From: Natrialba chahannaoensis JCM 10990
GTDB lineage: Archaea; Halobacteriota; Halobacteria; Halobacteriales; Natrialbaceae
Length of the DNA: 54,838 nucleotides
NCBI RefSeq assembly: GCF_000337135.1
Contig: NZ_AOIN01000014.1
Location: forward strand, 10,567 to 65,404
Reading direction: 5' to 3'
In this document: positions 1 through 54,838 of the stretch, piece after piece
Layout: the number at the start of each line of letters is the position of its first letter
How positions within the stretch are numbered: position 1 is the stretch's first letter
Made by a program: the position numbers and the translations under genes
The notes under the pieces: model-generated
The model's input: the letters and a program-made list of their open reading frames with translations, nothing else
Databases searched by the model: none
What the model was told of the DNA's origin: nothing

Positions 1-50
1 CACGACGGCAGCGCGGGTCGGAGCGAGTGAACTGAGCGAGAACCGCGAAC

Positions 51-89
51 GTGCGATCAGTGTGTAACTAGTTGCAGTTGGTACTATAG
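51..89. mobile_element. right half of the 86-bp hairpin element
   Basis: These 39 bases match the right half of the complete elements at 32982-33067 and 54354-54439 with about four mismatches, from GTGCGATCAG to the terminal ACTATAG. The left half is absent: bases 1-50 do not resemble the element and hold no gene I can support. The fragment lies downstream of tctA. It is either a decayed copy or one cut by a rearrangement at the contig edge. Confidence 0.75.
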
Positions 90-169
90 TGTAGACGGTA
101 GACTCCGAAAGCACTCGAGTACCATCGATCCAGCGTAGGCCGATTCGAAGATACTGAAAAAGCGACGCA

Positions 170-1678
170 TCAGGCCGATTCTCGGTACGCATCGAGTCGG
201 CCCTTCAGGAACGGACCAAACAGGATCGCGACGATTGCGACCACGAGTAGCGGCGAGAGCCAGCCGTACTCGATCGGGTTGAGGAAGATCATATACGAGC
301 CATCGGAGATCTGTAGCGAGGTGTAGAGGTTATTCTCGGCAATGCCACCGAGGACCACTCCGAGGACGAACGCGATCACGGAGTAATTGTACCGCACCAT
401 GTAGAAGCCGATCACGCCGAAGACGATGATCGTCACAACGTCGATGGGGTTCGAGTCGAGGGCGTACGTCCCGAGGAACGAGAGGACGACGACCATCGGA
501 ATGAGGTAGTTCGTGTCGATTCGGGTCAGGATGCCGAGTCGAGTGACCAGTGTGAGCCCGACGAGGAGGATGATGACGTTTCCAACCAGCAACGCGAGCA
601 ACATCGTGTAAGTCAACGCGAGTTCGCCGCTCGGATCGAACATACTCTGGCCGGGTCGCAGGTTGTGCATGAGCAGCCCCGCGATAAGGACGGCCGTCGA
701 GGAACTGCCGGGAATACCGAAGGAGATCGCAGGAATGAGCGAACCCGCGACAGTGCCGTTGTTGGATGCCTCCGAGGCGACGACACCGGTCTCGTTACCG
801 GAGCCGAAGGAATCAGGATCGTCCGAACTGCGGACGGCCTCGGAGTAGGCGACGAAGTTCGAAACCGTCGAGCCAGCGCCGGGAATGGAGCCGACGATCA
901 TCCCGATCATGCTCGATTTGAACACCGTGAACGGGCGCTTGATCGTCTCGACTGCGCCGTCGATAATGCCGCCGCCGATGTCGACCGCCTGATCAGCGAT
1001 ACCGCCCGTCTGTCCGGCGAGTTTCATCATCTCTGCGATCGCGAACAATCCGATGAGAACGGCGACGAAGTCGATCCCATCGTACAGCAGCATCGAGTCC
1101 GTGTACCGGTTGTCGAGACTCATCGGGGCCGACCCAACCGTCGTCACGAGTAAGCCAGCGACACCGGCAAGCAGTCCCTTCGCCACCGAACCCCGGGTGA
1201 CGACGGTGATCATCGCCAGGCCGAGCACGGCAACGAGGAACCGCTCCGGTGAACCGACTGCAAGCACGACCTCGACGAGGAACGGCGAGAACAGGATCAG
1301 CGCCGTAATCGTGAATAAACCGGCGATCGTCGACGCTGTTGCCGAAATCGATAGCGCCGTGGCTGCTTTCCCCTGTTTCGACATGGGGTAACCGTCGAAC
1401 ATCGTCGCCGCCGAGGACGACACCCCGGGCGTATTGATGAGGATCGCCGCGATCGACCCGCCGTACATCGAGCCGCTGTAGATCCCGATCAAGAGGATAA
1501 TCGCGTTTTCCGGTGACAGCGGTGCCGTCATCGGCAAGATAATCGCCATCCCAAGCGGCGGTCCGAGCCCCGGCAACGCACCGACGATAATCCCCAGTAG
1601 AATACCGAGGACCACCCAGATCATCGTCTCGAACGTGAGCAGTGTCTCGAATGCCCCGAACAGTGATTCGACTGTCAT
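170..1678 (-). CDS. tctA: tripartite tricarboxylate transporter permease TctA
   Basis: Large membrane permease of a tripartite tricarboxylate transporter, which uses an ion gradient to import a carboxylate delivered by the TctC lipoprotein. It has 502 residues, the usual family size, and is hydrophobic almost throughout. The conserved loop LPGLGPPLGMA is at residues 35-45 and its second-half counterpart SIPGAGS at 264-270, the pseudo-repeat typical of TctA. The ATG overlaps the tctB stop by four bases (ATGA), so the two are probably translationally coupled. The substrate cannot be read from sequence; citrate-like di- or tricarboxylates are the family norm. Confidence 0.95.
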   Translation of the reverse strand: MTVESLFGAFETLLTFETMIWVVLGILLGIIVGALPGLGPPLGMAIILPMTAPLSPENAIILLIGIYSGSMYGGSIAAILINTPGVSSSAATMFDGYPMSKQGKAATALSISATASTIAGLFTITALILFSPFLVEVVLAVGSPERFLVAVLGLAMITVVTRGSVAKGLLAGVAGLLVTTVGSAPMSLDNRYTDSMLLYDGIDFVAVLIGLFAIAEMMKLAGQTGGIADQAVDIGGGIIDGAVETIKRPFTVFKSSMIGMIVGSIPGAGSTVSNFVAYSEAVRSSDDPDSFGSGNETGVVASEASNNGTVAGSLIPAISFGIPGSSSTAVLIAGLLMHNLRPGQSMFDPSGELALTYTMLLALLVGNVIILLVGLTLVTRLGILTRIDTNYLIPMVVVLSFLGTYALDSNPIDVVTIIVFGVIGFYMVRYNYSVIAFVLGVVLGGIAENNLYTSLQISDGSYMIFLNPIEYGWLSPLLVVAIVAILFGPFLKGRLDAYRESA

Positions 1679-2475
1679 GGGTTCGGATTCACCCCGTGCT
1701 CGCAGGGAGTGGTCCCCTCTCGGTCAGCGGTAGTGCCGTGTGAACGGGCCGTTTCACACGTTGTCCGACCGCCACCGACGCCAGCGAGTACAGTGAGTGT
1801 GGCCCATGCACTGGTGTCTCCCCCGCCGATGAACAGCGGTACCGGCGGTTCCCAGCCGGTGTACCAGCCGACCGCGATTTCTGGCGCAATAACGAGGTAG
1901 AACACGAGCGCGGTGAGAAAGCCGACGCCGACGAGTGCGATGGACCGCTGTCGGCCGATACCCGCCCACCATGCAAAGAGTGCGACGAAAATCGGCGTTG
2001 CGTACAGCATCCCGATCGTGAACGTCAGGCCCAGATACAGCACACACAGTCCTGCGGTGACAGCGGGGCCCCGCGGATCGTCGATGTCGTACGTGTAGGC
2101 ACCTGCGGTCGGCTGCTCGGTTGGCTGCTCGTCAGCTTCGACATCGTCCTCGTCACCGCCGAGTAACTGTGCCGGCTCGGCAACGAATCGCCGAAGTGGA
2201 CCCGGCAGATAGTTTCGTCCGAGGAGCAAGAGCGAAAGCACGATCGTCGCTCCGGCTGTTAGCCGGGGAAACATCGCCGCGCTCGCGGCAAACTCGCTGG
2301 CCTCCCAGAACATGTAACTCGCAGCGACGAGGAAACAGAGCAACAACACGTGCTCCATCGTCCCTCGTTCGCGGAACACGACTTCACCCGCGTCACTGAG
2401 TCGGGTCGTGACCGTCTCGATCCCCTCTCTGGAAGTGCGTGAAACGGTCTCGCCAACGGTGTCTGTGTCGTCCAT
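1675..2475 (-). CDS. tctB: tripartite tricarboxylate transporter small subunit TctB
   Basis: Small membrane subunit of the TctABC transporter. About four hydrophobic segments are visible (beginning EHVLLLCFLVAASY, then AGATIVLSLLLLG, AGLCVLYLGLTFTIG and ALVGVGFLTALVFYLV). An acidic insert of about 30 residues separates the second and third segments, and a hydrophilic Thr/Gly-rich tail follows the last. At 266 residues it is longer than typical bacterial TctB because of the soluble N-terminus, insert and tail. An ATG at 2475 is preferred to the adjacent TTG at 2478. Order tctC-tctB-tctA on one strand indicates an operon, although a repeat-filled gap of about 175 bases separates it from tctC. 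Confidence 0.85.
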   Translation of the reverse strand: MDDTDTVGETVSRTSREGIETVTTRLSDAGEVVFRERGTMEHVLLLCFLVAASYMFWEASEFAASAAMFPRLTAGATIVLSLLLLGRNYLPGPLRRFVAEPAQLLGGDEDDVEADEQPTEQPTAGAYTYDIDDPRGPAVTAGLCVLYLGLTFTIGMLYATPIFVALFAWWAGIGRQRSIALVGVGFLTALVFYLVIAPEIAVGWYTGWEPPVPLFIGGGDTSAWATLTVLAGVGGGRTTCETARSHGTTADREGTTPCEHGVNPNP

Positions 2476-2526
2476 CAATTGTGATTTCCTGGATTATCGG
2501 TTGGTGTTGGTACTGGTGTTATCCCG

Positions 2527-2640
2527 TGGCACGCACACTATTCACACTGCGTACATTGCACACGCCACTTCCACGACTCACATCACCCACACTACGCACA
2601 CTACACACGCGACTCACACCAGACCAGCGAGTGTGAGCGA
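2527..2640. repeat. CAC-rich 9-bp minisatellite between tctC and tctB
   Basis: A degenerate tandem repeat made of units such as CACACTACG and CACACTACA, with a period close to nine bases and clearest at 2585-2625. It fills most of the tctC-tctB gap. No reading frame here looks like a gene. On the transcribed strand it would give a G/T-rich leader for tctB and could affect how much message continues past tctC. Confidence 0.7.
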
Positions 2641-2650
2641 CCACGTCAGG

Positions 2651-3634
2651 TTATGCGTCTTCTTCGATCCGCTCCTGGAACGCCTCGAAGTCGACGTTCT
2701 CCTCGAGGTCGTCGAGCGCACCGCCGAGGTCGTCGGCCGCCGCATCTATATCACCGTACTCGAGTACGTTGCCGGTTTCTTCGGCCCACTCCTGGGCCTC
2801 GTCGTGGGTTGCAGCGTACTCGATTGCGTCGGCGAGGTCCTGGCGGACGTCTTCCGGGGTGCCTGGCGGCGCGATCTGAGTCTGTCTGAATTCGGTGATG
2901 TACGCAAGGCTGTCGCCGTAGTTGGTGATCTGGTCAATCTCTGGGAAGGCGTCAATATCGGTGTCCATCAGGTTGACGATGGCGCTGACGTCGCCAGAGT
3001 CGGCGGCGTCGGCGGCGGAGGTGTTCGTTGCGATGCCGACCGGCGTTTCGCCGGAGATGACGGCTTCGTTGACTTCGCCACCGCCGTCGTAGGCGACGGC
3101 GTTCTCCCATTCGAGATCGTACTCGTCGCGAAGCAGGTAGGAGATAACGTGGCTGTCGTGGCCGACGCCCTGATACGCGAAGTTGTCGACCTCGCCGTCG
3201 GCGTAGGCGTCCTGTAGTTCGCTGAAGTCGCTGACACCGAGTTCGTCGTTGACGATGATCGTGTAGCCGAAGACGCCGGAGTACGCGATCGGTTCGAAGT
3301 CAGACGGGTGCCAGTCGTCGATGCCCTCGAGCCGCCAGCCGAACTGCCAGCTTGGCGTGTTCGCGGTGCCGAAGACGGTGCCGTCGTCGGCCTGGCTGTG
3401 GAGCCACTCGATGCCGCGAAGGCTCCCCGCACCAGGCTGGTTATCGATGACAACGGAGCCGTCGAGTTCTTCTTCCATGAGTGGGCCGAGCTGACGGGCG
3501 TAGGTGTCCGTGCCACCGCCCTCGGACCACGGAATCATCCAGGTCAGTTCCTCGTTGTCGAGACAGCCGGCAAGGCCAGCAAGCGAGACAGTAGATGCTG
3601 CACCAATCCCTTTCAGCAGACGTCGTCGATTCAC
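2651..3634 (-). CDS. tctC: tripartite tricarboxylate transporter substrate-binding lipoprotein TctC
   Basis: Extracytoplasmic solute receptor of the TctABC system. I start it at the GTG at 3634: a twin-arginine-like NRRRLLKGIG (residues 2-11) leads into a lipobox SLAGLAGC with the lipid-modified Cys at 24. A TTG at 3682 would put a long segment before the signal and would lie upstream of the TATA-like box at 3656-3668. Family features include ITDNQPGAGS-like loop IDNQPGAGSLRG and the GTANTPSW segment around the ligand pocket. Length, 327 residues, is normal. It is the promoter-proximal gene of the operon, consistent with higher demand for the binding protein. Confidence 0.9.
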   Translation of the reverse strand: MNRRRLLKGIGAASTVSLAGLAGCLDNEELTWMIPWSEGGGTDTYARQLGPLMEEELDGSVVIDNQPGAGSLRGIEWLHSQADDGTVFGTANTPSWQFGWRLEGIDDWHPSDFEPIAYSGVFGYTIIVNDELGVSDFSELQDAYADGEVDNFAYQGVGHDSHVISYLLRDEYDLEWENAVAYDGGGEVNEAVISGETPVGIATNTSAADAADSGDVSAIVNLMDTDIDAFPEIDQITNYGDSLAYITEFRQTQIAPPGTPEDVRQDLADAIEYAATHDEAQEWAEETGNVLEYGDIDAAADDLGGALDDLEENVDFEAFQERIEEDA

Positions 3635-3655
3635 AATCCACCGTACCAACTGAGA

Positions 3656-3668
3656 CAATGATAAGGGT
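3656..3668 (-). promoter_or_regulatory. TATA-like promoter of tctC within an AT-rich divergent region
   Basis: Read on the minus strand, CCCTTATCATTG lies about 28 bases before the GTG at 3634, the spacing expected for a leaderless haloarchaeal transcript. The gap 3635-3911 is shared with the divergent MFS gene and is unusually AT-rich around 3700-3760. A possible TATA-like GTTTACTGG at 3877-3885 fits the MFS start at 3912. No operator could be named. Confidence 0.55.
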
Positions 3669-3911
3669 AGCCACCTATGCAAGAGTTACAGGTATCTTGA
3701 ACACAAATGAAAAATAATTTCGTATAGATGCGCACACATCTGCTCTTTTTTGGCAAATAAGCACATGGTTGTCCTATGATGGCACACCGCTTACGAGCCA
3801 CGATACCAAGAGACAGATAGCGACATGCGACTTGGAATTGGAGTCACCAAGACGACCAGCACTGCCGCCAGCGCAACGTTTACTGGACGGTGTCTGTGAG
3901 AGACTGTAGAC

Positions 3912-5222
3912 GTGAATTTGCTCTCGGATCCGACGAATCGTCGCTGGCTCGCGTGGGGTGCGCTCGCCACAGTGTTCCTCCTCGTCAACCTCCATCGACT
4001 CTCGACTGGCGTCCTCTCTGAACAGTTGACTGTCGATTTCGGGACGACGGCCGCACAACTGGGTACCCTTCACGCCTCGTTCTTCCTTATTTATGCACTA
4101 ATCCAGATTCCGACCGGTGTCCTCGCCGACCGCGTCGGTCCGCGGTACGTCGGAACGGCAGGCGGTGTCGTTCTCAGCGTCGGTGCGATCGGATTCGCGC
4201 TCAGTAACAGTTACTTCGCGGCATTTCTCTCTCGCGCTCTGATCGGCCTCGGCAGCGGCGTCATCTTCGTCTCGATTCTTCGATTCTGTGCAAACTGGTA
4301 TCGCGCGGACGAGTTCGCCACGATGACTGGTTTGACGGCAAGCGTTGCCGGCCTGGGCGCGATCCTCGCGACGACACCGCTCGCTGTCGCTGTCGGCACG
4401 GTCGGTTGGCGATCGACCATCTTCGGCCTCGCCACTGTCGGGCTGGTCGCCGCCACAGCAGTGTACGTCTTGGCGCGGAGTTCTCCCGCCGACGCCGGAC
4501 TCGAACCAATCGACGGGGTCCCCGAGCAACCATCTATCTCGCTCGCAGAGACCTGGCAGAACCTCCGACTGCTCGCGAAAGACCGAGTCCAGTGGCTGCT
4601 CTCGATCGTCTTCTTTGCGGGCAACGGTGCGCTCCTCACCCTGCTCGGACTCTGGGGGATCCCGTATCTGGTCGTCGTCTACGGCGTCGATACGACGACG
4701 GCCTCGTACTACACGCTCCTTGGCTCCGTTGGGATGCTGGTCGGCCCACCAGTCATCGGCTGGGTTTCGGACCGCATCGCGCGACGACGACTCCCGATGG
4801 CGGTCGGGCTCGGTTGCTTCGCGATCGCACTGAGCGTGATTCCAGTGTTCGGCCAGCCACCCCGGTATCTCGTCGCCGTCTCGTACTTTTGCTGTGGACT
4901 GTTGGCTGGGGCAGCTATGCTCTCGCTTTCGATCGTCAAAGAGCGCTACCCTGCCAGCGCGAGCGGCGTCGCGACGGCAACCGTCAACACCGCCGGCTTC
5001 GTCGGCGCAACCGTGCTTCCCGCCGTGATGGGGCTCGCGCTCGATCGGTACCAGACCGGCGAAACCATCGGCGGCACCGTCGCCTACACAGAGTTCGGCT
5101 ACCGCATCGCGTTCGGAATCCTCGCCGGTGCCGTCGCTATCGCGTTCCTGTGTTCGCTGTGGCTCCTGTTCGCCGAGCAACGCATGGATGCGCCCGCGGC
5201 CACGCCAGCTGAGACGAACTAG
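3912..5222 (+). CDS. MFS transporter
   Basis: Major facilitator superfamily transporter of 436 residues with about 12 hydrophobic segments. The signature loop between helices 2 and 3 is present as GVLADRVGPR (about residues 73-82), and a related loop GWVSDRIARRR follows in the second half. The GTG start leaves an 11-residue cytoplasmic lead before the first helix. The overall pattern resembles the organic-anion or nitrate-type branches, but the substrate is not determinable. It is divergent from tctC, so a shared regulator or related substrate is possible; this is inference from position only. Confidence 0.85.
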   Translation: MNLLSDPTNRRWLAWGALATVFLLVNLHRLSTGVLSEQLTVDFGTTAAQLGTLHASFFLIYALIQIPTGVLADRVGPRYVGTAGGVVLSVGAIGFALSNSYFAAFLSRALIGLGSGVIFVSILRFCANWYRADEFATMTGLTASVAGLGAILATTPLAVAVGTVGWRSTIFGLATVGLVAATAVYVLARSSPADAGLEPIDGVPEQPSISLAETWQNLRLLAKDRVQWLLSIVFFAGNGALLTLLGLWGIPYLVVVYGVDTTTASYYTLLGSVGMLVGPPVIGWVSDRIARRRLPMAVGLGCFAIALSVIPVFGQPPRYLVAVSYFCCGLLAGAAMLSLSIVKERYPASASGVATATVNTAGFVGATVLPAVMGLALDRYQTGETIGGTVAYTEFGYRIAFGILAGAVAIAFLCSLWLLFAEQRMDAPAATPAETN

Positions 5223-5271
5223 CGCTGTGGTGATGCCGGCTGCTGGACATCGGATGCCGATACCAGAGACG

Positions 5272-5330
5272 GGATACGAGTGCCAGATTCCGGATACGGA
5301 TACGGATACGGATATGGATACGAGTGCCAG
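5272..5330. repeat. CGGATA hexanucleotide repeat flanked by a 15-bp direct repeat
   Basis: About four consecutive CGGATA-type hexamers, the last degenerate (GATATG), lie between two identical copies of GGATACGAGTGCCAG at 5272-5286 and 5316-5330. The tract lies between the convergent ends of the MFS and PIN-domain genes. It looks like slippage-prone simple sequence; no gene is supported in 5223-5378. Confidence 0.8.
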
Positions 5331-5378
5331 GTACCAGATATTGAATCGCAAAGAGCGGACAACAGACAGCGAACGGAA

Positions 5379-6059
5379 TCAATCAATCGTCCGCCGTGTC
5401 TCCGGATCCACTGCCGTCAGATACTGCTCCAGGAGCGTCGGGAACTCCCGACCTCGAATGAACCGAAGGCCGAAGTCCTCCGTCCAGTCGATGATCCCCC
5501 TATCCTCGGTGACCACACCAGCATCAAGTTCGCGCGCGAGAATCAACAGGTCGAAATCCTCACGAGAGTCGAGCACTCCCGTCCGCATCGCAGTGCGGTA
5601 CTTCTCGCGCAGATCCGAGACGATGGCGTCGATCTCTGTCTTGTACTCGTGGTCCTCGAGTGGCTCGTCGACTGCGTCCTCAGCGCGTCGGACCGCCTTT
5701 TCAGACACCCGGAGCCCACGGTCGACGCGGCCGCTCATCTCGTCGACGAAGCTGTAGACGACGTTCGCAGGGATCGTCACGGCGTAGCGGTCGGGATGCT
5801 TTCGGATCACCCAGGTGTTCAGTCGGGAGTACACCTCGTCGTTCACGTCGCGGGCCGCGAGCATCGTCGTGAACTCGTCGTGGATCGTCGGCGGCATGTA
5901 ACACGAGATGCCCAGATTGAGCCGCGCGTTGGCGATCAACTCGAGGAGGCGCAGGATGGCGTCCTCGAGTGACTCTTCGTTGTGACGAATCTCTTCGGTG
6001 AGAAAGAGGGAGGTGTCGAGGACGAACCGTTGCTTGAAGGCCTCGCTAGAGGTGGCCAT
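5379..6059 (-). CDS. PIN-domain RNA ligase partner protein
   Basis: 226-residue protein of the family known as RNA ligase partner protein, a PIN-type nuclease fold found beside archaeal RNA ligases. The first acidic residue of the PIN site is in FVLDTS (Asp15). Further acidic positions are in [13 protein letters not shown] and [10 protein letters not shown] near the C-terminus, consistent with a metal-binding centre. A TATA-like TAGTTATTTCC lies about 30 bases upstream on the minus strand. The RNA ligase gene is 0.7 kb away on the other strand. Nuclease activity and the RNA target are inferred from fold and association, not shown. Confidence 0.85.
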
Positions 6060-6205
6060 GTGGTGTGTAGGAGACGAAGGTGGAAATAACTACGCTGGGA
6101 CGGTGGGGTCGCTGGTGGCCTGAGAGATTTCCCAAGGTGGTAAAACGGCGAGACAGCAGTGTGTGACGACGAGGGCAACGACCGCTGCGACCGCGGCGCG
6201 TCCAG

Positions 6206-6670
6206 TTACGGACCCGGTGATGGCCCTGGACCCTGTTCCCCTCCCTGCGGACCCTTAGCACCCAGATCCGCCTGCGAGACGATCTGTGCGCCGCGCTCGG
6301 AGAGATCGACGGTCACGTCCTCGTGGACGGCCTTGCTGATCTCGTCGATATTCCCCGCAAGCACCGTCAGGATGTCGCTCGGGTTCGCGTACAGCAGCAT
6401 GTTTCCGTCCTGGCCCTCCGCGACGAGCTGGGTGTCGTTGAGGACGATCTGGTTGTTCTGGATGGTCGCCGCGACGACCGGCAACGCCTCGGGTTTGCCT
6501 GGTTCGTCGTCCCGAACGCGGCGAATGTGGACTGCATCGAGGTCGAGGACGTGTTTGTGCTCTTTAATCTTCTCGGCGCAGGCCACCATGTCCTGCAACA
6601 GCTTCGACTTCTCCTCGGTCGCGTGATCGCCGTCGAGACAGTGCTGGCAGACGCGGAGTTCGATTCGCAT
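6206..6670 (-). CDS. uncharacterised CxxC protein between the RNA ligase and its PIN partner
   Basis: A 154-residue protein I do not recognise. It opens with MRIELRVCQHC, giving a Cys8-x2-Cys11 pair beside several His residues, then a helical, charged middle and a region rich in beta-forming residues (PVVAATIQNNQIVLND). It ends in a Gly/Pro/Gln-rich tail (residues about 139-154). The ATG at 6670 is chosen because sequence upstream does not look coding and 95 bases remain as a divergent promoter region with the RNA ligase. Position suggests a role with the ligase and nuclease. One metal-binding knuckle (CxxC) is visible but no second pair of cysteines. Confidence 0.75.
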   Translation of the reverse strand: MRIELRVCQHCLDGDHATEEKSKLLQDMVACAEKIKEHKHVLDLDAVHIRRVRDDEPGKPEALPVVAATIQNNQIVLNDTQLVAEGQDGNMLLYANPSDILTVLAGNIDEISKAVHEDVTVDLSERGAQIVSQADLGAKGPQGGEQGPGPSPGP

Positions 6671-6765
6671 TACCACCCGTTTGGAACGCCAGCCCGATGA
6701 GAATTCCGTTTCGGTGACCACGATGGTGGTCAGGATTCTTTCCGCTGCCCCTCGTACAAGTATCG

Positions 6766-7950
6766 ATGGAGCATCCAGACGACACTGAGACAAACAACGA
6801 GACAGAAACGAAACCGGACGCTGACACCGATGAGACGACCTACCACAGTCAACTCGGCATCGGCAAATCCGCCTTCGAGGGACTCGAACCTCACTTCGAG
6901 CACCGAAACTACGAGGGACTCGAGTACCGTCACGTCCCGGACTACCGTCGCGGGGTCGAGCGCGGGACCGTCCTGATCGACGGCAAGGTTGTCCGGGGTT
7001 TCCCGAAGGTACCCCGAACACTGGTACTCAAGACAGGCATTCCGACACAGTTCGACAGGAACGAACGAATCGCCGTCGAGGAGAAGCTAAACGGCTACAA
7101 CGTTCGCATTGCCCAGCTCGGCGGCGAACAGCTCGCGTTCACCAGGAGCGGGATGGTCTGCCCATTCACGACGCGTCTGCTCCGGCGGCTGGTCGATCTT
7201 GCCGACCTGTTCGAGGCCCATCCCCAGGCGATGGTCTGTGGAGAGATGATCGGCCCGGAGAATCCATACACGGCTCACGAGTATCCAGGCGTCGACTCGA
7301 TCGCGTTCCGGGCGTTCGACTGGCGCGACCGGGAGTCGGGTGACCCACTGCCGGTCCAGGAGCGGCGCGAGCGCTACGAGGCGTTCGGTGTCCCGCAAAC
7401 GCCGCTGTTCGAGATCGTCGATGTCGACAACGCGGCCGCGAGCGTGCAGGAGATCATCCGCGAACTCGACGCCGAAAACCGCGAGGGCGTCATACTGAAA
7501 TCGCTCGATGGGAACACGTTGCTCAAGTACACGACCTCGGCGTCGACGAACTCGGATCTCGCGTACGCGTTCTCGCTCCCGTTCGACTACGGCCAGGCGT
7601 TCATGTTCCGCCGACTGCTCAGAGAGGGGTTCCAGACCGTCGAGTGGGACGAAGACGACGAGGACGCTCGCGAGCGCGCACACGAAGTCGGTGAATCGAT
7701 CCTCTGCTCGATGCGCGAGGCGATCCAGACAGTCGAGGACGGTGACACTCTCGGCGAGCGCCACACCGTCCGCGCGAGCGATGAGACGATCGACGTGCTC
7801 TTCGAACACCTCCGTGGCCAGGGGCTCAACATCGACATTGAGGACGACTATCACGAAGACGGTGACCGCGTCGTGACGTTCTGCAAGCGGACGCCCTCCT
7901 CCAACGACACGATTCGGAACTACCTCGATGGCCACATCGTCAGCGAGTAG
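6766..7950 (+). CDS. archaeal RNA ligase (Pab1020/Rnl3 type)
   Basis: ATP-dependent RNA ligase of the archaeal family that includes Pyrococcus Pab1020 and the Methanothermobacter enzyme, which join or circularise RNA ends. The nucleotidyltransferase motif I is EKLNGYNVR with the AMP-accepting lysine at residue 107. Later motifs visible are VCGEMIGPENPY (motif III region), REGVILKS (motif IV) and LLKYTTS (motif V). The 394-residue length fits the family; the first 25 residues are an acidic halophilic extension. It is divergent from the CxxC gene and close to its PIN partner. The natural substrate in haloarchaea is unknown. Confidence 0.92.
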   Translation: MEHPDDTETNNETETKPDADTDETTYHSQLGIGKSAFEGLEPHFEHRNYEGLEYRHVPDYRRGVERGTVLIDGKVVRGFPKVPRTLVLKTGIPTQFDRNERIAVEEKLNGYNVRIAQLGGEQLAFTRSGMVCPFTTRLLRRLVDLADLFEAHPQAMVCGEMIGPENPYTAHEYPGVDSIAFRAFDWRDRESGDPLPVQERRERYEAFGVPQTPLFEIVDVDNAAASVQEIIRELDAENREGVILKSLDGNTLLKYTTSASTNSDLAYAFSLPFDYGQAFMFRRLLREGFQTVEWDEDDEDARERAHEVGESILCSMREAIQTVEDGDTLGERHTVRASDETIDVLFEHLRGQGLNIDIEDDYHEDGDRVVTFCKRTPSSNDTIRNYLDGHIVSE

Positions 7951-7962
7951 CGGCGGCCGCCG

Positions 7963-8661
7963 TCAGTGCCTGTCCGATTCTGCGATTTCGCGAATCCGAT
8001 CCGCTCCTGCTGGGACGTAGCCGCCATGATAGCAGAGCGTGTGCGTGACATCGAGGTCGGCGAGCGTCGCAACGGACTCGAGTGCCCGCTCCATCTTGGG
8101 TGTGAACTCCGGTTTCGGACCAGCGAGTCGGTCGGCACCGTCACCCGGACCGTCCGCAACCAGCGCGTCACCGGCAACCAGCAACTCGCCGTCAGGGAAG
8201 TGAATCGAGATGTGGCCCGTGGAATGACCTGGCGTCTCGACAACCTCGAACGGGCCCGCGAGCGTCGGGACGCAAACGCCACCGACGAGTTCGATATCCA
8301 CCGACACCGGCGGATACCTGTCGTCGCCACTGCCCTTGATCGGGTCACGCTCGCCCGTCACGTACGGCGTTTCCTCACGGTGGGCCGCGACCATCGCGTC
8401 GGTGCGATCAAGCAACGTCTCGAGCGCGCCCGCGTGGTCACCGTCGTGGTGCGTGAGGATGACCAGCCAGATGTCTGTGAGTTCGTACTCGAGTGCGCGC
8501 AGGTGCGTCTCGATGGCGTCGACCGCACCGGACTCGGCGGGGCCGACATCGAACAGTACGAGGCCGCGTTCGGTTTCGACGACTGCGGGCGTGATCGCGA
8601 GATCCTGCCCGCCGTAGTCGACCGTGATCGGCAGTGCGTGTACGACAGCATCAGCGTCCAT
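7963..8661 (-). CDS. metallo-beta-lactamase-fold hydrolase
   Basis: 232-residue MBL-fold protein. The metal-binding motif reads ILTHHDGDHAGA with His71, Asp73, Asp75 and His76, a common variant of HxHxDH. Further metal ligands are likely His in ETPGHSTGH and His in TLCYHGGY near the C-terminus, while GDALVADGPG supplies the bridging Asp. It belongs to the glyoxalase-II-like part of the superfamily, but the substrate is unknown. It converges with the RNA ligase gene across only 12 bases and is divergent from the first terpene-synthase-like gene, with a 97-base promoter region between. Confidence 0.85.
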   Translation of the reverse strand: MDADAVVHALPITVDYGGQDLAITPAVVETERGLVLFDVGPAESGAVDAIETHLRALEYELTDIWLVILTHHDGDHAGALETLLDRTDAMVAAHREETPYVTGERDPIKGSGDDRYPPVSVDIELVGGVCVPTLAGPFEVVETPGHSTGHISIHFPDGELLVAGDALVADGPGDGADRLAGPKPEFTPKMERALESVATLADLDVTHTLCYHGGYVPAGADRIREIAESDRH

Positions 8662-8758
8662 ACGTGGCGGCTATGGGTCGCCGTCCCGATAGCTTCTGCG
8701 GGTTCGCCCGACACGACAGCAATACAACTAATACGGTTAGGTTTCCATTGGTTATATA
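8662..8758 (+). promoter_or_regulatory. promoter block shared by the two terpene-synthase-like genes (copy 1)
   Basis: The block contains ATACAACTAAT at 8722-8732, 37 bases before the ATG, and upstream text close to GGCTATGGGTCGCCGTCCCG. Both are repeated in diverged form before the second paralogue (ATACAACTAAT at 10085-10095). The shared block shows that the duplication included the control region. ATACAACTAAT may contain the TATA element of a short-leader transcript. A second TATA-like stretch abuts the ATG and cannot serve that start. Confidence 0.55.
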
Positions 8759-9823
8759 ATGGAGAACGAGCCCACCATCGGGCACCAATCCCCGCTCGTC
8801 CCACCAACTCCCGCGCTTGACAGTGAGACGGATCCGATTACGGACCGAGAACAGGACCCGCTTCCCGAATCTGTGACAGATCTCCTCGCGCGCTACGAGG
8901 ATATCATTGGGGATCGAGGGGACTCACTCTGGCGCTGGCTCTACGGCGCGTTCCCCGAATTTCGACTCTCGTGTGTCGCCGACAAGTATGGCTCGCGAGT
9001 TCGGACGGCAAAACTTCTCTCGTCGCTGTTCATTACGATCGCAGACGATGTTGCGGAGCTGCATGGCGACCGGGAAACGTTCGCACAGCTAGCGAACGTC
9101 CCGTTCGACAGCCAGTGTGCCGATCCCAATTGTGCGGGCGTCGACAGCCCCGTAGTCGACCTCGCGATCGACGTCTGGAGCCGCTTTCGGGAGCTGTACG
9201 ACGCGGGCCCCCGTGCAACCGAGTTCGGCGATCTCCTCGCGTTCGACCTGCGGCAGGTGCTCGACGCCATCGAGTACTCGCTGCTCGCGAATCGCGACCC
9301 CAATCTCGTCTCGGAGCAGGAGCTGTGGACCTACGACTCTGCCAACATGATGGTGTTCGTCCACGCCCTCACCGATCTGGCGAACGCACCAACGTTCGAC
9401 CGAGCAGAACTCGCTTCGCTCCGACAGGTGCTCGACAGAACTCAGCGTATGGCCCGGATCGGCAACTGGCTCGCGACTTGGCAGCGCGAACTCGCCGAGG
9501 GCGACTACAGTTCAGGCGTGGTCGTCCGCGCGATTGAAACGGGCGTGATCGATCCCACAGAGTTGCAGCACCTGCGCTCGGCTGCAAGGTTAGAATCAAT
9601 GGCGGACTCGGAATCAGTAACAACAACGGAACGGTTCGACACGCTCGTTCGAGCCGTCAAACGCTCGTCCGTCGAAGCCTACTTCCTCGATCGCTGGCGT
9701 ATCGAATGTGCCGACGCGGCGCGGTTCGACAACGCGCTCGCAAGCATCGACCTCGGAGCGTACCTCGGCGGGTTCGAGACGATTCTGTGCTCACACGTTG
9801 CGAAACGGAATATGACGCGCTAA
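8759..9823 (+). CDS. class I terpene-synthase-like protein (paralogue 1)
   Basis: A 354-residue alpha-helical protein with both metal-binding motifs of class I terpene synthases. The Asp-rich motif is ITIADDVAE (Asp96, Asp97, Glu100). The NSE triad is Asn236-x3-Thr240-x3-Glu244 in NWLATWQRE, followed by GDYSSGVVVRAIETG, which resembles the conserved stretch after NSE in bacterial cyclases. The 140-residue spacing between motifs is also typical. The Arg pyrophosphate sensor usually found about 46 residues before NSE is not obvious; that place holds ELWTYDSANMM. No C-terminal RY pair is seen. It may ionise a prenyl diphosphate, or be a diverged relative. About 70 percent similar to the next gene. 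Confidence 0.65.
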   Translation: MENEPTIGHQSPLVPPTPALDSETDPITDREQDPLPESVTDLLARYEDIIGDRGDSLWRWLYGAFPEFRLSCVADKYGSRVRTAKLLSSLFITIADDVAELHGDRETFAQLANVPFDSQCADPNCAGVDSPVVDLAIDVWSRFRELYDAGPRATEFGDLLAFDLRQVLDAIEYSLLANRDPNLVSEQELWTYDSANMMVFVHALTDLANAPTFDRAELASLRQVLDRTQRMARIGNWLATWQRELAEGDYSSGVVVRAIETGVIDPTELQHLRSAARLESMADSESVTTTERFDTLVRAVKRSSVEAYFLDRWRIECADAARFDNALASIDLGAYLGGFETILCSHVAKRNMTR

Positions 9824-10084
9824 GGATGTCGGTTACCGCTATCAACGAGGCGGACACGAGCCTACGGACAGTCGTCTGCAACTCTGACGAGGAGAATCAC
9901 GGGAGTGGCGTGTTGCATCAGGTTCGGTGTCTCATCTGATGGGACATGACCACCATAGCAATGCGTTCTAGCTACCGTAATCGATCGTACCGGAAGTGCG
10001 ATAAGCTGGCGTCAGAGTCCACGTGTGGCGACTATGGGTGGTCATCCCGATAATTCTCGGAACCGTTGTATCAACAACTCAATG

Positions 10085-10095
10085 ATACAACTAAT
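10085..10095 (+). promoter_or_regulatory. promoter element of terpene-synthase-like paralogue 2
   Basis: ATACAACTAAT is identical to the element before paralogue 1 and lies 34 bases before the chosen ATG at 10119. Upstream, GGCGACTATGGGTGGTCATC at about 10027-10046 echoes the paralogue 1 block. Between 9824 and 10020 I see no gene or recognisable site. Confidence 0.5.
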
Positions 10096-10118
10096 GGATT
10101 GTAATGTCTATTGGTAAT

Positions 10119-11144
10119 ATGGTGCATAAACAGTCCGACGAAAATCAGCCCTCGATCGTCCCCTCCATCACCGATATCGACAGCGAATCAGATCCTATTT
10201 TGGACCGTGAACAGGACCCTTTCCCCAAACCGGTTGCTGACTACATTGCACGGTACGACAAGGTCATCGGCGACAGGCCACACTCGACGTGGCGCTGGGG
10301 CTACAACGGGACTCCTGAGGTTCGACTCTCGTGTGTTGACGATGAATTGGAAAACCGCGTCCGAACGGCAAAGTTACTCGCAACGATGTACATCACAATT
10401 GCGGACGATATTGCAGAGCGTCATAACGATCAGGCGACGCTCGCGGAGTTGATACCCATCCCATTCGACAATCAGTCCACCGATCCCGAGAAAGACAGTG
10501 TTGACAGTGAGATAATTGACCTCAGTACCGATATCTGGAACCAATTCCGGGAACGATACGATGCGAGCCCGCGGGCGGCCGAGTTCGTCGACCTTTTCGA
10601 GTTCGATCTGCGACAGGTTCTCGATGCGGTCGAATACTCACTGCTCACCAATCGTTCCCCCGATCTCGTCTCGGAGCAGGAGCTGTGGACTTACGACTCC
10701 TACAACATGATGGTGTACGTCTACGCCGTCATTGACCTGGCGAACGCACCGGAATTTGACCGAGCAGACCTTTCCACGCTTCGGCAGGTAACTCACAGAA
10801 CCCAGCGCATGGCCCGGATCGGCAACTGGCTCGCGACCTGGCAGCGGGAACTCGCCGAAGGTGATTTCAGTTCGGGAGTGGTCATCCGCGCGGTCGAAAC
10901 GGACGTAATCAACCGCGAAGACTTGCACACACTGCGCGCTACTGCGGAGCACGGGCAGGCGTCAGAAACAGTGGACGAGATCGTTCGGAGTATCGAGCGC
11001 TCGTCTATCGAAGATGACTTCCTCGACCGCTGGCGCGTCGAGTATGCCGAGGCGGCGCGCTTCAACGATGCACTCGAGAGCGTCGACCTTGAGGAATATC
11101 TTGAGGGGTTTGAGACGATCCTGGACTCGTACGTTGCGTGGTGA
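10119..11144 (+). CDS. class I terpene-synthase-like protein (paralogue 2)
   Basis: 341-residue tandem paralogue of the preceding gene. With the ATG at 10119, rather than 10104, its motifs fall on exactly the same residue numbers as in paralogue 1: ITIADDIAE at Asp96-Asp97-Glu100 and NWLATWQRE at Asn236-Thr240-Glu244, followed by GDFSSGVVIRAVETD. This ungapped match supports the start. The region around LVSEQELWTYDSYNMM is nearly identical between the two and may mark the family's own active-site surface. Divergence is moderate and spread out, so this is an old duplication with both copies kept intact. Product and substrate are unknown. Confidence 0.65.
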   Translation: MVHKQSDENQPSIVPSITDIDSESDPILDREQDPFPKPVADYIARYDKVIGDRPHSTWRWGYNGTPEVRLSCVDDELENRVRTAKLLATMYITIADDIAERHNDQATLAELIPIPFDNQSTDPEKDSVDSEIIDLSTDIWNQFRERYDASPRAAEFVDLFEFDLRQVLDAVEYSLLTNRSPDLVSEQELWTYDSYNMMVYVYAVIDLANAPEFDRADLSTLRQVTHRTQRMARIGNWLATWQRELAEGDFSSGVVIRAVETDVINREDLHTLRATAEHGQASETVDEIVRSIERSSIEDDFLDRWRVEYAEAARFNDALESVDLEEYLEGFETILDSYVAW

Positions 11145-11187
11145 AATACAGTGTGCGTGAGGTGTTGGTCGTTGGTCGCCGATACAC

Positions 11188-12381
11188 TCACTCGAGTGCG
11201 CCGTCGATCGCCTGCTCAAGGTCGTTGATCAGGTCGTCGACGTGCTCGATGCCGACCGAGACGCGGACGAGGCCGTCCGTGAGCCCCGCATCGATGCGCT
11301 CCTCGCGCGGAATCGTGGCGTGGGTCATCGGCGCGGGCTGTTCGATCAGGCTCTCGACGCCGCCGAGACTCTCCGCGAGTGTGAACACCTCGGTGTTCGA
11401 GACGACCTCGCTCGCCTCCTCCAGGCTGGCATCGAGTTCGAAGCTTAGCATACCACCGAAGTCGGCCATCTGTTCGCTGGCGATCTCGTGGCCAGGATGG
11501 GACTCGAGTCCGGGGAAGTAGACGCGGTCGACGGCCGGGTGGTCGTCGAGCCACTCCGCGATGGCGCGGGCGTTCTCGCAGTGGCGATCCATCCGGACGG
11601 GCAGGGTCTTGGTACCGCGGAGGACGAGGAAGCTCTCGAAGGGGCCGGGCGTCGCGCCGACGGCGTTCTGATAGAAGCCAAAGCGCTCGTCCAGTTCCTC
11701 GTCGTTCGTGAGGAGTGCGCCGCCGACCACGTCGGAGTGGCCGCCGAGGTACTTGGTCAGCGAGTGCGAGACGATGTCAGCACCGAGGTCGAGGGGCTGC
11801 TGGAGGTACGGCGTCGCGAAGGTGTTGTCGATCGCACAGAGTGCGTCGTGGTCGTGGGCGATGTCCGCTGCGCCCGCGATGTCGACGATCGACATGAGTG
11901 GGTTCGTCGGCGTCTCGAGCCAGAGCAGTTCGGTGTTCTCCTGGAAGGCCGCGTCGATGGCGTCGAGGTCGGTCATGTCGACGAACGTGAACTCGATATC
12001 GTAGTTCTCGTACACCTGCGTGAAGATGCGGTGGGTGCCGCCGTAGACGTCGTTGCCCGTGACGACGTGGTCGCCAGAGTCAAGCAGGTTGAGCACGGTG
12101 TTGATCGAAGCCATCCCGCTCGCGAACGCACGGCCGTACTCGGCGTTCTCGAGGCTGGCGAGATTCGCTTCGAGATCGGATCTGGTCGGGTTACCGGTTC
12201 GCGAGTACTCGTAGCCGCGGTGCTCTCCCGGAGCGTCCTGCTCGTACGTTGAGTTCGCGTGGATCGGCGTCATCAGCGCGCCCGTCTCCTCGTCGGGCTC
12301 CTGGCCGGCGTGAATCGATCGCGTTTCGATCCGGAACTGATCTGCGTCGGCGTCGGTGGGGAAATCAGCGTCGTCGTCCAT
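11188..12381 (-). CDS. cystathionine gamma-synthase/lyase-type PLP enzyme
   Basis: 397-residue enzyme of the Cys/Met-metabolism PLP family (cystathionine gamma-synthase, gamma-lyase, O-acetylhomoserine sulfhydrylase). The Schiff-base lysine is Lys210 in SHSLTKYLGGHSD. Other family marks are YSRTGNPTRSDLE, the phosphate-holding SGMASI, LETPTNPLM and the PLP-stacking NDVYGGTHR. The start is the ATG at 12381, after which an acidic 15-residue lead precedes FRIETRSIHAGQEPD, the usual beginning of the fold. The exact reaction among beta/gamma elimination or replacement cannot be assigned from sequence. It converges with paralogue 2 across 43 bases. Confidence 0.88.
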   Translation of the reverse strand: MDDDADFPTDADADQFRIETRSIHAGQEPDEETGALMTPIHANSTYEQDAPGEHRGYEYSRTGNPTRSDLEANLASLENAEYGRAFASGMASINTVLNLLDSGDHVVTGNDVYGGTHRIFTQVYENYDIEFTFVDMTDLDAIDAAFQENTELLWLETPTNPLMSIVDIAGAADIAHDHDALCAIDNTFATPYLQQPLDLGADIVSHSLTKYLGGHSDVVGGALLTNDEELDERFGFYQNAVGATPGPFESFLVLRGTKTLPVRMDRHCENARAIAEWLDDHPAVDRVYFPGLESHPGHEIASEQMADFGGMLSFELDASLEEASEVVSNTEVFTLAESLGGVESLIEQPAPMTHATIPREERIDAGLTDGLVRVSVGIEHVDDLINDLEQAIDGALE

Positions 12382-12516
12382 ACAGAGCAACGCGTCGTGC
12401 CGTCGGATTATTGTTACTGTTACGATCAAGGAGACTGTTTCGAGGGGACCGTTGCACGATAGTGTGTGGGAACCATCGCCATGGACAGCGGCCGAGCGGG
12501 AGCGAAAGACGTGCGT

Positions 12517-12525
12517 TTTATAACC
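12517..12525 (+). promoter_or_regulatory. TATA box of the rpl21e-rpoF operon
   Basis: TTTATAACC is centred about 32 bases before the rpl21e ATG, giving a leader of a few bases. The surrounding gap 12382-12552 also holds the divergent promoter of the PLP-enzyme gene (AT-rich AACAATAATCC on the minus strand near 12405). Confidence 0.7.
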
Positions 12526-12552
12526 ATCACCGGTCAAGACGGGCGTACGACT

Positions 12553-12861
12553 ATGCCGAAATCTAATGGCCCTCGTCAGGGAACCCGGAACAAGCTATCC
12601 AACAGTCCACGAGACCGCGGGTCCTCGCCGCCACAGCGTGCGATTCAGCAGTACGAGGTCGGTGAAAAGGTCCACCTGAAGATCGACCCAAGTGTTCACA
12701 AGGGACGCTTCCACCCACGCTTCGACGGTCACACCGGCGAAGTCATCGGCACGCAGGGCGACGCCTTCAAGGTCGAGATCAACGACGGTGGCAAGGACAA
12801 GACGCTCATCGTCACCGCAGCACACCTGCGCGCCCAGGATCGCTCGGAAGAGCGTGTCTGA
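12553..12861 (+). CDS. rpl21e: 50S ribosomal protein L21e
   Basis: Archaeal/eukaryotic-type large-subunit protein L21e, 102 residues. Hallmarks are the basic N-terminus [20 protein letters not shown], then [16 protein letters not shown] and [10 protein letters not shown] of the SH3-like barrel. The ATG at 12553 follows the TATA box at proper distance; upstream in-frame codons lie before the transcript start. rpoF follows 33 bases later, the usual haloarchaeal order. Confidence 0.97.
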
Positions 12862-12894
12862 GACCGCACAGCGCTCTCGAACACAGATACCACT

Positions 12895-13251
12895 ATGACG
12901 ATCTTCAAAGAGATCGTCGACGAGGAGTTCCTGACGGTCTCGGAGACGAAGGGGCTGCTCGCCGACATCGAAGCCGACCGCGCACTGGACGAAGAGCGGG
13001 AACTGCCGTACGAACTCGCGCGAGCGATCGACCACGTCAACCAGTTCACCGTCCTCGAACCCGACGACGCACAGGACCTCGTCACCGATCTGCAGGAGAT
13101 CGAGAAAGTCGACGAACCGACAGCGTACAAGATCGCCAACCTCCTGCCACGTAACCGAAGCGAACTGCGCTCGGTCTACGCACAGCAGCGCTACTCGCTC
13201 TCCGGCGACGAGCTCGACGACATTCTCAACGTCGTCGCGAAGTACGCCTGA
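12895..13251 (+). CDS. rpoF: RNA polymerase subunit Rpo4 (RpoF/Rpb4)
   Basis: 118-residue archaeal RNA polymerase subunit F, the Rpb4 homologue that pairs with Rpo7 (RpoE) to form the stalk of the enzyme. The sequence is helical and acidic, with the family pattern FLTVSETKGLL near residue 12 and a C-terminal HRDC-like region (EPTAYKIANLLPRNRSELRS, residues about 78-97). It is co-oriented with rpl21e and DUF655; a separate TATA box before DUF655 suggests that the next gene can also be expressed on its own. Confidence 0.93.
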   Translation: MTIFKEIVDEEFLTVSETKGLLADIEADRALDEERELPYELARAIDHVNQFTVLEPDDAQDLVTDLQEIEKVDEPTAYKIANLLPRNRSELRSVYAQQRYSLSGDELDDILNVVAKYA

Positions 13252-13320
13252 GCGATCACCACCCGATCGAACGACGGGGGACCGACCCACGACTGCAGCG
13301 CTCGCTGCAAGCGGGCCGAC

Positions 13321-13329
13321 TCTTTAAGT
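13321..13329 (+). promoter_or_regulatory. TATA box of the DUF655 gene
   Basis: TCTTTAAGT is centred 28 bases before the ATG at 13354, giving an essentially leaderless transcript. This supports 13354 over the in-frame TTG at 13348 as the start. Confidence 0.6.
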
Positions 13330-13353
13330 ACGCCGTGCCCGTATCGCTTGACA

Positions 13354-13950
13354 ATGAGCGAAGTCGATAGCGATGGGACGGACGTTCGGCGCGCGGTCGT
13401 GTTGGACTACCTCGCACATGGCCTCTCCGACGACGGCCGACCGCAGTACGCGAAGTCGCCCGCAGGCTACGCCCTCGGGACGACGGACTTCCAGCTCTAC
13501 GAAGTCGCGTTCGACGAGGACGAACGCCTCACCATCGGCAGCGAGGTCGTCGTCGAACCCGCGTCCGAACGCGACATCGTCACCGAGAGCAACCGCGTCG
13601 AGTACGAGGACCTCTCCTCGGGCGCACAGTCTGAACTCGAGTACGTGGTCGCTGATCTCGTCGAGGAAGACGAACAGCGCTTTGTCGACTTCTACAACGA
13701 CGCCCAGCCGATCACGTTACGACTCCACCAGCTTAATCTCCTCCCCGGGATTGGGAAGAAACTCCGCAACGGGATCCTCGACGAGCGAAAGCGAAAGCCG
13801 TTCGAGAGCTTCGAGGAGCTCTCGGAACGCGTTTCCGGCCTCCACGACCCAGACGAGATCGTCGCCGAGCGGATCATCCAGGAGCTGCGCGACGAGGACC
13901 TGAAGTACCAGACGTTCGTCGGCCGGCACGAGCAAGAGCAGAATCAGTAG
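13354..13950 (+). CDS. DUF655 family protein
   Basis: 198-residue member of the archaeal DUF655 family, found next to rpl21e, rpoF and ksgA. An N-terminal OB-like beta region (residues about 15-90) precedes a helix-hairpin-helix motif, LLPGIGKKLRNGILDER near residue 130, which suggests nucleic-acid binding. The conserved neighbourhood implies a role in ribosome or RNA metabolism, but the function is not established. Here the usual DUF655-ksgA adjacency is broken by a gene on the other strand. Confidence 0.9.
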   Translation: MSEVDSDGTDVRRAVVLDYLAHGLSDDGRPQYAKSPAGYALGTTDFQLYEVAFDEDERLTIGSEVVVEPASERDIVTESNRVEYEDLSSGAQSELEYVVADLVEEDEQRFVDFYNDAQPITLRLHQLNLLPGIGKKLRNGILDERKRKPFESFEELSERVSGLHDPDEIVAERIIQELRDEDLKYQTFVGRHEQEQNQ

Positions 13951-14124
13951 ATAGCAGTGGCCGGCAGTAGAACGCAGTAATACGTAGTGGAAATCCGTAG
14001 GTAGCGAACAAAATCGGTAGGCGTAGTCACAGTCCGCTCACACTGCAAAGCACGTCCAAAGTACAAAGTAACCCTCTCAGTCAGACGTCCCGGACGGCGA
14101 CAGCGCGTCGCGTCACCGGCCCAA

Positions 14125-14631
14125 TCACTGTTCCTGCGTTGCAGACTGCTCTTCTGGTGTTCCAGACTGGTTGTCTTGTTCAGCGGACTGTTCTTCCGGT
14201 GACTGCTGGACGATCGTCAACCAGAACTCCTCGACTGACTGGACGAACTCGAGAAACTCGTCCGCGGAGACCGGCTTCTGGAGGTAGTAATCCGCCTCGA
14301 TATCGTGTGATTTGACGATTTTCTCGCCCGTGGTTGAACTAGTCAGGACGACGACTGGAATCTCACACAGCGCCGGTTCGTCCTTTAGCTCAGCGAGGAC
14401 TTCGAAGCCAGTCGTTCTGGGGAGTTGTGGCTCGAGTAAAATCAGGTCGGGTGTCGACTCGTCCGCGTAGGGCTCGCGCTGGTGGACGAAGTCGAGCGCA
14501 GATTCGCCGTCAGTGACCGAGTGAATTGTGTTGGTCAAACTAGCGTCCTGGAACGACTCGGTAAAGAGGCGGGAGTCGCCAGGATTTGGCTCGATAAGTA
14601 AGATGTCGATCGGACTGTCTGCGGCCGTCAT
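14125..14631 (-). CDS. receiver-domain protein with a Glu in place of the phospho-Asp
   Basis: 168-residue single receiver domain related to the haloarchaeal Rcp1-like response regulators, with a Gln/Glu-rich tail (residues about 145-168). The fold is intact: ILLIEPNPGDSRLFTESF at the N-terminus, VVVLTSS with the switch Thr97 and YYLQKP with the conserved Lys119. The phosphoryl-accepting Asp is replaced by Glu67 in LILLEPQLPR, and one of the acidic metal ligands is Pro15 in LLIEPN. It probably cannot be phosphorylated normally and may act as a constantly active or inert binding module. It sits between DUF655 and ksgA in the opposite direction. No kinase gene is nearby. Confidence 0.8.
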   Translation of the reverse strand: MTAADSPIDILLIEPNPGDSRLFTESFQDASLTNTIHSVTDGESALDFVHQREPYADESTPDLILLEPQLPRTTGFEVLAELKDEPALCEIPVVVLTSSTTGEKIVKSHDIEADYYLQKPVSADEFLEFVQSVEEFWLTIVQQSPEEQSAEQDNQSGTPEEQSATQEQ

Positions 14632-14753
14632 TACAGTCCGTTCCCACCGAGAGGGTAAAACAACGTGGGTCACCCGGAGGCAAAGCGCCACCGTGACCAA
14701 ACCGGACACCGCGAGACGGTGCGTTTACACCATTGCCACCCATACCGCCGGCA

Positions 14754-15608
14754 ATGAGAGACCCAGATGGACTGATCGCCCGCGCGGGCGTCCGCGGCGA
14801 TCCGAACCGCGATCAACACTTTCTCGTCGACGATCGCGTCCTCGACCGCCTGCCGACCTATCTAACTGACATCGACGCCGACACGAGCCACGTCCTCGAG
14901 ATCGGTGGAGGCACCGGTGTACTGACCGACCGACTACTCGAGACGATCGGTGCCGACGACCACCTTTCCGTCGTCGAACGAGATCCACCGCTTGCCGAGT
15001 TCCTGCAAGAGGAGTTCAGCGACGCCATCGACGCGGGTCGCCTGACCGTGATCGAGGGCGATGCACTCGAGGTCGACCTGCCCGAGTTCACGTCGTCGGT
15101 GTCGAATCTGCCCTACGGCGTCTCGAGTCAAATCACGTTCCGGCTACTGCCCGAGCAGCGTCCGCTCGTACTGATGTTCCAGCAGGAGTTTGCAGAGCGG
15201 ATGGTCGCCGATCCGGGCACTTCAGAGTACGGCCGGCTCTCGGTGTCGACCCAGCACTACGCCGACGCCGAACTCGTCGAGTCGATCCCGAAGGAGGCGT
15301 TCTCGCCGCCGCCGGCGGTCCAGAGCGCGGTTGTTCGATTGGTTCCACGGGAGCCGGAGTATGACGTGGAGAACGAGGCGTTCTTCCTTCGATTCGTCAA
15401 GGCATTGTTCACGCAGCGGCGCAAGACAATCCGCAACGGGATTCGGAATACGGCCCACATTTCGGGGCTCCAGGACCCCGACGCGGTGGTCGACGCAGCA
15501 GATGAGGACGTGCTCCAGAAGCGTGCCGGCGCGATGGCACCGGCCGAGTTCGCCGCGCTCGCGGAACTCGCGAGCGAGGTCGGTGAGCTAGAGGCGGAAT
15601 CAGAATGA
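14754..15608 (+). CDS. ksgA: 16S rRNA (adenine-N6) dimethyltransferase KsgA/Dim1
   Basis: SAM-dependent enzyme that dimethylates two adjacent adenines in helix 45 of 16S rRNA during small-subunit maturation. The start of the fold is DQHFLVDDRVLDRL, motif I is VLEIGGGTGVLT and the catalytic motif IV is SNLPYGVSS. 284 residues from the ATG at 14754; a TATA-like GCGTTTACA about 30 bases upstream supports it over the in-frame TTG at 14733. It lies in the rpl21e-rpoF-DUF655-ksgA block but must be transcribed from its own promoter because the opposite-strand receiver gene precedes it. Confidence 0.95.
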   Translation: MRDPDGLIARAGVRGDPNRDQHFLVDDRVLDRLPTYLTDIDADTSHVLEIGGGTGVLTDRLLETIGADDHLSVVERDPPLAEFLQEEFSDAIDAGRLTVIEGDALEVDLPEFTSSVSNLPYGVSSQITFRLLPEQRPLVLMFQQEFAERMVADPGTSEYGRLSVSTQHYADAELVESIPKEAFSPPPAVQSAVVRLVPREPEYDVENEAFFLRFVKALFTQRRKTIRNGIRNTAHISGLQDPDAVVDAADEDVLQKRAGAMAPAEFAALAELASEVGELEAESE

Positions 15609-15752
15609 GAGTCGGCGTCAGAATCCTGATGGAGTAATGTGGGTTCTACCGCACCAAACACCCCAAGCTGTCTGTCCGACGACGCGACCCGCGTCTGACC
15701 GACGGATACTCAAAGCTGTACGATTGAGAGAGTCGAGAGACCGACGATAGCT

Positions 15753-16922
15753 ATGGATGTTGGACTATCAGGCTTCGACTGGCTCGCAGAGACGTTTCAG
15801 GCGACCGAACTCAGAGTCGCCATCACCGTCGTAGCCGCTTGTCTCCTGATTGCGGTGTTGCTTTTTTACCGACGGTTGCAAGCCTGGATTAGCAATCGGA
15901 GCCGACCGCTGTACGGCGATATCGCCTCGACAGTCGTGCTGATCGGAACCTGTGTCTTCTCGCTCGCGATCGTCCTCGGCGTCTGGGGACAGACCGACGA
16001 GATCTACGAGCTCTCGACGGAGTCCGATCTGAGCGCGACAGTCGTCGCACAGGCGATCGCCTCGTTCATCCTGATCGTCGGTTCGTTCATCGTCATGCGG
16101 TTCGTCAAGCGCGTGCTGGACGAGGTGCTCGGCTCCGCGTCGGCCGTGACGGACCACCAGCGCGAGGTTACCCATCGCGTCTCGCAGGTCATCATCTGGT
16201 CGGTCGCGCTCGTGATGATTCTTGGCATCTGGGTCGACGACCTCGGTGGCCTCCTCGTCGGTGCCGGCTTCCTCGGCATCGTCGTCGGGATGGCCGCCCA
16301 GCAGGTCCTCGGGACGGTCCTTTCCGGCTTCGTCCTGATGTTCGCCCGCCCGTTCGAGATCGGCGACTGGATTGAAGTCGAGGATAACCAGGGGATCGTC
16401 ACCGACATCTCGATCGTCAACACGCGCATCCGATCGTTCGACGGCGAATATATCATGATCCCCAACGACGTCATCTCCTCAAGTATGGTGACGAACCGAT
16501 CGAAGCGCGGTCGCCTCCGCGTCGAAATCGACGTCGGGGTGGACTACGACGCCGACATCGAACGCGCCGCCGAACTCGCCGAGGAAACCGTCGCCGACCT
16601 CGAGCGGCCACTCTCCGCACCTGGGCCGCAAGTAATCACCAAACAGCTCGGTGACTCCTCGGTCGTGCTTGGTGTCCGCTTCTGGATCGACAAGCCAAGC
16701 GCCAGGCGGTACATGCAGGCCCAGACAGCCGCAATCAACGCGATCAAGGAGGCCTTCGACGAGGAAGGGATCGGCATCCCGTACCCACAGCGCGAACTCT
16801 CGAGTCGTCCTGACACCGATGTGCCGCTCGCAGGCGTTGGCGCGACACCGGATGGCACCTCGTCGGCGGACGAGGAGAACAGCGGCACGGAGTACCAGAT
16901 GACCGAACCGGAGGACCACTGA
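15753..16922 (+). CDS. mscS: MscS-family mechanosensitive channel
   Basis: 389-residue small-conductance mechanosensitive channel that releases solutes on hypo-osmotic shock. Four N-terminal helices (residues about 18-40, 52-77, 92-115 and 138-157) precede the pore helix GFLGIVVGMAAQQVLGTVLSGFVLMF. The beta domain follows with FEIGDWIEVEDNQGIVTDISI and the strongly conserved MIPNDVISSS. The C-terminal cytoplasmic cage ends in a Ser/Glu-rich acidic tail. The next gene begins one base after its stop, so the two are cotranscribed, an arrangement seen in other haloarchaea. Confidence 0.93.
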   Translation: MDVGLSGFDWLAETFQATELRVAITVVAACLLIAVLLFYRRLQAWISNRSRPLYGDIASTVVLIGTCVFSLAIVLGVWGQTDEIYELSTESDLSATVVAQAIASFILIVGSFIVMRFVKRVLDEVLGSASAVTDHQREVTHRVSQVIIWSVALVMILGIWVDDLGGLLVGAGFLGIVVGMAAQQVLGTVLSGFVLMFARPFEIGDWIEVEDNQGIVTDISIVNTRIRSFDGEYIMIPNDVISSSMVTNRSKRGRLRVEIDVGVDYDADIERAAELAEETVADLERPLSAPGPQVITKQLGDSSVVLGVRFWIDKPSARRYMQAQTAAINAIKEAFDEEGIGIPYPQRELSSRPDTDVPLAGVGATPDGTSSADEENSGTEYQMTEPEDH

Positions 16923-16923
16923 G

Positions 16924-17544
16924 ATGGACCTACGAGACCAACGCGGCATCGAAACGGAGGTGTATCAACCCGCGGAGGATTCGGAACTCCTCGCCGAGGC
17001 GGCGTGTGGCTACCTCGACAAACACGGCCGTGACGGCCCCGAGGCGACAATTCTCGAAGTCGGAACTGGTTCGGGCTACGTCGCCAACCGCGTCGCCGAC
17101 GAGACGGCTGCCCGTGTGATCGCATCGGATCTGAACCCACACGCAGTCCGACAGGCGCGGAGCGACGGTAGCGAGGAGGGGTCGGGCAGGGGCGGGGCCG
17201 TCGAGACCGTGCGCGCCGACCTCGTCTCGCCGTTCGCCGACGACACCTTCGACGCCGTGCTGTTCAACCCGCCGTACCTGCCGACCGAACCCGAAAACGA
17301 GTGGGACGACTGGATGGAACACGCCCTGTCTGGCGGCGAAGACGGCCGCGCCGTCATCGACCCGTTCCTCGCCGCCGTCGGGCGCGTGCTCGCCCCCGAC
17401 GGCGTCGTCTACCTGCTCGTCAGTAGCCTCACCGGCGTCGACGAAGTGGTCGAACGCGCCGGCGAGGAAGGCTTCAGCGCCGTCGCTATCGCCGACGAGT
17501 CGTTCCCGTTCGAGACGCTGACGGTACTCGAGTTACACTACTGA
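16924..17544 (+). CDS. HemK2/Mtq2-type protein glutamine methyltransferase
   Basis: 206-residue SAM methyltransferase of the archaeal HemK2 group, which modifies the GGQ glutamine of the release factor aRF1 together with Trm112. The N-terminal lead VYQPAEDSELLAEAA is characteristic, motif I is ILEVGTGSGYVANR and the substrate-binding motif is FNPPYLPTEP. It lacks the extra N-terminal domain of bacterial PrmC, as expected. It starts immediately after mscS. Confidence 0.88.
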   Translation: MDLRDQRGIETEVYQPAEDSELLAEAACGYLDKHGRDGPEATILEVGTGSGYVANRVADETAARVIASDLNPHAVRQARSDGSEEGSGRGGAVETVRADLVSPFADDTFDAVLFNPPYLPTEPENEWDDWMEHALSGGEDGRAVIDPFLAAVGRVLAPDGVVYLLVSSLTGVDEVVERAGEEGFSAVAIADESFPFETLTVLELHY

Positions 17545-17598
17545 GTCCCGTGCCCTGAATCCGAAACTACTTTTCAGGTGGCTGAACATTCTCGACTG

Positions 17599-18806
17599 AT
17601 GCCCTCCACACGTCGCTCCCTGCTGGCGAGTGCACTCGTTGGTAGTGCCGCCCTCGCTGGCTGTCTATCGCGTGTCCGGTCACCGTCACCCAGTGAGCCG
17701 CGGCCGCTGGTGTCGACGAACTCCCTGATCCCGAAAGTCACATTCTCGGTGCGAACGGTTCGTGGTCGAGCGTCGGCTGCAATGCGGCTAACACTCGCGA
17801 AGTGGCTGACGGCGAGGCACCGGTCGAGGGCGTGACCGAACGCTGGCGTGTCGAAACCACACAGCTGACCTACCACGAACCAATCGTCGCCGACGGGACC
17901 CTCTATCTGTTCGAGTCTCAACAGCGGCTTCGCGCGCTGGACACAGCCGATGGCGACGAACGCTGGACGTTTGACGACGCCAGAGCGCCACCGCTGGTCC
18001 GCGACGGTGTCGCGTACGTCCCGACATCGGGTGCGATGTACGCGCTCGACGCGACCACCGGCGAACAGGTGTGGGATCAGTCGTTCGACGAGCCAGGACA
18101 CGTGACGGCACCGGCGACCGACGCTAGGGGCGAACTGTGCTTCGGTGCAGGCGAAACGCTCGTTGCACTCGAGTCCGACACCGGCGAGGAACTGTGGCGA
18201 CGCGAATTGTTCGGGCAGATTCACGACCACGCCGCGATCGTTAGTATCTACGGGATCGTCGTCGCGACGGAAGCGGGGATGCTCTACGTCCTCGGCACCG
18301 ACGGCACTGGCTTTCGGCGCTGGCAACTCCCCGCGGCACCGATGGGTCCACCGAGCGTCGACTCGAACACGATCTACGCCAGTTGCCGGGATGGGATGAC
18401 CTACGCACTGACCGACGACGCCGGTCACGCAGACGACATCTACTGGTCGGCGGACACCGGCTGGACGGAACGCGGCATCGCCGTCGCAGACGGCTCCGTC
18501 TTCCTCACAGGGTGGGGAAGACTCCACGCACTCGAGACCGACACCGGCTCAGTCCACTGGGAGTACGACATCGGCGACTGGCGACACACCGCGCCCGCGT
18601 ACGGCCGCGAGACGCTGTTCGTCGGTGGTGACGCACTGTACGCGCTCGATCCGACACCTGGCGAAATTCTTTCGGACGGTCCCGCGGTCCGGTTCCGGCG
18701 AGAGTTCGGCGGTCACGTCGGCCCCGGCCCCGTCCTCGACGACGGCGTGCTCTACGTCGTCGCCGAAGTCGACGAACAGGAGTTTGCACTGGTTGCACTC
18801 GAGTAG
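17599..18806 (+). pseudogene. PQQ-repeat (beta-propeller) lipoprotein interrupted by a frameshift
   Basis: The N-terminal part starts at the ATG at 17599 with a signal peptide and lipobox (RRSLLASALVGSAALAGC). Reading in that frame loses similarity after SPSPSEP. The missing continuation, GVDELPDPESHILGANGSWS and onward, lies in another frame and is open from 17697. It runs into at least seven PQQ-type blades ending at 18806 (for example LRALDTADGDERWTF, MYALDATTGEQVWD, LHALETDTGSVHWEY). A one-base deletion in the GCCGCGGCCGC run around 17697-17711 would explain this. It is either a real inactivation or an assembly error; restored, it would be a secreted lipoprotein of about 400 residues. Confidence 0.8.
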
Positions 18807-18953
18807 CACCAGCCACGACTGCGAGTCATGCAGTCGGGAGAGCGTCTCCCTCCGAAATCTCTGCATTGCTGTTTTCCGCCGTCAGGCCTACTCCTGCCAC
18901 TCAATGCCTGTACGTAAGAAGAGCCCGCCTCGTAGATCCCCCAATAGAATTAC

Positions 18954-18987
18954 TGCAATGCATTACAAAGGATGGAAAATATTAAGC
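18954..18987 (+). promoter_or_regulatory. metE operon promoter with an upstream palindrome
   Basis: TGCAATGCATTACA at 18954-18967 is a 14-bp inverted repeat with one mismatch. It lies just upstream of an AT-rich TATA-like AAATATTAAGC at 18977-18987, which is about 30 bases before the ATG at 19013. The placement suits a repressor or activator site controlling methionine synthesis. The rest of the gap from 18807 shows nothing else. Confidence 0.45.
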
Positions 18988-19012
18988 ACCGGTATAACCT
19001 AGCCGGCATACG

Positions 19013-20017
19013 ATGACTGAGTACGTTTCGACCACACCGGGACTCTTTCCGCTCCCGGACTGGGCGAAAGACGACCTCTCTGACCTGAAGGGCCACCAGA
19101 AACACGACCTCATCAGCGGCGACGAGAGCGGCGAGATCACCGCCGCGTACGAGGACGCCCGCGAAGACGTGATCGCGGCCCAACAGGACGCCGGCCTCGA
19201 CCGCATCGCTGAGGGCCAACTGCGCTGGGACGACATGCTTGCCCATCCACTGGCCGTCAACGACGCCGTCGAAACGCACGGGATCGTCCGCTACTACGAC
19301 AACAACAACTTCTATCGAGAGCCCGTCGTCACCGGCGACCTCGACGCCACCGGCGACGTGGCGGCCGAACTCGAGACGGCGGCCGAACTCGCAGGCGACG
19401 ATGCCCTGCAGGCCGTCCTCCCCGGACCGTACTCGCTCGCCGACCTGGCGACCGACGAACACTACGGCGACGAGGCCGAGTTCCTCGGCGCAATCGCCGA
19501 CTTCTTGGAGGGCGAAGCAACAGCCTTCCCCGAGGTCGAGACGCTGTTCTTGCTCGAGCCATCCCTCGTCGAGAACGCGCCCGAAGACGGCGTCGACGAA
19601 CGCGCAAGCGAAGCGATCGACCAGGTCGCCAGCGCGGTCGACGCCGACGTGGTCGTCCAGCCATACTGGGGTGCACTCGAGGAGAAGGTGTACGCGCACC
19701 TGCTCGATGCCGACATCGACGCGGTTGGCTTCGACTTTGTCGCGAATCAGGAGGACAACCTCTACAACATCCAGGAGTATGGCGCGACGGATGACGTCTC
19801 GTTCGGGCTCGCCGATGGACAGAACACGCTCGTCGAGGACCCCGAAGCGATCCGCGACCGCGTGGACTGGGTGTACGACCAGATCCCCGTTTCCGAGTTC
19901 GAGACGGTGTACCTGACGACGAACACCGAGACGTTCTACCTGCCGTACGCGAAGTTCGAGGAGAAACTCGCCGCCCTTGCTGCGGCCGCAGAACTCGCCG
20001 AGGTGAAAGCCACATGA
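19013..20017 (+). CDS. MetE-like methionine synthase partner lacking the zinc site
   Basis: 334-residue member of the MetE/UROD superfamily, an (alpha/beta)8 barrel. Family text includes TTPGLFPLPDWAKDDL and PGPYSLADLA. At the place where catalytic MetE has the zinc ligands HxCxG, this protein reads VVVQPYWGALEE, so it appears to lack the metal site and resembles the non-catalytic half of bacterial MetE. The stop overlaps the next start by four bases (ATGA), giving strict pairing with the catalytic subunit. It may bind substrate or stabilise the complex. Confidence 0.85.
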   Translation: MTEYVSTTPGLFPLPDWAKDDLSDLKGHQKHDLISGDESGEITAAYEDAREDVIAAQQDAGLDRIAEGQLRWDDMLAHPLAVNDAVETHGIVRYYDNNNFYREPVVTGDLDATGDVAAELETAAELAGDDALQAVLPGPYSLADLATDEHYGDEAEFLGAIADFLEGEATAFPEVETLFLLEPSLVENAPEDGVDERASEAIDQVASAVDADVVVQPYWGALEEKVYAHLLDADIDAVGFDFVANQEDNLYNIQEYGATDDVSFGLADGQNTLVEDPEAIRDRVDWVYDQIPVSEFETVYLTTNTETFYLPYAKFEEKLAALAAAAELAEVKAT

Positions 20018-21114
20018 GCGCAAACGAGGACACACCAGTGACCGTCAACGAGAACAAAGACCAGTTCCGACCCGAGGACCATGAGCACGACCACTTCCTG
20101 CTGACGACCGTCGTCGGCAGCTATCCAAAGCCGAAGTGGCTAAACCGATCGAAGGAGCTCTATCAGGACCCGGACCACGAGTTCGACGAAGACGATTGGC
20201 AGGAAGCAAAAGACGACGCCTCCCGGCTCATCACGGCCGAGCACGAACGCGCCGGCCTCGACGCCGTCGTCGACGGTGAGATGCGCCGGAACGAGATGGT
20301 CGAGTTCTTCGCTCACCGGATCGAGGGCTACGAGTTCAACGGCCCGGTCAAGGTCTGGGGCCACAACTACTTCGACAAGCCTTCCGTCGTCTCCGAAGTT
20401 GAGTACGACGAGAGCTGGCTGGTCGACGAATACGAGTTCACCGCGGCAGCCAGCGACCGCCCGGTGAAGGTCCCGATCACGGGTCCCTACACGCTCGCGA
20501 ACTGGTCGTTCAACGAGGCCTACGACGACGACGAGGAACTCGCCTACGACCTCGCGGACCTCGTCAACGAGGAGATCGAAAAGCTCGTCGAGGCCGGCGC
20601 GCGCTACATCCAGATCGACGAGCCTGCGCTCGCGACGACGCCCGACGACCACGCGATCGTCGGCGAGGCCCTGGAACGCATCGTCGCTGACATCCCCGAG
20701 GAAGTCCGCATCGGCCTCCACGTCTGTTACGGCGACTACTCGCGCATTTACCCCGAAATTCTGGAGTTCCCTGTTGACGAGTTCGACCTCGAGCTCGCAA
20801 ACGGCGACTACGAGCAGCTCGATGTCTTCAAAGACCCCGAGTTCTCGAAGGACCTCGCACTCGGGGTCACGGACGCCCACGTCGCCGAAGTCGAATCTGT
20901 CGAGCAGATCGAGGAAAACATCAAGAAAGGACTGGAGGTCGTCCCGCCGGAGCAACTCGTTGTCTCGCCCGACTGTGGCGTGAAGCTGCTCCCCCGTGAG
21001 GTCGCTTACGGCAAGATGGCGAACATGGTCGAAGCCGCCCGGAACGTCGAGGCCGACCTCGATGCAGGAAACATCGACATCGAACGCGGCGCGCCCGCAC
21101 CGGCCGACGACTAA
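20014..21114 (+). CDS. metE: methionine synthase, cobalamin-independent core (MetE)
   Basis: 366-residue catalytic methionine synthase that transfers a methyl group to homocysteine. The N-terminal TTVVGSYPKPKWL is the family signature. Zinc ligands are visible as His and Cys in IGLHVCYGDYSR and a second Cys in VVSPDCGVKLLPR, with the substrate-binding QIDEPAL in between. Archaeal enzymes of this short type correspond to the C-terminal half of bacterial MetE and their methyl donor is uncertain. It is translationally coupled to the zinc-less partner upstream. Confidence 0.92.
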   Translation: MSANEDTPVTVNENKDQFRPEDHEHDHFLLTTVVGSYPKPKWLNRSKELYQDPDHEFDEDDWQEAKDDASRLITAEHERAGLDAVVDGEMRRNEMVEFFAHRIEGYEFNGPVKVWGHNYFDKPSVVSEVEYDESWLVDEYEFTAAASDRPVKVPITGPYTLANWSFNEAYDDDEELAYDLADLVNEEIEKLVEAGARYIQIDEPALATTPDDHAIVGEALERIVADIPEEVRIGLHVCYGDYSRIYPEILEFPVDEFDLELANGDYEQLDVFKDPEFSKDLALGVTDAHVAEVESVEQIEENIKKGLEVVPPEQLVVSPDCGVKLLPREVAYGKMANMVEAARNVEADLDAGNIDIERGAPAPADD

Positions 21115-21232
21115 CGACCGAGATCTGGCAACTGAGGACTGACGGCTGCGGATCGGTGCTAGAGGACTGATAAAAGCAGTTCGCCGAGACCAACTAACAC
21201 TCGGTCACTGCGGTCCGATCGAACCTACGACT

Positions 21233-22279
21233 CTACGCGTGTTCGGTCGTGTTTGCCTTCCACTGAATCCACTCGCCGTACGACTCGAACTGCGCGAGCT
21301 GCGTCTCCGTCGCCTCACCGTCTGAGAAGGTGACCAGCCGGTAGGTCGGTGTTCCGAGTCCTTCGTTGGGATCGATCGAGAGCCACCGTACTCGCCGTTC
21401 TGAACTGTGGTCTGAGAGCAGTTCGCGGAGCGCTGCAATCGTCTCATCGTCGAGTTGATACAGTACGTGCGTACTGAAAACGACGAGTTCGGCGTTGGCC
21501 GGTGCCTCCGAAAGCTGATGTGGGAGTTCGTCGAGAACATCGCCTTCTCTGAGGGGCGGCTGATTCTCCCGTGCGATGTCGAGGGCCGTCTCGAGTCGTT
21601 CGTGGCGACGATGCTGAGCCGGCGGAATCAGCGCGTGGAGCCATCGCGCATCCGCTTCGTCAGCCACGTCAAGCGTATTCAGGTCGATGCCACACCGATG
21701 TGCAACGTTCGGAAGCTCCTGTGCAAGCGGTGGCCGGCTGTCTCCGCGGACCGTCGTCGAAATCGTGACGGGTGAGTCTGGGTTACCGAATCGCCCCGCA
21801 TCACTCATGTCGTACTGATACCGGTCCCAGTTGAGATTCAATCCGGCACTCGCCCCGATTTCGATCTGGGCCAGCGACCGCTGCTCGGTGGTTCTGGCGA
21901 CGTGTTCGAACGCCAACGCAAGCATCGCAGATCTGCCGATAGCGTTTGTTTGACAGCGACGGGTCGCAATCAGTGACCGTAATTGGTCTTCGTTTTCCAG
22001 ACAGAAGTCGCGAAAGGCGGGAACCGGGTCCACATCGGAACCTGAATAATCGCCTCCACACGACCGATACAGGCCGGCGAGCGGATGGTCTGCACCGTCG
22101 AGCAAGAGCGAATGCACCGCTGCGAGCAGCAGTTCCGGTTCGGGTTGATCTTCTCGGGCTTTTGCAGCGATCTCAAGAAGTCGGCTGTCGTCCGCGACTG
22201 CGGCTGTGATAGTCGCATACAACGGTGATGTCTCGCTAACCCACGCTGCATAGCGCTCGAACGCCGTGGCAGTATCCAT
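21233..22279 (-). CDS. DUF2332 family protein
   Basis: 348-residue DUF2332 protein of unknown function. Typical segments are FERYAAWVSETSPLYATI at the N-terminus, LLDGADHPLAGLY, IATRRCQTNAIGRSAML and the loop IEIGASAGLNLNWDRYQYD, which resembles a nucleotide-binding turn of methyltransferase-like folds. The C-terminal half contains AELVVFSTHVLYQLDDET. It is monocistronic, convergent with metE and divergent from the nitroreductase, and shows no signs of damage. Confidence 0.88.
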   Translation of the reverse strand: MDTATAFERYAAWVSETSPLYATITAAVADDSRLLEIAAKAREDQPEPELLLAAVHSLLLDGADHPLAGLYRSCGGDYSGSDVDPVPAFRDFCLENEDQLRSLIATRRCQTNAIGRSAMLALAFEHVARTTEQRSLAQIEIGASAGLNLNWDRYQYDMSDAGRFGNPDSPVTISTTVRGDSRPPLAQELPNVAHRCGIDLNTLDVADEADARWLHALIPPAQHRRHERLETALDIARENQPPLREGDVLDELPHQLSEAPANAELVVFSTHVLYQLDDETIAALRELLSDHSSERRVRWLSIDPNEGLGTPTYRLVTFSDGEATETQLAQFESYGEWIQWKANTTEHA

Positions 22280-22497
22280 ACCACGGATTGCTGTGAGTGT
22301 TACAAGAGACTAATGGACGTGAGACAGAGCACGCTGTCAGTTGTTGGTCGTGAAACGACTCGAACTAGTCCGTACTGATAGTCATTACATTACCATTAAA
22401 ACACATTGGGAACTGTGAACACGAGCCGAGGACTCGACTGTTATCAGGTGATACCTGTGTCAGGGAACGTATACATGTGATCGGTACCAACGACCCC

Positions 22498-23118
22498 ATG
22501 ATGCAAGAATCCGTTTCGACGTCCCGTGAACTCGACGAGGAAGTCGCCGACCACCGCGACCCCGATTACGAAATCGATCCGCTGTTCGTCAACCGCTGGT
22601 CGCCGCGCGCGATGACCGGCGAACCGCTCGACGAAGAGGAATACCTGCCGCTGTTCGAAGCCGCCCGCTGGGCACCATCCGCGTTCAACAACCAGCACTG
22701 GCGGTTCATCTACGCCAGCCGTGAGGACGAAGAATGGGACACGTTCGCCGACCTCCTGCTCGGCGGAAACGAGGAGTGGGCGACCGACGCCGCCGTCCTC
22801 GCCGTTATCGTCTCGAAAACAACGTTCGATCACAACGGCGAACCCGCACCAGTCCACTCCTTCGACACTGGTGCTGCCTGGCAGAACCTCGCACTCGAGG
22901 GTGCGCGCCGCGGGCTGGCCGTCCACGGAATGGCCGGCTTCGACTACGAGCGCGCCGCCGAGGAACTCGATGTGCCCGAGGAGTTCGAGGTCGAGGCGAT
23001 GTTCGCCGTCGGCGAGCGTGCACCCGCTGAGTCGCTTCCCGAAGAACTGCAGGAGCGTGAACAACCGAGCGACCGCAAGCCGGTCGATGAGATTGCGTTC
23101 CAGGGCGGTTTCGAGTAA
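22498..23118 (+). CDS. nitroreductase family protein
   Basis: 206-residue FMN-dependent nitroreductase-fold oxidoreductase, reducing nitro compounds or quinone-like substrates with NAD(P)H. The FMN-phosphate region is RWSPRAMTGEPL, followed by the family's EAARWAPSAFNNQHWRF. The C-terminal part holds GAAWQNLALEGARRGLAVHGMAGFD, the dimer and flavin contact region. The ATG at 22498 is chosen over the GTG at 22477. The natural substrate is unknown. Confidence 0.9.
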   Translation: MMQESVSTSRELDEEVADHRDPDYEIDPLFVNRWSPRAMTGEPLDEEEYLPLFEAARWAPSAFNNQHWRFIYASREDEEWDTFADLLLGGNEEWATDAAVLAVIVSKTTFDHNGEPAPVHSFDTGAAWQNLALEGARRGLAVHGMAGFDYERAAEELDVPEEFEVEAMFAVGERAPAESLPEELQEREQPSDRKPVDEIAFQGGFE

Positions 23119-23245
23119 CTATCACTCGACCACACCACCCGCTCACCTAAAGGCAACCCTGGGCATCTCTTTGTGTTTCTGGCAGTGGCGTAGCCCTGTA
23201 CTCGCGACGGAAACGGCTAACTTCGCGACGACTGAAGGCACAGTC

Positions 23246-24379
23246 ATGACCCTCGAAGTCGGCGTTCTCGGCTATCGGTTCATGGGGAAAGCACACGCAA
23301 ACGCCATGGCACGCCTGCCGATGTTCTTCCCGGACGCCCCCGAGATCGAACGCTCCGTTCTGGTTGGCCGCGATGAGGAAAGTCTGCGCGAGGCCGCCGA
23401 CCAGCTCGGCTTCGATTCTATCTCGACGGACTGGGAAGCCGTCGTTGACGATGTCGACGCCTTCTACAACCTCGGCCCGAATCACGTCCACCCCGAGCCA
23501 TCGATCGCCGCACTCGAGTCCGGCACGCCAGTGTTCTGCGAGAAGCCACTCGCACCGACACTCGCAGATGCCGAACGGATGGCCGAGGCGGCGGCCGATG
23601 CCGGCGAAAGCGTCCCCGCTGGCACTGCGTTCAACTACCGATTCATCCCGGCGATCCAGTACGCGAAGGGGGTACTCGAGTCGGGCAAACTCGGTGAGAT
23701 CCGACACGTCCGGGGGCGCTACTTGCAAGACTGGCTCGTTGATCCCGAGGCGGCCTGGTCGTGGCGCAACGACGCGGAGATGGCAGGTGCGGGCGCGCTC
23801 GGCGACCTCGGCTCGCACACAGTCGATCTAGTGCGATTCCTCGTGGGTGACGACGCTCTTGCGGGCGATATCGAGCGGGTTAGCGGGTTTCTCGAGACGT
23901 TCGTCGACGAGCGGCCGGTAGAGGGTGACGGCGACAGTAACGAAACCCGGCCCGTCACCGTCGACGACGCCTACGCCGCCCATCTCGAGTTCGAAAACGG
24001 CGCAATGGGAACACTCGAGGCGAGCCGCTACGCGACGGGGCACAAGAACGATCACACGATCGAGATCCATGGTTCGAAGGGGAGTTTGCGTTTCTCACTC
24101 GAACGACTGAACGAACTCGAGGTATTAGGCGAGGGTGACCGTGGATACGAGACGATTCTCGTCACGGACGAGGACGATCCGTACGTCGACCACTGGTGGC
24201 CGCCGGGGCACGTCCTCGGCTGGGAGCACACGTTTGTCCACGAGAATTACGAGTTCCTGAGCGCTGTGTCAGAGGGACGTGCGTTCAGTCCGAGTTTCGC
24301 TGACGGGCTGGCCGCCCAGCGCGTACTTACGGCGGTTCAGGAGAGCGACGAGCGCGGCGAGTGGGTCTCGGTTGCCTAA
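23246..24379 (+). CDS. Gfo/Idh/MocA family oxidoreductase
   Basis: 377-residue NAD(P)-dependent sugar or polyol dehydrogenase-type enzyme. The Rossmann turn is VGVLGYRFMGKAHANAM (residues about 5-21), the conserved cofactor motif is FCEKPLAPT near residue 100, and the catalytic-domain signature is GALGDLGSHTVDLVRFLVG near 185. The start is the only ATG placed directly before the Rossmann strand. The substrate is unknown. It lies 127 bases after the nitroreductase in the same direction, so cotranscription is possible. Confidence 0.92.
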   Translation: MTLEVGVLGYRFMGKAHANAMARLPMFFPDAPEIERSVLVGRDEESLREAADQLGFDSISTDWEAVVDDVDAFYNLGPNHVHPEPSIAALESGTPVFCEKPLAPTLADAERMAEAAADAGESVPAGTAFNYRFIPAIQYAKGVLESGKLGEIRHVRGRYLQDWLVDPEAAWSWRNDAEMAGAGALGDLGSHTVDLVRFLVGDDALAGDIERVSGFLETFVDERPVEGDGDSNETRPVTVDDAYAAHLEFENGAMGTLEASRYATGHKNDHTIEIHGSKGSLRFSLERLNELEVLGEGDRGYETILVTDEDDPYVDHWWPPGHVLGWEHTFVHENYEFLSAVSEGRAFSPSFADGLAAQRVLTAVQESDERGEWVSVA

Positions 24380-24412
24380 CGATAATAGTCCAGATCGGGA
24401 ACTGCTGTCCGC

Positions 24413-24643
24413 CTACTCCAGAACGATACACGTCCGCGTGTGGCCGACGTTTTCGACGGATTGGATTTCTTCCGTGATTACCGACAACAGTTCCTGGTTC
24501 GACGCTGCCTCGACCTCGGCGATGACATCGAACTCACCGGCAATAATGTGTGCACGGCTGACCTCATCCTGTTCGTTGATCGTCTCGGCGACTGTGCGGG
24601 CGGTTCCGGCCGCAGCCGTAATCATCACGTATGCCTCAACCAT
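24413..24643 (-). CDS. stand-alone Lrp/AsnC ligand-binding (RAM) domain
   Basis: 76-residue protein consisting only of the RAM domain of Lrp/AsnC regulators, without a DNA-binding domain. It opens MVEAYVMITAAAGT and carries the usual beta-alpha pattern with HIIAGEFDVIAEVEA in the middle and HTRTCIVLE at the end. Such small proteins may bind amino acids and modulate full-length Lrp regulators by mixed assembly; this is family knowledge rather than something shown here. It converges with the oxidoreductase gene. Confidence 0.88.
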   Translation of the reverse strand: MVEAYVMITAAAGTARTVAETINEQDEVSRAHIIAGEFDVIAEVEAASNQELLSVITEEIQSVENVGHTRTCIVLE

Positions 24644-24687
24644 GAGTGCTCTCCCCTGCTGGAAGGATAGATGGACGACGGCACATC

Positions 24688-24948
24688 TCAGTGCCCGCCG
24701 GTCTCGGCGTCGACTCTTGTCACGGTACGAATCTCGTCGTATCGGGGACTACCATTCTTCGGCGATTGACCGTCGAGTTCGAGGTATCCCGGTTCGATCC
24801 CCGTCACCTCACCTGTCATCGCCACATCGTCGCCACCCGTACGGTCTGCTTCCCGGATTTCGACTTTGTCTCCAACCGCAACGTGTTCCTTGACGAGTGC
24901 GGAGGCCTCCTCGGTGCCGGCGTCTCGCGGAATGGTGAGTTCTGTCAT
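24688..24948 (-). CDS. small beta-rich conserved protein
   Basis: 86-residue acidic protein I cannot name. Residues about 22-70 (VAVGDKVEIREAD, VAMTGEVTGIEPGYLELDGQ, YDEIRTVTRVD) alternate short strands and turns like a small SH3-like or OB-like barrel. No catalytic residues or membrane segments are seen. The ATG at 24948 follows a divergent region carrying a hexanucleotide repeat. The RAM-domain gene follows 44 bases downstream in the same direction, so the two may share a transcript. Confidence 0.7.
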   Translation of the reverse strand: MTELTIPRDAGTEEASALVKEHVAVGDKVEIREADRTGGDDVAMTGEVTGIEPGYLELDGQSPKNGSPRYDEIRTVTRVDAETGGH

Positions 24949-25014
24949 CGAGCCTAGTACAACGACGGCGAGGCGGGTAAAAGCGCAGGCGTCAGGTGAC
25001 GGGAGCTTTTGTGC

Positions 25015-25062
25015 CGGTGTCGGTATCGGTATCGGTATCGGTATCGGTTCTGGTTTCGGTTC
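25015..25062. repeat. CGGTAT hexanucleotide repeat in a divergent promoter region
   Basis: Four perfect CGGTAT units at 25021-25044 are flanked by degenerate ones (CGGTGT before, CGGTTC and TGGTTT after). The tract lies about 70 bases before one divergent gene and 90 before the other. Changes in copy number would alter spacing between upstream sites and the core promoters by six bases per unit. Confidence 0.85.
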
Positions 25063-25153
25063 CAGCAACTGACTCGTGACTGTTGTGTATCACAGCAGCA
25101 CCAACGCCGGCGAGAACGGTTATGTGCCCTCGCACGAGTCGCTAGCCTACGAA

Positions 25154-25426
25154 ATGGCGGATCGACGAGCTACGCAGGAAACGGCCCGAATCGACCTCGA
25201 GAACGGCTTTACGATGCACGACTACCGAACGAAGCTCAAACTTCTGAAAGATTCGGGAACGACCCGAACGCTCGAGAACCGCGAGGGACTGTTGTGTCCG
25301 GCCTGTGGCCGCGAGTTCGACCGGCTATTCGTCACTGAGGAGGAAACAACGACGTTCGAGACGCCAGCGGAACGACCGTTCTGTCTCGCGAGAACCGCCG
25401 AGAAGTTGCTGTTGTGTACGCACTGA
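25154..25426 (+). CDS. small Cys-containing (zinc-ribbon-like) haloarchaeal protein
   Basis: 90-residue protein with CPACGREFDRLFVTEE near residue 49 and two more cysteines near the C-terminus (FCLAR and LLLCTH), enough for one zinc site. It looks like a small haloarchaeal CPxCG-type protein; similar ones are sometimes labelled flagella cluster protein in databases. The start is the ATG at 25154, because the sequence back to 25076 looks like promoter and contains a TATA-like GGTTATGTGC. No function can be assigned. Confidence 0.7.
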   Translation: MADRRATQETARIDLENGFTMHDYRTKLKLLKDSGTTRTLENREGLLCPACGREFDRLFVTEEETTTFETPAERPFCLARTAEKLLLCTH

Positions 25427-25529
25427 CTGAACGACTGCCGGACCGATCACGCCACTAATCAACAGATTCGTCCACCGCGTTCTCGGACGCTCACGACAGT
25501 TTTTCTACGATAGCGACGCAACGGCGGGT

Positions 25530-26762
25530 ATGAAGATCATCAAGGACAGCGTCCACGACCACATCTCCGTCGACGGCGTCGCCCGAGATCTCGTCGACAC
25601 TCCCGCTGTCCAGCGACTCCGGCGGATCGCCCAACTGGGCACCGTCTCACTCGTCTACCCCTCTGCGAATCACACCCGCTTCGAACACAGTCTCGGCGTC
25701 TACCATATCGCCTGCGAGGCCCTCGACCACCTCGGCGTCGAAGGAAAACAAGCCGATCGCGTCCAGGCCGCAGCCATGCTGCATGACGTCGGTCACGGCC
25801 CGTTCAGCCACAACCTCGAGTCGCTTACCTATCGTCGGACCGGCCGCTACCACGACGACGTTCACACCCTCCTCGCGGACGGCGAAGTCGGCGACGTCCT
25901 GCGCGAGCACGACATCGATCCGAACGCCGTCGCCGATCTCGTCGCCGGCGACGGCCGCTTCGGCCAGCTCGTCTCCGGCGAACTCGACGTCGACCGGATG
26001 GACTACCTCGTCCGCGACGCCCACCACACGGGCGTCCCCTACGGCACCATCGACCACGGTCGACTGATCCGCGAACTCGTCTTCGTCGACGACGAACTCG
26101 TCCTCGATGAAGGCAACGTCCAGTCCGCCGAGAGCCTTCTGGTCGCCCGCGCGCTGATGAACCCGACCGTCTACAGCCACAGCGTCGCCCGTATCAGCAA
26201 GGCGATGCTCCGGCGCGCCAGCGAGCGGCTACTCGAGTCTCCCGAGACTAACGTCGACGCAGCAACGTTGCAGCGAATGGACGACTACGACCTGATCGTC
26301 GCGCTGCGTTCGTGTGAGTCGACCCAGGAGTTTACCCGGCGCTACGATCAGCGGGACCTGTTCAAGCGGGCCGTCTGGGCCGAAATCGACGACGTGCCAG
26401 GTGGCGTCATCGAGGCCGAGCACAGGGAGATCCGCGAGTTCGAGCAGGATATCGCCGCACGGGCCGACATCGATCCGTCGAACGTCATCCTCGACGTTCC
26501 GAGTCGGCCGTCGATGACCGAGTCGTCCTCGCGCGTGATGGTGAACGGGGACATTCGTCGACTCGAGCAGCAGTCTCCGCTGGTCGAGGCGCTGCGGGCG
26601 GCGCAGTACTCCCAGTGGCGGCTTGGCGTCTACTCGCCGCCGGAGTTACAAGAGCAAGTCGGCCACGCCGCAGTCGACGTGCTGGGACTCGATATCGACG
26701 GTGCGCTGGTCAGCGAGGTTCGGGACGGGGTGGATACAACGTTGGATCAGTTCGCGGAGTGA
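25530..26762 (+). CDS. HD-domain phosphohydrolase
   Basis: 410-residue HD-superfamily hydrolase resembling dGTPase/SAMHD1-like archaeal proteins. The metal centre is visible: early His in HTRFEHSLGVYH, His85-Asp86 in MLHDVGHGPFSH and a downstream Asp in LDVDRMDYLVRDAHHTG. The N-terminus KIIKDSVHDHISVDGVARDLVDT is typical of this branch. Family members hydrolyse (d)NTPs or related phosphoesters; which one is not determinable here. The next gene starts 80 bases later in the same direction. Confidence 0.9.
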   Translation: MKIIKDSVHDHISVDGVARDLVDTPAVQRLRRIAQLGTVSLVYPSANHTRFEHSLGVYHIACEALDHLGVEGKQADRVQAAAMLHDVGHGPFSHNLESLTYRRTGRYHDDVHTLLADGEVGDVLREHDIDPNAVADLVAGDGRFGQLVSGELDVDRMDYLVRDAHHTGVPYGTIDHGRLIRELVFVDDELVLDEGNVQSAESLLVARALMNPTVYSHSVARISKAMLRRASERLLESPETNVDAATLQRMDDYDLIVALRSCESTQEFTRRYDQRDLFKRAVWAEIDDVPGGVIEAEHREIREFEQDIAARADIDPSNVILDVPSRPSMTESSSRVMVNGDIRRLEQQSPLVEALRAAQYSQWRLGVYSPPELQEQVGHAAVDVLGLDIDGALVSEVRDGVDTTLDQFAE

Positions 26763-26842
26763 ACCCAAACCGATCCAACACTACTCCCTGCCAGTCCGGA
26801 GTCGAACGAACCGTTGATGGAACTGCCCACGAACACACGCGT

Positions 26843-27880
26843 ATGGAACGAACGGGCACGATTCTTTGCGGCCGCGAGTTCACTCCCGTCGAGGGGCGGA
26901 TTATTATCGACGACGACGGCCGAATCGAGGCCATCGAGGAGGCATCCGTCGACTCCACCGACATCATTCTCCCGGCGTTCGTCAACGGCCACACCCACAT
27001 CGGCGACTCTATCGCCAAAGAGGCCGGCGGCGGCCTCTCGCTCGAGGAACTCGTCGCTCCACCCGACGGCCTGAAACACCGTCTGCTCCGGGCCGCTTCC
27101 CGCGAGGAACTCGTCGCCGCGATGACCACCTCACTCGAGTTCATGCACCGGAGCGGGACGGCGGCCTGTCTCGAGTTTCGCGAGGGAGACGTGGCAGGTG
27201 TGGCGATGCTTCGAGAGGCAGTCACCGCTGCAGATGGTGCCGTCGACGCGCTCGCGTTTGCTCGCGGCTCCATCGACGCAATGCACGCTGGTGACGGGTT
27301 CGGCGCGAGCGGTGCCAACGACGCCGAGTTCGGCGATGAGCGACAGGCGACTCGAGAGGCGGACAAGCTGTTCGGCATCCACGCCGGCGAGGTCGACGCG
27401 AGCGACATCGATCCGGCGCTCGATCTGGAGCCCGATTTCCTGGTTCACATGGTTCACCCCGAACCAGATCATCTCGACCGGATCGACGAGCAGGACGTAC
27501 CGATCGCCGTCTGTCCGCGGTCGAATCTGGTTACCGGCGTTGGGCTCTCCCCGTACACCGAACTCGCCGAGCGAACGACGCTCGCACTCGGTACCGACAA
27601 CGTAATGTTGAACTCGCCATCGATGTTCCGCGAAATGGAGTTCCTCGCCAAACTCTCCGACCTCTCCGCAACCGAAATTCTGCGGATGGCGACGATCAAC
27701 GGAGCCGATATCGCCGGTCTTGACTACGGCGTGATTGAACCCGGACGAGAGGCACGCCTGCAGGTTCTTGACGGAGAATCGTCGAATCTCAAGGGAGCAC
27801 AGGACCTCGTTCGCGCCGTCGTGCGACGGGCCGGCGTCGACGATATATGTGAAGTCCACACGGAACCGACGGCGGAGTGA
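26843..27880 (+). CDS. amidohydrolase family protein
   Basis: 345-residue metal-dependent hydrolase of the amidohydrolase superfamily, close in layout to cytosine/guanine deaminase-like and SAH-deaminase-like enzymes. The first metal site is VNGHTHIGDSIA, another His is in FGIHAGEVDA and one more in LVHMVHPEPD. The catalytic Asp is in LALGTDNVMLNSP. The beta-sandwich parts at both ends (VEGRIIIDDDGRIEAI, GREARLQVLDG) complete the fold. The ATG at 26843 begins just before the first sandwich strand. The substrate is unknown. Confidence 0.88.
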   Translation: MERTGTILCGREFTPVEGRIIIDDDGRIEAIEEASVDSTDIILPAFVNGHTHIGDSIAKEAGGGLSLEELVAPPDGLKHRLLRAASREELVAAMTTSLEFMHRSGTAACLEFREGDVAGVAMLREAVTAADGAVDALAFARGSIDAMHAGDGFGASGANDAEFGDERQATREADKLFGIHAGEVDASDIDPALDLEPDFLVHMVHPEPDHLDRIDEQDVPIAVCPRSNLVTGVGLSPYTELAERTTLALGTDNVMLNSPSMFREMEFLAKLSDLSATEILRMATINGADIAGLDYGVIEPGREARLQVLDGESSNLKGAQDLVRAVVRRAGVDDICEVHTEPTAE

Positions 27881-27964
27881 TCAATCGCGACTTCAGACGG
27901 ATTGAGGGTCACGATTTTCACGAAAACGTTCTTATAGCCGTCATGCCATATACTATCATAGCAC

Positions 27965-28441
27965 ATGTACGACTGTATCCTCGTTCCGACGGACGGCTCC
28001 GCCGAGGGCGAGCGCGCACTCGAGTACGCGTTTGACCTGGCGCGCGCCCACGATGCGACGATCAGGGCGCTGTACGTCGTGAACGTCAGCGGGTACGGGG
28101 GGCTGCCGATGGAGACTGCCTGGGATGGGATTAGCACCGCGTTACGCGACGAGGGTGAGACGGCAGTCGAGCGCGTCAGGGAGCTCGCACCGGATGATAT
28201 CGAGGTCGACACGGCGGTACTCGAGGGGTCGCCGAGTCGGGTGATCGTCGACGAAGCGAGACCATCGACGTGTGATCTGGTTGTGATGGGGACCCACGGG
28301 CGAGGTGGGATCGACCGGCTGCTTCTCGGGAGTGTAACCGAACGTGTGGTCCGGCAGGCACCGGTGCCGGTGCTGACGGTGCAGGTCGATCCGCCGGAGG
28401 TACCAGAGCAGCCTGGTGAGTCGCAGGTTGCGGTAGAGTGA
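27965..28441 (+). CDS. universal stress protein (UspA family)
   Basis: 158-residue single UspA domain with an intact ATP-binding pattern: ILVPTDGSAEGERALEYA at the N-terminus and MGTHGRGGIDRLLLGSVTE near residue 112. The chain ends in a short acidic Pro-rich tail. A TATA-like TTCTTATAGCC about 31 bases before the ATG predicts a leaderless message. The upstream region 27881-27964 is AT-rich. Confidence 0.95.
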   Translation: MYDCILVPTDGSAEGERALEYAFDLARAHDATIRALYVVNVSGYGGLPMETAWDGISTALRDEGETAVERVRELAPDDIEVDTAVLEGSPSRVIVDEARPSTCDLVVMGTHGRGGIDRLLLGSVTERVVRQAPVPVLTVQVDPPEVPEQPGESQVAVE

Positions 28442-28484
28442 GTCACAGCGCGAGGGACAGTCGCGAGAGACGAACGGAGTCGTT

Positions 28485-28544
28485 CTCAAACCGGTCGCAG
28501 ATGCTCGCAATCGGGCTCAAACCGGACGTAAATGCTCGCAGTCG
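28485..28544. repeat. duplicated 3' end of birA
   Basis: Two 29-base copies, 28485-28513 and 28516-28544, have a 31-base period and four mismatches. The inner copy is the real end of birA and encodes DCEHLRPV plus stop. The outer copy, just beyond the stop, would encode the same peptide and stop. All four differences are synonymous. Confidence 0.85.
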
Positions 28545-29464
28545 CCAGCAGCGACCGTTTCTCGTTCTCCAGACTCGTCGGATTGGACGACGAGCGCGCC
28601 GGAATCCGTAATATCGACCGCCTCACCGACGAGTTCGCTCGAGGATCGATCAACACGCACGCGCTGGCCGAGCGTAAGCGCAAGCTCGCGCCAGGCTGGG
28701 ACAACTCCGTCGAGGTCGGACCGAGCATCGTCAAACTCCTCGAGGAGCCGCTGGACGAACACGCGCCGGTCGACGTCCTCGCCGGCTTCGTCACGGATCG
28801 TCGTGGCACCCTCGGGTAATCCGTCTGCATCGAGGTTCGCGTTAACGCCGATACCGACAGTGAGCCACTCGACGCGGTCGGTCTCGCCCTCCATCTCGGT
28901 GAGGATACCCGCGAGCTTTCGGTACGCACCGTCCTCGCCGACGGGAATGACCACGTCGTTGGGCCACTTGATGCGGGCGTCGACACCTCCCTCGCGCACT
29001 GCGCGGGTCGTTGCAACTGCGGCGGCGAGCGTGTAAAGCGGCGCGCGTGCCGGTGTGATCGCCGGGCGCGTCACGATACTCAACCAGACACCGCCCGCGG
29101 GCGAGGACCACTCGCGCTCAAGCCGGCCGCGGCCGCCGGTCTGCTCGTCTGCGAGGACGACCACGTCCGTCGCGCCGTCGGTTGCGCGCTCACGCGCTAC
29201 TTCGTTCGTACTGCCGACTGCGTCATGGTACTCGACAGTGAACGGTGCCTCAAGGTCGAACTCGACTGCGGGGCCACTGTAGGCGTCCGCCGAGACGAGT
29301 TCGTACCCCGACGGACCGCTCTCGATTTCGAAGCCGGCCTCACGGAGCGCGTCGACGTGTTTCCAGACGGCAGCCCGCGAGACGGACAGCGAGTCCGCAA
29401 GCTCGGGACCGGAGACGGGATCGTCAGCAATCGCGTCGAGAATCGCGCGTCGAGTCTCGTTCAT
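28517..29464 (-). CDS. birA: biotin--[acetyl-CoA carboxylase] ligase with N-terminal HTH
   Basis: Bifunctional biotin ligase and probable biotin repressor, 315 residues. Residues about 1-60 form a winged helix (RAILDAIADDPVSGPELADS, SRAAVWKHVDALREAGFEIE). The catalytic domain has the biotin-AMP loop GGRGRLEREWSSPAGG, and IKWPNDVV. The C-terminal SH3-like part ends GDCEHLRPV. The ATG at 29464 lies immediately before the first HTH helix. tyrS lies 73 bases upstream in the same direction. A second diverged copy of its last codons follows the stop. Confidence 0.94.
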   Translation of the reverse strand: MNETRRAILDAIADDPVSGPELADSLSVSRAAVWKHVDALREAGFEIESGPSGYELVSADAYSGPAVEFDLEAPFTVEYHDAVGSTNEVARERATDGATDVVVLADEQTGGRGRLEREWSSPAGGVWLSIVTRPAITPARAPLYTLAAAVATTRAVREGGVDARIKWPNDVVIPVGEDGAYRKLAGILTEMEGETDRVEWLTVGIGVNANLDADGLPEGATTIRDEAGEDVDRRVFVQRLLEEFDDARSDLDGVVPAWRELALTLGQRVRVDRSSSELVGEAVDITDSGALVVQSDESGERETVAAGDCEHLRPV

Positions 29465-29537
29465 GCGCGAACGCGGGTGCCGCTCGTACTTCAATCGGCA
29501 GGATTGGCGCGAACCGCGTCGCTTCGTTCGCCGCTGC

Positions 29538-30518
29538 TTAGGACCGAATCTCGCGCAGCTTCTCACGACCCGGCGCGATGAGTTCGTCGAGGTACGTCGC
29601 GAGCGTCCCCTTCGCGTCGGCTGGGTGGAGGTCCCCGGACTCGAGATCGGCTGCCAGCGTCTCGTAGTCGTCGTAGGTCAGGTTGCCGCCGTACTCCTCT
29701 GGGCGCTCGACGACGATTTCGTCGAAGCGGGGGAAGACATGGTACTCGAACAGTTCGAGCACGGGATTCTCGAGGTCGCCCTCGGGATCACGCGTCGGCG
29801 GGCAAAACGCCGAGTTGACCTTCTCCTCGAGTTCTTCGGTGGAATCCTCCATCGAAATGGTGACGCCCTCGCTCGAGGACATCTTCCCCTCGCCGCTGGT
29901 GAGGTCAGCGACGATGGGCGTGTGGAGCGCCGGTCGCACGTCGTAGCCCAGCTCTGGGAGTTCCTCGCGGGCGAGCATGTGCACCTTGCGCTGGTCCAGA
30001 CCGCCGACGGCTAGATCGAGGTCGAGGTACTCGATGTCGAGCGTCTGCATTAGCGGGTAGACGACGTGGCTCACCTTCGCGGTCTCGCCGCCCTGAATCT
30101 CGGCCATCGCGCGCTGGGCGCGGTTGAGCGTCGTCGCCAACTCGAGTTCGTGCAGGTCGAGGGTGTAGTCCTCGTCGAGCTGGAACTCGGAGCCGTAGAC
30201 GAACTCGGTGTTGTCCTCGTCGAGCCCGTAGGCGATGAACTGGGCTTTCATCTGTTCTGCGGTCTCGCGGATCTCCTCGAAGGTGCCCTTCCCGTTCAGG
30301 TAGGCGTGGACGTCCGCGAGGAGGACGACGACCTCCATGCCGGCGTCCTGGAGGTCGATGAGTTTGTTCGCGGTCAGCAGGTGCCCGAGGTGGAGCACGC
30401 CTGAGGGCTCGTAGCCGACGTAGGCGCGCGTTCCGTCCGGCTCGTCGGCGAGCTCGCGCACCTCCTCGTCGGTCACGACTTCCTCGGCGTTTCGCGTGAT
30501 CAGATCGTACGTCTCCAT
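29538..30518 (-). CDS. tyrS: tyrosyl-tRNA synthetase
   Basis: Class I aminoacyl-tRNA synthetase charging tRNA-Tyr, 326 residues, the short archaeal form. The HIGH-type motif is PSGVLHLGHLL and the KMSKS-type motif is GKMSSSEG. Tyr-recognition residues lie in AYVGYEPSG and QLDEDYTLDLHEL-like text. The ATG at 30518 is preferred to a TTG at 30539. It probably forms a two-gene transcript with birA. Confidence 0.96.
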   Translation of the reverse strand: METYDLITRNAEEVVTDEEVRELADEPDGTRAYVGYEPSGVLHLGHLLTANKLIDLQDAGMEVVVLLADVHAYLNGKGTFEEIRETAEQMKAQFIAYGLDEDNTEFVYGSEFQLDEDYTLDLHELELATTLNRAQRAMAEIQGGETAKVSHVVYPLMQTLDIEYLDLDLAVGGLDQRKVHMLAREELPELGYDVRPALHTPIVADLTSGEGKMSSSEGVTISMEDSTEELEEKVNSAFCPPTRDPEGDLENPVLELFEYHVFPRFDEIVVERPEEYGGNLTYDDYETLAADLESGDLHPADAKGTLATYLDELIAPGREKLREIRS

Positions 30519-30627
30519 GGCTTGTCTCACCTGAATCAACGGACGGGCTTATGCGTTCTTGAACGATGTTCGCATAGCGGACGGGTCGCGAGCCGTAAGG
30601 ATCGAGAATCAACGGCGACCGATTCGA

Positions 30628-31812
30628 TTACGACGCGGACTCGAGTTCCTGTACTTTCTGATCGATTTGGTCGAGGTGCGGTCCCAGAAGCTGCTCGGTG
30701 GCCGTCCCGTCGCCGATCACCGCCGTTTCCACGTCGCGGTGGTCGTCTCGCTGCTCGCCAAGCGTTCCGAACAGGAGTGAGTCGCGGTCGGCGAGCAAGA
30801 GGCAGTCGATAGGCTCCCCCTGTACGGAGAGTGACTGCCACTCGTCGGTCGGTTCCCAGAGGGCAATCTTCGGCGCGTTCTCTCGGACGAGTTCTCGGAC
30901 AACCGGATCAGTCGTGCCGAGATAGACATCGACCCCGCGACAGGAGGCGTCCATAACACGTGCGAAGCAGCCGGACTTGAGGAGCCGTGGCGACGTGAAC
31001 ACCGAGAACAGTTCCTCGTCGGCTCGTTCGAGGAGCGACTGGCTGTAGGCGACGATCCCCTCCCGTCCGGTGATCGAGCGGAAGCTGTCGTCCGGTGACG
31101 GTTCCGCTAGATACGTACCGAGGTCGGGATTAAGGACTGAGTGCAGCCAGGAAACACATAGATTCGGATGGCCACGGTAGGCAACTGTCCTTTCGTTGGG
31201 ATCGAAGTCGACCAGTCCTGCCGCCGCCAGCGTTGGGAGTGTCGTGTGTTCGAGGCTTGCGAGAACCTGATCAGTATCCGGCCCGGATTCGGACATTGTC
31301 GTCTCGCCCGTGGGTTGCTCCCTCGTCGCGACGTCTCGTGCAAGCGTTTCGATGTGAATCGCCTGAAACGAGTGGTTGAGACAGGCGAGAACATTGCGGC
31401 GACGGGTGTCCGCGAGCGCATCGAACACCACATCGAGTGAGTCGGTGCGTGCCTCGTCTGGCGACTGAATTGTGTCGACGATCGCCGAATCACGATACGC
31501 AGAGTGATCAGCTCGCGCCACAGTCTGGTTCTCAGTGTCGTGATCGACCAATCCGGCGTCGGCGAGTTTCGGTAGGTGAACGTGATGGAGCGAGAGGCGC
31601 AGTTGCTCGACGGCTGCGTCCGAAACGGCTGCACGTGGTGTGTCAGCCTTTCTGGAGACGACCCGCGTTGCGCACGCAGACAGTGAGAGTGGATCTGGTG
31701 CATGCTCGTACAGCACCCCGAGCAGGTGGCGACGAGACTCGCAAGCGAGACAGGCAAAGAGCGCAGTCAGTGAGTTACCCTCGTCCCTGTTCGGTCCATA
31801 TCCGTAATCCAT
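30628..31812 (-). CDS. tandem winged-helix regulator with a TrmB-like sensor region
   Basis: 394-residue predicted cytoplasmic transcription regulator. Two similar winged-helix segments of the haloarchaeal DUF7344 style occur at residues about 10-95 and 115-215; each has RRHLL or RRRNVL after the first helix and ends in LPKLADAGLVDHD or LPTLAAAGLVDFD. The C-terminal 170 residues (FSVFTSPRLLK, GVDVYLGTTDPVVREL, DCLLLADRDSLLFGTL) resemble the phospholipase-D-like sensor part of TrmB-type regulators. Ligand and targets are unknown. It is divergent from the next gene across 151 bases. Confidence 0.8.
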   Translation of the reverse strand: MDYGYGPNRDEGNSLTALFACLACESRRHLLGVLYEHAPDPLSLSACATRVVSRKADTPRAAVSDAAVEQLRLSLHHVHLPKLADAGLVDHDTENQTVARADHSAYRDSAIVDTIQSPDEARTDSLDVVFDALADTRRRNVLACLNHSFQAIHIETLARDVATREQPTGETTMSESGPDTDQVLASLEHTTLPTLAAAGLVDFDPNERTVAYRGHPNLCVSWLHSVLNPDLGTYLAEPSPDDSFRSITGREGIVAYSQSLLERADEELFSVFTSPRLLKSGCFARVMDASCRGVDVYLGTTDPVVRELVRENAPKIALWEPTDEWQSLSVQGEPIDCLLLADRDSLLFGTLGEQRDDHRDVETAVIGDGTATEQLLGPHLDQIDQKVQELESAS

Positions 31813-31963
31813 CGACCGATGGTCTGTCGGCAACAGGCAAAAATCCTTGACCGCGTCCCAGCGACATAGTAACACCACCTCACGACAGCCTCGGTCACAC
31901 TCACACAGGTGACCGTTGCCTGCCGAACACTCATCCCCGTCGAGTACGTGGCGTACCACCCAT

Positions 31964-32683
31964 ATGGGTTACAGCGAGGACTTCGTCAACGCCGTTCGTC
32001 GCAGCTTCATCCCACAGGTCCATTACCTGCTCCAGGGCAGTTTCGACGGCTACGCGGTCAGCCACACCTCCGCCGACGAGTACGCGCTCACCGCCCACTG
32101 CTCCGAAGAGACCATCGAGGAGATCCTCGACTCGCTCGGCTTCTCGCGCAATCCAATCGCGGCACTGAAGGTGCGCGCCGATGGCAACACCTCTGAGGGG
32201 TCGTGGGTTTGGCGACCCTCGCTGCTCTCGTCGTACCAGGTCCACGTCGTCCTCCACGAACTCGAGAACGAGGCCGGCGTCGACGTCTACGCCCACTGGG
32301 AGTGTTCGTGGATCCGGCATCCCTACAAACACTACGTCACGCGCGGCTACGACGCCGAAAAAGGCGTTACTCTCACCCGGCGCTGGCTCACGAACTACGA
32401 AGGCGAGGAACTCGAGGGGCACGGCATCGAGTTCGAAATCGACGACTCGCCGGCCCGCCAGGCGAGCGAGTATTTCTCGCTGTCGTACTACCAACTCGAG
32501 GAGGCGGTGGCTGGCGTCAGGTCGTGGTTGTCGCTCCTCGGTGCCGGTAGTGATGATAGCGACGACAGTGATAATGGTGATGGTGGTAGTGGTAGTGATG
32601 ATGACGGCAATGACCACGAGTCCCTGACAATCGACCGTGACGGCGAACGCGACGGCGTCTCGCCGCGGATTGTCGATAGGTAA
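31964..32683 (+). CDS. uncharacterised haloarchaeal protein with an acidic low-complexity tail
   Basis: 239-residue protein I do not recognise. Residues 1-180 look like one globular domain rich in aromatic residues (VHYLLQGSFDGYAVSHTS, VYAHWECSWIRHPYKHYVTRG). Residues about 198-225 are Gly/Ser/Asp repeats (DDSDDSDNGDGGSGSDDDG) encoded by GATGATAGC-like triplet repeats at 32550-32615, likely variable in length. No signal peptide or membrane helix is seen. Confidence 0.7.
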   Translation: MGYSEDFVNAVRRSFIPQVHYLLQGSFDGYAVSHTSADEYALTAHCSEETIEEILDSLGFSRNPIAALKVRADGNTSEGSWVWRPSLLSSYQVHVVLHELENEAGVDVYAHWECSWIRHPYKHYVTRGYDAEKGVTLTRRWLTNYEGEELEGHGIEFEIDDSPARQASEYFSLSYYQLEEAVAGVRSWLSLLGAGSDDSDDSDNGDGGSGSDDDGNDHESLTIDRDGERDGVSPRIVDR

Positions 32684-32741
32684 CGTATCCCGCAGCCCAA
32701 TCAACACAATTGTAATAGTGAGAGAGCTAACAGTAGAGCCG

Positions 32742-32987
32742 ATGCTCGAGTGGATCGGCGGTCCAACAGGGCTCGTGGATCTCGCGCTACCACTTGTCGG
32801 AGTGCTTCTTGTGGTCGCGGGCAAGGTGTACGCGACGCCACACAGGAGCTGGCGGTACTTCGCGTGGGGCTTTGGCTTCTGGTTCACGTTCACGCTCGTT
32901 CTCAGGCTCGAAGAGGGAACGCTCGTCTCGATTCCGTCCGCCGTCGGGCTGACGGTGAGTGGCCTGCTCTGGCTCTGTCTGCTATAG
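32742..32987 (+). CDS. small membrane protein whose stop codon lies inside the 86-bp element
   Basis: 81-residue protein with about three hydrophobic segments (GLVDLALPLVGVLLVVAG, YFAWGFGFWFTFTLVL, SAVGLTVSGLLWLCLL). The start is uncertain: the ATG at 32742 is used, but an in-frame GTG at 32718 would add eight residues. The final Leu codon and the TAG stop are the first six bases (CTATAG) of the hairpin element at 32982-33067. The native C-terminus may thus have been cut or replaced by the element. I do not recognise a family. Confidence 0.6.
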   Translation: MLEWIGGPTGLVDLALPLVGVLLVVAGKVYATPHRSWRYFAWGFGFWFTFTLVLRLEEGTLVSIPSAVGLTVSGLLWLCLL

Positions 32988-33067
32988 TAGCCACTGCAAG
33001 TCAATGCACACCTGATTGCACGGCAGCTGTGCGATCAGTGTGTAAATAGTTGCAGTTGTTACTATAG
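32982..33067. mobile_element. complete 86-bp hairpin element (MITE/REP-like)
   Basis: Near-perfect palindromic element. Outer arms are CTATAGTA and TACTATAG, then ACTGCAA pairs with TTGCAGT, and an inner arm close to CTGATCGCAC pairs with GTGCGATCAG around the loop GGCAGCT. It is almost identical to 54354-54439. It has no coding capacity and no obvious target duplication, which fits a non-autonomous hairpin element moved in trans, but no transposase is present in this window. Confidence 0.8.
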
Positions 33068-33314
33068 GAAGTTTCGGGATGGCACTGGTAACGATCTGGC
33101 GGGATCGGCCGTCTCGGTGGCGACATCTCCGCTGAGAGAGAAGTAAGCGGCGTCTCCACGAGTGATTCGATTACCTACGGAGAGGGTTTTTCCGCGCTGA
33201 CCGGACAAACCGTCAATTGTTGGCTCTGAGGATGGATAGCCGTATGCTGACGTAGAAATCGACAGTGAAGAGTATATAAGATATGTATTTGTGACTGTGG
33301 CAGAGAAATAAAGC

Positions 33315-33512
33315 ATGGAAAAATACGCACAATCGGTCTGTTTAGGCATAGGTGCGCTGACAGCCGCTATCTTGGCGTTGCAGTCTCTGCCCGAAAACAG
33401 TGGTCCGTTCTTTGGGTTTGTATATGTGTCACTAGCTCTATGGGGACTTTCACTTATACACCCAGTAAAGACGCTGGTGATGGATACGTTCGACACCAAT
33501 CCACGTTTGTAG
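33315..33512 (+). CDS. small predicted membrane protein in an AT-rich pocket
   Basis: 65-residue protein with two hydrophobic stretches (SVCLGIGALTAAILALQSL and FFGFVYVSLALWGLSLI). A good TATA box, AGTATATAAG at 33271-33280, lies about 39 bases upstream of the ATG. The surrounding sequence (33068-33530) is visibly more AT-rich than neighbouring genes and begins right after the hairpin element, so recent gain is possible. An overlapping opposite-strand frame exists but is less convincing. Confidence 0.5.
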   Translation: MEKYAQSVCLGIGALTAAILALQSLPENSGPFFGFVYVSLALWGLSLIHPVKTLVMDTFDTNPRL

Positions 33513-33577
33513 CGAAGACGCAGACCCGGTTGTGTAGCGACAGCGACGCAGGAGATGGAAACGACTCGACTGCCCGT

Positions 33578-34354
33578 CTAGACACCGTTTCGGATCCGTT
33601 CCTCGGCTGCCTCTAGCGCGCGCTCGCGGTCGAATTCCTCAATAATTGCCCGCAGTTCGTCCTCGCTCGCCGTCGCAAGCTCCTCGGCGTGTACCGTCAT
33701 ATTCGGCACCGCTCGAATGATGTTGTCGACGATCGGAACCTCGGCGACCTGCGGCGAGCGCGAGAGCGGGTTCAGGTCGATCACGATCTCTGTCTTTTCC
33801 ATCTCCTGCAGGGCCTCGGCACGGTCGCCGTCTTCGAGCGGGACGACCACTACGTCCGCCGCGTAGATGCCGTCGGCGTCGACTTTCGCCCGCTGATGGT
33901 CGAGGTTCGGGATACGAGCGTCCGCAGTCAGCCCCTTCACGTCCTCGGCACCGTGTTCGCGCAGGTGCTCGGCGATCGCCTCGATTCGTTCCGGCGTCCG
34001 GTTGAAGAGGTTTACCTCGAGATCAGCATCTACGGCGTCGGCCAGCGCGACCATCTCGCCAGGCACGAGCGCGGCGACGTTCCCGTTGATCGACAACACC
34101 GGCTGCTCGGCCAGCAAGAGGTGCGCTGCCGCCACCCGCTCTGCCGCGTCGGCGCTCGGAATCGTCTCCTCGCCCAGTAAGTAGTCGAACGCGCTGCCAC
34201 GCCCCTCCGCGTGCATTCCCTGCAAGTGCGTAATCCCCTTCTCGACACCGTTCTCGATCCGGTGGCGGGTAATCAGATCCTGATATCTGGGATGATCCTC
34301 CGGTATCTCCTCCTCGTGTTGGACATCTGCCGAGACGGTGTCGTACTCGCTCAC
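33578..34354 (-). CDS. 4-phosphopantoate--beta-alanine ligase (archaeal phosphopantothenate synthetase)
   Basis: 258-residue enzyme of the former DUF137 family that joins 4-phosphopantoate and beta-alanine with ATP in the archaeal CoA pathway. Signature segments are IPEDHPRYQDLITRHRIENG, HAEGRGSAFDYLLGE, LSINGNVAALVPGEM and VVVPLEDGDRAEALQ. I use the GTG at 34354: CTTTTTAT about 25-30 bases upstream on this strand supports it, and the upstream TTG at 34399 lies before that box. Its pathway partner, pantoate kinase, lies 3.4 kb away on the same strand. Confidence 0.93.
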   Translation of the reverse strand: MSEYDTVSADVQHEEEIPEDHPRYQDLITRHRIENGVEKGITHLQGMHAEGRGSAFDYLLGEETIPSADAAERVAAAHLLLAEQPVLSINGNVAALVPGEMVALADAVDADLEVNLFNRTPERIEAIAEHLREHGAEDVKGLTADARIPNLDHQRAKVDADGIYAADVVVVPLEDGDRAEALQEMEKTEIVIDLNPLSRSPQVAEVPIVDNIIRAVPNMTVHAEELATASEDELRAIIEEFDRERALEAAEERIRNGV

Positions 34355-34445
34355 GATCGAGTACTCGAGTGCGTCGATAAAAAGGAGACCGATCTGCAAA
34401 AAACAGTGGCCGTACTCAGTTGTTCGGCACCGTGCTACAGTGCGA

Positions 34446-37388
34446 TTACTCCGTGAACGTGATCCAGCCCTCTGGTGCTTCGGCTTTCACGTTGTTCATC
34501 GCTTCGCGGGCGTCCGTCCGAGACTCGTAGACCTGCGTGCTCTGGGCCATCGTCGAGCCGTACTCGTCGACGAGCCGCCAGACCCAGCCATCCTCGTTCT
34601 CGTCCTCTGCGGTGTGGAGTTCGAAGGAGACGCTGTCGATCTCGAGGATGCTCGCTGCGTCGATCAGTTCGCGGACGTTCTCGAGTGCCTCGCGAGCGGC
34701 CTCGCTCGATTCGTGTGATTCGGAGCCGGTGGCGACCGTGCGGCCGTCCTCGTCGATGAGCCGCCACTGCCAGCGGTCGTCCTCGTCGGCGACGAGTTCG
34801 AACGAGGCGACGTCGAAGTCGACGCGGCCAGCCATCGGTGCGAGCTGGCGAACGGTTTCGATCTCCTCGTGGAGTTCCTCGCGGCTCGCCGCCGTGTCGA
34901 CGGCGCTTGCGAGAACGGTGCGCTCGCGGTCGACGAGATCCCAGGTCCAACCGTCGTCATTAGCGTCGGTGACGCGGATCGCGGCGTCTTCGATCGTGAA
35001 GATCGGTGCGTCGTCGGCGTGTGCCTTGAGGGTCTCGACGACCTCGAGTGCGGCGTCGCGTTCCACGCAGGTGTCAGTCGCGTCGGCAATCTCCTTGCGA
35101 TCGCGGTCGAGGAGTCGGAAGCTCCAATCGCCGCTGCGGTAGAGCTGAATCGTGACGGTACCGATCGTGTAGTCCTGTGCGGATTCAGCTGCGTTGCGAA
35201 CGGCGGGGATGGCATCGACGAGTTCGTCGCGTGTCGTGTAGGTGTCGCCAGCGACGGCGACTGTCTCACCGGTTGGCAGGACGAACCGCCAGTGCCAGTC
35301 TTCTGCTGCGTACGGCTGGAAGATCGCATCGTCCATCGTGCGCACGTCGGAGTCGAGGTGCTCGAGGAGCCGGTTCATCGCCTTGCGTGCGGCACCGCGG
35401 GTTGGGTGCGTCGACGGGTCTTCGGCAACGAGCTGACCGGCTTCGTCGATGAGCCGCCAGCCCCACTCGTCGTCCTCGTTGACGAAGAGTTCGAAGGCAG
35501 CAGTCTCGATTTCGAGCAGTTCGGCGTCCGGTGCCTGCTCCTTGAGCGTCATCATCGCTTCGGCTGCCTCGCCGCGGGAAGTGTGTTCTGCACCGCTGTC
35601 TGCGAGTACGTTGCCGTCCTCGTCGATGAGTCGCCAGCGCCACTCGCCGTCGTCGGCCTCGTAGACCTGGAAGGCAGCCTCCTCGAACTCGATGAGTTCG
35701 GCTTCACTTGCCTGCTCACGAACGCGCTCGATCGCCTCGGCCGCCGTCTCGGCATCGTAGTGAGGTTCGGTGCTTCCGGCGATCACGTCGCGGTCTTCGG
35801 TAACGAGCCGCCAGTGCCAGGAACGGCCGTCGTCTGCGCCGCCCTCGCCGCCGCTGTCTGCAGTCGCCGTCCCGCCGTCAGTCGAAACCATCTGCTGCTC
35901 GTCGGACGTTGCAGGTAGCGCGTCACCCTCGTCGTACGTCAGTTCCTCGCTGTCGGTCGGGTAGACCTCGTACTCTGCGTCCTCGATCTCGACGACATCG
36001 GCGTCGCGAGCGTGCTCCCCGAACGTGTCGGTTTCGTGGGTCGCGTCGGCCTCCGTTTCGACATCGCTCGGACTCTGAGCGACGACGTGTTCTGCCTCGT
36101 CGACCAGTCGCCAGCGCCACTGTTCGCCGGTCTGATAGCGTTCGTAGGTTGGTTCGCCGGCAACCGTCACCGACGCAGTCCCGAGTTCCGAAAGCAGTGC
36201 GTCCGCAGCTTCCTCTGCGTCCCGCCGAGCGTCGTACGCGTCGGTCGCAGCAGCGAGCGGCGAATCCTGGTTGTCGACGAAACGCCACGACCAGCCGTTT
36301 GCGCCGTTGTCGCCTGTCCGTTCGTAGAGTTCGGCACCAACGTGTTCGAGGTCGAGTACGCGTGCCTGATCGAACCGCTCGGCGAACGTTCGTGCGGCAG
36401 TCTCAGCGTTCCCCTGCGTGCCGTGACCGTTCGCACCCGAGGCCAGCGGCAGCCGCTCGTCGTCGACCAGTTGCCAGTGCCACTGGTCACGTTCTTCGGC
36501 GTACGTGAACGCTGCACCGTCGATTTCGATCACGTCGGCCTTCGGTCCGCGGTCCTTGAGGAAGCTCACGGACTCTTCGGCCCCATCGCGCTCGCTAAAC
36601 TCGCCAGCACAGGTGCCGACGACGCTGCCGTCGTCCCGTGCGAGCGTCCACTGCCAGCTTCCGTCTCTGTCCTCGTAGAGCCGGAACGCGGAGGTAGTGA
36701 GTTCCATCAGCCCGGCCGAACTGATCTGGGACTGCACGCGTTCAATTCCCTCGGTTGCTTTCGGCCGGGTCACGGCACTCTCGTTGCTCGTCGCTAGCGC
36801 TTCGAGGTGGAGTACGTTCCACTTCCAGTCGCCGTTGTCGTCACGGAAAACGGCGAACTGGGCACCCTCCAGCGCGTCGCCGGTAAGAATCGGTGGATCC
36901 TCCGTGTCTCCTTCCTCCTCGACGAACATTCCCTTCCGGCCGGTCAGGACGGGAACGAGCGCGGTGACACCTGCGATGATACCGACACCAATCGTGTAGA
37001 CGAGGATGACATGAACGCTGTAGTCCGTGCCGAGCTCTCGCCAGTTGTACGGATACGCCCACGCGAAGAACGCAACGCCGCCAAACGAAATCAGCAGTCC
37101 CAGCGCACTCACCTGAATTCCCCGTTTCCGAACTGGAAGCATGAGCACGATCCCGAACAGACAGAGTGCGAGTCCTGTCCCGGCGATGACGCCGGTCATT
37201 CTGATCAGTCCGTACGTATCCGCGTCACCTGCATATCCGACGACGAAGGTAAACACGGCCGCCGCAGCGATGACGTAGCCGACAATAAACAGCCAGTAGC
37301 CGTAGACGTCTTTCGTCGAGTCAGGTTCGCCGACGTAGCGTTCGTACAGCCGGTACAGTTTGTGGTGAACGTCACTTGGTGAAGACAT
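34446..37388 (-). CDS. membrane protein with 13 tandem YegP/DUF1508-like repeats
   Basis: At 980 residues, the largest protein here. Four N-terminal membrane helices (residues about 28-50, 58-82, 92-113, 125-147) anchor a soluble region of about 800 residues. This region consists of 13 repeats of about 58 residues following the YegP/DUF1508 plan: a strand like AFELFVNEDDEWGWRLIDEAG, then a helix ending in ERV or TLK and a linking (D/A)ELIE. Examples are near residues 250, 600 and 900. Repeat six carries a Thr/Gly-rich insert. Bacterial YegP proteins have one or two such repeats and no firm function. It lies between the two CoA-pathway genes. Confidence 0.85.
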   Translation of the reverse strand: MSSPSDVHHKLYRLYERYVGEPDSTKDVYGYWLFIVGYVIAAAAVFTFVVGYAGDADTYGLIRMTGVIAGTGLALCLFGIVLMLPVRKRGIQVSALGLLISFGGVAFFAWAYPYNWRELGTDYSVHVILVYTIGVGIIAGVTALVPVLTGRKGMFVEEEGDTEDPPILTGDALEGAQFAVFRDDNGDWKWNVLHLEALATSNESAVTRPKATEGIERVQSQISSAGLMELTTSAFRLYEDRDGSWQWTLARDDGSVVGTCAGEFSERDGAEESVSFLKDRGPKADVIEIDGAAFTYAEERDQWHWQLVDDERLPLASGANGHGTQGNAETAARTFAERFDQARVLDLEHVGAELYERTGDNGANGWSWRFVDNQDSPLAAATDAYDARRDAEEAADALLSELGTASVTVAGEPTYERYQTGEQWRWRLVDEAEHVVAQSPSDVETEADATHETDTFGEHARDADVVEIEDAEYEVYPTDSEELTYDEGDALPATSDEQQMVSTDGGTATADSGGEGGADDGRSWHWRLVTEDRDVIAGSTEPHYDAETAAEAIERVREQASEAELIEFEEAAFQVYEADDGEWRWRLIDEDGNVLADSGAEHTSRGEAAEAMMTLKEQAPDAELLEIETAAFELFVNEDDEWGWRLIDEAGQLVAEDPSTHPTRGAARKAMNRLLEHLDSDVRTMDDAIFQPYAAEDWHWRFVLPTGETVAVAGDTYTTRDELVDAIPAVRNAAESAQDYTIGTVTIQLYRSGDWSFRLLDRDRKEIADATDTCVERDAALEVVETLKAHADDAPIFTIEDAAIRVTDANDDGWTWDLVDRERTVLASAVDTAASREELHEEIETVRQLAPMAGRVDFDVASFELVADEDDRWQWRLIDEDGRTVATGSESHESSEAAREALENVRELIDAASILEIDSVSFELHTAEDENEDGWVWRLVDEYGSTMAQSTQVYESRTDAREAMNNVKAEAPEGWITFTE

Positions 37389-37745
37389 TCGAAATGTGAA
37401 CGGAGAACTGCAACCCACCATAATAAACCTCCGGCCATCTGGCAATGTGGGAATATGTAAGAATTATTTTGGGAGGCCGATAACGGTTTCAACTTTGATT
37501 TTTAGACGTGGGGCAGTGTTCGGACGGGAGTGGCGGCTAAACAGGCGTCTGTGAAACGAATGGGCTGCTTGAAGCGATACCAGCCTGCCTTGCCGTCGAA
37601 CCTATCTGTGTTGTGACTATCGTAGTACCTAAAAATAAGACAGCAAACCAGTCCGCTACCCGAGAAATAGACCGGAATAAATGAGACAGAGAACAGAGAA
37701 AGGTCGACAAGACTGTGGACGAGTAACCTAACCCACGCCGACTAA
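37389..37745. other. AT-rich intergenic region
   Basis: The first 50 bases hold the promoter of the multi-YegP gene, with a TATA-like GTTTATTATGG on the minus strand about 34 bases before its ATG. The remaining 300 bases are AT-rich with no convincing reading frame, tRNA or inverted repeat. This region would also carry the 3' end of the pantoate kinase transcript. Confidence 0.5.
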
Positions 37746-38585
37746 CTACCGCAACAGCGCACCCGCGGGATGCGTTGCACAGACAGATGGCTCGTAGCCT
37801 GCATCCGAGAGCCCGGTTCCGAGGGCGAACACCGTCTCGCCGAGCATCGCCATCGACGCCTGTCCGTTGACGTCCGTCACGTCACCGATCGTGTGTGCGA
37901 CCTGCTCCGTTACCAGTTCAGCCTCACGCGCGAACAGGCGAGAAGCGTACATGAACGACAACAGCGTCGGCTCCTCAACGACGCGCGAGAGCGCCTCCGT
38001 CCCTGCAGCCGTCAACTGCTCCGTATCACCCGCGAGCACGTCGGCTGTCGACAGTTCACCGAACGAAACGTACTCGACACGGGCTCGCGCCGGAATCGCA
38101 TCGAGTTTGTTCTCCTGTGGCCCGCCTGGCTCGAGTCGAATTGGAATCCCGCCACAGTCCTGCGCAACGACATCGCCGAGTCCCGTCTCGGCTTGCACTT
38201 CTGCACCGTGGGCGATCGTGACGAGTTCGTTCCGAGACAGTTTACAGCCAAACACACGATTCGCAGCGAGCGCCGTTCCGAGCGCCATCGCACCCGAAAT
38301 GCCGAACCCTGCCCCGAGTGGCAGATCCGACTCCGCCTCGACGCGGGCGACCACGTCGAGCGTCTCGAGGACGATGTTGACCGGTTCGATTTCGATCATT
38401 TCCCCGTCGAGAATGACGATCGACTCCGAGGCTTCCTCGGCTACCGGTTCGACTGTTACCGTTACGCCGTCGGTCAGCGTTAGCCCTGCCCCCCGCGATC
38501 CTGCCATCGTCGGATCGTCGGCCGGATGAGCGCTGAAAAAGCCCGTGATGTGCCCTGGTACGAACGCCGTCGCCTCCTCGCGCAT
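37746..38585 (-). CDS. pantoate kinase
   Basis: 279-residue GHMP-superfamily kinase phosphorylating pantoate in the archaeal CoA pathway. The family opening is EATAFVPGHITGFFSAHPADDP, and the GHMP phosphate-binding motif is LPLGAGFGISGAMALG (residues about 94-109). A further motif near the C-terminus is VFALGTGLSDAGYEPSVC, including the Gly-rich motif 3 position. The ATG at 38585 lies directly before the conserved opening. Together with the phosphopantothenate synthetase at 33578 it makes 4'-phosphopantothenate from pantoate. Confidence 0.92.
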   Translation of the reverse strand: MREEATAFVPGHITGFFSAHPADDPTMAGSRGAGLTLTDGVTVTVEPVAEEASESIVILDGEMIEIEPVNIVLETLDVVARVEAESDLPLGAGFGISGAMALGTALAANRVFGCKLSRNELVTIAHGAEVQAETGLGDVVAQDCGGIPIRLEPGGPQENKLDAIPARARVEYVSFGELSTADVLAGDTEQLTAAGTEALSRVVEEPTLLSFMYASRLFAREAELVTEQVAHTIGDVTDVNGQASMAMLGETVFALGTGLSDAGYEPSVCATHPAGALLR

Positions 38586-38667
38586 TGGCGACCCTTGCGA
38601 CTCGGACAGTATAACGTTGCGGATTCCAGCCACTACAACCGCCGCTGCCGGCGTTTTGTCGTTCGTA

Positions 38668-39354
38668 TCACACTTCCCGCTCTCGACTGGGCGGGGTACT
38701 CGAGATGGTCGCGCTGACGAGTACGGACTCGATGCGCCGAAGCGTCTGTCCGACGGCGCTCGCCGAACAGCCAAGTTCCGATGCGATATCGCTGTAGGTC
38801 GCCTCCCGAGGGACCTCGTAGTACCCACACTCGTACGCCGTGTGCAACACCTCCTGCTGGTGGGCGGTGAGGTCGTGACACTGTAGAGTCGACAGTGGGT
38901 CGTAACTCGTTACGTTCTCGACCGTCAACGCCGCGAGGTCGTGGGTCTCGTAGACGAGTTGCTGAACATCCGCCATCGGTCCAGCGACCGTCACTCGTAG
39001 CGACGAACGGTCGGGGTCGACAAATCGCATTGGATACTCGACGATCACGCCGTAGCTTCGATGTGGTTCGAGAATTTCCCGATTGAACGCCGTCGGCTGG
39101 TACCGAAGCTGCACCATCGTCACGTCAGACGTAACGATCAACTCCCTGTCGTGTAACCGCGGCAATGCCGGATCGAAGCTCTCACGAACCTGCGAGGGCG
39201 CACCCGCCACCTCGAGAAACACTGTGAACGTCCCATCCGCGAGCACGTCGATGTCATGGATTGCCTCCAGCGTCACCCCACGGTCCCGGCACCGCGTTTC
39301 CGTCGGATCGAAGTACCCATCTTGGGGAGTGACAACATATGTCACTCGTTTCAT
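38668..39354 (-). CDS. Bat-type helix-turn-helix regulator
   Basis: 228-residue haloarchaeal regulator of the bacterio-opsin-activator HTH type. The C-terminal signature is clear: LTAHQQEVLHTAYECGYYEVPREATYSD would span the first helices (key residues Q-V-L, GYYEVPR), then ELGCSASAVGQTLRRIE as recognition helix. The N-terminal 150 residues form the family's sensory domain, with no named ligand. The ATG at 39354 is used. It is divergent from the exported hydrolase and could control it; that is inference from position. Confidence 0.88.
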   Translation of the reverse strand: MKRVTYVVTPQDGYFDPTETRCRDRGVTLEAIHDIDVLADGTFTVFLEVAGAPSQVRESFDPALPRLHDRELIVTSDVTMVQLRYQPTAFNREILEPHRSYGVIVEYPMRFVDPDRSSLRVTVAGPMADVQQLVYETHDLAALTVENVTSYDPLSTLQCHDLTAHQQEVLHTAYECGYYEVPREATYSDIASELGCSASAVGQTLRRIESVLVSATISSTPPSREREV

Positions 39355-39456
39355 ACAACCTTCGAACATAACCATTGGCAAAAGAATTTCGATGATCAAT
39401 ATTTCACGACGACTATCGAAACCAGATGGTTGTTCTCCCAATTATTCCAACCCGAA

Positions 39457-39465
39457 TATAAATAA
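39457..39465 (+). promoter_or_regulatory. TATA box of the exported hydrolase gene
   Basis: TATAAATAA is a strong archaeal TATA box. It predicts transcription beginning near 39487, downstream of the in-frame ATG at 39474, so translation most likely begins at the ATG at 39522. The gap is unusually AT-rich and is shared with the divergent Bat-type gene. Confidence 0.65.
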
Positions 39466-39521
39466 ATTCGTTTATGAAGAATTGGTGTTTTGTGGGTGTT
39501 GCACAATGTCATGGTTGGGCT

Positions 39522-40544
39522 ATGTCACCACCCAACAGCCACAATGCGAACGAGAGTGGACCGACCGAGTGGGAACCCGGACAGGAACCGATCGACGCCA
39601 CAACGGCCACATCGGAACGACCGGCCTCTGATGTCAACTTGAGTTCGAACTCGAACTCGAACTCAAACCCAAACCCGGACCCACACTCGAACTCCCACTC
39701 AACGACGACACCATCATCCTCGACAACCCGGCGATCCATCCTCGCCGTAACCGGCGCAACCGTCGCCGGGCTGGCAGGCACGGCTGCCGCCTCAACCTCC
39801 GCTGCTGCGCTCTGCAGCGACATCGACACCATCGAAATCGACGACCGCTTCTTCGGTTGGTGTGCTGACGGTACCCTCCCCGTCGCCGACGAAGTCTACG
39901 TCTTCATCCACGGCTGGTTCGGTGACTCCACCGCACAGATCCAGGCCGAAAGCGTCCTCAACACCATCGAAGACAGTGGCTACGAACCTGACGACGCCGT
40001 CGTACTCGAGTGGCCCGCGAGCACGCTCAACTACTTCGGTGCCGAGTCGGATACCGAAGACGTAGGCGAGGTCGCCGCGGAGCTCGCCGAGGAGTTTTAC
40101 GACGACGGCGGCGGCAACCTGCGATTCGTCGGACACTCGCTCGGCGGGCGGTGTGTCCTCTGGACGGCAGCGAAACTGAGTTCTGGCTACGAACTCGAGA
40201 CGGTCGCGCCGCTCGGTGCTGCGGCCGACGGCTCGGAGGTGTGTGGTGAGCCGTGGAACGACGGACTCGAGAACGCCTGCGAGGTTCGCAACTACCATTC
40301 GGAGAACGATTCGACGGTCGGCGCTGCGTACGGCGGCTTCTTCGATACCGCGCTCGGGAACGAAGGAGCGGACTGTGATCCAGCGTCGAACTACACGGAT
40401 GTCGACGTGACGGACGACGTGAGCAGCCATATGGACTTCCTCGGAAATGAGGCGGTCGGTGTGGATATCGCGGATGCGATTCTGGACGGCAACTGTGGCG
40501 CTGACAATGGCGATGACGACGATGATGACGGCGGCTGGTGGTGA
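39522..40544 (+). CDS. Tat-exported alpha/beta hydrolase
   Basis: 340-residue predicted extracellular or surface hydrolase. A long Asn/Ser/Pro linker (residues about 38-62) precedes the twin-arginine signal TTRRSILAVTGATVAGLAGTAAA. The alpha/beta-hydrolase core follows with the oxyanion loop VFIHGWFGD and the nucleophile elbow FVGHSLGGR. A probable catalytic His is in SSHMDFLGNEAVG near the C-terminus. Six Cys residues outside the signal suggest disulfides. The tail is acidic (DDDDDDGG). Lipase/esterase-like activity is likely; the substrate is unknown. A long hydrophilic stretch before the Tat motif is unusual. Confidence 0.85.
   Translation: MSPPNSHNANESGPTEWEPGQEPIDATTATSERPASDVNLSSNSNSNSNPNPDPHSNSHSTTTPSSSTTRRSILAVTGATVAGLAGTAAASTSAAALCSDIDTIEIDDRFFGWCADGTLPVADEVYVFIHGWFGDSTAQIQAESVLNTIEDSGYEPDDAVVLEWPASTLNYFGAESDTEDVGEVAAELAEEFYDDGGGNLRFVGHSLGGRCVLWTAAKLSSGYELETVAPLGAAADGSEVCGEPWNDGLENACEVRNYHSENDSTVGAAYGGFFDTALGNEGADCDPASNYTDVDVTDDVSSHMDFLGNEAVGVDIADAILDGNCGADNGDDDDDDGGWW
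39642..39700. repeat. in-frame AACTCG/AACCCA hexanucleotide repeat inside the hydrolase gene
   Basis: Consecutive six-base units (AACTCG several times, then AACCCA-like and related units) encode alternating Asn-Ser and Asn-Pro pairs. As units are two codons long, changes in copy number would lengthen or shorten the pre-signal linker without breaking the frame. Confidence 0.85.
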
Positions 40545-40875
40545 CTACGTCGTCAAACACACTCATCGCTAGCGAGTCGGAACTGCATCGAGAAATGGAG
40601 CCACGCCCCTCACTACAGGAGGGTCGTTGTACCGGTTACGGGCTCAGTCGCTGACGATCTCGCAAGACGTTGCTCGCTGACGCTCGCAACGACTTGCTAG
40701 CTCTCAACGTCTTCGTCTACGGACTCAGACGTTGACGATCCCGCGGGAACACGGTCGGAGCAAAGCTCCTCCCTGCTCCCGATCGGCGGTCAGCGGCAAT
40801 CCCTACGGGTTCAGCCGCTGACGGTCTCTCGGGAATAGCGCGGGACCACAGGTCCCGCGAACACCCACGCGACCG
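40545..40875. other. intergenic stem-loop array with an 81-86 bp direct-repeat period
   Basis: No gene is visible between these convergent genes. The unit TCAGTCGCTGACGATCTCGC at 40644-40663 recurs as TCAGACGTTGACGATCCCGC at 40725 and TCAGCCGCTGACGGTCTCTC at 40811. Between them are stem-loops: 40662-40697 (12 bp with one mismatch), 40705-40734 (8 bp), 40757-40769 (5 bp), 40791-40820 (7 bp) and 40839-40859 (9 bp, three-base loop). A 12-bp stem at 40864-40906 reaches into the aspS end. GGAGCCACGCCCCTC near 40598 recalls the right ends of haloarchaeal IS200/IS605 elements, weakly. It could be a structured RNA, a bidirectional terminator or an insertion-element relic. Confidence 0.7.
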
Positions 40876-42180
40876 TTACGGCGAAAGCCGTTGCCGGTCG
40901 CGTGGGAACAACACAGCCTCTCGGATGTTATCCAGTCCGAGAATCGTCATGATCAGGCGCTCGCCACCCAGGCCGAAGCCGGCGTGGGGAGGCATGCCGT
41001 ACTTGAACATCTTCGTGTAGTACTCGAACTGGTCGGGGTCGAGACCCTGCTGTTCGAAGCCGTCGATCAGGTGCTCGTGGCGGTGCTCACGCTGGCCACC
41101 TGAAACGAGCTCCATCCGCGGGTGCATCAGGTCGAAGCCGGTCGAGAGCTGTTCGTCGTCGTCGTGGTCCTTGATGTAGAACGGCTTGATCTCGCTCGGC
41201 CAATCCGTAATGAAGTAGTGGCCGCCGACATCGTCACCGAGTGCCTTCTCGCCCTCGGTCGGCAGGTCGTCGCCCCAGACGAGCTGCTCGTCGAGTTCGC
41301 CCGTCGCGTTGATGCGCTCGATGGCTTCCTCGTAGCTGAGCCGCGGGAAGTCGCCCTCGGGAACCTCGAACTCGTCTTCGAGACCGAGCGCCTCGAGTTC
41401 CTCGCTGCAGTTCTCGGTGACTGCTTCATAGGCTGCCTTGACGATACCCTCGGCGACATCCATGGCGTCGTTCTGGTCGCAGAACGCGCCCTCGAAGTCG
41501 ATCGAGGTTGCCTCGTTCAGGTGGCGTGGCGTGTTGTGCTCCTCGGCGCGGAAGATCGGGCCGATCTCGAAGACGCGCTCGACGTTGGAGCCCGCAATGA
41601 GCTGCTTGAACAGCTGTGGGGACTGGTTCATGAACGCCTCCTCGCCGAAGTAGGTGATCGGGAAGAGCTCCGTGCCGCCCTCGGTACCCGTCGCGACGAT
41701 TTTCGGCGTGTTGATCTCGGTACAGTAGAACTCGCGGAACTGCTCGCGGACCGCGCGCAGGATTTCGGCGCGGATCTCGAAGACCGCCTGGACCTCGTCT
41801 TTGCGCAGGTCGAGGGTGCGGTTGTCGAGACGGGTCGACAGGTCGGCGTCGACCTTGCCCGATGGGTCGAGTGGCAGTTCAGGGTCGGCAGCGGAGATGA
41901 CGTCGACCGATTCGGGGGTGACCTCGACGCCCGTCGGGGCGCGGGGCTCCTCCTCGACGGTTCCGGTGACGCTCACGACGCTCTCGCGGGAGACACCGAG
42001 ACCGGTCTCGACGAGTTCGTCGTCCATCTCGTCCTTCTCGAACTTGACCTGAATCTTTCCAGTTGCGTCTCGGAGAATCAGGAAGGCGATCCCGCCGAGG
42101 TCACGGATCTCGTGCACCCAGCCGGCGACGGTCGCGTCGTCGCCCGGCTCGGCGTCGGCAGTGTAGGTTCTGTCCTGCAT
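40876..42180 (-). CDS. aspS: aspartate--tRNA ligase (archaeal, probably non-discriminating)
   Basis: 434-residue class II synthetase of the archaeal AspRS type. The N-terminal OB fold carries [21 protein letters not shown]. Class II motif 2 is [27 protein letters not shown], of which [12 protein letters not shown] is the core, and motif 3 is [16 protein letters not shown]. The ATG at 42180 starts the OB domain and a TATA-like CGCTTAAGTTG lies about 28 bases upstream. Archaeal AspRS often also makes Asp-tRNA-Asn; no discriminating feature was checked. The last codons lie within a long stem-loop. Confidence 0.95.
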
Positions 42181-42497
42181 ACCACCCGATTCCCGTCGCC
42201 GCAACTTAAGCGCAATCGTTCTGGATCGGCGGTCGTAATCTCAGGTAGGCGGAACGGAAGAGCAGAGTAGTACGGCGTGACCGACGCCTGTGTCCGCTTG
42301 AATTTCGAAACGTTGCGTGTAAGGACCGATTTGGTAGCTTCGGTTGCCGTGGCAGCGAGCATTGTGTCGGCTGCGCCGATCGACTGGTGGCTGTTGCAGT
42401 CGCCGGTGCTCAGTGACCGCTTGGCAAGAGCCCTCGAACCCATACGCGGCACATCGTCGCGTCCGGTTTCTCTGTCGTGAAACGCTCCAGGCACCGC
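42181..42497. other. intergenic region upstream of aspS
   Basis: Contains the aspS promoter (TATA-like element near 42204-42213, minus strand). Short open frames exist, including a possible 67-codon one at 42277-42480 beginning with GTG, but no family resemblance, promoter or start context supports them. No tRNA or strong hairpin was seen. Confidence 0.4.
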
Positions 42498-43844
42498 CTA
42501 CCGCTCGTGGACGGTCATCGGCACCTCGTGCTTCGGTCGGGAAGTGATCGTCGCCCGCAGATCAAGTTCGGTCCCTGGAACGAGCTCGAGGTGATAGTTC
42601 TGGTAGATGGTCGCGAGGGTAAGCCGCGCCTCGAGCATCGCAAAGCGGTCGCCGATGCATCGTCGCGGCCCTGCGGCGAACGGGAAGTACGCTAGTCTTG
42701 GGAGGTCGTTCTCTAGGTCGTCGGTCCAGCGCTCGGGCCGAAAGGAGAGCGGGTCGTCGTACCACCGCGGATCGCGGTGGACGACCCACTGGTGCATCCA
42801 GACCGTCGCACCAGGTTGAATCTCGTAGCCGCCGATGATGTCTGGCTTGACTGGTTCGCGGACGATGCCCGGCACCGGCGGGTACAGCCGCATCGATTCT
42901 TTGACCACCTGCTCGGTGTACGTGAGGTCGTCGAGATCTGCTATCGTCGGCGTCTCGCCACCGAGCACGTCGTCAAGTTCCTCGACTAGCGCCCGCTCGA
43001 CGGCTGGGTTCGTCGAGAGAAGGTACGCCGCAAACGTCAGCGCGAGCGCCGTCGTCTCGTGGCCCGCGAACAGCAGCGTCACGACCTCGTCTCGGATTTG
43101 CTCATCTGAGAGCGTATTCCCCTCCTCGTCGGTCACCTCGAGTAGCTTCGAAATGACGTCCTGATCAGTTGGGTTCGCCCGCCGCTCCTCGATCAGTTGA
43201 TAGACGAGAGAGTCAAGCGACTCCCGGGCCCACTGAATTCGGCGTCGCGAGGGCGTAGGAATCTGCTGTGGAAGCACGAGGTGCGAGAGGGTTTCAGTTG
43301 CCAACATGAACTCGTCGAACGCCGCACCGACGGTGTCGACGGAGTCGTCGATGTCGACGCCAAAGAGTGCACGGGCGACGATTTTCAGCGTCACCTCCAT
43401 CATATCTTCGTGGATCAGCCGCGTCTGTCCGTCCGCCCACGTCTCGAGTAGGTCTTCGGTGAAGCCAATCATCATCGGCGCGTGCCCCTCGATGCGGTTG
43501 GAACTGAACGCGGGCTGGATGAGGTGGCGGTTGCGCCGCCAGACCGCGCCTTCGCTGTTCAGGATGCCGTTCCCCATCACTGGTCCCAGCATAGTCTGGA
43601 AGTGATCGCCTTTGATGTAGTGCTGGTTGTTCTGGACGAGAACCTGCTCGATGTACTCCGGGTGGTTGAGCTGGTAGACCGGGCCGGTCGGCTCCTCCCA
43701 GTACGCGATATCTCCGTACTCGCGGGCCGTCCGTGTCATGAACGCGTACGGCTCACGAAGAAGCGCAAGCTGGTTCCCGACAAGCGGTAGCCCATCCGGG
43801 CCGGACGGTTTCTCGTCGGTCACTGGTGGTGTGTCGCTGCTCAT
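42498..43844 (-). CDS. cytochrome P450
   Basis: 448-residue soluble P450 monooxygenase. The oxygen-binding I-helix motif is LLFAGHETTALAL, the K-helix ExxR is in VVKESMRLYPPVPG and the haem loop is FPFAAGPRRCIGDRFAM with the thiolate Cys396. A PERF-like FRPERW precedes it. A TATA-like CTTAAAC at about 43902-43908 places the transcript start near 43878, so the ATG at 43844 is preferred to that at 43898. No ferredoxin or reductase gene is adjacent. The substrate is unknown; fatty acids or isoprenoids are possible. Confidence 0.94.
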   Translation of the reverse strand: MSSDTPPVTDEKPSGPDGLPLVGNQLALLREPYAFMTRTAREYGDIAYWEEPTGPVYQLNHPEYIEQVLVQNNQHYIKGDHFQTMLGPVMGNGILNSEGAVWRRNRHLIQPAFSSNRIEGHAPMMIGFTEDLLETWADGQTRLIHEDMMEVTLKIVARALFGVDIDDSVDTVGAAFDEFMLATETLSHLVLPQQIPTPSRRRIQWARESLDSLVYQLIEERRANPTDQDVISKLLEVTDEEGNTLSDEQIRDEVVTLLFAGHETTALALTFAAYLLSTNPAVERALVEELDDVLGGETPTIADLDDLTYTEQVVKESMRLYPPVPGIVREPVKPDIIGGYEIQPGATVWMHQWVVHRDPRWYDDPLSFRPERWTDDLENDLPRLAYFPFAAGPRRCIGDRFAMLEARLTLATIYQNYHLELVPGTELDLRATITSRPKHEVPMTVHER

Positions 43845-44148
43845 CCGTGTGGTGACCGACGTGGCCGACACGCTCCGTCTGACCCCGTGCATCCCCATGG
43901 TGTTTAAGTCAGGACAGATACAGTAACAACTGAAACTGGTTGGGCACCGATTGCACTGTCCGCGATTCTCGTTCGCCCGTCCGCACCGAACCGCGCTGTC
44001 TTCGTGCGGTCGGGTACGCACTGACTGTTAGTTGCCCTTATAACACTCGACAGTTCGACGATCCGTTCAAGCGGACGCGAGCGGTCAGCGAATTGCAGCG
44101 CACAACGAAGCCCAACCAGTTTTTGCCACCGATCGATTGTGGTCTGGT
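43845..44148. other. divergent promoter region between the P450 and sirtuin genes
   Basis: Holds the P450 promoter near 43900 and a TATA-like GTTTTTGCC at about 44120-44128, roughly 28 bases before the sirtuin ATG. A further TATA-like CCCTTATAAC at about 44034 has no gene at proper distance. No gene is supported in between. Confidence 0.45.
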
Positions 44149-44970
44149 ATGTCCTCTCTCGAGCACCTGGCATCCAGCGTCGACGACGCGGAGACAGCGG
44201 TCGCGTTCACTGGTGCCGGCATCTCCGCGCCCTCTGGCGTCCCCACCTTCCGCGGCGACGACGGCGTCTGGGACGCGTTCGACGAAGGGCAGTTCACCTA
44301 CGGCCGATTCCAGCGCGATCCCGCGGGCTTCTGGGTGGACCGCGTCGACCTCTACCGAACGATGTTCGACGGGGAGTACGAGCCCAACGCGGCACACGAC
44401 GTGCTTGCCGAGTTTGCTCGCGACGATGTGCTGGAGTCCGTCCTCACACAGAACACGGATGGGTTACACGCGAAGGCAGCGACTCGAACGAACAGCGTCG
44501 GCGAGACCGGTGAAACCGAAACCGATGCTAACGAGTTCACAACCCACGAGTCGATCCTCGAACTGCACGGCAACGCGAGGCGGGTTCGCTGTACCGACTG
44601 CGGGACTCGCGCGGCTAGTGATCCGATCGTCGAACGAGCCGAGGACGGTGAACTCCCGCCCCGCTGCGAGTGTGGTGGCATCTACAAACCGGACGTAGTG
44701 CTGTTCGGCGAACGGCTTCCGAAGACAGTCCTCCAGCGCGCCAGGTCGCTCGCCCGCGAGAGCGATGTCTTTCTCGCCATCGGCTCCTCGCTGGTCGTCG
44801 AGCCTGCCGCTTCACTCCCCCGAATAGCCGCTTCTAACGGGGCGACAGTGGGTATCGTCAATCTCGAGTCGACGCCGGTCGACAGCGTGGCGGATGTCTG
44901 TCTGCGCGACGATGTGACGACGGCGTTGCCACGGCTCCAGGAGCTGGTCGATTCGGCAGCGTCGGCGTGA
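44149..44970 (+). CDS. Sir2-family NAD-dependent protein deacylase
   Basis: 273-residue sirtuin that removes acyl groups from lysines using NAD. The NAD-binding GAGISAPSGVPTFRG is at residues about 22-36, TQNTDGLH follows near 100, and the catalytic His is in ILELHGNARR. The zinc ribbon is CTDC...CEC, with only CxC in the second half as read here (RCECGG), a compact but known variation. An insert of about 15 acidic residues separates TQNTDGLH from the catalytic His. Likely targets in archaea include chromatin and metabolic proteins; none is shown. Confidence 0.92.
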   Translation: MSSLEHLASSVDDAETAVAFTGAGISAPSGVPTFRGDDGVWDAFDEGQFTYGRFQRDPAGFWVDRVDLYRTMFDGEYEPNAAHDVLAEFARDDVLESVLTQNTDGLHAKAATRTNSVGETGETETDANEFTTHESILELHGNARRVRCTDCGTRAASDPIVERAEDGELPPRCECGGIYKPDVVLFGERLPKTVLQRARSLARESDVFLAIGSSLVVEPAASLPRIAASNGATVGIVNLESTPVDSVADVCLRDDVTTALPRLQELVDSAASA

Positions 44971-45017
44971 CGTGCAGGCAAAATGGACAGTGTACGTCTA
45001 CGAAGAACAGGCCGGAT

Positions 45018-45725
45018 TCAGGCGTCGTTGGCCGCCTCGACCGTCTCACGAACCGCGTCGACGCTCTCGTCGTGTGCGAGGTCGCCGACGACGATCACGT
45101 CGGCGTACTGGGCCATCGAGTACGCCGAATCGTAGTCGTGGATGCCACCGCCGTAGAACAGCGTCGCGTCATCGACTGCACCGCTTGCAGCGTCGACGAT
45201 GCCCTCGTCGCCGAGCATACCTGAGTACTCGACGTAGACGATTTCCTGGCCGAACATTCGCTCTGCAATCTCAGCATAGGCCGCCACGTCGTCGGCGTCC
45301 AAATCGCAATCAGCCTCGGTGTAGGTCGCCACGTCGGCGTCAGGGTTCATCACGATGTAGGCCTCCGTCGCGGTTCGGTCCCAGTCCAGGCCGTTGTCGA
45401 TTCGGACCCACTCCTTGTGCGCGCCAGTGATCCAGAACGGCGAGCCAGCGTTGAAGACGGTCGGGATAAGGTAGCCCTCCAGTGCCCGGTTGTCGATGAC
45501 GACATCGGGGCTCGATGGTTCCTGGTAAAGCGGCACGTCGTGTTCGGCACAGGCCTCCACGACGGCTTCCATGTTCTCCTCGGTGATCCCCATCGTGCCG
45601 CCGACTTCGATTGCGTCGGTGCCCGTGGCACAGAGATCACCGTAGGTGATCCCGTCAGGTAACTCCTTGTCAGGGTCTATCTTGAGAATATGGTCCCACT
45701 CCTCCCAGGGCGTCTCGGTAGTCAT
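45018..45725 (-). CDS. geranylgeranylglyceryl phosphate synthase
   Basis: 235-residue TIM-barrel prenyltransferase that attaches geranylgeranyl diphosphate to sn-glycerol-1-phosphate, the first committed step of archaeal ether-lipid synthesis. Characteristic segments are [45 protein letters not shown] and [10 protein letters not shown], of which the last two form the phosphate-binding loops. The ATG at 45725 fits the fold start. It is convergent with the sirtuin gene across 47 bases. Confidence 0.94.
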
Positions 45726-45836
45726 ACCGCCTCGTTTCCCGAGGGGTGAGAAAAACGCTACGAAACGAACCATCTCTGATAGCATCACCAGTACCGATTT
45801 GCAGCGCTTCGTGGCTGCCAGCCGCCACTCGTGCCC

Positions 45837-46583
45837 TCACTCCGCGATCCAGACCATCTCCTGTGTTGCCGTCTCGAGTGAATTTAACTCAAAGTCACCG
45901 AACACCTCCCACGAGGCAAACGGCGAGAGGCGAAAGAGCAACTCGAACTCAGCTTTCGAAACGAGCGACAGGTCGTAGCTGCTGTCGACGACCAGTGACT
46001 CGTTTGCGTCGAGAACCTCTGTTCGGATGCGAACGCGCTGTTCGACAGTGTCGACAACGGTGGATCTGGTTCGGTAGGTGTAGCGCTCGCCGTTGACTTC
46101 GAGCTCCTGCGCTCGCCACTCGCCGTAGTGCTCGGCGACAAACACCGGATCGGGAACGAACGCGTTGAGCGCCAGTCGGCCGTCGGGACCGAGCGCACTG
46201 TAGAAGGACTCGAGTACCGCCAGCCTCTCATCGACCGTCTGCAGGAACAGGAACGTCCGGAAAGGGACGATGATGAGCGCGTACTCGCGGCCGGGTTCGG
46301 GATCGAACGTGCGCATGTCTGCCTGTCGAACATCGACCGCCAGGTCGTCCTGTGCGGCTTTGTCGCGGAGGTGTTCCAGCGAGTCCGCAGAGACATCAAT
46401 GCCCGTGACATCGACGCCAGCCCGACGGAGTTCGAGATAGATCCGGCCGGTGCCACAGCCGACCTCGAGGACGGGGCCGTCGCACTCGAGTGCGAGGTCA
46501 CGGTAGAACTCGATGTCGTCCTGCTGGTGGTGTACTTCATCGTAAAAGGGTGCGATGCTATCAAACAAGTCGGCAGTGGTCAT
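45837..46583 (-). CDS. class I SAM-dependent methyltransferase
   Basis: 248-residue Rossmann-like methyltransferase. Motif I is VLEVGCGTGRIYLEL near residue 38, the acidic end of strand 2 is VTGIDVSADSLEHL and motif III-like ADMRTFD follows. The C-terminal half has a beta-rich substrate domain (RYTYRTRSTVVDTVEQRVRI is typical of DUF-like small-molecule methyltransferases). A TATA-like CATATTTATC lies about 25 bases before the ATG. Substrate unknown. Confidence 0.9.
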   Translation of the reverse strand: MTTADLFDSIAPFYDEVHHQQDDIEFYRDLALECDGPVLEVGCGTGRIYLELRRAGVDVTGIDVSADSLEHLRDKAAQDDLAVDVRQADMRTFDPEPGREYALIIVPFRTFLFLQTVDERLAVLESFYSALGPDGRLALNAFVPDPVFVAEHYGEWRAQELEVNGERYTYRTRSTVVDTVEQRVRIRTEVLDANESLVVDSSYDLSLVSKAEFELLFRLSPFASWEVFGDFELNSLETATQEMVWIAE

Positions 46584-46676
46584 ACCAGAACGAGGGAGAT
46601 TACTGATAAATATGTATGTGGGCTTTGTAAACAAGAACCAATCATTGCGTCTCCGAAATGGAGATGGACTCGATTG

Positions 46677-47369
46677 TCAGGCTGGAAGTGGTGGCCACGT
46701 CGGGGCCATCGTTTCTTGAATGAGCTGGGTCTGGGCACGTCGAAGTCGTTCGGAAACCGAGGATGCGGAGATATCCAGTTCTGCGGCGATTGCTTCTAAC
46801 GACGTGCGACGAGGAATGTCGAAATAGCCCAGTTCGTAGGCCGTTCGGAGCGCCTCATATTGCGGGTCAGTCAACCCATTACCAGGTGATTCAGGCTCAC
46901 AGTTCCGAGTGAGACGGTGCAATCGGAATCCAGTGTCAGTGTGACGCTGCCAAAAGGCTGCAAACGAAGTAAACGCGTCTCGGTCGGCGAACCAACCAGT
47001 CTGTCGCCATCCACCTGGTTCGACCTCGATCCGTTCGATAATGGCGTCTGCTGTAGCAAGGGCTTTGAGTTCCGAAAGATCGGTAATCTGCTCACCGAGT
47101 TGTTCTTCCAGACTCAATCCTGGCGTTACCTGATACCGATGGGTATCCCCCGCGCGCCCGATCAGAGTCCACGGTCCCACATCGACCGCGTCGGTGAAGG
47201 CGTTCTCGATTGCCGTCTGTGAGCCGCCGGTCGTGGTGACGAGAAATAGCGGTCGCTCGCCATGAGTGAACTGGAGGTCGAGGATGACCGTCGCGTCGGG
47301 GACCTCTTCCACGACACCGACAAGCGGAAGCGCGTCACACTGAATCTCGAATTCAGCGACAAGACTCAT
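46677..47369 (-). CDS. Bat-type helix-turn-helix regulator
   Basis: 230-residue regulator of the same HTH class as the gene at 38668. The C-terminal signature is LTDPQYEALRTAYELGYFDIPRR followed by ELDISASSVSERLRRAQ. The first 150 residues form the sensory part with no recognisable cofactor site. It is divergent from the alpha/beta hydrolase at 47506, sharing a 136-base promoter region, so local control is plausible but not shown. Confidence 0.87.
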   Translation of the reverse strand: MSLVAEFEIQCDALPLVGVVEEVPDATVILDLQFTHGERPLFLVTTTGGSQTAIENAFTDAVDVGPWTLIGRAGDTHRYQVTPGLSLEEQLGEQITDLSELKALATADAIIERIEVEPGGWRQTGWFADRDAFTSFAAFWQRHTDTGFRLHRLTRNCEPESPGNGLTDPQYEALRTAYELGYFDIPRRTSLEAIAAELDISASSVSERLRRAQTQLIQETMAPTWPPLPA

Positions 47370-47505
47370 AGCATATCCTCTCGATTCGTGTGGCTGCAAC
47401 CGACGAAAGTATTGTCAAACCAGACGGACCAACGGACGCCGTCTTTTAAATAGCCGTCTCACTGAGAGTGTGGCTTAGTCGACGTGCCCTCGAACAGCGT
47501 GATAG

Positions 47506-48303
47506 ATGCAGCGACCACAACCTGAAGTTAGCAGAGAGACGGCCTGTGAACAACACGACGGGAGCCAACCACTTCTCTATCTCCACGGAGGGATGGCTCC
47601 ACAGGAGTACTGGGATCCAGTGATTCCACATGTTAGCGAACACGACGCCATCGTCCCCCAGCGACCGGGCTTTGGTACCTGTCTCGACGATCCGACGACG
47701 ACGAGTGCCGATGAGGTGCTAGAGCGTGAAATCGAGTACGTACAAGCACTCATCGAGAATATCGACGGGAATCCAGTTCTGTTCGGTCACTCCTTCGGTG
47801 GCCTTACCGCAATCGAAGCCGCGAGGGTCGTAGATGTCGACGCAGTCGTCGCCTACGAACCAGCGATCCTTCCCGACGGGTTCCGAGAGCAGGCCGACCT
47901 CGCGGAACGCATGGCGACACTCCTCAAGGAAGGCGAGCGCGAAGAAGCAGTGAAACGGTACATCGAGCAGGTCCTACACCCGGAAGGGATCGACGACCTC
48001 GACGCGTGGCTTTCGGAGTGGCCAGTCTGGCCAGACTGTGTTGGACTGGCCGAAGAGGTTCTCCGGATGAACCGCGCCGTCGAGCAGTACCGGCTGCCGG
48101 ATCAGTTCGATATCGGTGCCCCAGCACTCGTTCTAACCGGTACTGACGGGCCGGATTTCCTCCGCGAAAGCGCTCGTTCGGTCCATGAGGCGCTTCCACA
48201 TAGCCGCTTCGTCGAGTTCGATGGGGTTGGCCACGGCGGTCCCGCAGAAGCACCAGAACGAATCGCACCAGCAGTCAAATCCTTCCTTCAGCAGAAACGA
48301 TGA
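47506..48303 (+). CDS. alpha/beta hydrolase
   Basis: 265-residue cytoplasmic alpha/beta hydrolase. The oxyanion-hole loop is LLYLHGGMAPQEYWD, the nucleophile elbow is VLFGHSFGGLTAIEA and the catalytic His is in FDGVGHGGPAEAPE near the C-terminus; an Asp in LTGTDGPDFL is the likely third member. There is no signal peptide. A TATA-like TTTTAAATAG at about 47442-47451 suggests a leader of about 30 bases. Substrate unknown. Confidence 0.88.
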   Translation: MQRPQPEVSRETACEQHDGSQPLLYLHGGMAPQEYWDPVIPHVSEHDAIVPQRPGFGTCLDDPTTTSADEVLEREIEYVQALIENIDGNPVLFGHSFGGLTAIEAARVVDVDAVVAYEPAILPDGFREQADLAERMATLLKEGEREEAVKRYIEQVLHPEGIDDLDAWLSEWPVWPDCVGLAEEVLRMNRAVEQYRLPDQFDIGAPALVLTGTDGPDFLRESARSVHEALPHSRFVEFDGVGHGGPAEAPERIAPAVKSFLQQKR

Positions 48304-48374
48304 AATGATGGTACGATAGCACGATAGAGAAACGGCGACAGCAGTTTATACGCTGGGACGACCGCAGAACCCAC

Positions 48375-49676
48375 CTATATGCCCTGACTCATCAGGTGAC
48401 TACGCAGCACGTCTGCCTCCTTGTTCCCCGTTCCCGTATTCAGGATAACGATCGTCTCGTCGCCGTCGAACTCGCCGCGCTCTGCGAGCGCCCACGCACC
48501 GCTCGCCGCCGCCGCGCAGGTCGGAGCCATCTCGATACCCTCGTGCTGGGCCACCTGAATCGCCGCATCGAGAATCTCGGTGTCATCCGTCGCCACCGCA
48601 CCACCGTCGCTCTCGCGCAGCGCCTCGAGTACCCACGGACTCGCGCCGGGGTCCGGGATCTCGATACCACCGCAGATGGTGTCCGGCGTCTCGACCGGTT
48701 CGTGGACATCCTTCCCCTCATCGAAGGCGTCAACGATCGGCGCACAGCCCGCCGACTGAGCCGCGTAGAAGCCCGGCAGCTCGTCGGTGAGCCCGAGGTC
48801 AACGAACTCCTGTGCCGCCTTGTACATCCCGACCAGTCCAACGCCGCCGCCGGTCGGATAACAGATCGCGTCCGGAACTTCCCACTCGAGTTGCTCGATG
48901 AGTTCGTAGAACATCGTCTTCTTGCCCTCGTGGCGGTAGGGTGTGACGAACGTCTGGAGCGGGTACCATTCGTCGTGTTCTGCGAGGCCTTCCTCGAAGG
49001 CTGCGCCGGCGTCGTCGATCCGACCGCCGACGACGTTCATGTCGCCGCCGTGGACGTTGACCATCGCCTTGTTAGTAAAGCCAGAGCGCGCGGGGAGGTA
49101 GACGTTCGACTCGAGACCGGCACGGCCGGCGTAGGCGGCAGCGGACTGGCCGGCGTTGCCAGCGGAGGCGAGGGCGACCTCGCTCGCGCCGTGGCGCAGC
49201 GCGGCCGTGACGGCGAGCGTCTGTCCACGGTCCTTGAAGGTGCCCGTCGGGTTCCGACCTTCGTCTTTGATCAGGACGCGCTCGACGCCCATCTCCTCGG
49301 CCAGTTTGGGACACTCGACGAGCGGGGTCGCGCCTTCGTCCATCGTGACGGCGGAGTCACGGGTGAACGGCAACAGTTCCTCGTAGCGCCACATCGAGTC
49401 GAACGATCGCGATTCGAGCGTCTCGCGGTCGAGTTCCGCACCGATCGCGTCGTAGTCGTAGGTCGGATCGAGAATGCCGTCACAGTCGGGACAACGATGC
49501 GTCACCTCGTCGGCATCGAACGTGCCGCCGCAGTCGTAGCACTCGAGTCCGGTGAAGGCGCTGGTGGTTTCGACCGGGGATTCAGTCTGTGTTTCTGTCG
49601 CCGCGATTGGCTCCGCATCCGACAGTGACTCCGACTCTGGGTCCTGTTCCGAGTCCGGGTCCGCCTCGTTGGTCAT
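48375..49676 (-). CDS. thrC: threonine synthase
   Basis: 433-residue PLP enzyme converting O-phosphohomoserine to threonine. An acidic Ser/Glu-rich lead of about 40 residues precedes a zinc ribbon (LECYDCGGTF...HRCPDCDG). The PLP lysine is in NPTGTFKDRG, the phosphate loop in ASAGNAGQSAAAYAGRAG and PTGGGVGLVGMYK. The ATG at 49676 is chosen; the TTG-type start at 49712 would lie in the remnant of the hairpin element. 404 bases of mostly simple sequence lie upstream. Confidence 0.94.
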   Translation of the reverse strand: MTNEADPDSEQDPESESLSDAEPIAATETQTESPVETTSAFTGLECYDCGGTFDADEVTHRCPDCDGILDPTYDYDAIGAELDRETLESRSFDSMWRYEELLPFTRDSAVTMDEGATPLVECPKLAEEMGVERVLIKDEGRNPTGTFKDRGQTLAVTAALRHGASEVALASAGNAGQSAAAYAGRAGLESNVYLPARSGFTNKAMVNVHGGDMNVVGGRIDDAGAAFEEGLAEHDEWYPLQTFVTPYRHEGKKTMFYELIEQLEWEVPDAICYPTGGGVGLVGMYKAAQEFVDLGLTDELPGFYAAQSAGCAPIVDAFDEGKDVHEPVETPDTICGGIEIPDPGASPWVLEALRESDGGAVATDDTEILDAAIQVAQHEGIEMAPTCAAAASGAWALAERGEFDGDETIVILNTGTGNKEADVLRSHLMSQGI

Positions 49677-50080
49677 ACGCGGGCGTTCGCTGTGTAGACC
49701 TATAGTAGCCACTAAACCGGGCGAGCTTCGGACGCTCGGCTGGTCGGGTGTCCGAGCGACCGGTCGTGCGGGCGTTCGTCGGATGAACGAGCAGGAACGG
49801 TGAACCGAACAGGAACACTCTCACTGTGGAGTTGGTCTTGAGAAGGTGTCATTGGTTCGAAAATCGAGGGCTGTATTCAGTGGGGAGGATCAACTAGGCA
49901 GAACTCGGAACACGACCCTTAATACCCAATATTCGAGACCCGAAACTCAGTATTCAAGACACAGTACTCGATACAGACACTCGGGACTCAGTAGTCAGGA
50001 GTTACAACTGCAAACCGAAAACCGGCCACCCGCAATCGTCGAACAGTAAACAGATGTCGACAGGATCGTCTGCGGGTCGT
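49677..50080. other. intergenic region with a hairpin-element remnant and degenerate repeats
   Basis: CTATAGTAGCCACT at 49700-49713 is an exact match to the first 14 bases of the 86-bp element; nothing else of that element follows. At 49915-49998 a degenerate repeat is built from pieces like CAGTATTCAAGACACAG and ACTCGGGACTCAGTAGTCAG. No gene is supported. The thrC promoter should be in the first part, but no clear TATA box stands out. Confidence 0.55.
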
Positions 50081-50257
50081 TCAGTTGTCGCCGGCTTTCG
50101 ACTGCCACTCGTACTCACGGCGCTTGGCGGACTTGCCAAAGCCGCAGGACGAGCAGACCTTCTTCTTCGTGTGGTAGGACTTCTCTCCGCAGCGACGACA
50201 CTTGGTGTGGGTCGTCTTGTTCTTCTTTCCTTGGCTCGGGGTTCCTGCACCAGTCAT
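50081..50257 (-). CDS. rpl37e: 50S ribosomal protein L37e
   Basis: 58-residue zinc-binding ribosomal protein L37e. It begins [20 protein letters not shown] and has the four zinc cysteines as CRRC at 20-23 and CSSC at 35-38, followed by [13 protein letters not shown]. Its ATG overlaps the lsm stop (ATGA), the known haloarchaeal lsm-rpl37e arrangement, so it is translationally coupled. Confidence 0.97.
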
Positions 50258-50499
50258 GGAGTGATCGAAACGACGTTATCGCCGCGTATAATGGTTGTGT
50301 CTTCGACCGGCTCCGCTGCTGTCGATTCTGTCTCGGTCGCGTCGTCGCTGTCGCCGCCGTCCGCGGCGACCTCGAGGACGAGGTTCATGTGCTGGTCGTA
50401 GCCAGCGAGTTCGCCGGCGAACTCGTCGCCACTTTTGAGTCGTACCGTCACGCGTTCGCCGAGCGACGCCTCGAGGACGTCTAGCGGTCGTCCACTCAT
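50254..50499 (-). CDS. lsm: Lsm/Sm-like RNA-binding protein
   Basis: 81-residue archaeal Sm-like protein forming ring complexes that bind small RNAs and tRNAs. Sm1 is visible as [19 protein letters not shown] with [14 protein letters not shown], including the conserved DxHMNLVL, and Sm2 as [10 protein letters not shown]. An acidic Glu/Asp/Thr-rich insert of about 18 residues separates the two. The ATG at 50499 follows a TATA-like CGATTAAGTG about 30 bases upstream. Cotranscribed with rpl37e. Confidence 0.96.
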
Positions 50500-50678
50500 A
50501 CGAAAGACCGCAGTTGATGGACACTTAATCGTACCGGTCCAGCGTCCGTATGTGTGCGGTCCGCTCACGCTGGCCCCAAGGCACCTCATGTCTCGCCGGC
50601 CTCTGCGTCACCGCACGCTCCACCCATTTCGGGTACCTCATGCAAACCGATAAGTGCTCACTCGTTGACTCCCACGCT

Positions 50679-51014
50679 ATGGGTGACATCAAGTTCACAA
50701 TCATCGAGTTGCACGTCGACGGCGAACAGGTCGGACCGCGATCGATCGGCTCTCTCCTCCCGTTCGGGACCGCCACAGACGACGAACAGGCTGAACTCGC
50801 CGAAGCCGCACAGGAAGAAGAGGATGTACTCGAGTCCGATGCCGACGCCGACACTGAGACTGACGGTGACGACTCCAGTTCAAGTCTCGTCGGCGCGCTC
50901 ATCGCACTCGCGTTACTCGTCGCTACGGGCGTCGCCGTGAAGAAGTATCGCGGTGGCGACGAGGACGAACCGGAGTACGAACCTGAAACCGAACCCGACA
51001 TCGTCGTCGACTGA
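50679..51014 (+). CDS. single-span membrane protein of unknown function
   Basis: 111-residue protein with a short N-terminal beta region (GDIKFTIIELHVDGEQVG, then IGSLLPFG), an acidic linker (residues about 42-66), one membrane helix (LVGALIALALLVATGVAV, about 70-87) and an acidic Glu/Pro tail. Lys residues after the helix suggest that the tail is cytoplasmic. A TATA-like CCGATAAGTG about 30 bases before the ATG predicts a leaderless transcript. Not recognised. Confidence 0.75.
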   Translation: MGDIKFTIIELHVDGEQVGPRSIGSLLPFGTATDDEQAELAEAAQEEEDVLESDADADTETDGDDSSSSLVGALIALALLVATGVAVKKYRGGDEDEPEYEPETEPDIVVD

Positions 51015-51141
51015 GTCGTGTGGTAACTCGGTGGGCGTGGGCACTGAATCGAACTCCCCCGATCCAATTACGGCAGTCGAGTCAGCCGATCCATCCCACC
51101 GCAGCCGAACGTTTTTGCGCCTCCCGGTCGTACTGACCTTC

Positions 51142-52104
51142 GTGAATCTCTATCGTAGCGCCCGGACCGTCGCCGGCGCATCCGGGACCGGTGACGACGC
51201 GATTGACTGGCAGTCCGCGGCCGACGCTGCGAAGGCAGCGACCGAGCCTGGCTCACTCGCACTCGAGTCCGGCGAGCGCGAGGGCTATGCGCGTGACGTT
51301 CGCGACGCTCGCGCGGCTGTCCGGTCGGTCGCCGACATGGAGTTCGACGTGCCGGAGACGATCGAGATCCAGAACCGCCACCACTGGATCGATGCCAACG
51401 TCGCCACCTTCGAGCGCGTGATGGGCACGCTCGAGACCCACACCGAGACGTTCCCGGGAATCGCCCGCACGATCAATACGGGCACCATGACGGTTCTCCT
51501 CGCGTTTCTCGGCCGCAACGTGCTGGGACAGTACGATCCGCTCTTGCTCGCCGAGCGACCGGCAGACGACCACGCGCTGTACTTCGTCCGGCCGAATATC
51601 CGCAACGCAGCGGAGGTACTCGACGTTGACCCAGATCGGTTCCGTCGCTGGATCGCGTTCCACGAGGTGACCCATGCCGCCGAGTTCGGCGCTGCACCGT
51701 GGCTTTCGGGCCATCTCGAGGACCGGATGGAGTCGGGAATCGCCGCCCTCTCTGACGGCTCGTTCGACCGGAATGCGTTCCGCGATCTGGATGCCGCGAT
51801 GACTGTCGTCGAGGGCTATGCTGAGTTACTGATGGACCATGCCTTCGACGACGAGTACGAGGATCTACGCCGGAAACTCGACGCACGCCGGCAGGGTCGT
51901 GGCCCGCTACAGAAGCTCTTCCGGCGGCTACTCGGGCTCGGACTCAAACAGCGCCAGTACGAGCGCGGCAAGGAGTTCTTCGAGCACGTCATCGCCAGTC
52001 GCGACCTCGAGACGGCGAGTCTGGTCTGGGAACAGCCAGAAAATCTGCCGACGCACGACGAACTCGATTCGCCGGGGCTGTGGATTCGGCGGGTCGAGCG
52101 CTGA
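51142..52104 (+). CDS. zinc-dependent metalloprotease-like protein (DUF2342/F420-associated family)
   Basis: 320-residue protein of the family annotated as putative zinc metalloprotease or coenzyme-F420-biosynthesis-associated protein. It begins NLYRSARTVAG and IDWQSAADAA, characteristic of the family, and carries the HExxH motif as FHEVTHAAEFGAAPWL with a likely third ligand Glu in VVEGYAELLMDHAF. A GTG at 51142 is chosen because GTTTTTGCGCC lies about 30 bases before it; in-frame sequence further upstream is not family-like. Protease activity has not been shown for the family as far as I know. Confidence 0.88.
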   Translation: MNLYRSARTVAGASGTGDDAIDWQSAADAAKAATEPGSLALESGEREGYARDVRDARAAVRSVADMEFDVPETIEIQNRHHWIDANVATFERVMGTLETHTETFPGIARTINTGTMTVLLAFLGRNVLGQYDPLLLAERPADDHALYFVRPNIRNAAEVLDVDPDRFRRWIAFHEVTHAAEFGAAPWLSGHLEDRMESGIAALSDGSFDRNAFRDLDAAMTVVEGYAELLMDHAFDDEYEDLRRKLDARRQGRGPLQKLFRRLLGLGLKQRQYERGKEFFEHVIASRDLETASLVWEQPENLPTHDELDSPGLWIRRVER

Positions 52105-52188
52105 GCTCACTGGTCTGTCTTCACTGCCTTCACATCCTTCGCTGCCTTCGCTGGCTCCACATCCGGCAGATTTGCCGTCCGATCTGCG

Positions 52189-52404
52189 CTAGCTCACGAT
52201 CCACTGCAGATACCAGAGCAACGCGCCGCCCGCGACCAGAAAGCCGAGCGTCGAGAGTGCGACCATCTGGAGTGATGCGCCACCTTGCAGCGCCATCGTG
52301 CCACCCGAGAATCCGACCAGCAGCACGAAGGCGAGCCCGAGTCGCCGGAGCTGTTGCTTGTTTCCGTGCGCTGCCTGTCGCCGTGGGTCACGTCGCCCGC
52401 TCAT
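52189..52404 (-). CDS. small two-helix membrane protein
   Basis: 71-residue protein: a basic start (GRRDPRRQAAHGNKQQLRR) followed by two membrane helices (LGLAFVLLVGFSGGTMALQ and MVALSTLGFLVAGGALLWYL). The ATG at 52404 is used. The basic N-terminus should be cytoplasmic. It is convergent with the metalloprotease gene. I do not recognise a function. Confidence 0.75.
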   Translation of the reverse strand: MSGRRDPRRQAAHGNKQQLRRLGLAFVLLVGFSGGTMALQGGASLQMVALSTLGFLVAGGALLWYLQWIVS

Positions 52405-52688
52405 ACCTCGTCGTCGGTACTCACATGCACCGAACCAAATACCCATTCACTTTCGTCCGTGGTGTGCCCTGCTTTCGCTTCCTCTTCCGCATCACTTTCA
52501 CTTTTACCCTCCCCCTTACGCTCCCCGTACCCCGCCGAAAGCCGAATCAGCGTCCCACTTCACCGAGTCCGAAATTCGGGACGCTCGCCGCTACTCGAGT
52601 CCGTCCATGCCATCGTCACCTCGTCTCCGAACGTCGCACAACCCCGATCACCGTGCTCGGCGACCGTGAGATTCGAACTCTCGACGGC

Positions 52689-52865
52689 CTAGTCTTCGGT
52701 CGTCTCGGTCTGTTCCTGCAGCGCATCCGCGACCGTCTCGTAACCGAACAGGCGCTCGCTGACCTGAGATTTACCGTCGGCTTGCTCTCGGAAGAACGGC
52801 TCGAGAGGCTCTCTTTCGAATACATCGGGGTCATCGCGGATGACGGTCACTGCGCTGTCACTCAT
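52689..52865 (-). CDS. small acidic protein of unknown function
   Basis: 58-residue predicted soluble protein beginning MSDSAVTVIRDDPDVFEREP with a helical, Glu/Gln-rich C-terminus (ETVADALQEQTETTED). The composition is typical of haloarchaeal small proteins, and the ATG at 52865 leaves a normal upstream region. No domain is recognised. The region from 52405 to 52688 between it and the next small gene contains no supported gene. Confidence 0.55.
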   Translation of the reverse strand: MSDSAVTVIRDDPDVFEREPLEPFFREQADGKSQVSERLFGYETVADALQEQTETTED

Positions 52866-53063
52866 GTGGCAGTTGGTCGGATGAGACACCGGACGAAGTC
52901 ACAGGTGAATCAGAACACTTCCCGCAGGACCGGACGGATCATGCAGAGGGGGTTCACAAGTGGGCCCTTCACCGCTTGTTCGAGTACGTGAGTATAAGGC
53001 CGAGTCAGAAGGAATTGTGATGAAACAGATTAATCTGGCGTGTCGTTTGCACATGACAGCGAC

Positions 53064-54254
53064 TCAGAGATCTCCACGAATGATAGTGGCAACGCGCTGG
53101 CGGTCGAAGAACTGATTCGCCGCCGAGATTTCGGGGTATGTACCATCGGCGTATGTCGGCCACTCGCCAAATGTATCGGGGTAGAGTTGTTTGGCAGTCA
53201 TCTCTAGTTGGAAGAGGTTGAGAATAGGACCCTGATAGCGTGCGCCTTGTGCGTAGATGCGGTTGTTCTGCACTGCGGTGAGTTTCTGTCCAACTGGGTC
53301 GTCTTCGAGTGCCGTTCGGATAGACGCCATGTCGGTTCCGGGGTGCATCCCGCCGAAGACGAGGATGATGTCAGGATCAGCCGAAATCAGCGTTTCCATA
53401 TCGATCTGCGATCCGGAAACGACATCGTCCGCGAACGCGTCAACCGGCTGCAGCGGGCGTGTGTGGGCGGTGAGGAATCCAGGGGTATCCACGTTATATA
53501 TGTAGGGCTCCGTCGGGTCGCTGAACCCGCCCATGACGACAGTCGGTCGCTCGGACTCGGATGGAAGATCTGCTTCGATTCTGGTGAGGATATCATCGTG
53601 AATCGATGCCAGAGCGTCGTATTGGTCTTCCGCCTGAAACACCTGTGCTACTTTGTCAAACTGCTCCCAGAGCGTATAGTATCGGTATCGATCGGCGTAC
53701 ACGTCGGGCGGCTCGACGTGTCGGTTACTATAGTGGTTTCCGAACCAGGGACCGATATTCTTGTGAACTGCTTCAATATCAGACACGTCCCACCCATCGA
53801 GTGCGAGGACGCTCGCCGGATCGGCGAGGTGAACATCGCTGTCGAGTTCGTAGAGTTTCTCTTCGTTCGGGTCCCATGAGGAGTACCGTCCGCTCCAATC
53901 GAGCGACACTCCCGGAAGGCGCGGGGTAAACTGATTCCAGAGATCATTGTAGTAGTTTGGCGCGTGCAGCGCGTTCACGTCATTCCCGCGACCGAGTGCG
54001 AACGCCATCCCGGCGAGGTGTGTCAGTCGAGTAAAAATAGTCTGTGGTACCGTTTCGAATTCGACATCTCCCATCGGTGACATCGAGACGGTATACGAAT
54101 CGTCTGTGGCCGTACCCATGGGTGATGTCGATGGCGAGTTACCCTTCCTCTCCCCGGTCAGACAACCGGCGAGGAGACCGGCACCAAAGACGGTTCCGCC
54201 GTATTTTACGTACTGCCGACGTGTTGATGTCCGCTTCCTCGTGTCGTCTTGCAT
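53064..54254 (-). CDS. ABC-type iron/cobalamin substrate-binding lipoprotein
   Basis: 396-residue periplasmic-binding protein of the siderophore/cobalamin class (BtuF/FepB-like). A twin-arginine-like STRRQYVKYGGTVFG leads to a lipobox GLLAGC, so it is an exported lipoprotein. Features of the fold are VPQTIFTRLTHLAGMAFALG at the first lobe, PSERPTVVMGGF-like second-lobe start and DPDIILVFGGMHPGTD. No permease or ATPase gene is next to it in this window. Two palindromes matching DtxR-type operators frame its promoter, which indicates repression by iron. The metal complex it binds is unknown. Confidence 0.9.
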   Translation of the reverse strand: MQDDTRKRTSTRRQYVKYGGTVFGAGLLAGCLTGERKGNSPSTSPMGTATDDSYTVSMSPMGDVEFETVPQTIFTRLTHLAGMAFALGRGNDVNALHAPNYYNDLWNQFTPRLPGVSLDWSGRYSSWDPNEEKLYELDSDVHLADPASVLALDGWDVSDIEAVHKNIGPWFGNHYSNRHVEPPDVYADRYRYYTLWEQFDKVAQVFQAEDQYDALASIHDDILTRIEADLPSESERPTVVMGGFSDPTEPYIYNVDTPGFLTAHTRPLQPVDAFADDVVSGSQIDMETLISADPDIILVFGGMHPGTDMASIRTALEDDPVGQKLTAVQNNRIYAQGARYQGPILNLFQLEMTAKQLYPDTFGEWPTYADGTYPEISAANQFFDRQRVATIIRGDL

Positions 54255-54263
54255 TCTGTGATC

Positions 54264-54275
54264 TAGGCTGGCCTA
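54264..54275. promoter_or_regulatory. DtxR-like operator 1, between TATA box and start
   Basis: TAGGCTGGCCTA is a perfect palindrome with 5-base arms around TG. It sits between the minus-strand TATA box (TTTATAG, 54280-54286) and the ATG at 54254, where a bound repressor would block initiation. Confidence 0.65.
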
Positions 54276-54297
54276 AAACTATAAAGCGGTTCTGGTT

Positions 54298-54313
54298 TTT
54301 AGGCGTGCCTAAA
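54298..54313. promoter_or_regulatory. DtxR-like operator 2, upstream of the TATA box
   Basis: TTTAGGCGTGCCTAAA is a perfect palindrome with 7-base arms around GT, closely matching the TTAGGC-type sites of DtxR/IdeR/SirR metal-dependent repressors. A further half-site, TAGGC, is at 54319-54323. Together with operator 1 it brackets the core promoter. Confidence 0.7.
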
Positions 54314-54353
54314 TAAACTAGGCTGAGAGCCATGCGTCAGTCGAAACCATGAT

Positions 54354-54439
54354 CTATAGTAGCCACTGCAAGTCAAGACACACCTGATCGCACGGCAGCT
54401 GTGCGATCAGTGTGTGAATAGTTGCAGTTGTTACTATAG
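54354..54439. mobile_element. complete 86-bp hairpin element (MITE/REP-like)
   Basis: Second complete copy. Inverted arms are CTATAGTA/TACTATAG, ACTGCAA/TTGCAGT and ACACA plus CTGATCGCAC pairing with GTGCGATCAG plus TGTGT around the loop GGCAGCT. It is 100 bases upstream of the substrate-binding-protein ATG, beyond the operators. The rest of 54440-54619 shows no gene. Confidence 0.8.
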
Positions 54440-54619
54440 TCACAAGCCCACCAGCCACTTAGTACAAGATACCAAACAGCCAGCGAGGCCGTTCGCATAG
54501 CCGGGTGCAAGCCAAATTGAACTGAAAACGAGCGTTTTCCTGGTACCGCTGTTATCCGGTTTCGGTGCGCACGGTGACTGACACCAGCGAACCGAAGTCA
54601 CAAAATAGCGTCCTACCGA

Positions 54620-54811
54620 TCACATAAAGCCCCGATCGACCTCGTCCGTCTCGATCAAATCCTCGAGTTCGGCGTGCAACAGCTCGTCCGCCTCTTCGAA
54701 CTGATCCGCGAGATCGTCGAGCGCTTCGGGGCGGTCATACTGGTCGTACTCCATCGGTCCGAACGCGGGGCTCTCGAGTGCCTCCATCACGTCGTCGAAC
54801 AGATCCTGCGG
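54620..54811 (-). CDS. C-terminal part of an unknown acidic protein, cut by the contig end
   Basis: About 63 residues of an acidic helical protein (PQDLFDDVMEALESPAFGPM near the cut, ending EVDRGFM). The apparent N-terminus MYKRQ is encoded by sequencing adapter and is not biological, so the true start lies beyond the window. No family could be recognised from the fragment. Confidence 0.7.
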   Translation of the reverse strand, partial: PQDLFDDVMEALESPAFGPMEYDQYDRPEALDDLADQFEEADELLHAELEDLIETDEVDRGFM

Positions 54812-54838
54812 CTGTCTCTTATACACATCTCTGATGGC
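54812..54838. other. Nextera/Tn5 mosaic-end adapter sequence
   Basis: CTGTCTCTTATACACATCT at 54812-54830 is exactly the 19-base Tn5 mosaic end used in tagmentation libraries. The eight bases after it cannot be trusted. The contig therefore really ends at 54811. Confidence 0.95.

Follow-up and report, generated by a model that had tools for sequence, protein, structure and literature searches.

Two tandem genes, A and B, in the window (the whole analysed stretch of 54,838 nucleotides from Natrialba chahannaoensis) probably encode divergent class I terpene synthases, as judged from their sequence motifs and a structural model. Terpene synthases are the makers of scent- and pigment-type molecules. 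The family to which A and B belong appears to work like a class I terpene synthase without being an ordinary member of this class, and most likely it consists of divergent, regulated enzymes of this kind. The window features considered below are the following:

7963..8661, minus strand: divergent neighbour, metallo-beta-lactamase-fold hydrolase (PF00753), adjoining the family gene in most Natrialbaceae loci
8759..9823, plus strand: gene A, terpene-synthase-like protein of 354 aa (ORF; PF19086 match; isoprenoid-synthase fold matches of the AF2 model)
9044..9058, plus strand: DDVAE (DDxxE) metal motif of A, residues 96-100
9320..9352, plus strand: ELWTYDSANMM segment of A, residues 188-198 (AF2 secondary structure; hhalign)
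9464..9490, plus strand: N-WLA-T-WQR-E (NSE-type triad) of A, residues 236-244
10008..10103, plus strand: upstream region of B, a diverged copy of the upstream region of A (alignment of both)
10104..11144, plus strand: gene B, tandem paralogue of 346 aa (ORF; alternative start Met6 at 10119)
10404..10418, plus strand: DDIAE metal motif of B, residues 101-105 (sequence)
10680..10712, plus strand: ELWTYDSYNMM segment of B, residues 193-203 (sequence)
10824..10850, plus strand: N-WLA-T-WQR-E triad of B, residues 241-249 (sequence)

The gene pair and its metal-binding motifs

Both ORFs lie where the initial annotation had placed them, and in each protein the DDxxE and N-x3-T-x3-E motifs are spaced by 140 residues. 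The positions that it gave for the motifs of both proteins (96-100 and 236-244) are right for A; in B, counted from the ATG at 10104, they are five higher (101-105 and 241-249), unless translation starts at Met6. In A, the triad N236-WLA-T240-WQR-E244 is followed by GDYSSGVVVRAIET.

The two proteins are 61% identical over 347 residues in a pairwise alignment, and the closest relatives of the pair are found in Natrialba. Single-copy orthologues from this genus share 78-79% identity with A, and in the tree B is sister to the group of A and three Natrialba orthologues, on a longer branch. The dN/dS values for the pair and the Natrialba orthologues (0.2-0.27) indicate purifying selection on the pair. 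When aligned, the upstream regions of A and B have in common GTGGCG.CTATGGGT.G.C.TCCCGATA and ATACAACTAAT, and the upstream region of B contains a relic of the divergent metallo-beta-lactamase-fold gene, derived from its 5' end. Since the latter is a copy of the A upstream region that includes this trace of the hydrolase gene start, the duplication carried the promoter. We suppose that B arose as a tandem duplicate of A with its own promoter copy.

A loose motif pair, defined as DDxx[DE] plus [ND]xxx[ST]xxxE at a distance of 120-165 residues, occurs in 1.4% of the 561 other called proteins and in 1.5% of shuffles of A, and against this background its presence in one protein is weak evidence. 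When the trailing GD is added, the combination occurs in none of these 561 proteins and in none of 20,000 shuffles of A. The decisive point for the reality of the motifs is their conservation across homologues. In the alignment of 92 haloarchaeal homologues, N236, T/S240, E244 and D97 are each retained in all 92 sequences and D96 in 91; the aspartate-rich motif reads DD..E in 83 of them, DD..D in eight and ND..D in one. The triad N/(T,S)/E is also found in the Methanosarcina branch. Eleven residues are invariant in the 92-sequence alignment (R53, W60, D97, D206, R222, R233, N236, W237, W241, E244 and D249), with two invariant tryptophans flanking the triad.

Fold, profile matches and the absent arginine sensor

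The profile search and the structure prediction that the initial annotation had called for both point to the class I terpene synthases. Gene product A matches PF19086 (Terpene_syn_C_2) with 24.6 bits, above the cut-off of 23.7, and B with 20.2 bits, just under it. Searched individually, 56 of the 92 members match this family (E <= 1e-3), and no other credible family was recovered. The NCBIfam search gave no match, and neither the protein nor the family profile, when searched against PDB sequences, returned an isoprenoid synthase.

The initial annotation had made its reading depend on an all-alpha isoprenoid synthase fold, and this is the fold predicted. The AF2 model of A is all-alpha (pLDDT 93.1, pTM 0.90), and its best 50 PDB matches in Foldseek are all isoprenoid-synthase folds (probability 1.00, but with E only about 5e-4 and TM about 0.5), led by the geosmin synthase N-domain and by aristolochene and T-muurolol synthases, with VenA, prenyl synthases and the N-prenyltransferase DabA also among them. 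For a Methanosarcinaceae relative (pLDDT 91.6), the best 50 PDB matches are class I terpene synthases only, with TM values of 0.64-0.68 to hydropyrene synthase and 0.69 to BjKS.

That human FPPS and GGPPS are matched by the fold of the window protein would agree with a trans-prenyl diphosphate synthase, which lengthens a prenyl diphosphate with IPP; such enzymes (PF00348) have the same all-alpha superfamily fold. However, their second DDxxD is replaced in the new family by N-x3-T-x3-E, none of the 92 members matches PF00348 in Pfam, and the hhalign comparison with prenyl synthases fails (31 columns, E 0.48). Moreover, the genome already has three PF00348 genes, as well as three genes of the squalene/phytoene synthase family PF00494, which likewise matches none of the 92 members. 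Membership in the prenyl-diphosphate synthases was rejected on the Pfam and hhalign results, and we consider such an activity extremely improbable. Thus, of the “terpene cyclases or prenyl-diphosphate enzymes” first proposed, the profiles support the terpene synthase part and speak against the prenyl-diphosphate synthase part.

With the bacterial and fungal class I synthases (PF19086; hydropyrene, T-muurolol, geosmin N-domain, aristolochene and pentalenene synthases) the new family has in common the all-alpha fold, DDxx(E/D), the NSE-type triad, the motif spacing of about 140 residues, a basic residue before the triad Glu, and an acidic residue and S/N-x-V(V) after the triad. It differs from them in lacking the conserved Arg sensor, in a C-terminus that stops before RY, in an invariant Trp instead of Asp next to the triad Asn (N+1), and in the extra invariant residues R53, W60, D206, R222, R233, W237 and W241; identity to the solved structures is about 15%.

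The canonical haloarchaeal synthases are proteins of about 480 aa that carry an N-terminal extension and are encoded beside a polyprenyl synthetase at the following loci:

L077:4752-7135 (G381:C4): canonical synthase beside polyprenyl synthetase
L148:6705-12407 (G227): canonical synthase beside polyprenyl synthetase
L147:1959-4068 (G279): canonical synthase beside polyprenyl synthetase

In one genome, the canonical synthase and polyprenyl synthetase form a divergent double pair. These enzymes belong to the same Pfam family as the new one (PF19086 with 136-174 bits), match solved synthases with E down to 1e-66, and keep the sensor Arg and R(Y/F). For the new family, by contrast, no PDB sequence was matched. 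The hhalign comparison aligns the new family with them over 214 columns with both metal motifs in register, at E 0.013 and a low probability of 3.4%.

The initial annotation had described in both proteins a common ELWTYDS(A/Y)NMM segment in place of the Arg sensor and the absence of the RY pair, and all three points are borne out. The segment is found in both proteins; in A, it lies at a predicted helix break (186-197 / 199-208), the site of the Arg sensor in canonical enzymes. The pyrophosphate sensor Arg is expected about 46 residues before the triad, and that of the canonical haloarchaeal synthases aligns in hhalign with W190 of A, a column occupied by W in 29, R in 17, E in 12 and other residues in the rest of the 92 homologues. 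Y192 and N196 are conserved near this unconserved column, at the helix break. At the family level, RY is indeed absent, since the C-termini fall 1-2 residues short of the canonical RY position in the hhalign alignment; an R-F at 322-323 (A numbering) is present in A and B and is unconserved in the family. The RY pair is also absent from some accepted terpene synthases. Of six attributes of class I terpene synthases, the family thus shows four (fold, DDxx(D/E), triad and profile), and the absence of the other two, the Arg sensor and RY, sets it apart from ordinary members.

Substitutes for the missing Arg sensor and RY pair may be sought among other conserved residues. All 92 haloarchaeal sequences have R222 and R233, which are not invariant in Methanosarcina. 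R233 is located on the metal-binding helix face, a single turn ahead of N236, at a position that is hydrophobic in the canonical haloarchaeal synthases. Perhaps, this residue could bind an acidic acceptor, and, together with the presence of DabA among the Foldseek matches, this would be in line with a prenyltransferase of terpene synthase fold that ionises a prenyl diphosphate and, instead of cyclising the cation, hands it over to an acceptor, which for DabA is glutamate. Nevertheless, DabA-type enzymes share the overall fold class with only a weak fold match (TM 0.35), no acceptor-binding domain was seen, and R233 is lost in the Methanosarcina branch, whose model matches terpene synthases only. 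Such a prenyl transfer seems to us rather unlikely.

If the family acts as class I terpene synthases, D96/D97 and N236/T240/E244 would bind three Mg2+ ions, and the enzyme would grip a prenyl diphosphate (FPP or GGPP, for which synthase families are present in the genome) by its diphosphate group, ionise it and release a terpene hydrocarbon or alcohol. More tentatively, the roles of the Arg sensor and RY might be taken by K85, R222, R233 and R243 together with Y192/N196 at the helix break.

Distribution of the family and its possible significance

A whole-genome search with B detected homologues in 120 of 392 sampled haloarchaeal genomes (about 30%) and in 44 of 95 genera. Only four of these 392 genomes yielded a canonical terpene synthase, and the new family is therefore some thirty times as frequent. 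With the family profile, members were also detected in Methanosarcinaceae and in further families of the phylum. Within the genome contigs, a single-protein scan with B gave no match, and an alignment-based scan found 114 relatives. Methanohalobium is among the hosts named for them, as are the haloarchaeal genera Natrialba, Natrinema, Natronorubrum, Haloarcula, Halorubrum, Halorussus, Haladaptatus and Haloferax. One relative (L210) comes from a contig assigned to a Lysobacteraceae bacterium MAG; this contig may be archaeal DNA that was binned wrongly.

The suggestion of an under-described archaeal branch has held up: the family genes are labelled “hypothetical protein” in the annotated records inspected, and no paper on the family was found among the openly licensed literature. 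The initial annotation was silent on the spread beyond haloarchaea and on the regulators and tailoring genes described below.

Archaea are built on isoprenoid lipids, and to our knowledge few archaeal terpenoid products are known beyond carotenoids. According to a 2023 survey, no archaeal gene cluster besides those for halocin and bacterioruberin has been confidently tied to a secondary metabolite (PMC10105419). One can suggest, as a possibility that we hold more doubtful than probable, that the family represents an undescribed archaeal terpenoid pathway, that is, a distinct Halobacteriota clade of terpene synthases that has neither Arg sensor nor RY pair, is controlled through PAS/GAF sensors or HTH regulators encoded alongside and makes a regulated terpenoid (a signal, a volatile, or a membrane or pigment molecule). 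If active, the family would offer a ready route to archaeal terpenoids and a test of the dispensability of the Arg sensor and RY pair, and the adjacent regulators may show when the product is made.

Gene neighbourhoods

Among the 58 loci outside the conserved Natrialbaceae locus, sensor or regulator genes make up 27.6% of the immediately adjacent genes versus 1.8-3.8% at gene ranks 2 to 6, and they adjoin the family gene in 32 loci from 21 genera. They encode Bat-type GAF/HTH_10 regulators, PAS histidine kinases and FilR1-type HTH proteins. In most of the Methanosarcina-type loci considered (L137-L142 and L145), the family gene is preceded on the same strand by a gene as long as that of a two-PAS histidine kinase, and this identity was confirmed in both loci scanned (L137 and L141). 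Downstream of the family gene, the g154 loci (L138 and L139) have a 371-aa gene, which in L139 encodes a metallo-beta-lactamase-fold protein.

That PAS/GAF sensors and HTH regulators so often adjoin the family gene, like the absence of the Arg sensor and RY pair, could be reconciled with a catalytically inactive terpene-synthase relative that serves as a ligand-binding or regulatory protein. We find this highly unlikely: all the metal-binding residues persist in nearly every member, contrary to what one would expect of a dead enzyme, and other members are located in biosynthetic clusters. For active terpene synthases, the same neighbours suggest that the gene is a regulated accessory trait: many lineages have it next to a sensor kinase or transcription regulator of its own, and some have it within a multi-gene cluster of terpenoid type.

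One such cluster occurs in Natrinema ejinorense (L057, with flanks L130 and L131; G258:C1:534000-574000), where the family gene is accompanied by genes for UbiA, two P450s, two flavin monooxygenases, a SnoaL-like cyclase, an O-methyltransferase and an aminotransferase, a putative meroterpenoid-like pathway. The meroterpenoid-like combination of UbiA, SnoaL and methyltransferase would also suit prenyl transfer to an acceptor. P450 or flavin monooxygenase neighbours are present in several further genera. In total, a P450 gene is located near the family gene in six loci from five genera versus roughly one expected (our own estimate from the genome-wide P450 frequency); this enrichment is modest against the background and suggestive only. 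In Halobacteriales archaeon YIM A00010, a canonical terpene synthase and a polyprenyl synthetase are encoded at a distance of about 0.8 kb from a family member.

In most Natrialbaceae loci (clades g1, g2, g11, g13, g18 and g25), as in the window, the family gene occupies a conserved housekeeping neighbourhood with the divergent metallo-beta-lactamase-fold gene alongside. The window neighbours include genes of RNA ligase, its PIN-domain partner, a cystathionine gamma-synthase-type protein, Rpb4, DUF655 and the KsgA family. A biosynthetic cluster at the window locus was rejected, the neighbours being housekeeping genes only, with no tailoring genes, and the search for a phage origin gave no phage match. 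Elsewhere in the window, at 42498-44021 and 45018-45788 on the minus strand, a cytochrome P450 gene and a PcrB/GGGP-synthase-family gene are separated by about 1 kb and lie roughly 31-34 kb away from the pair, with no sign of linkage to it. Across Natrialbaceae, the metallo-beta-lactamase-fold hydrolase gene stays divergent to the family gene, even in locus L039 with its otherwise different flanking genes.
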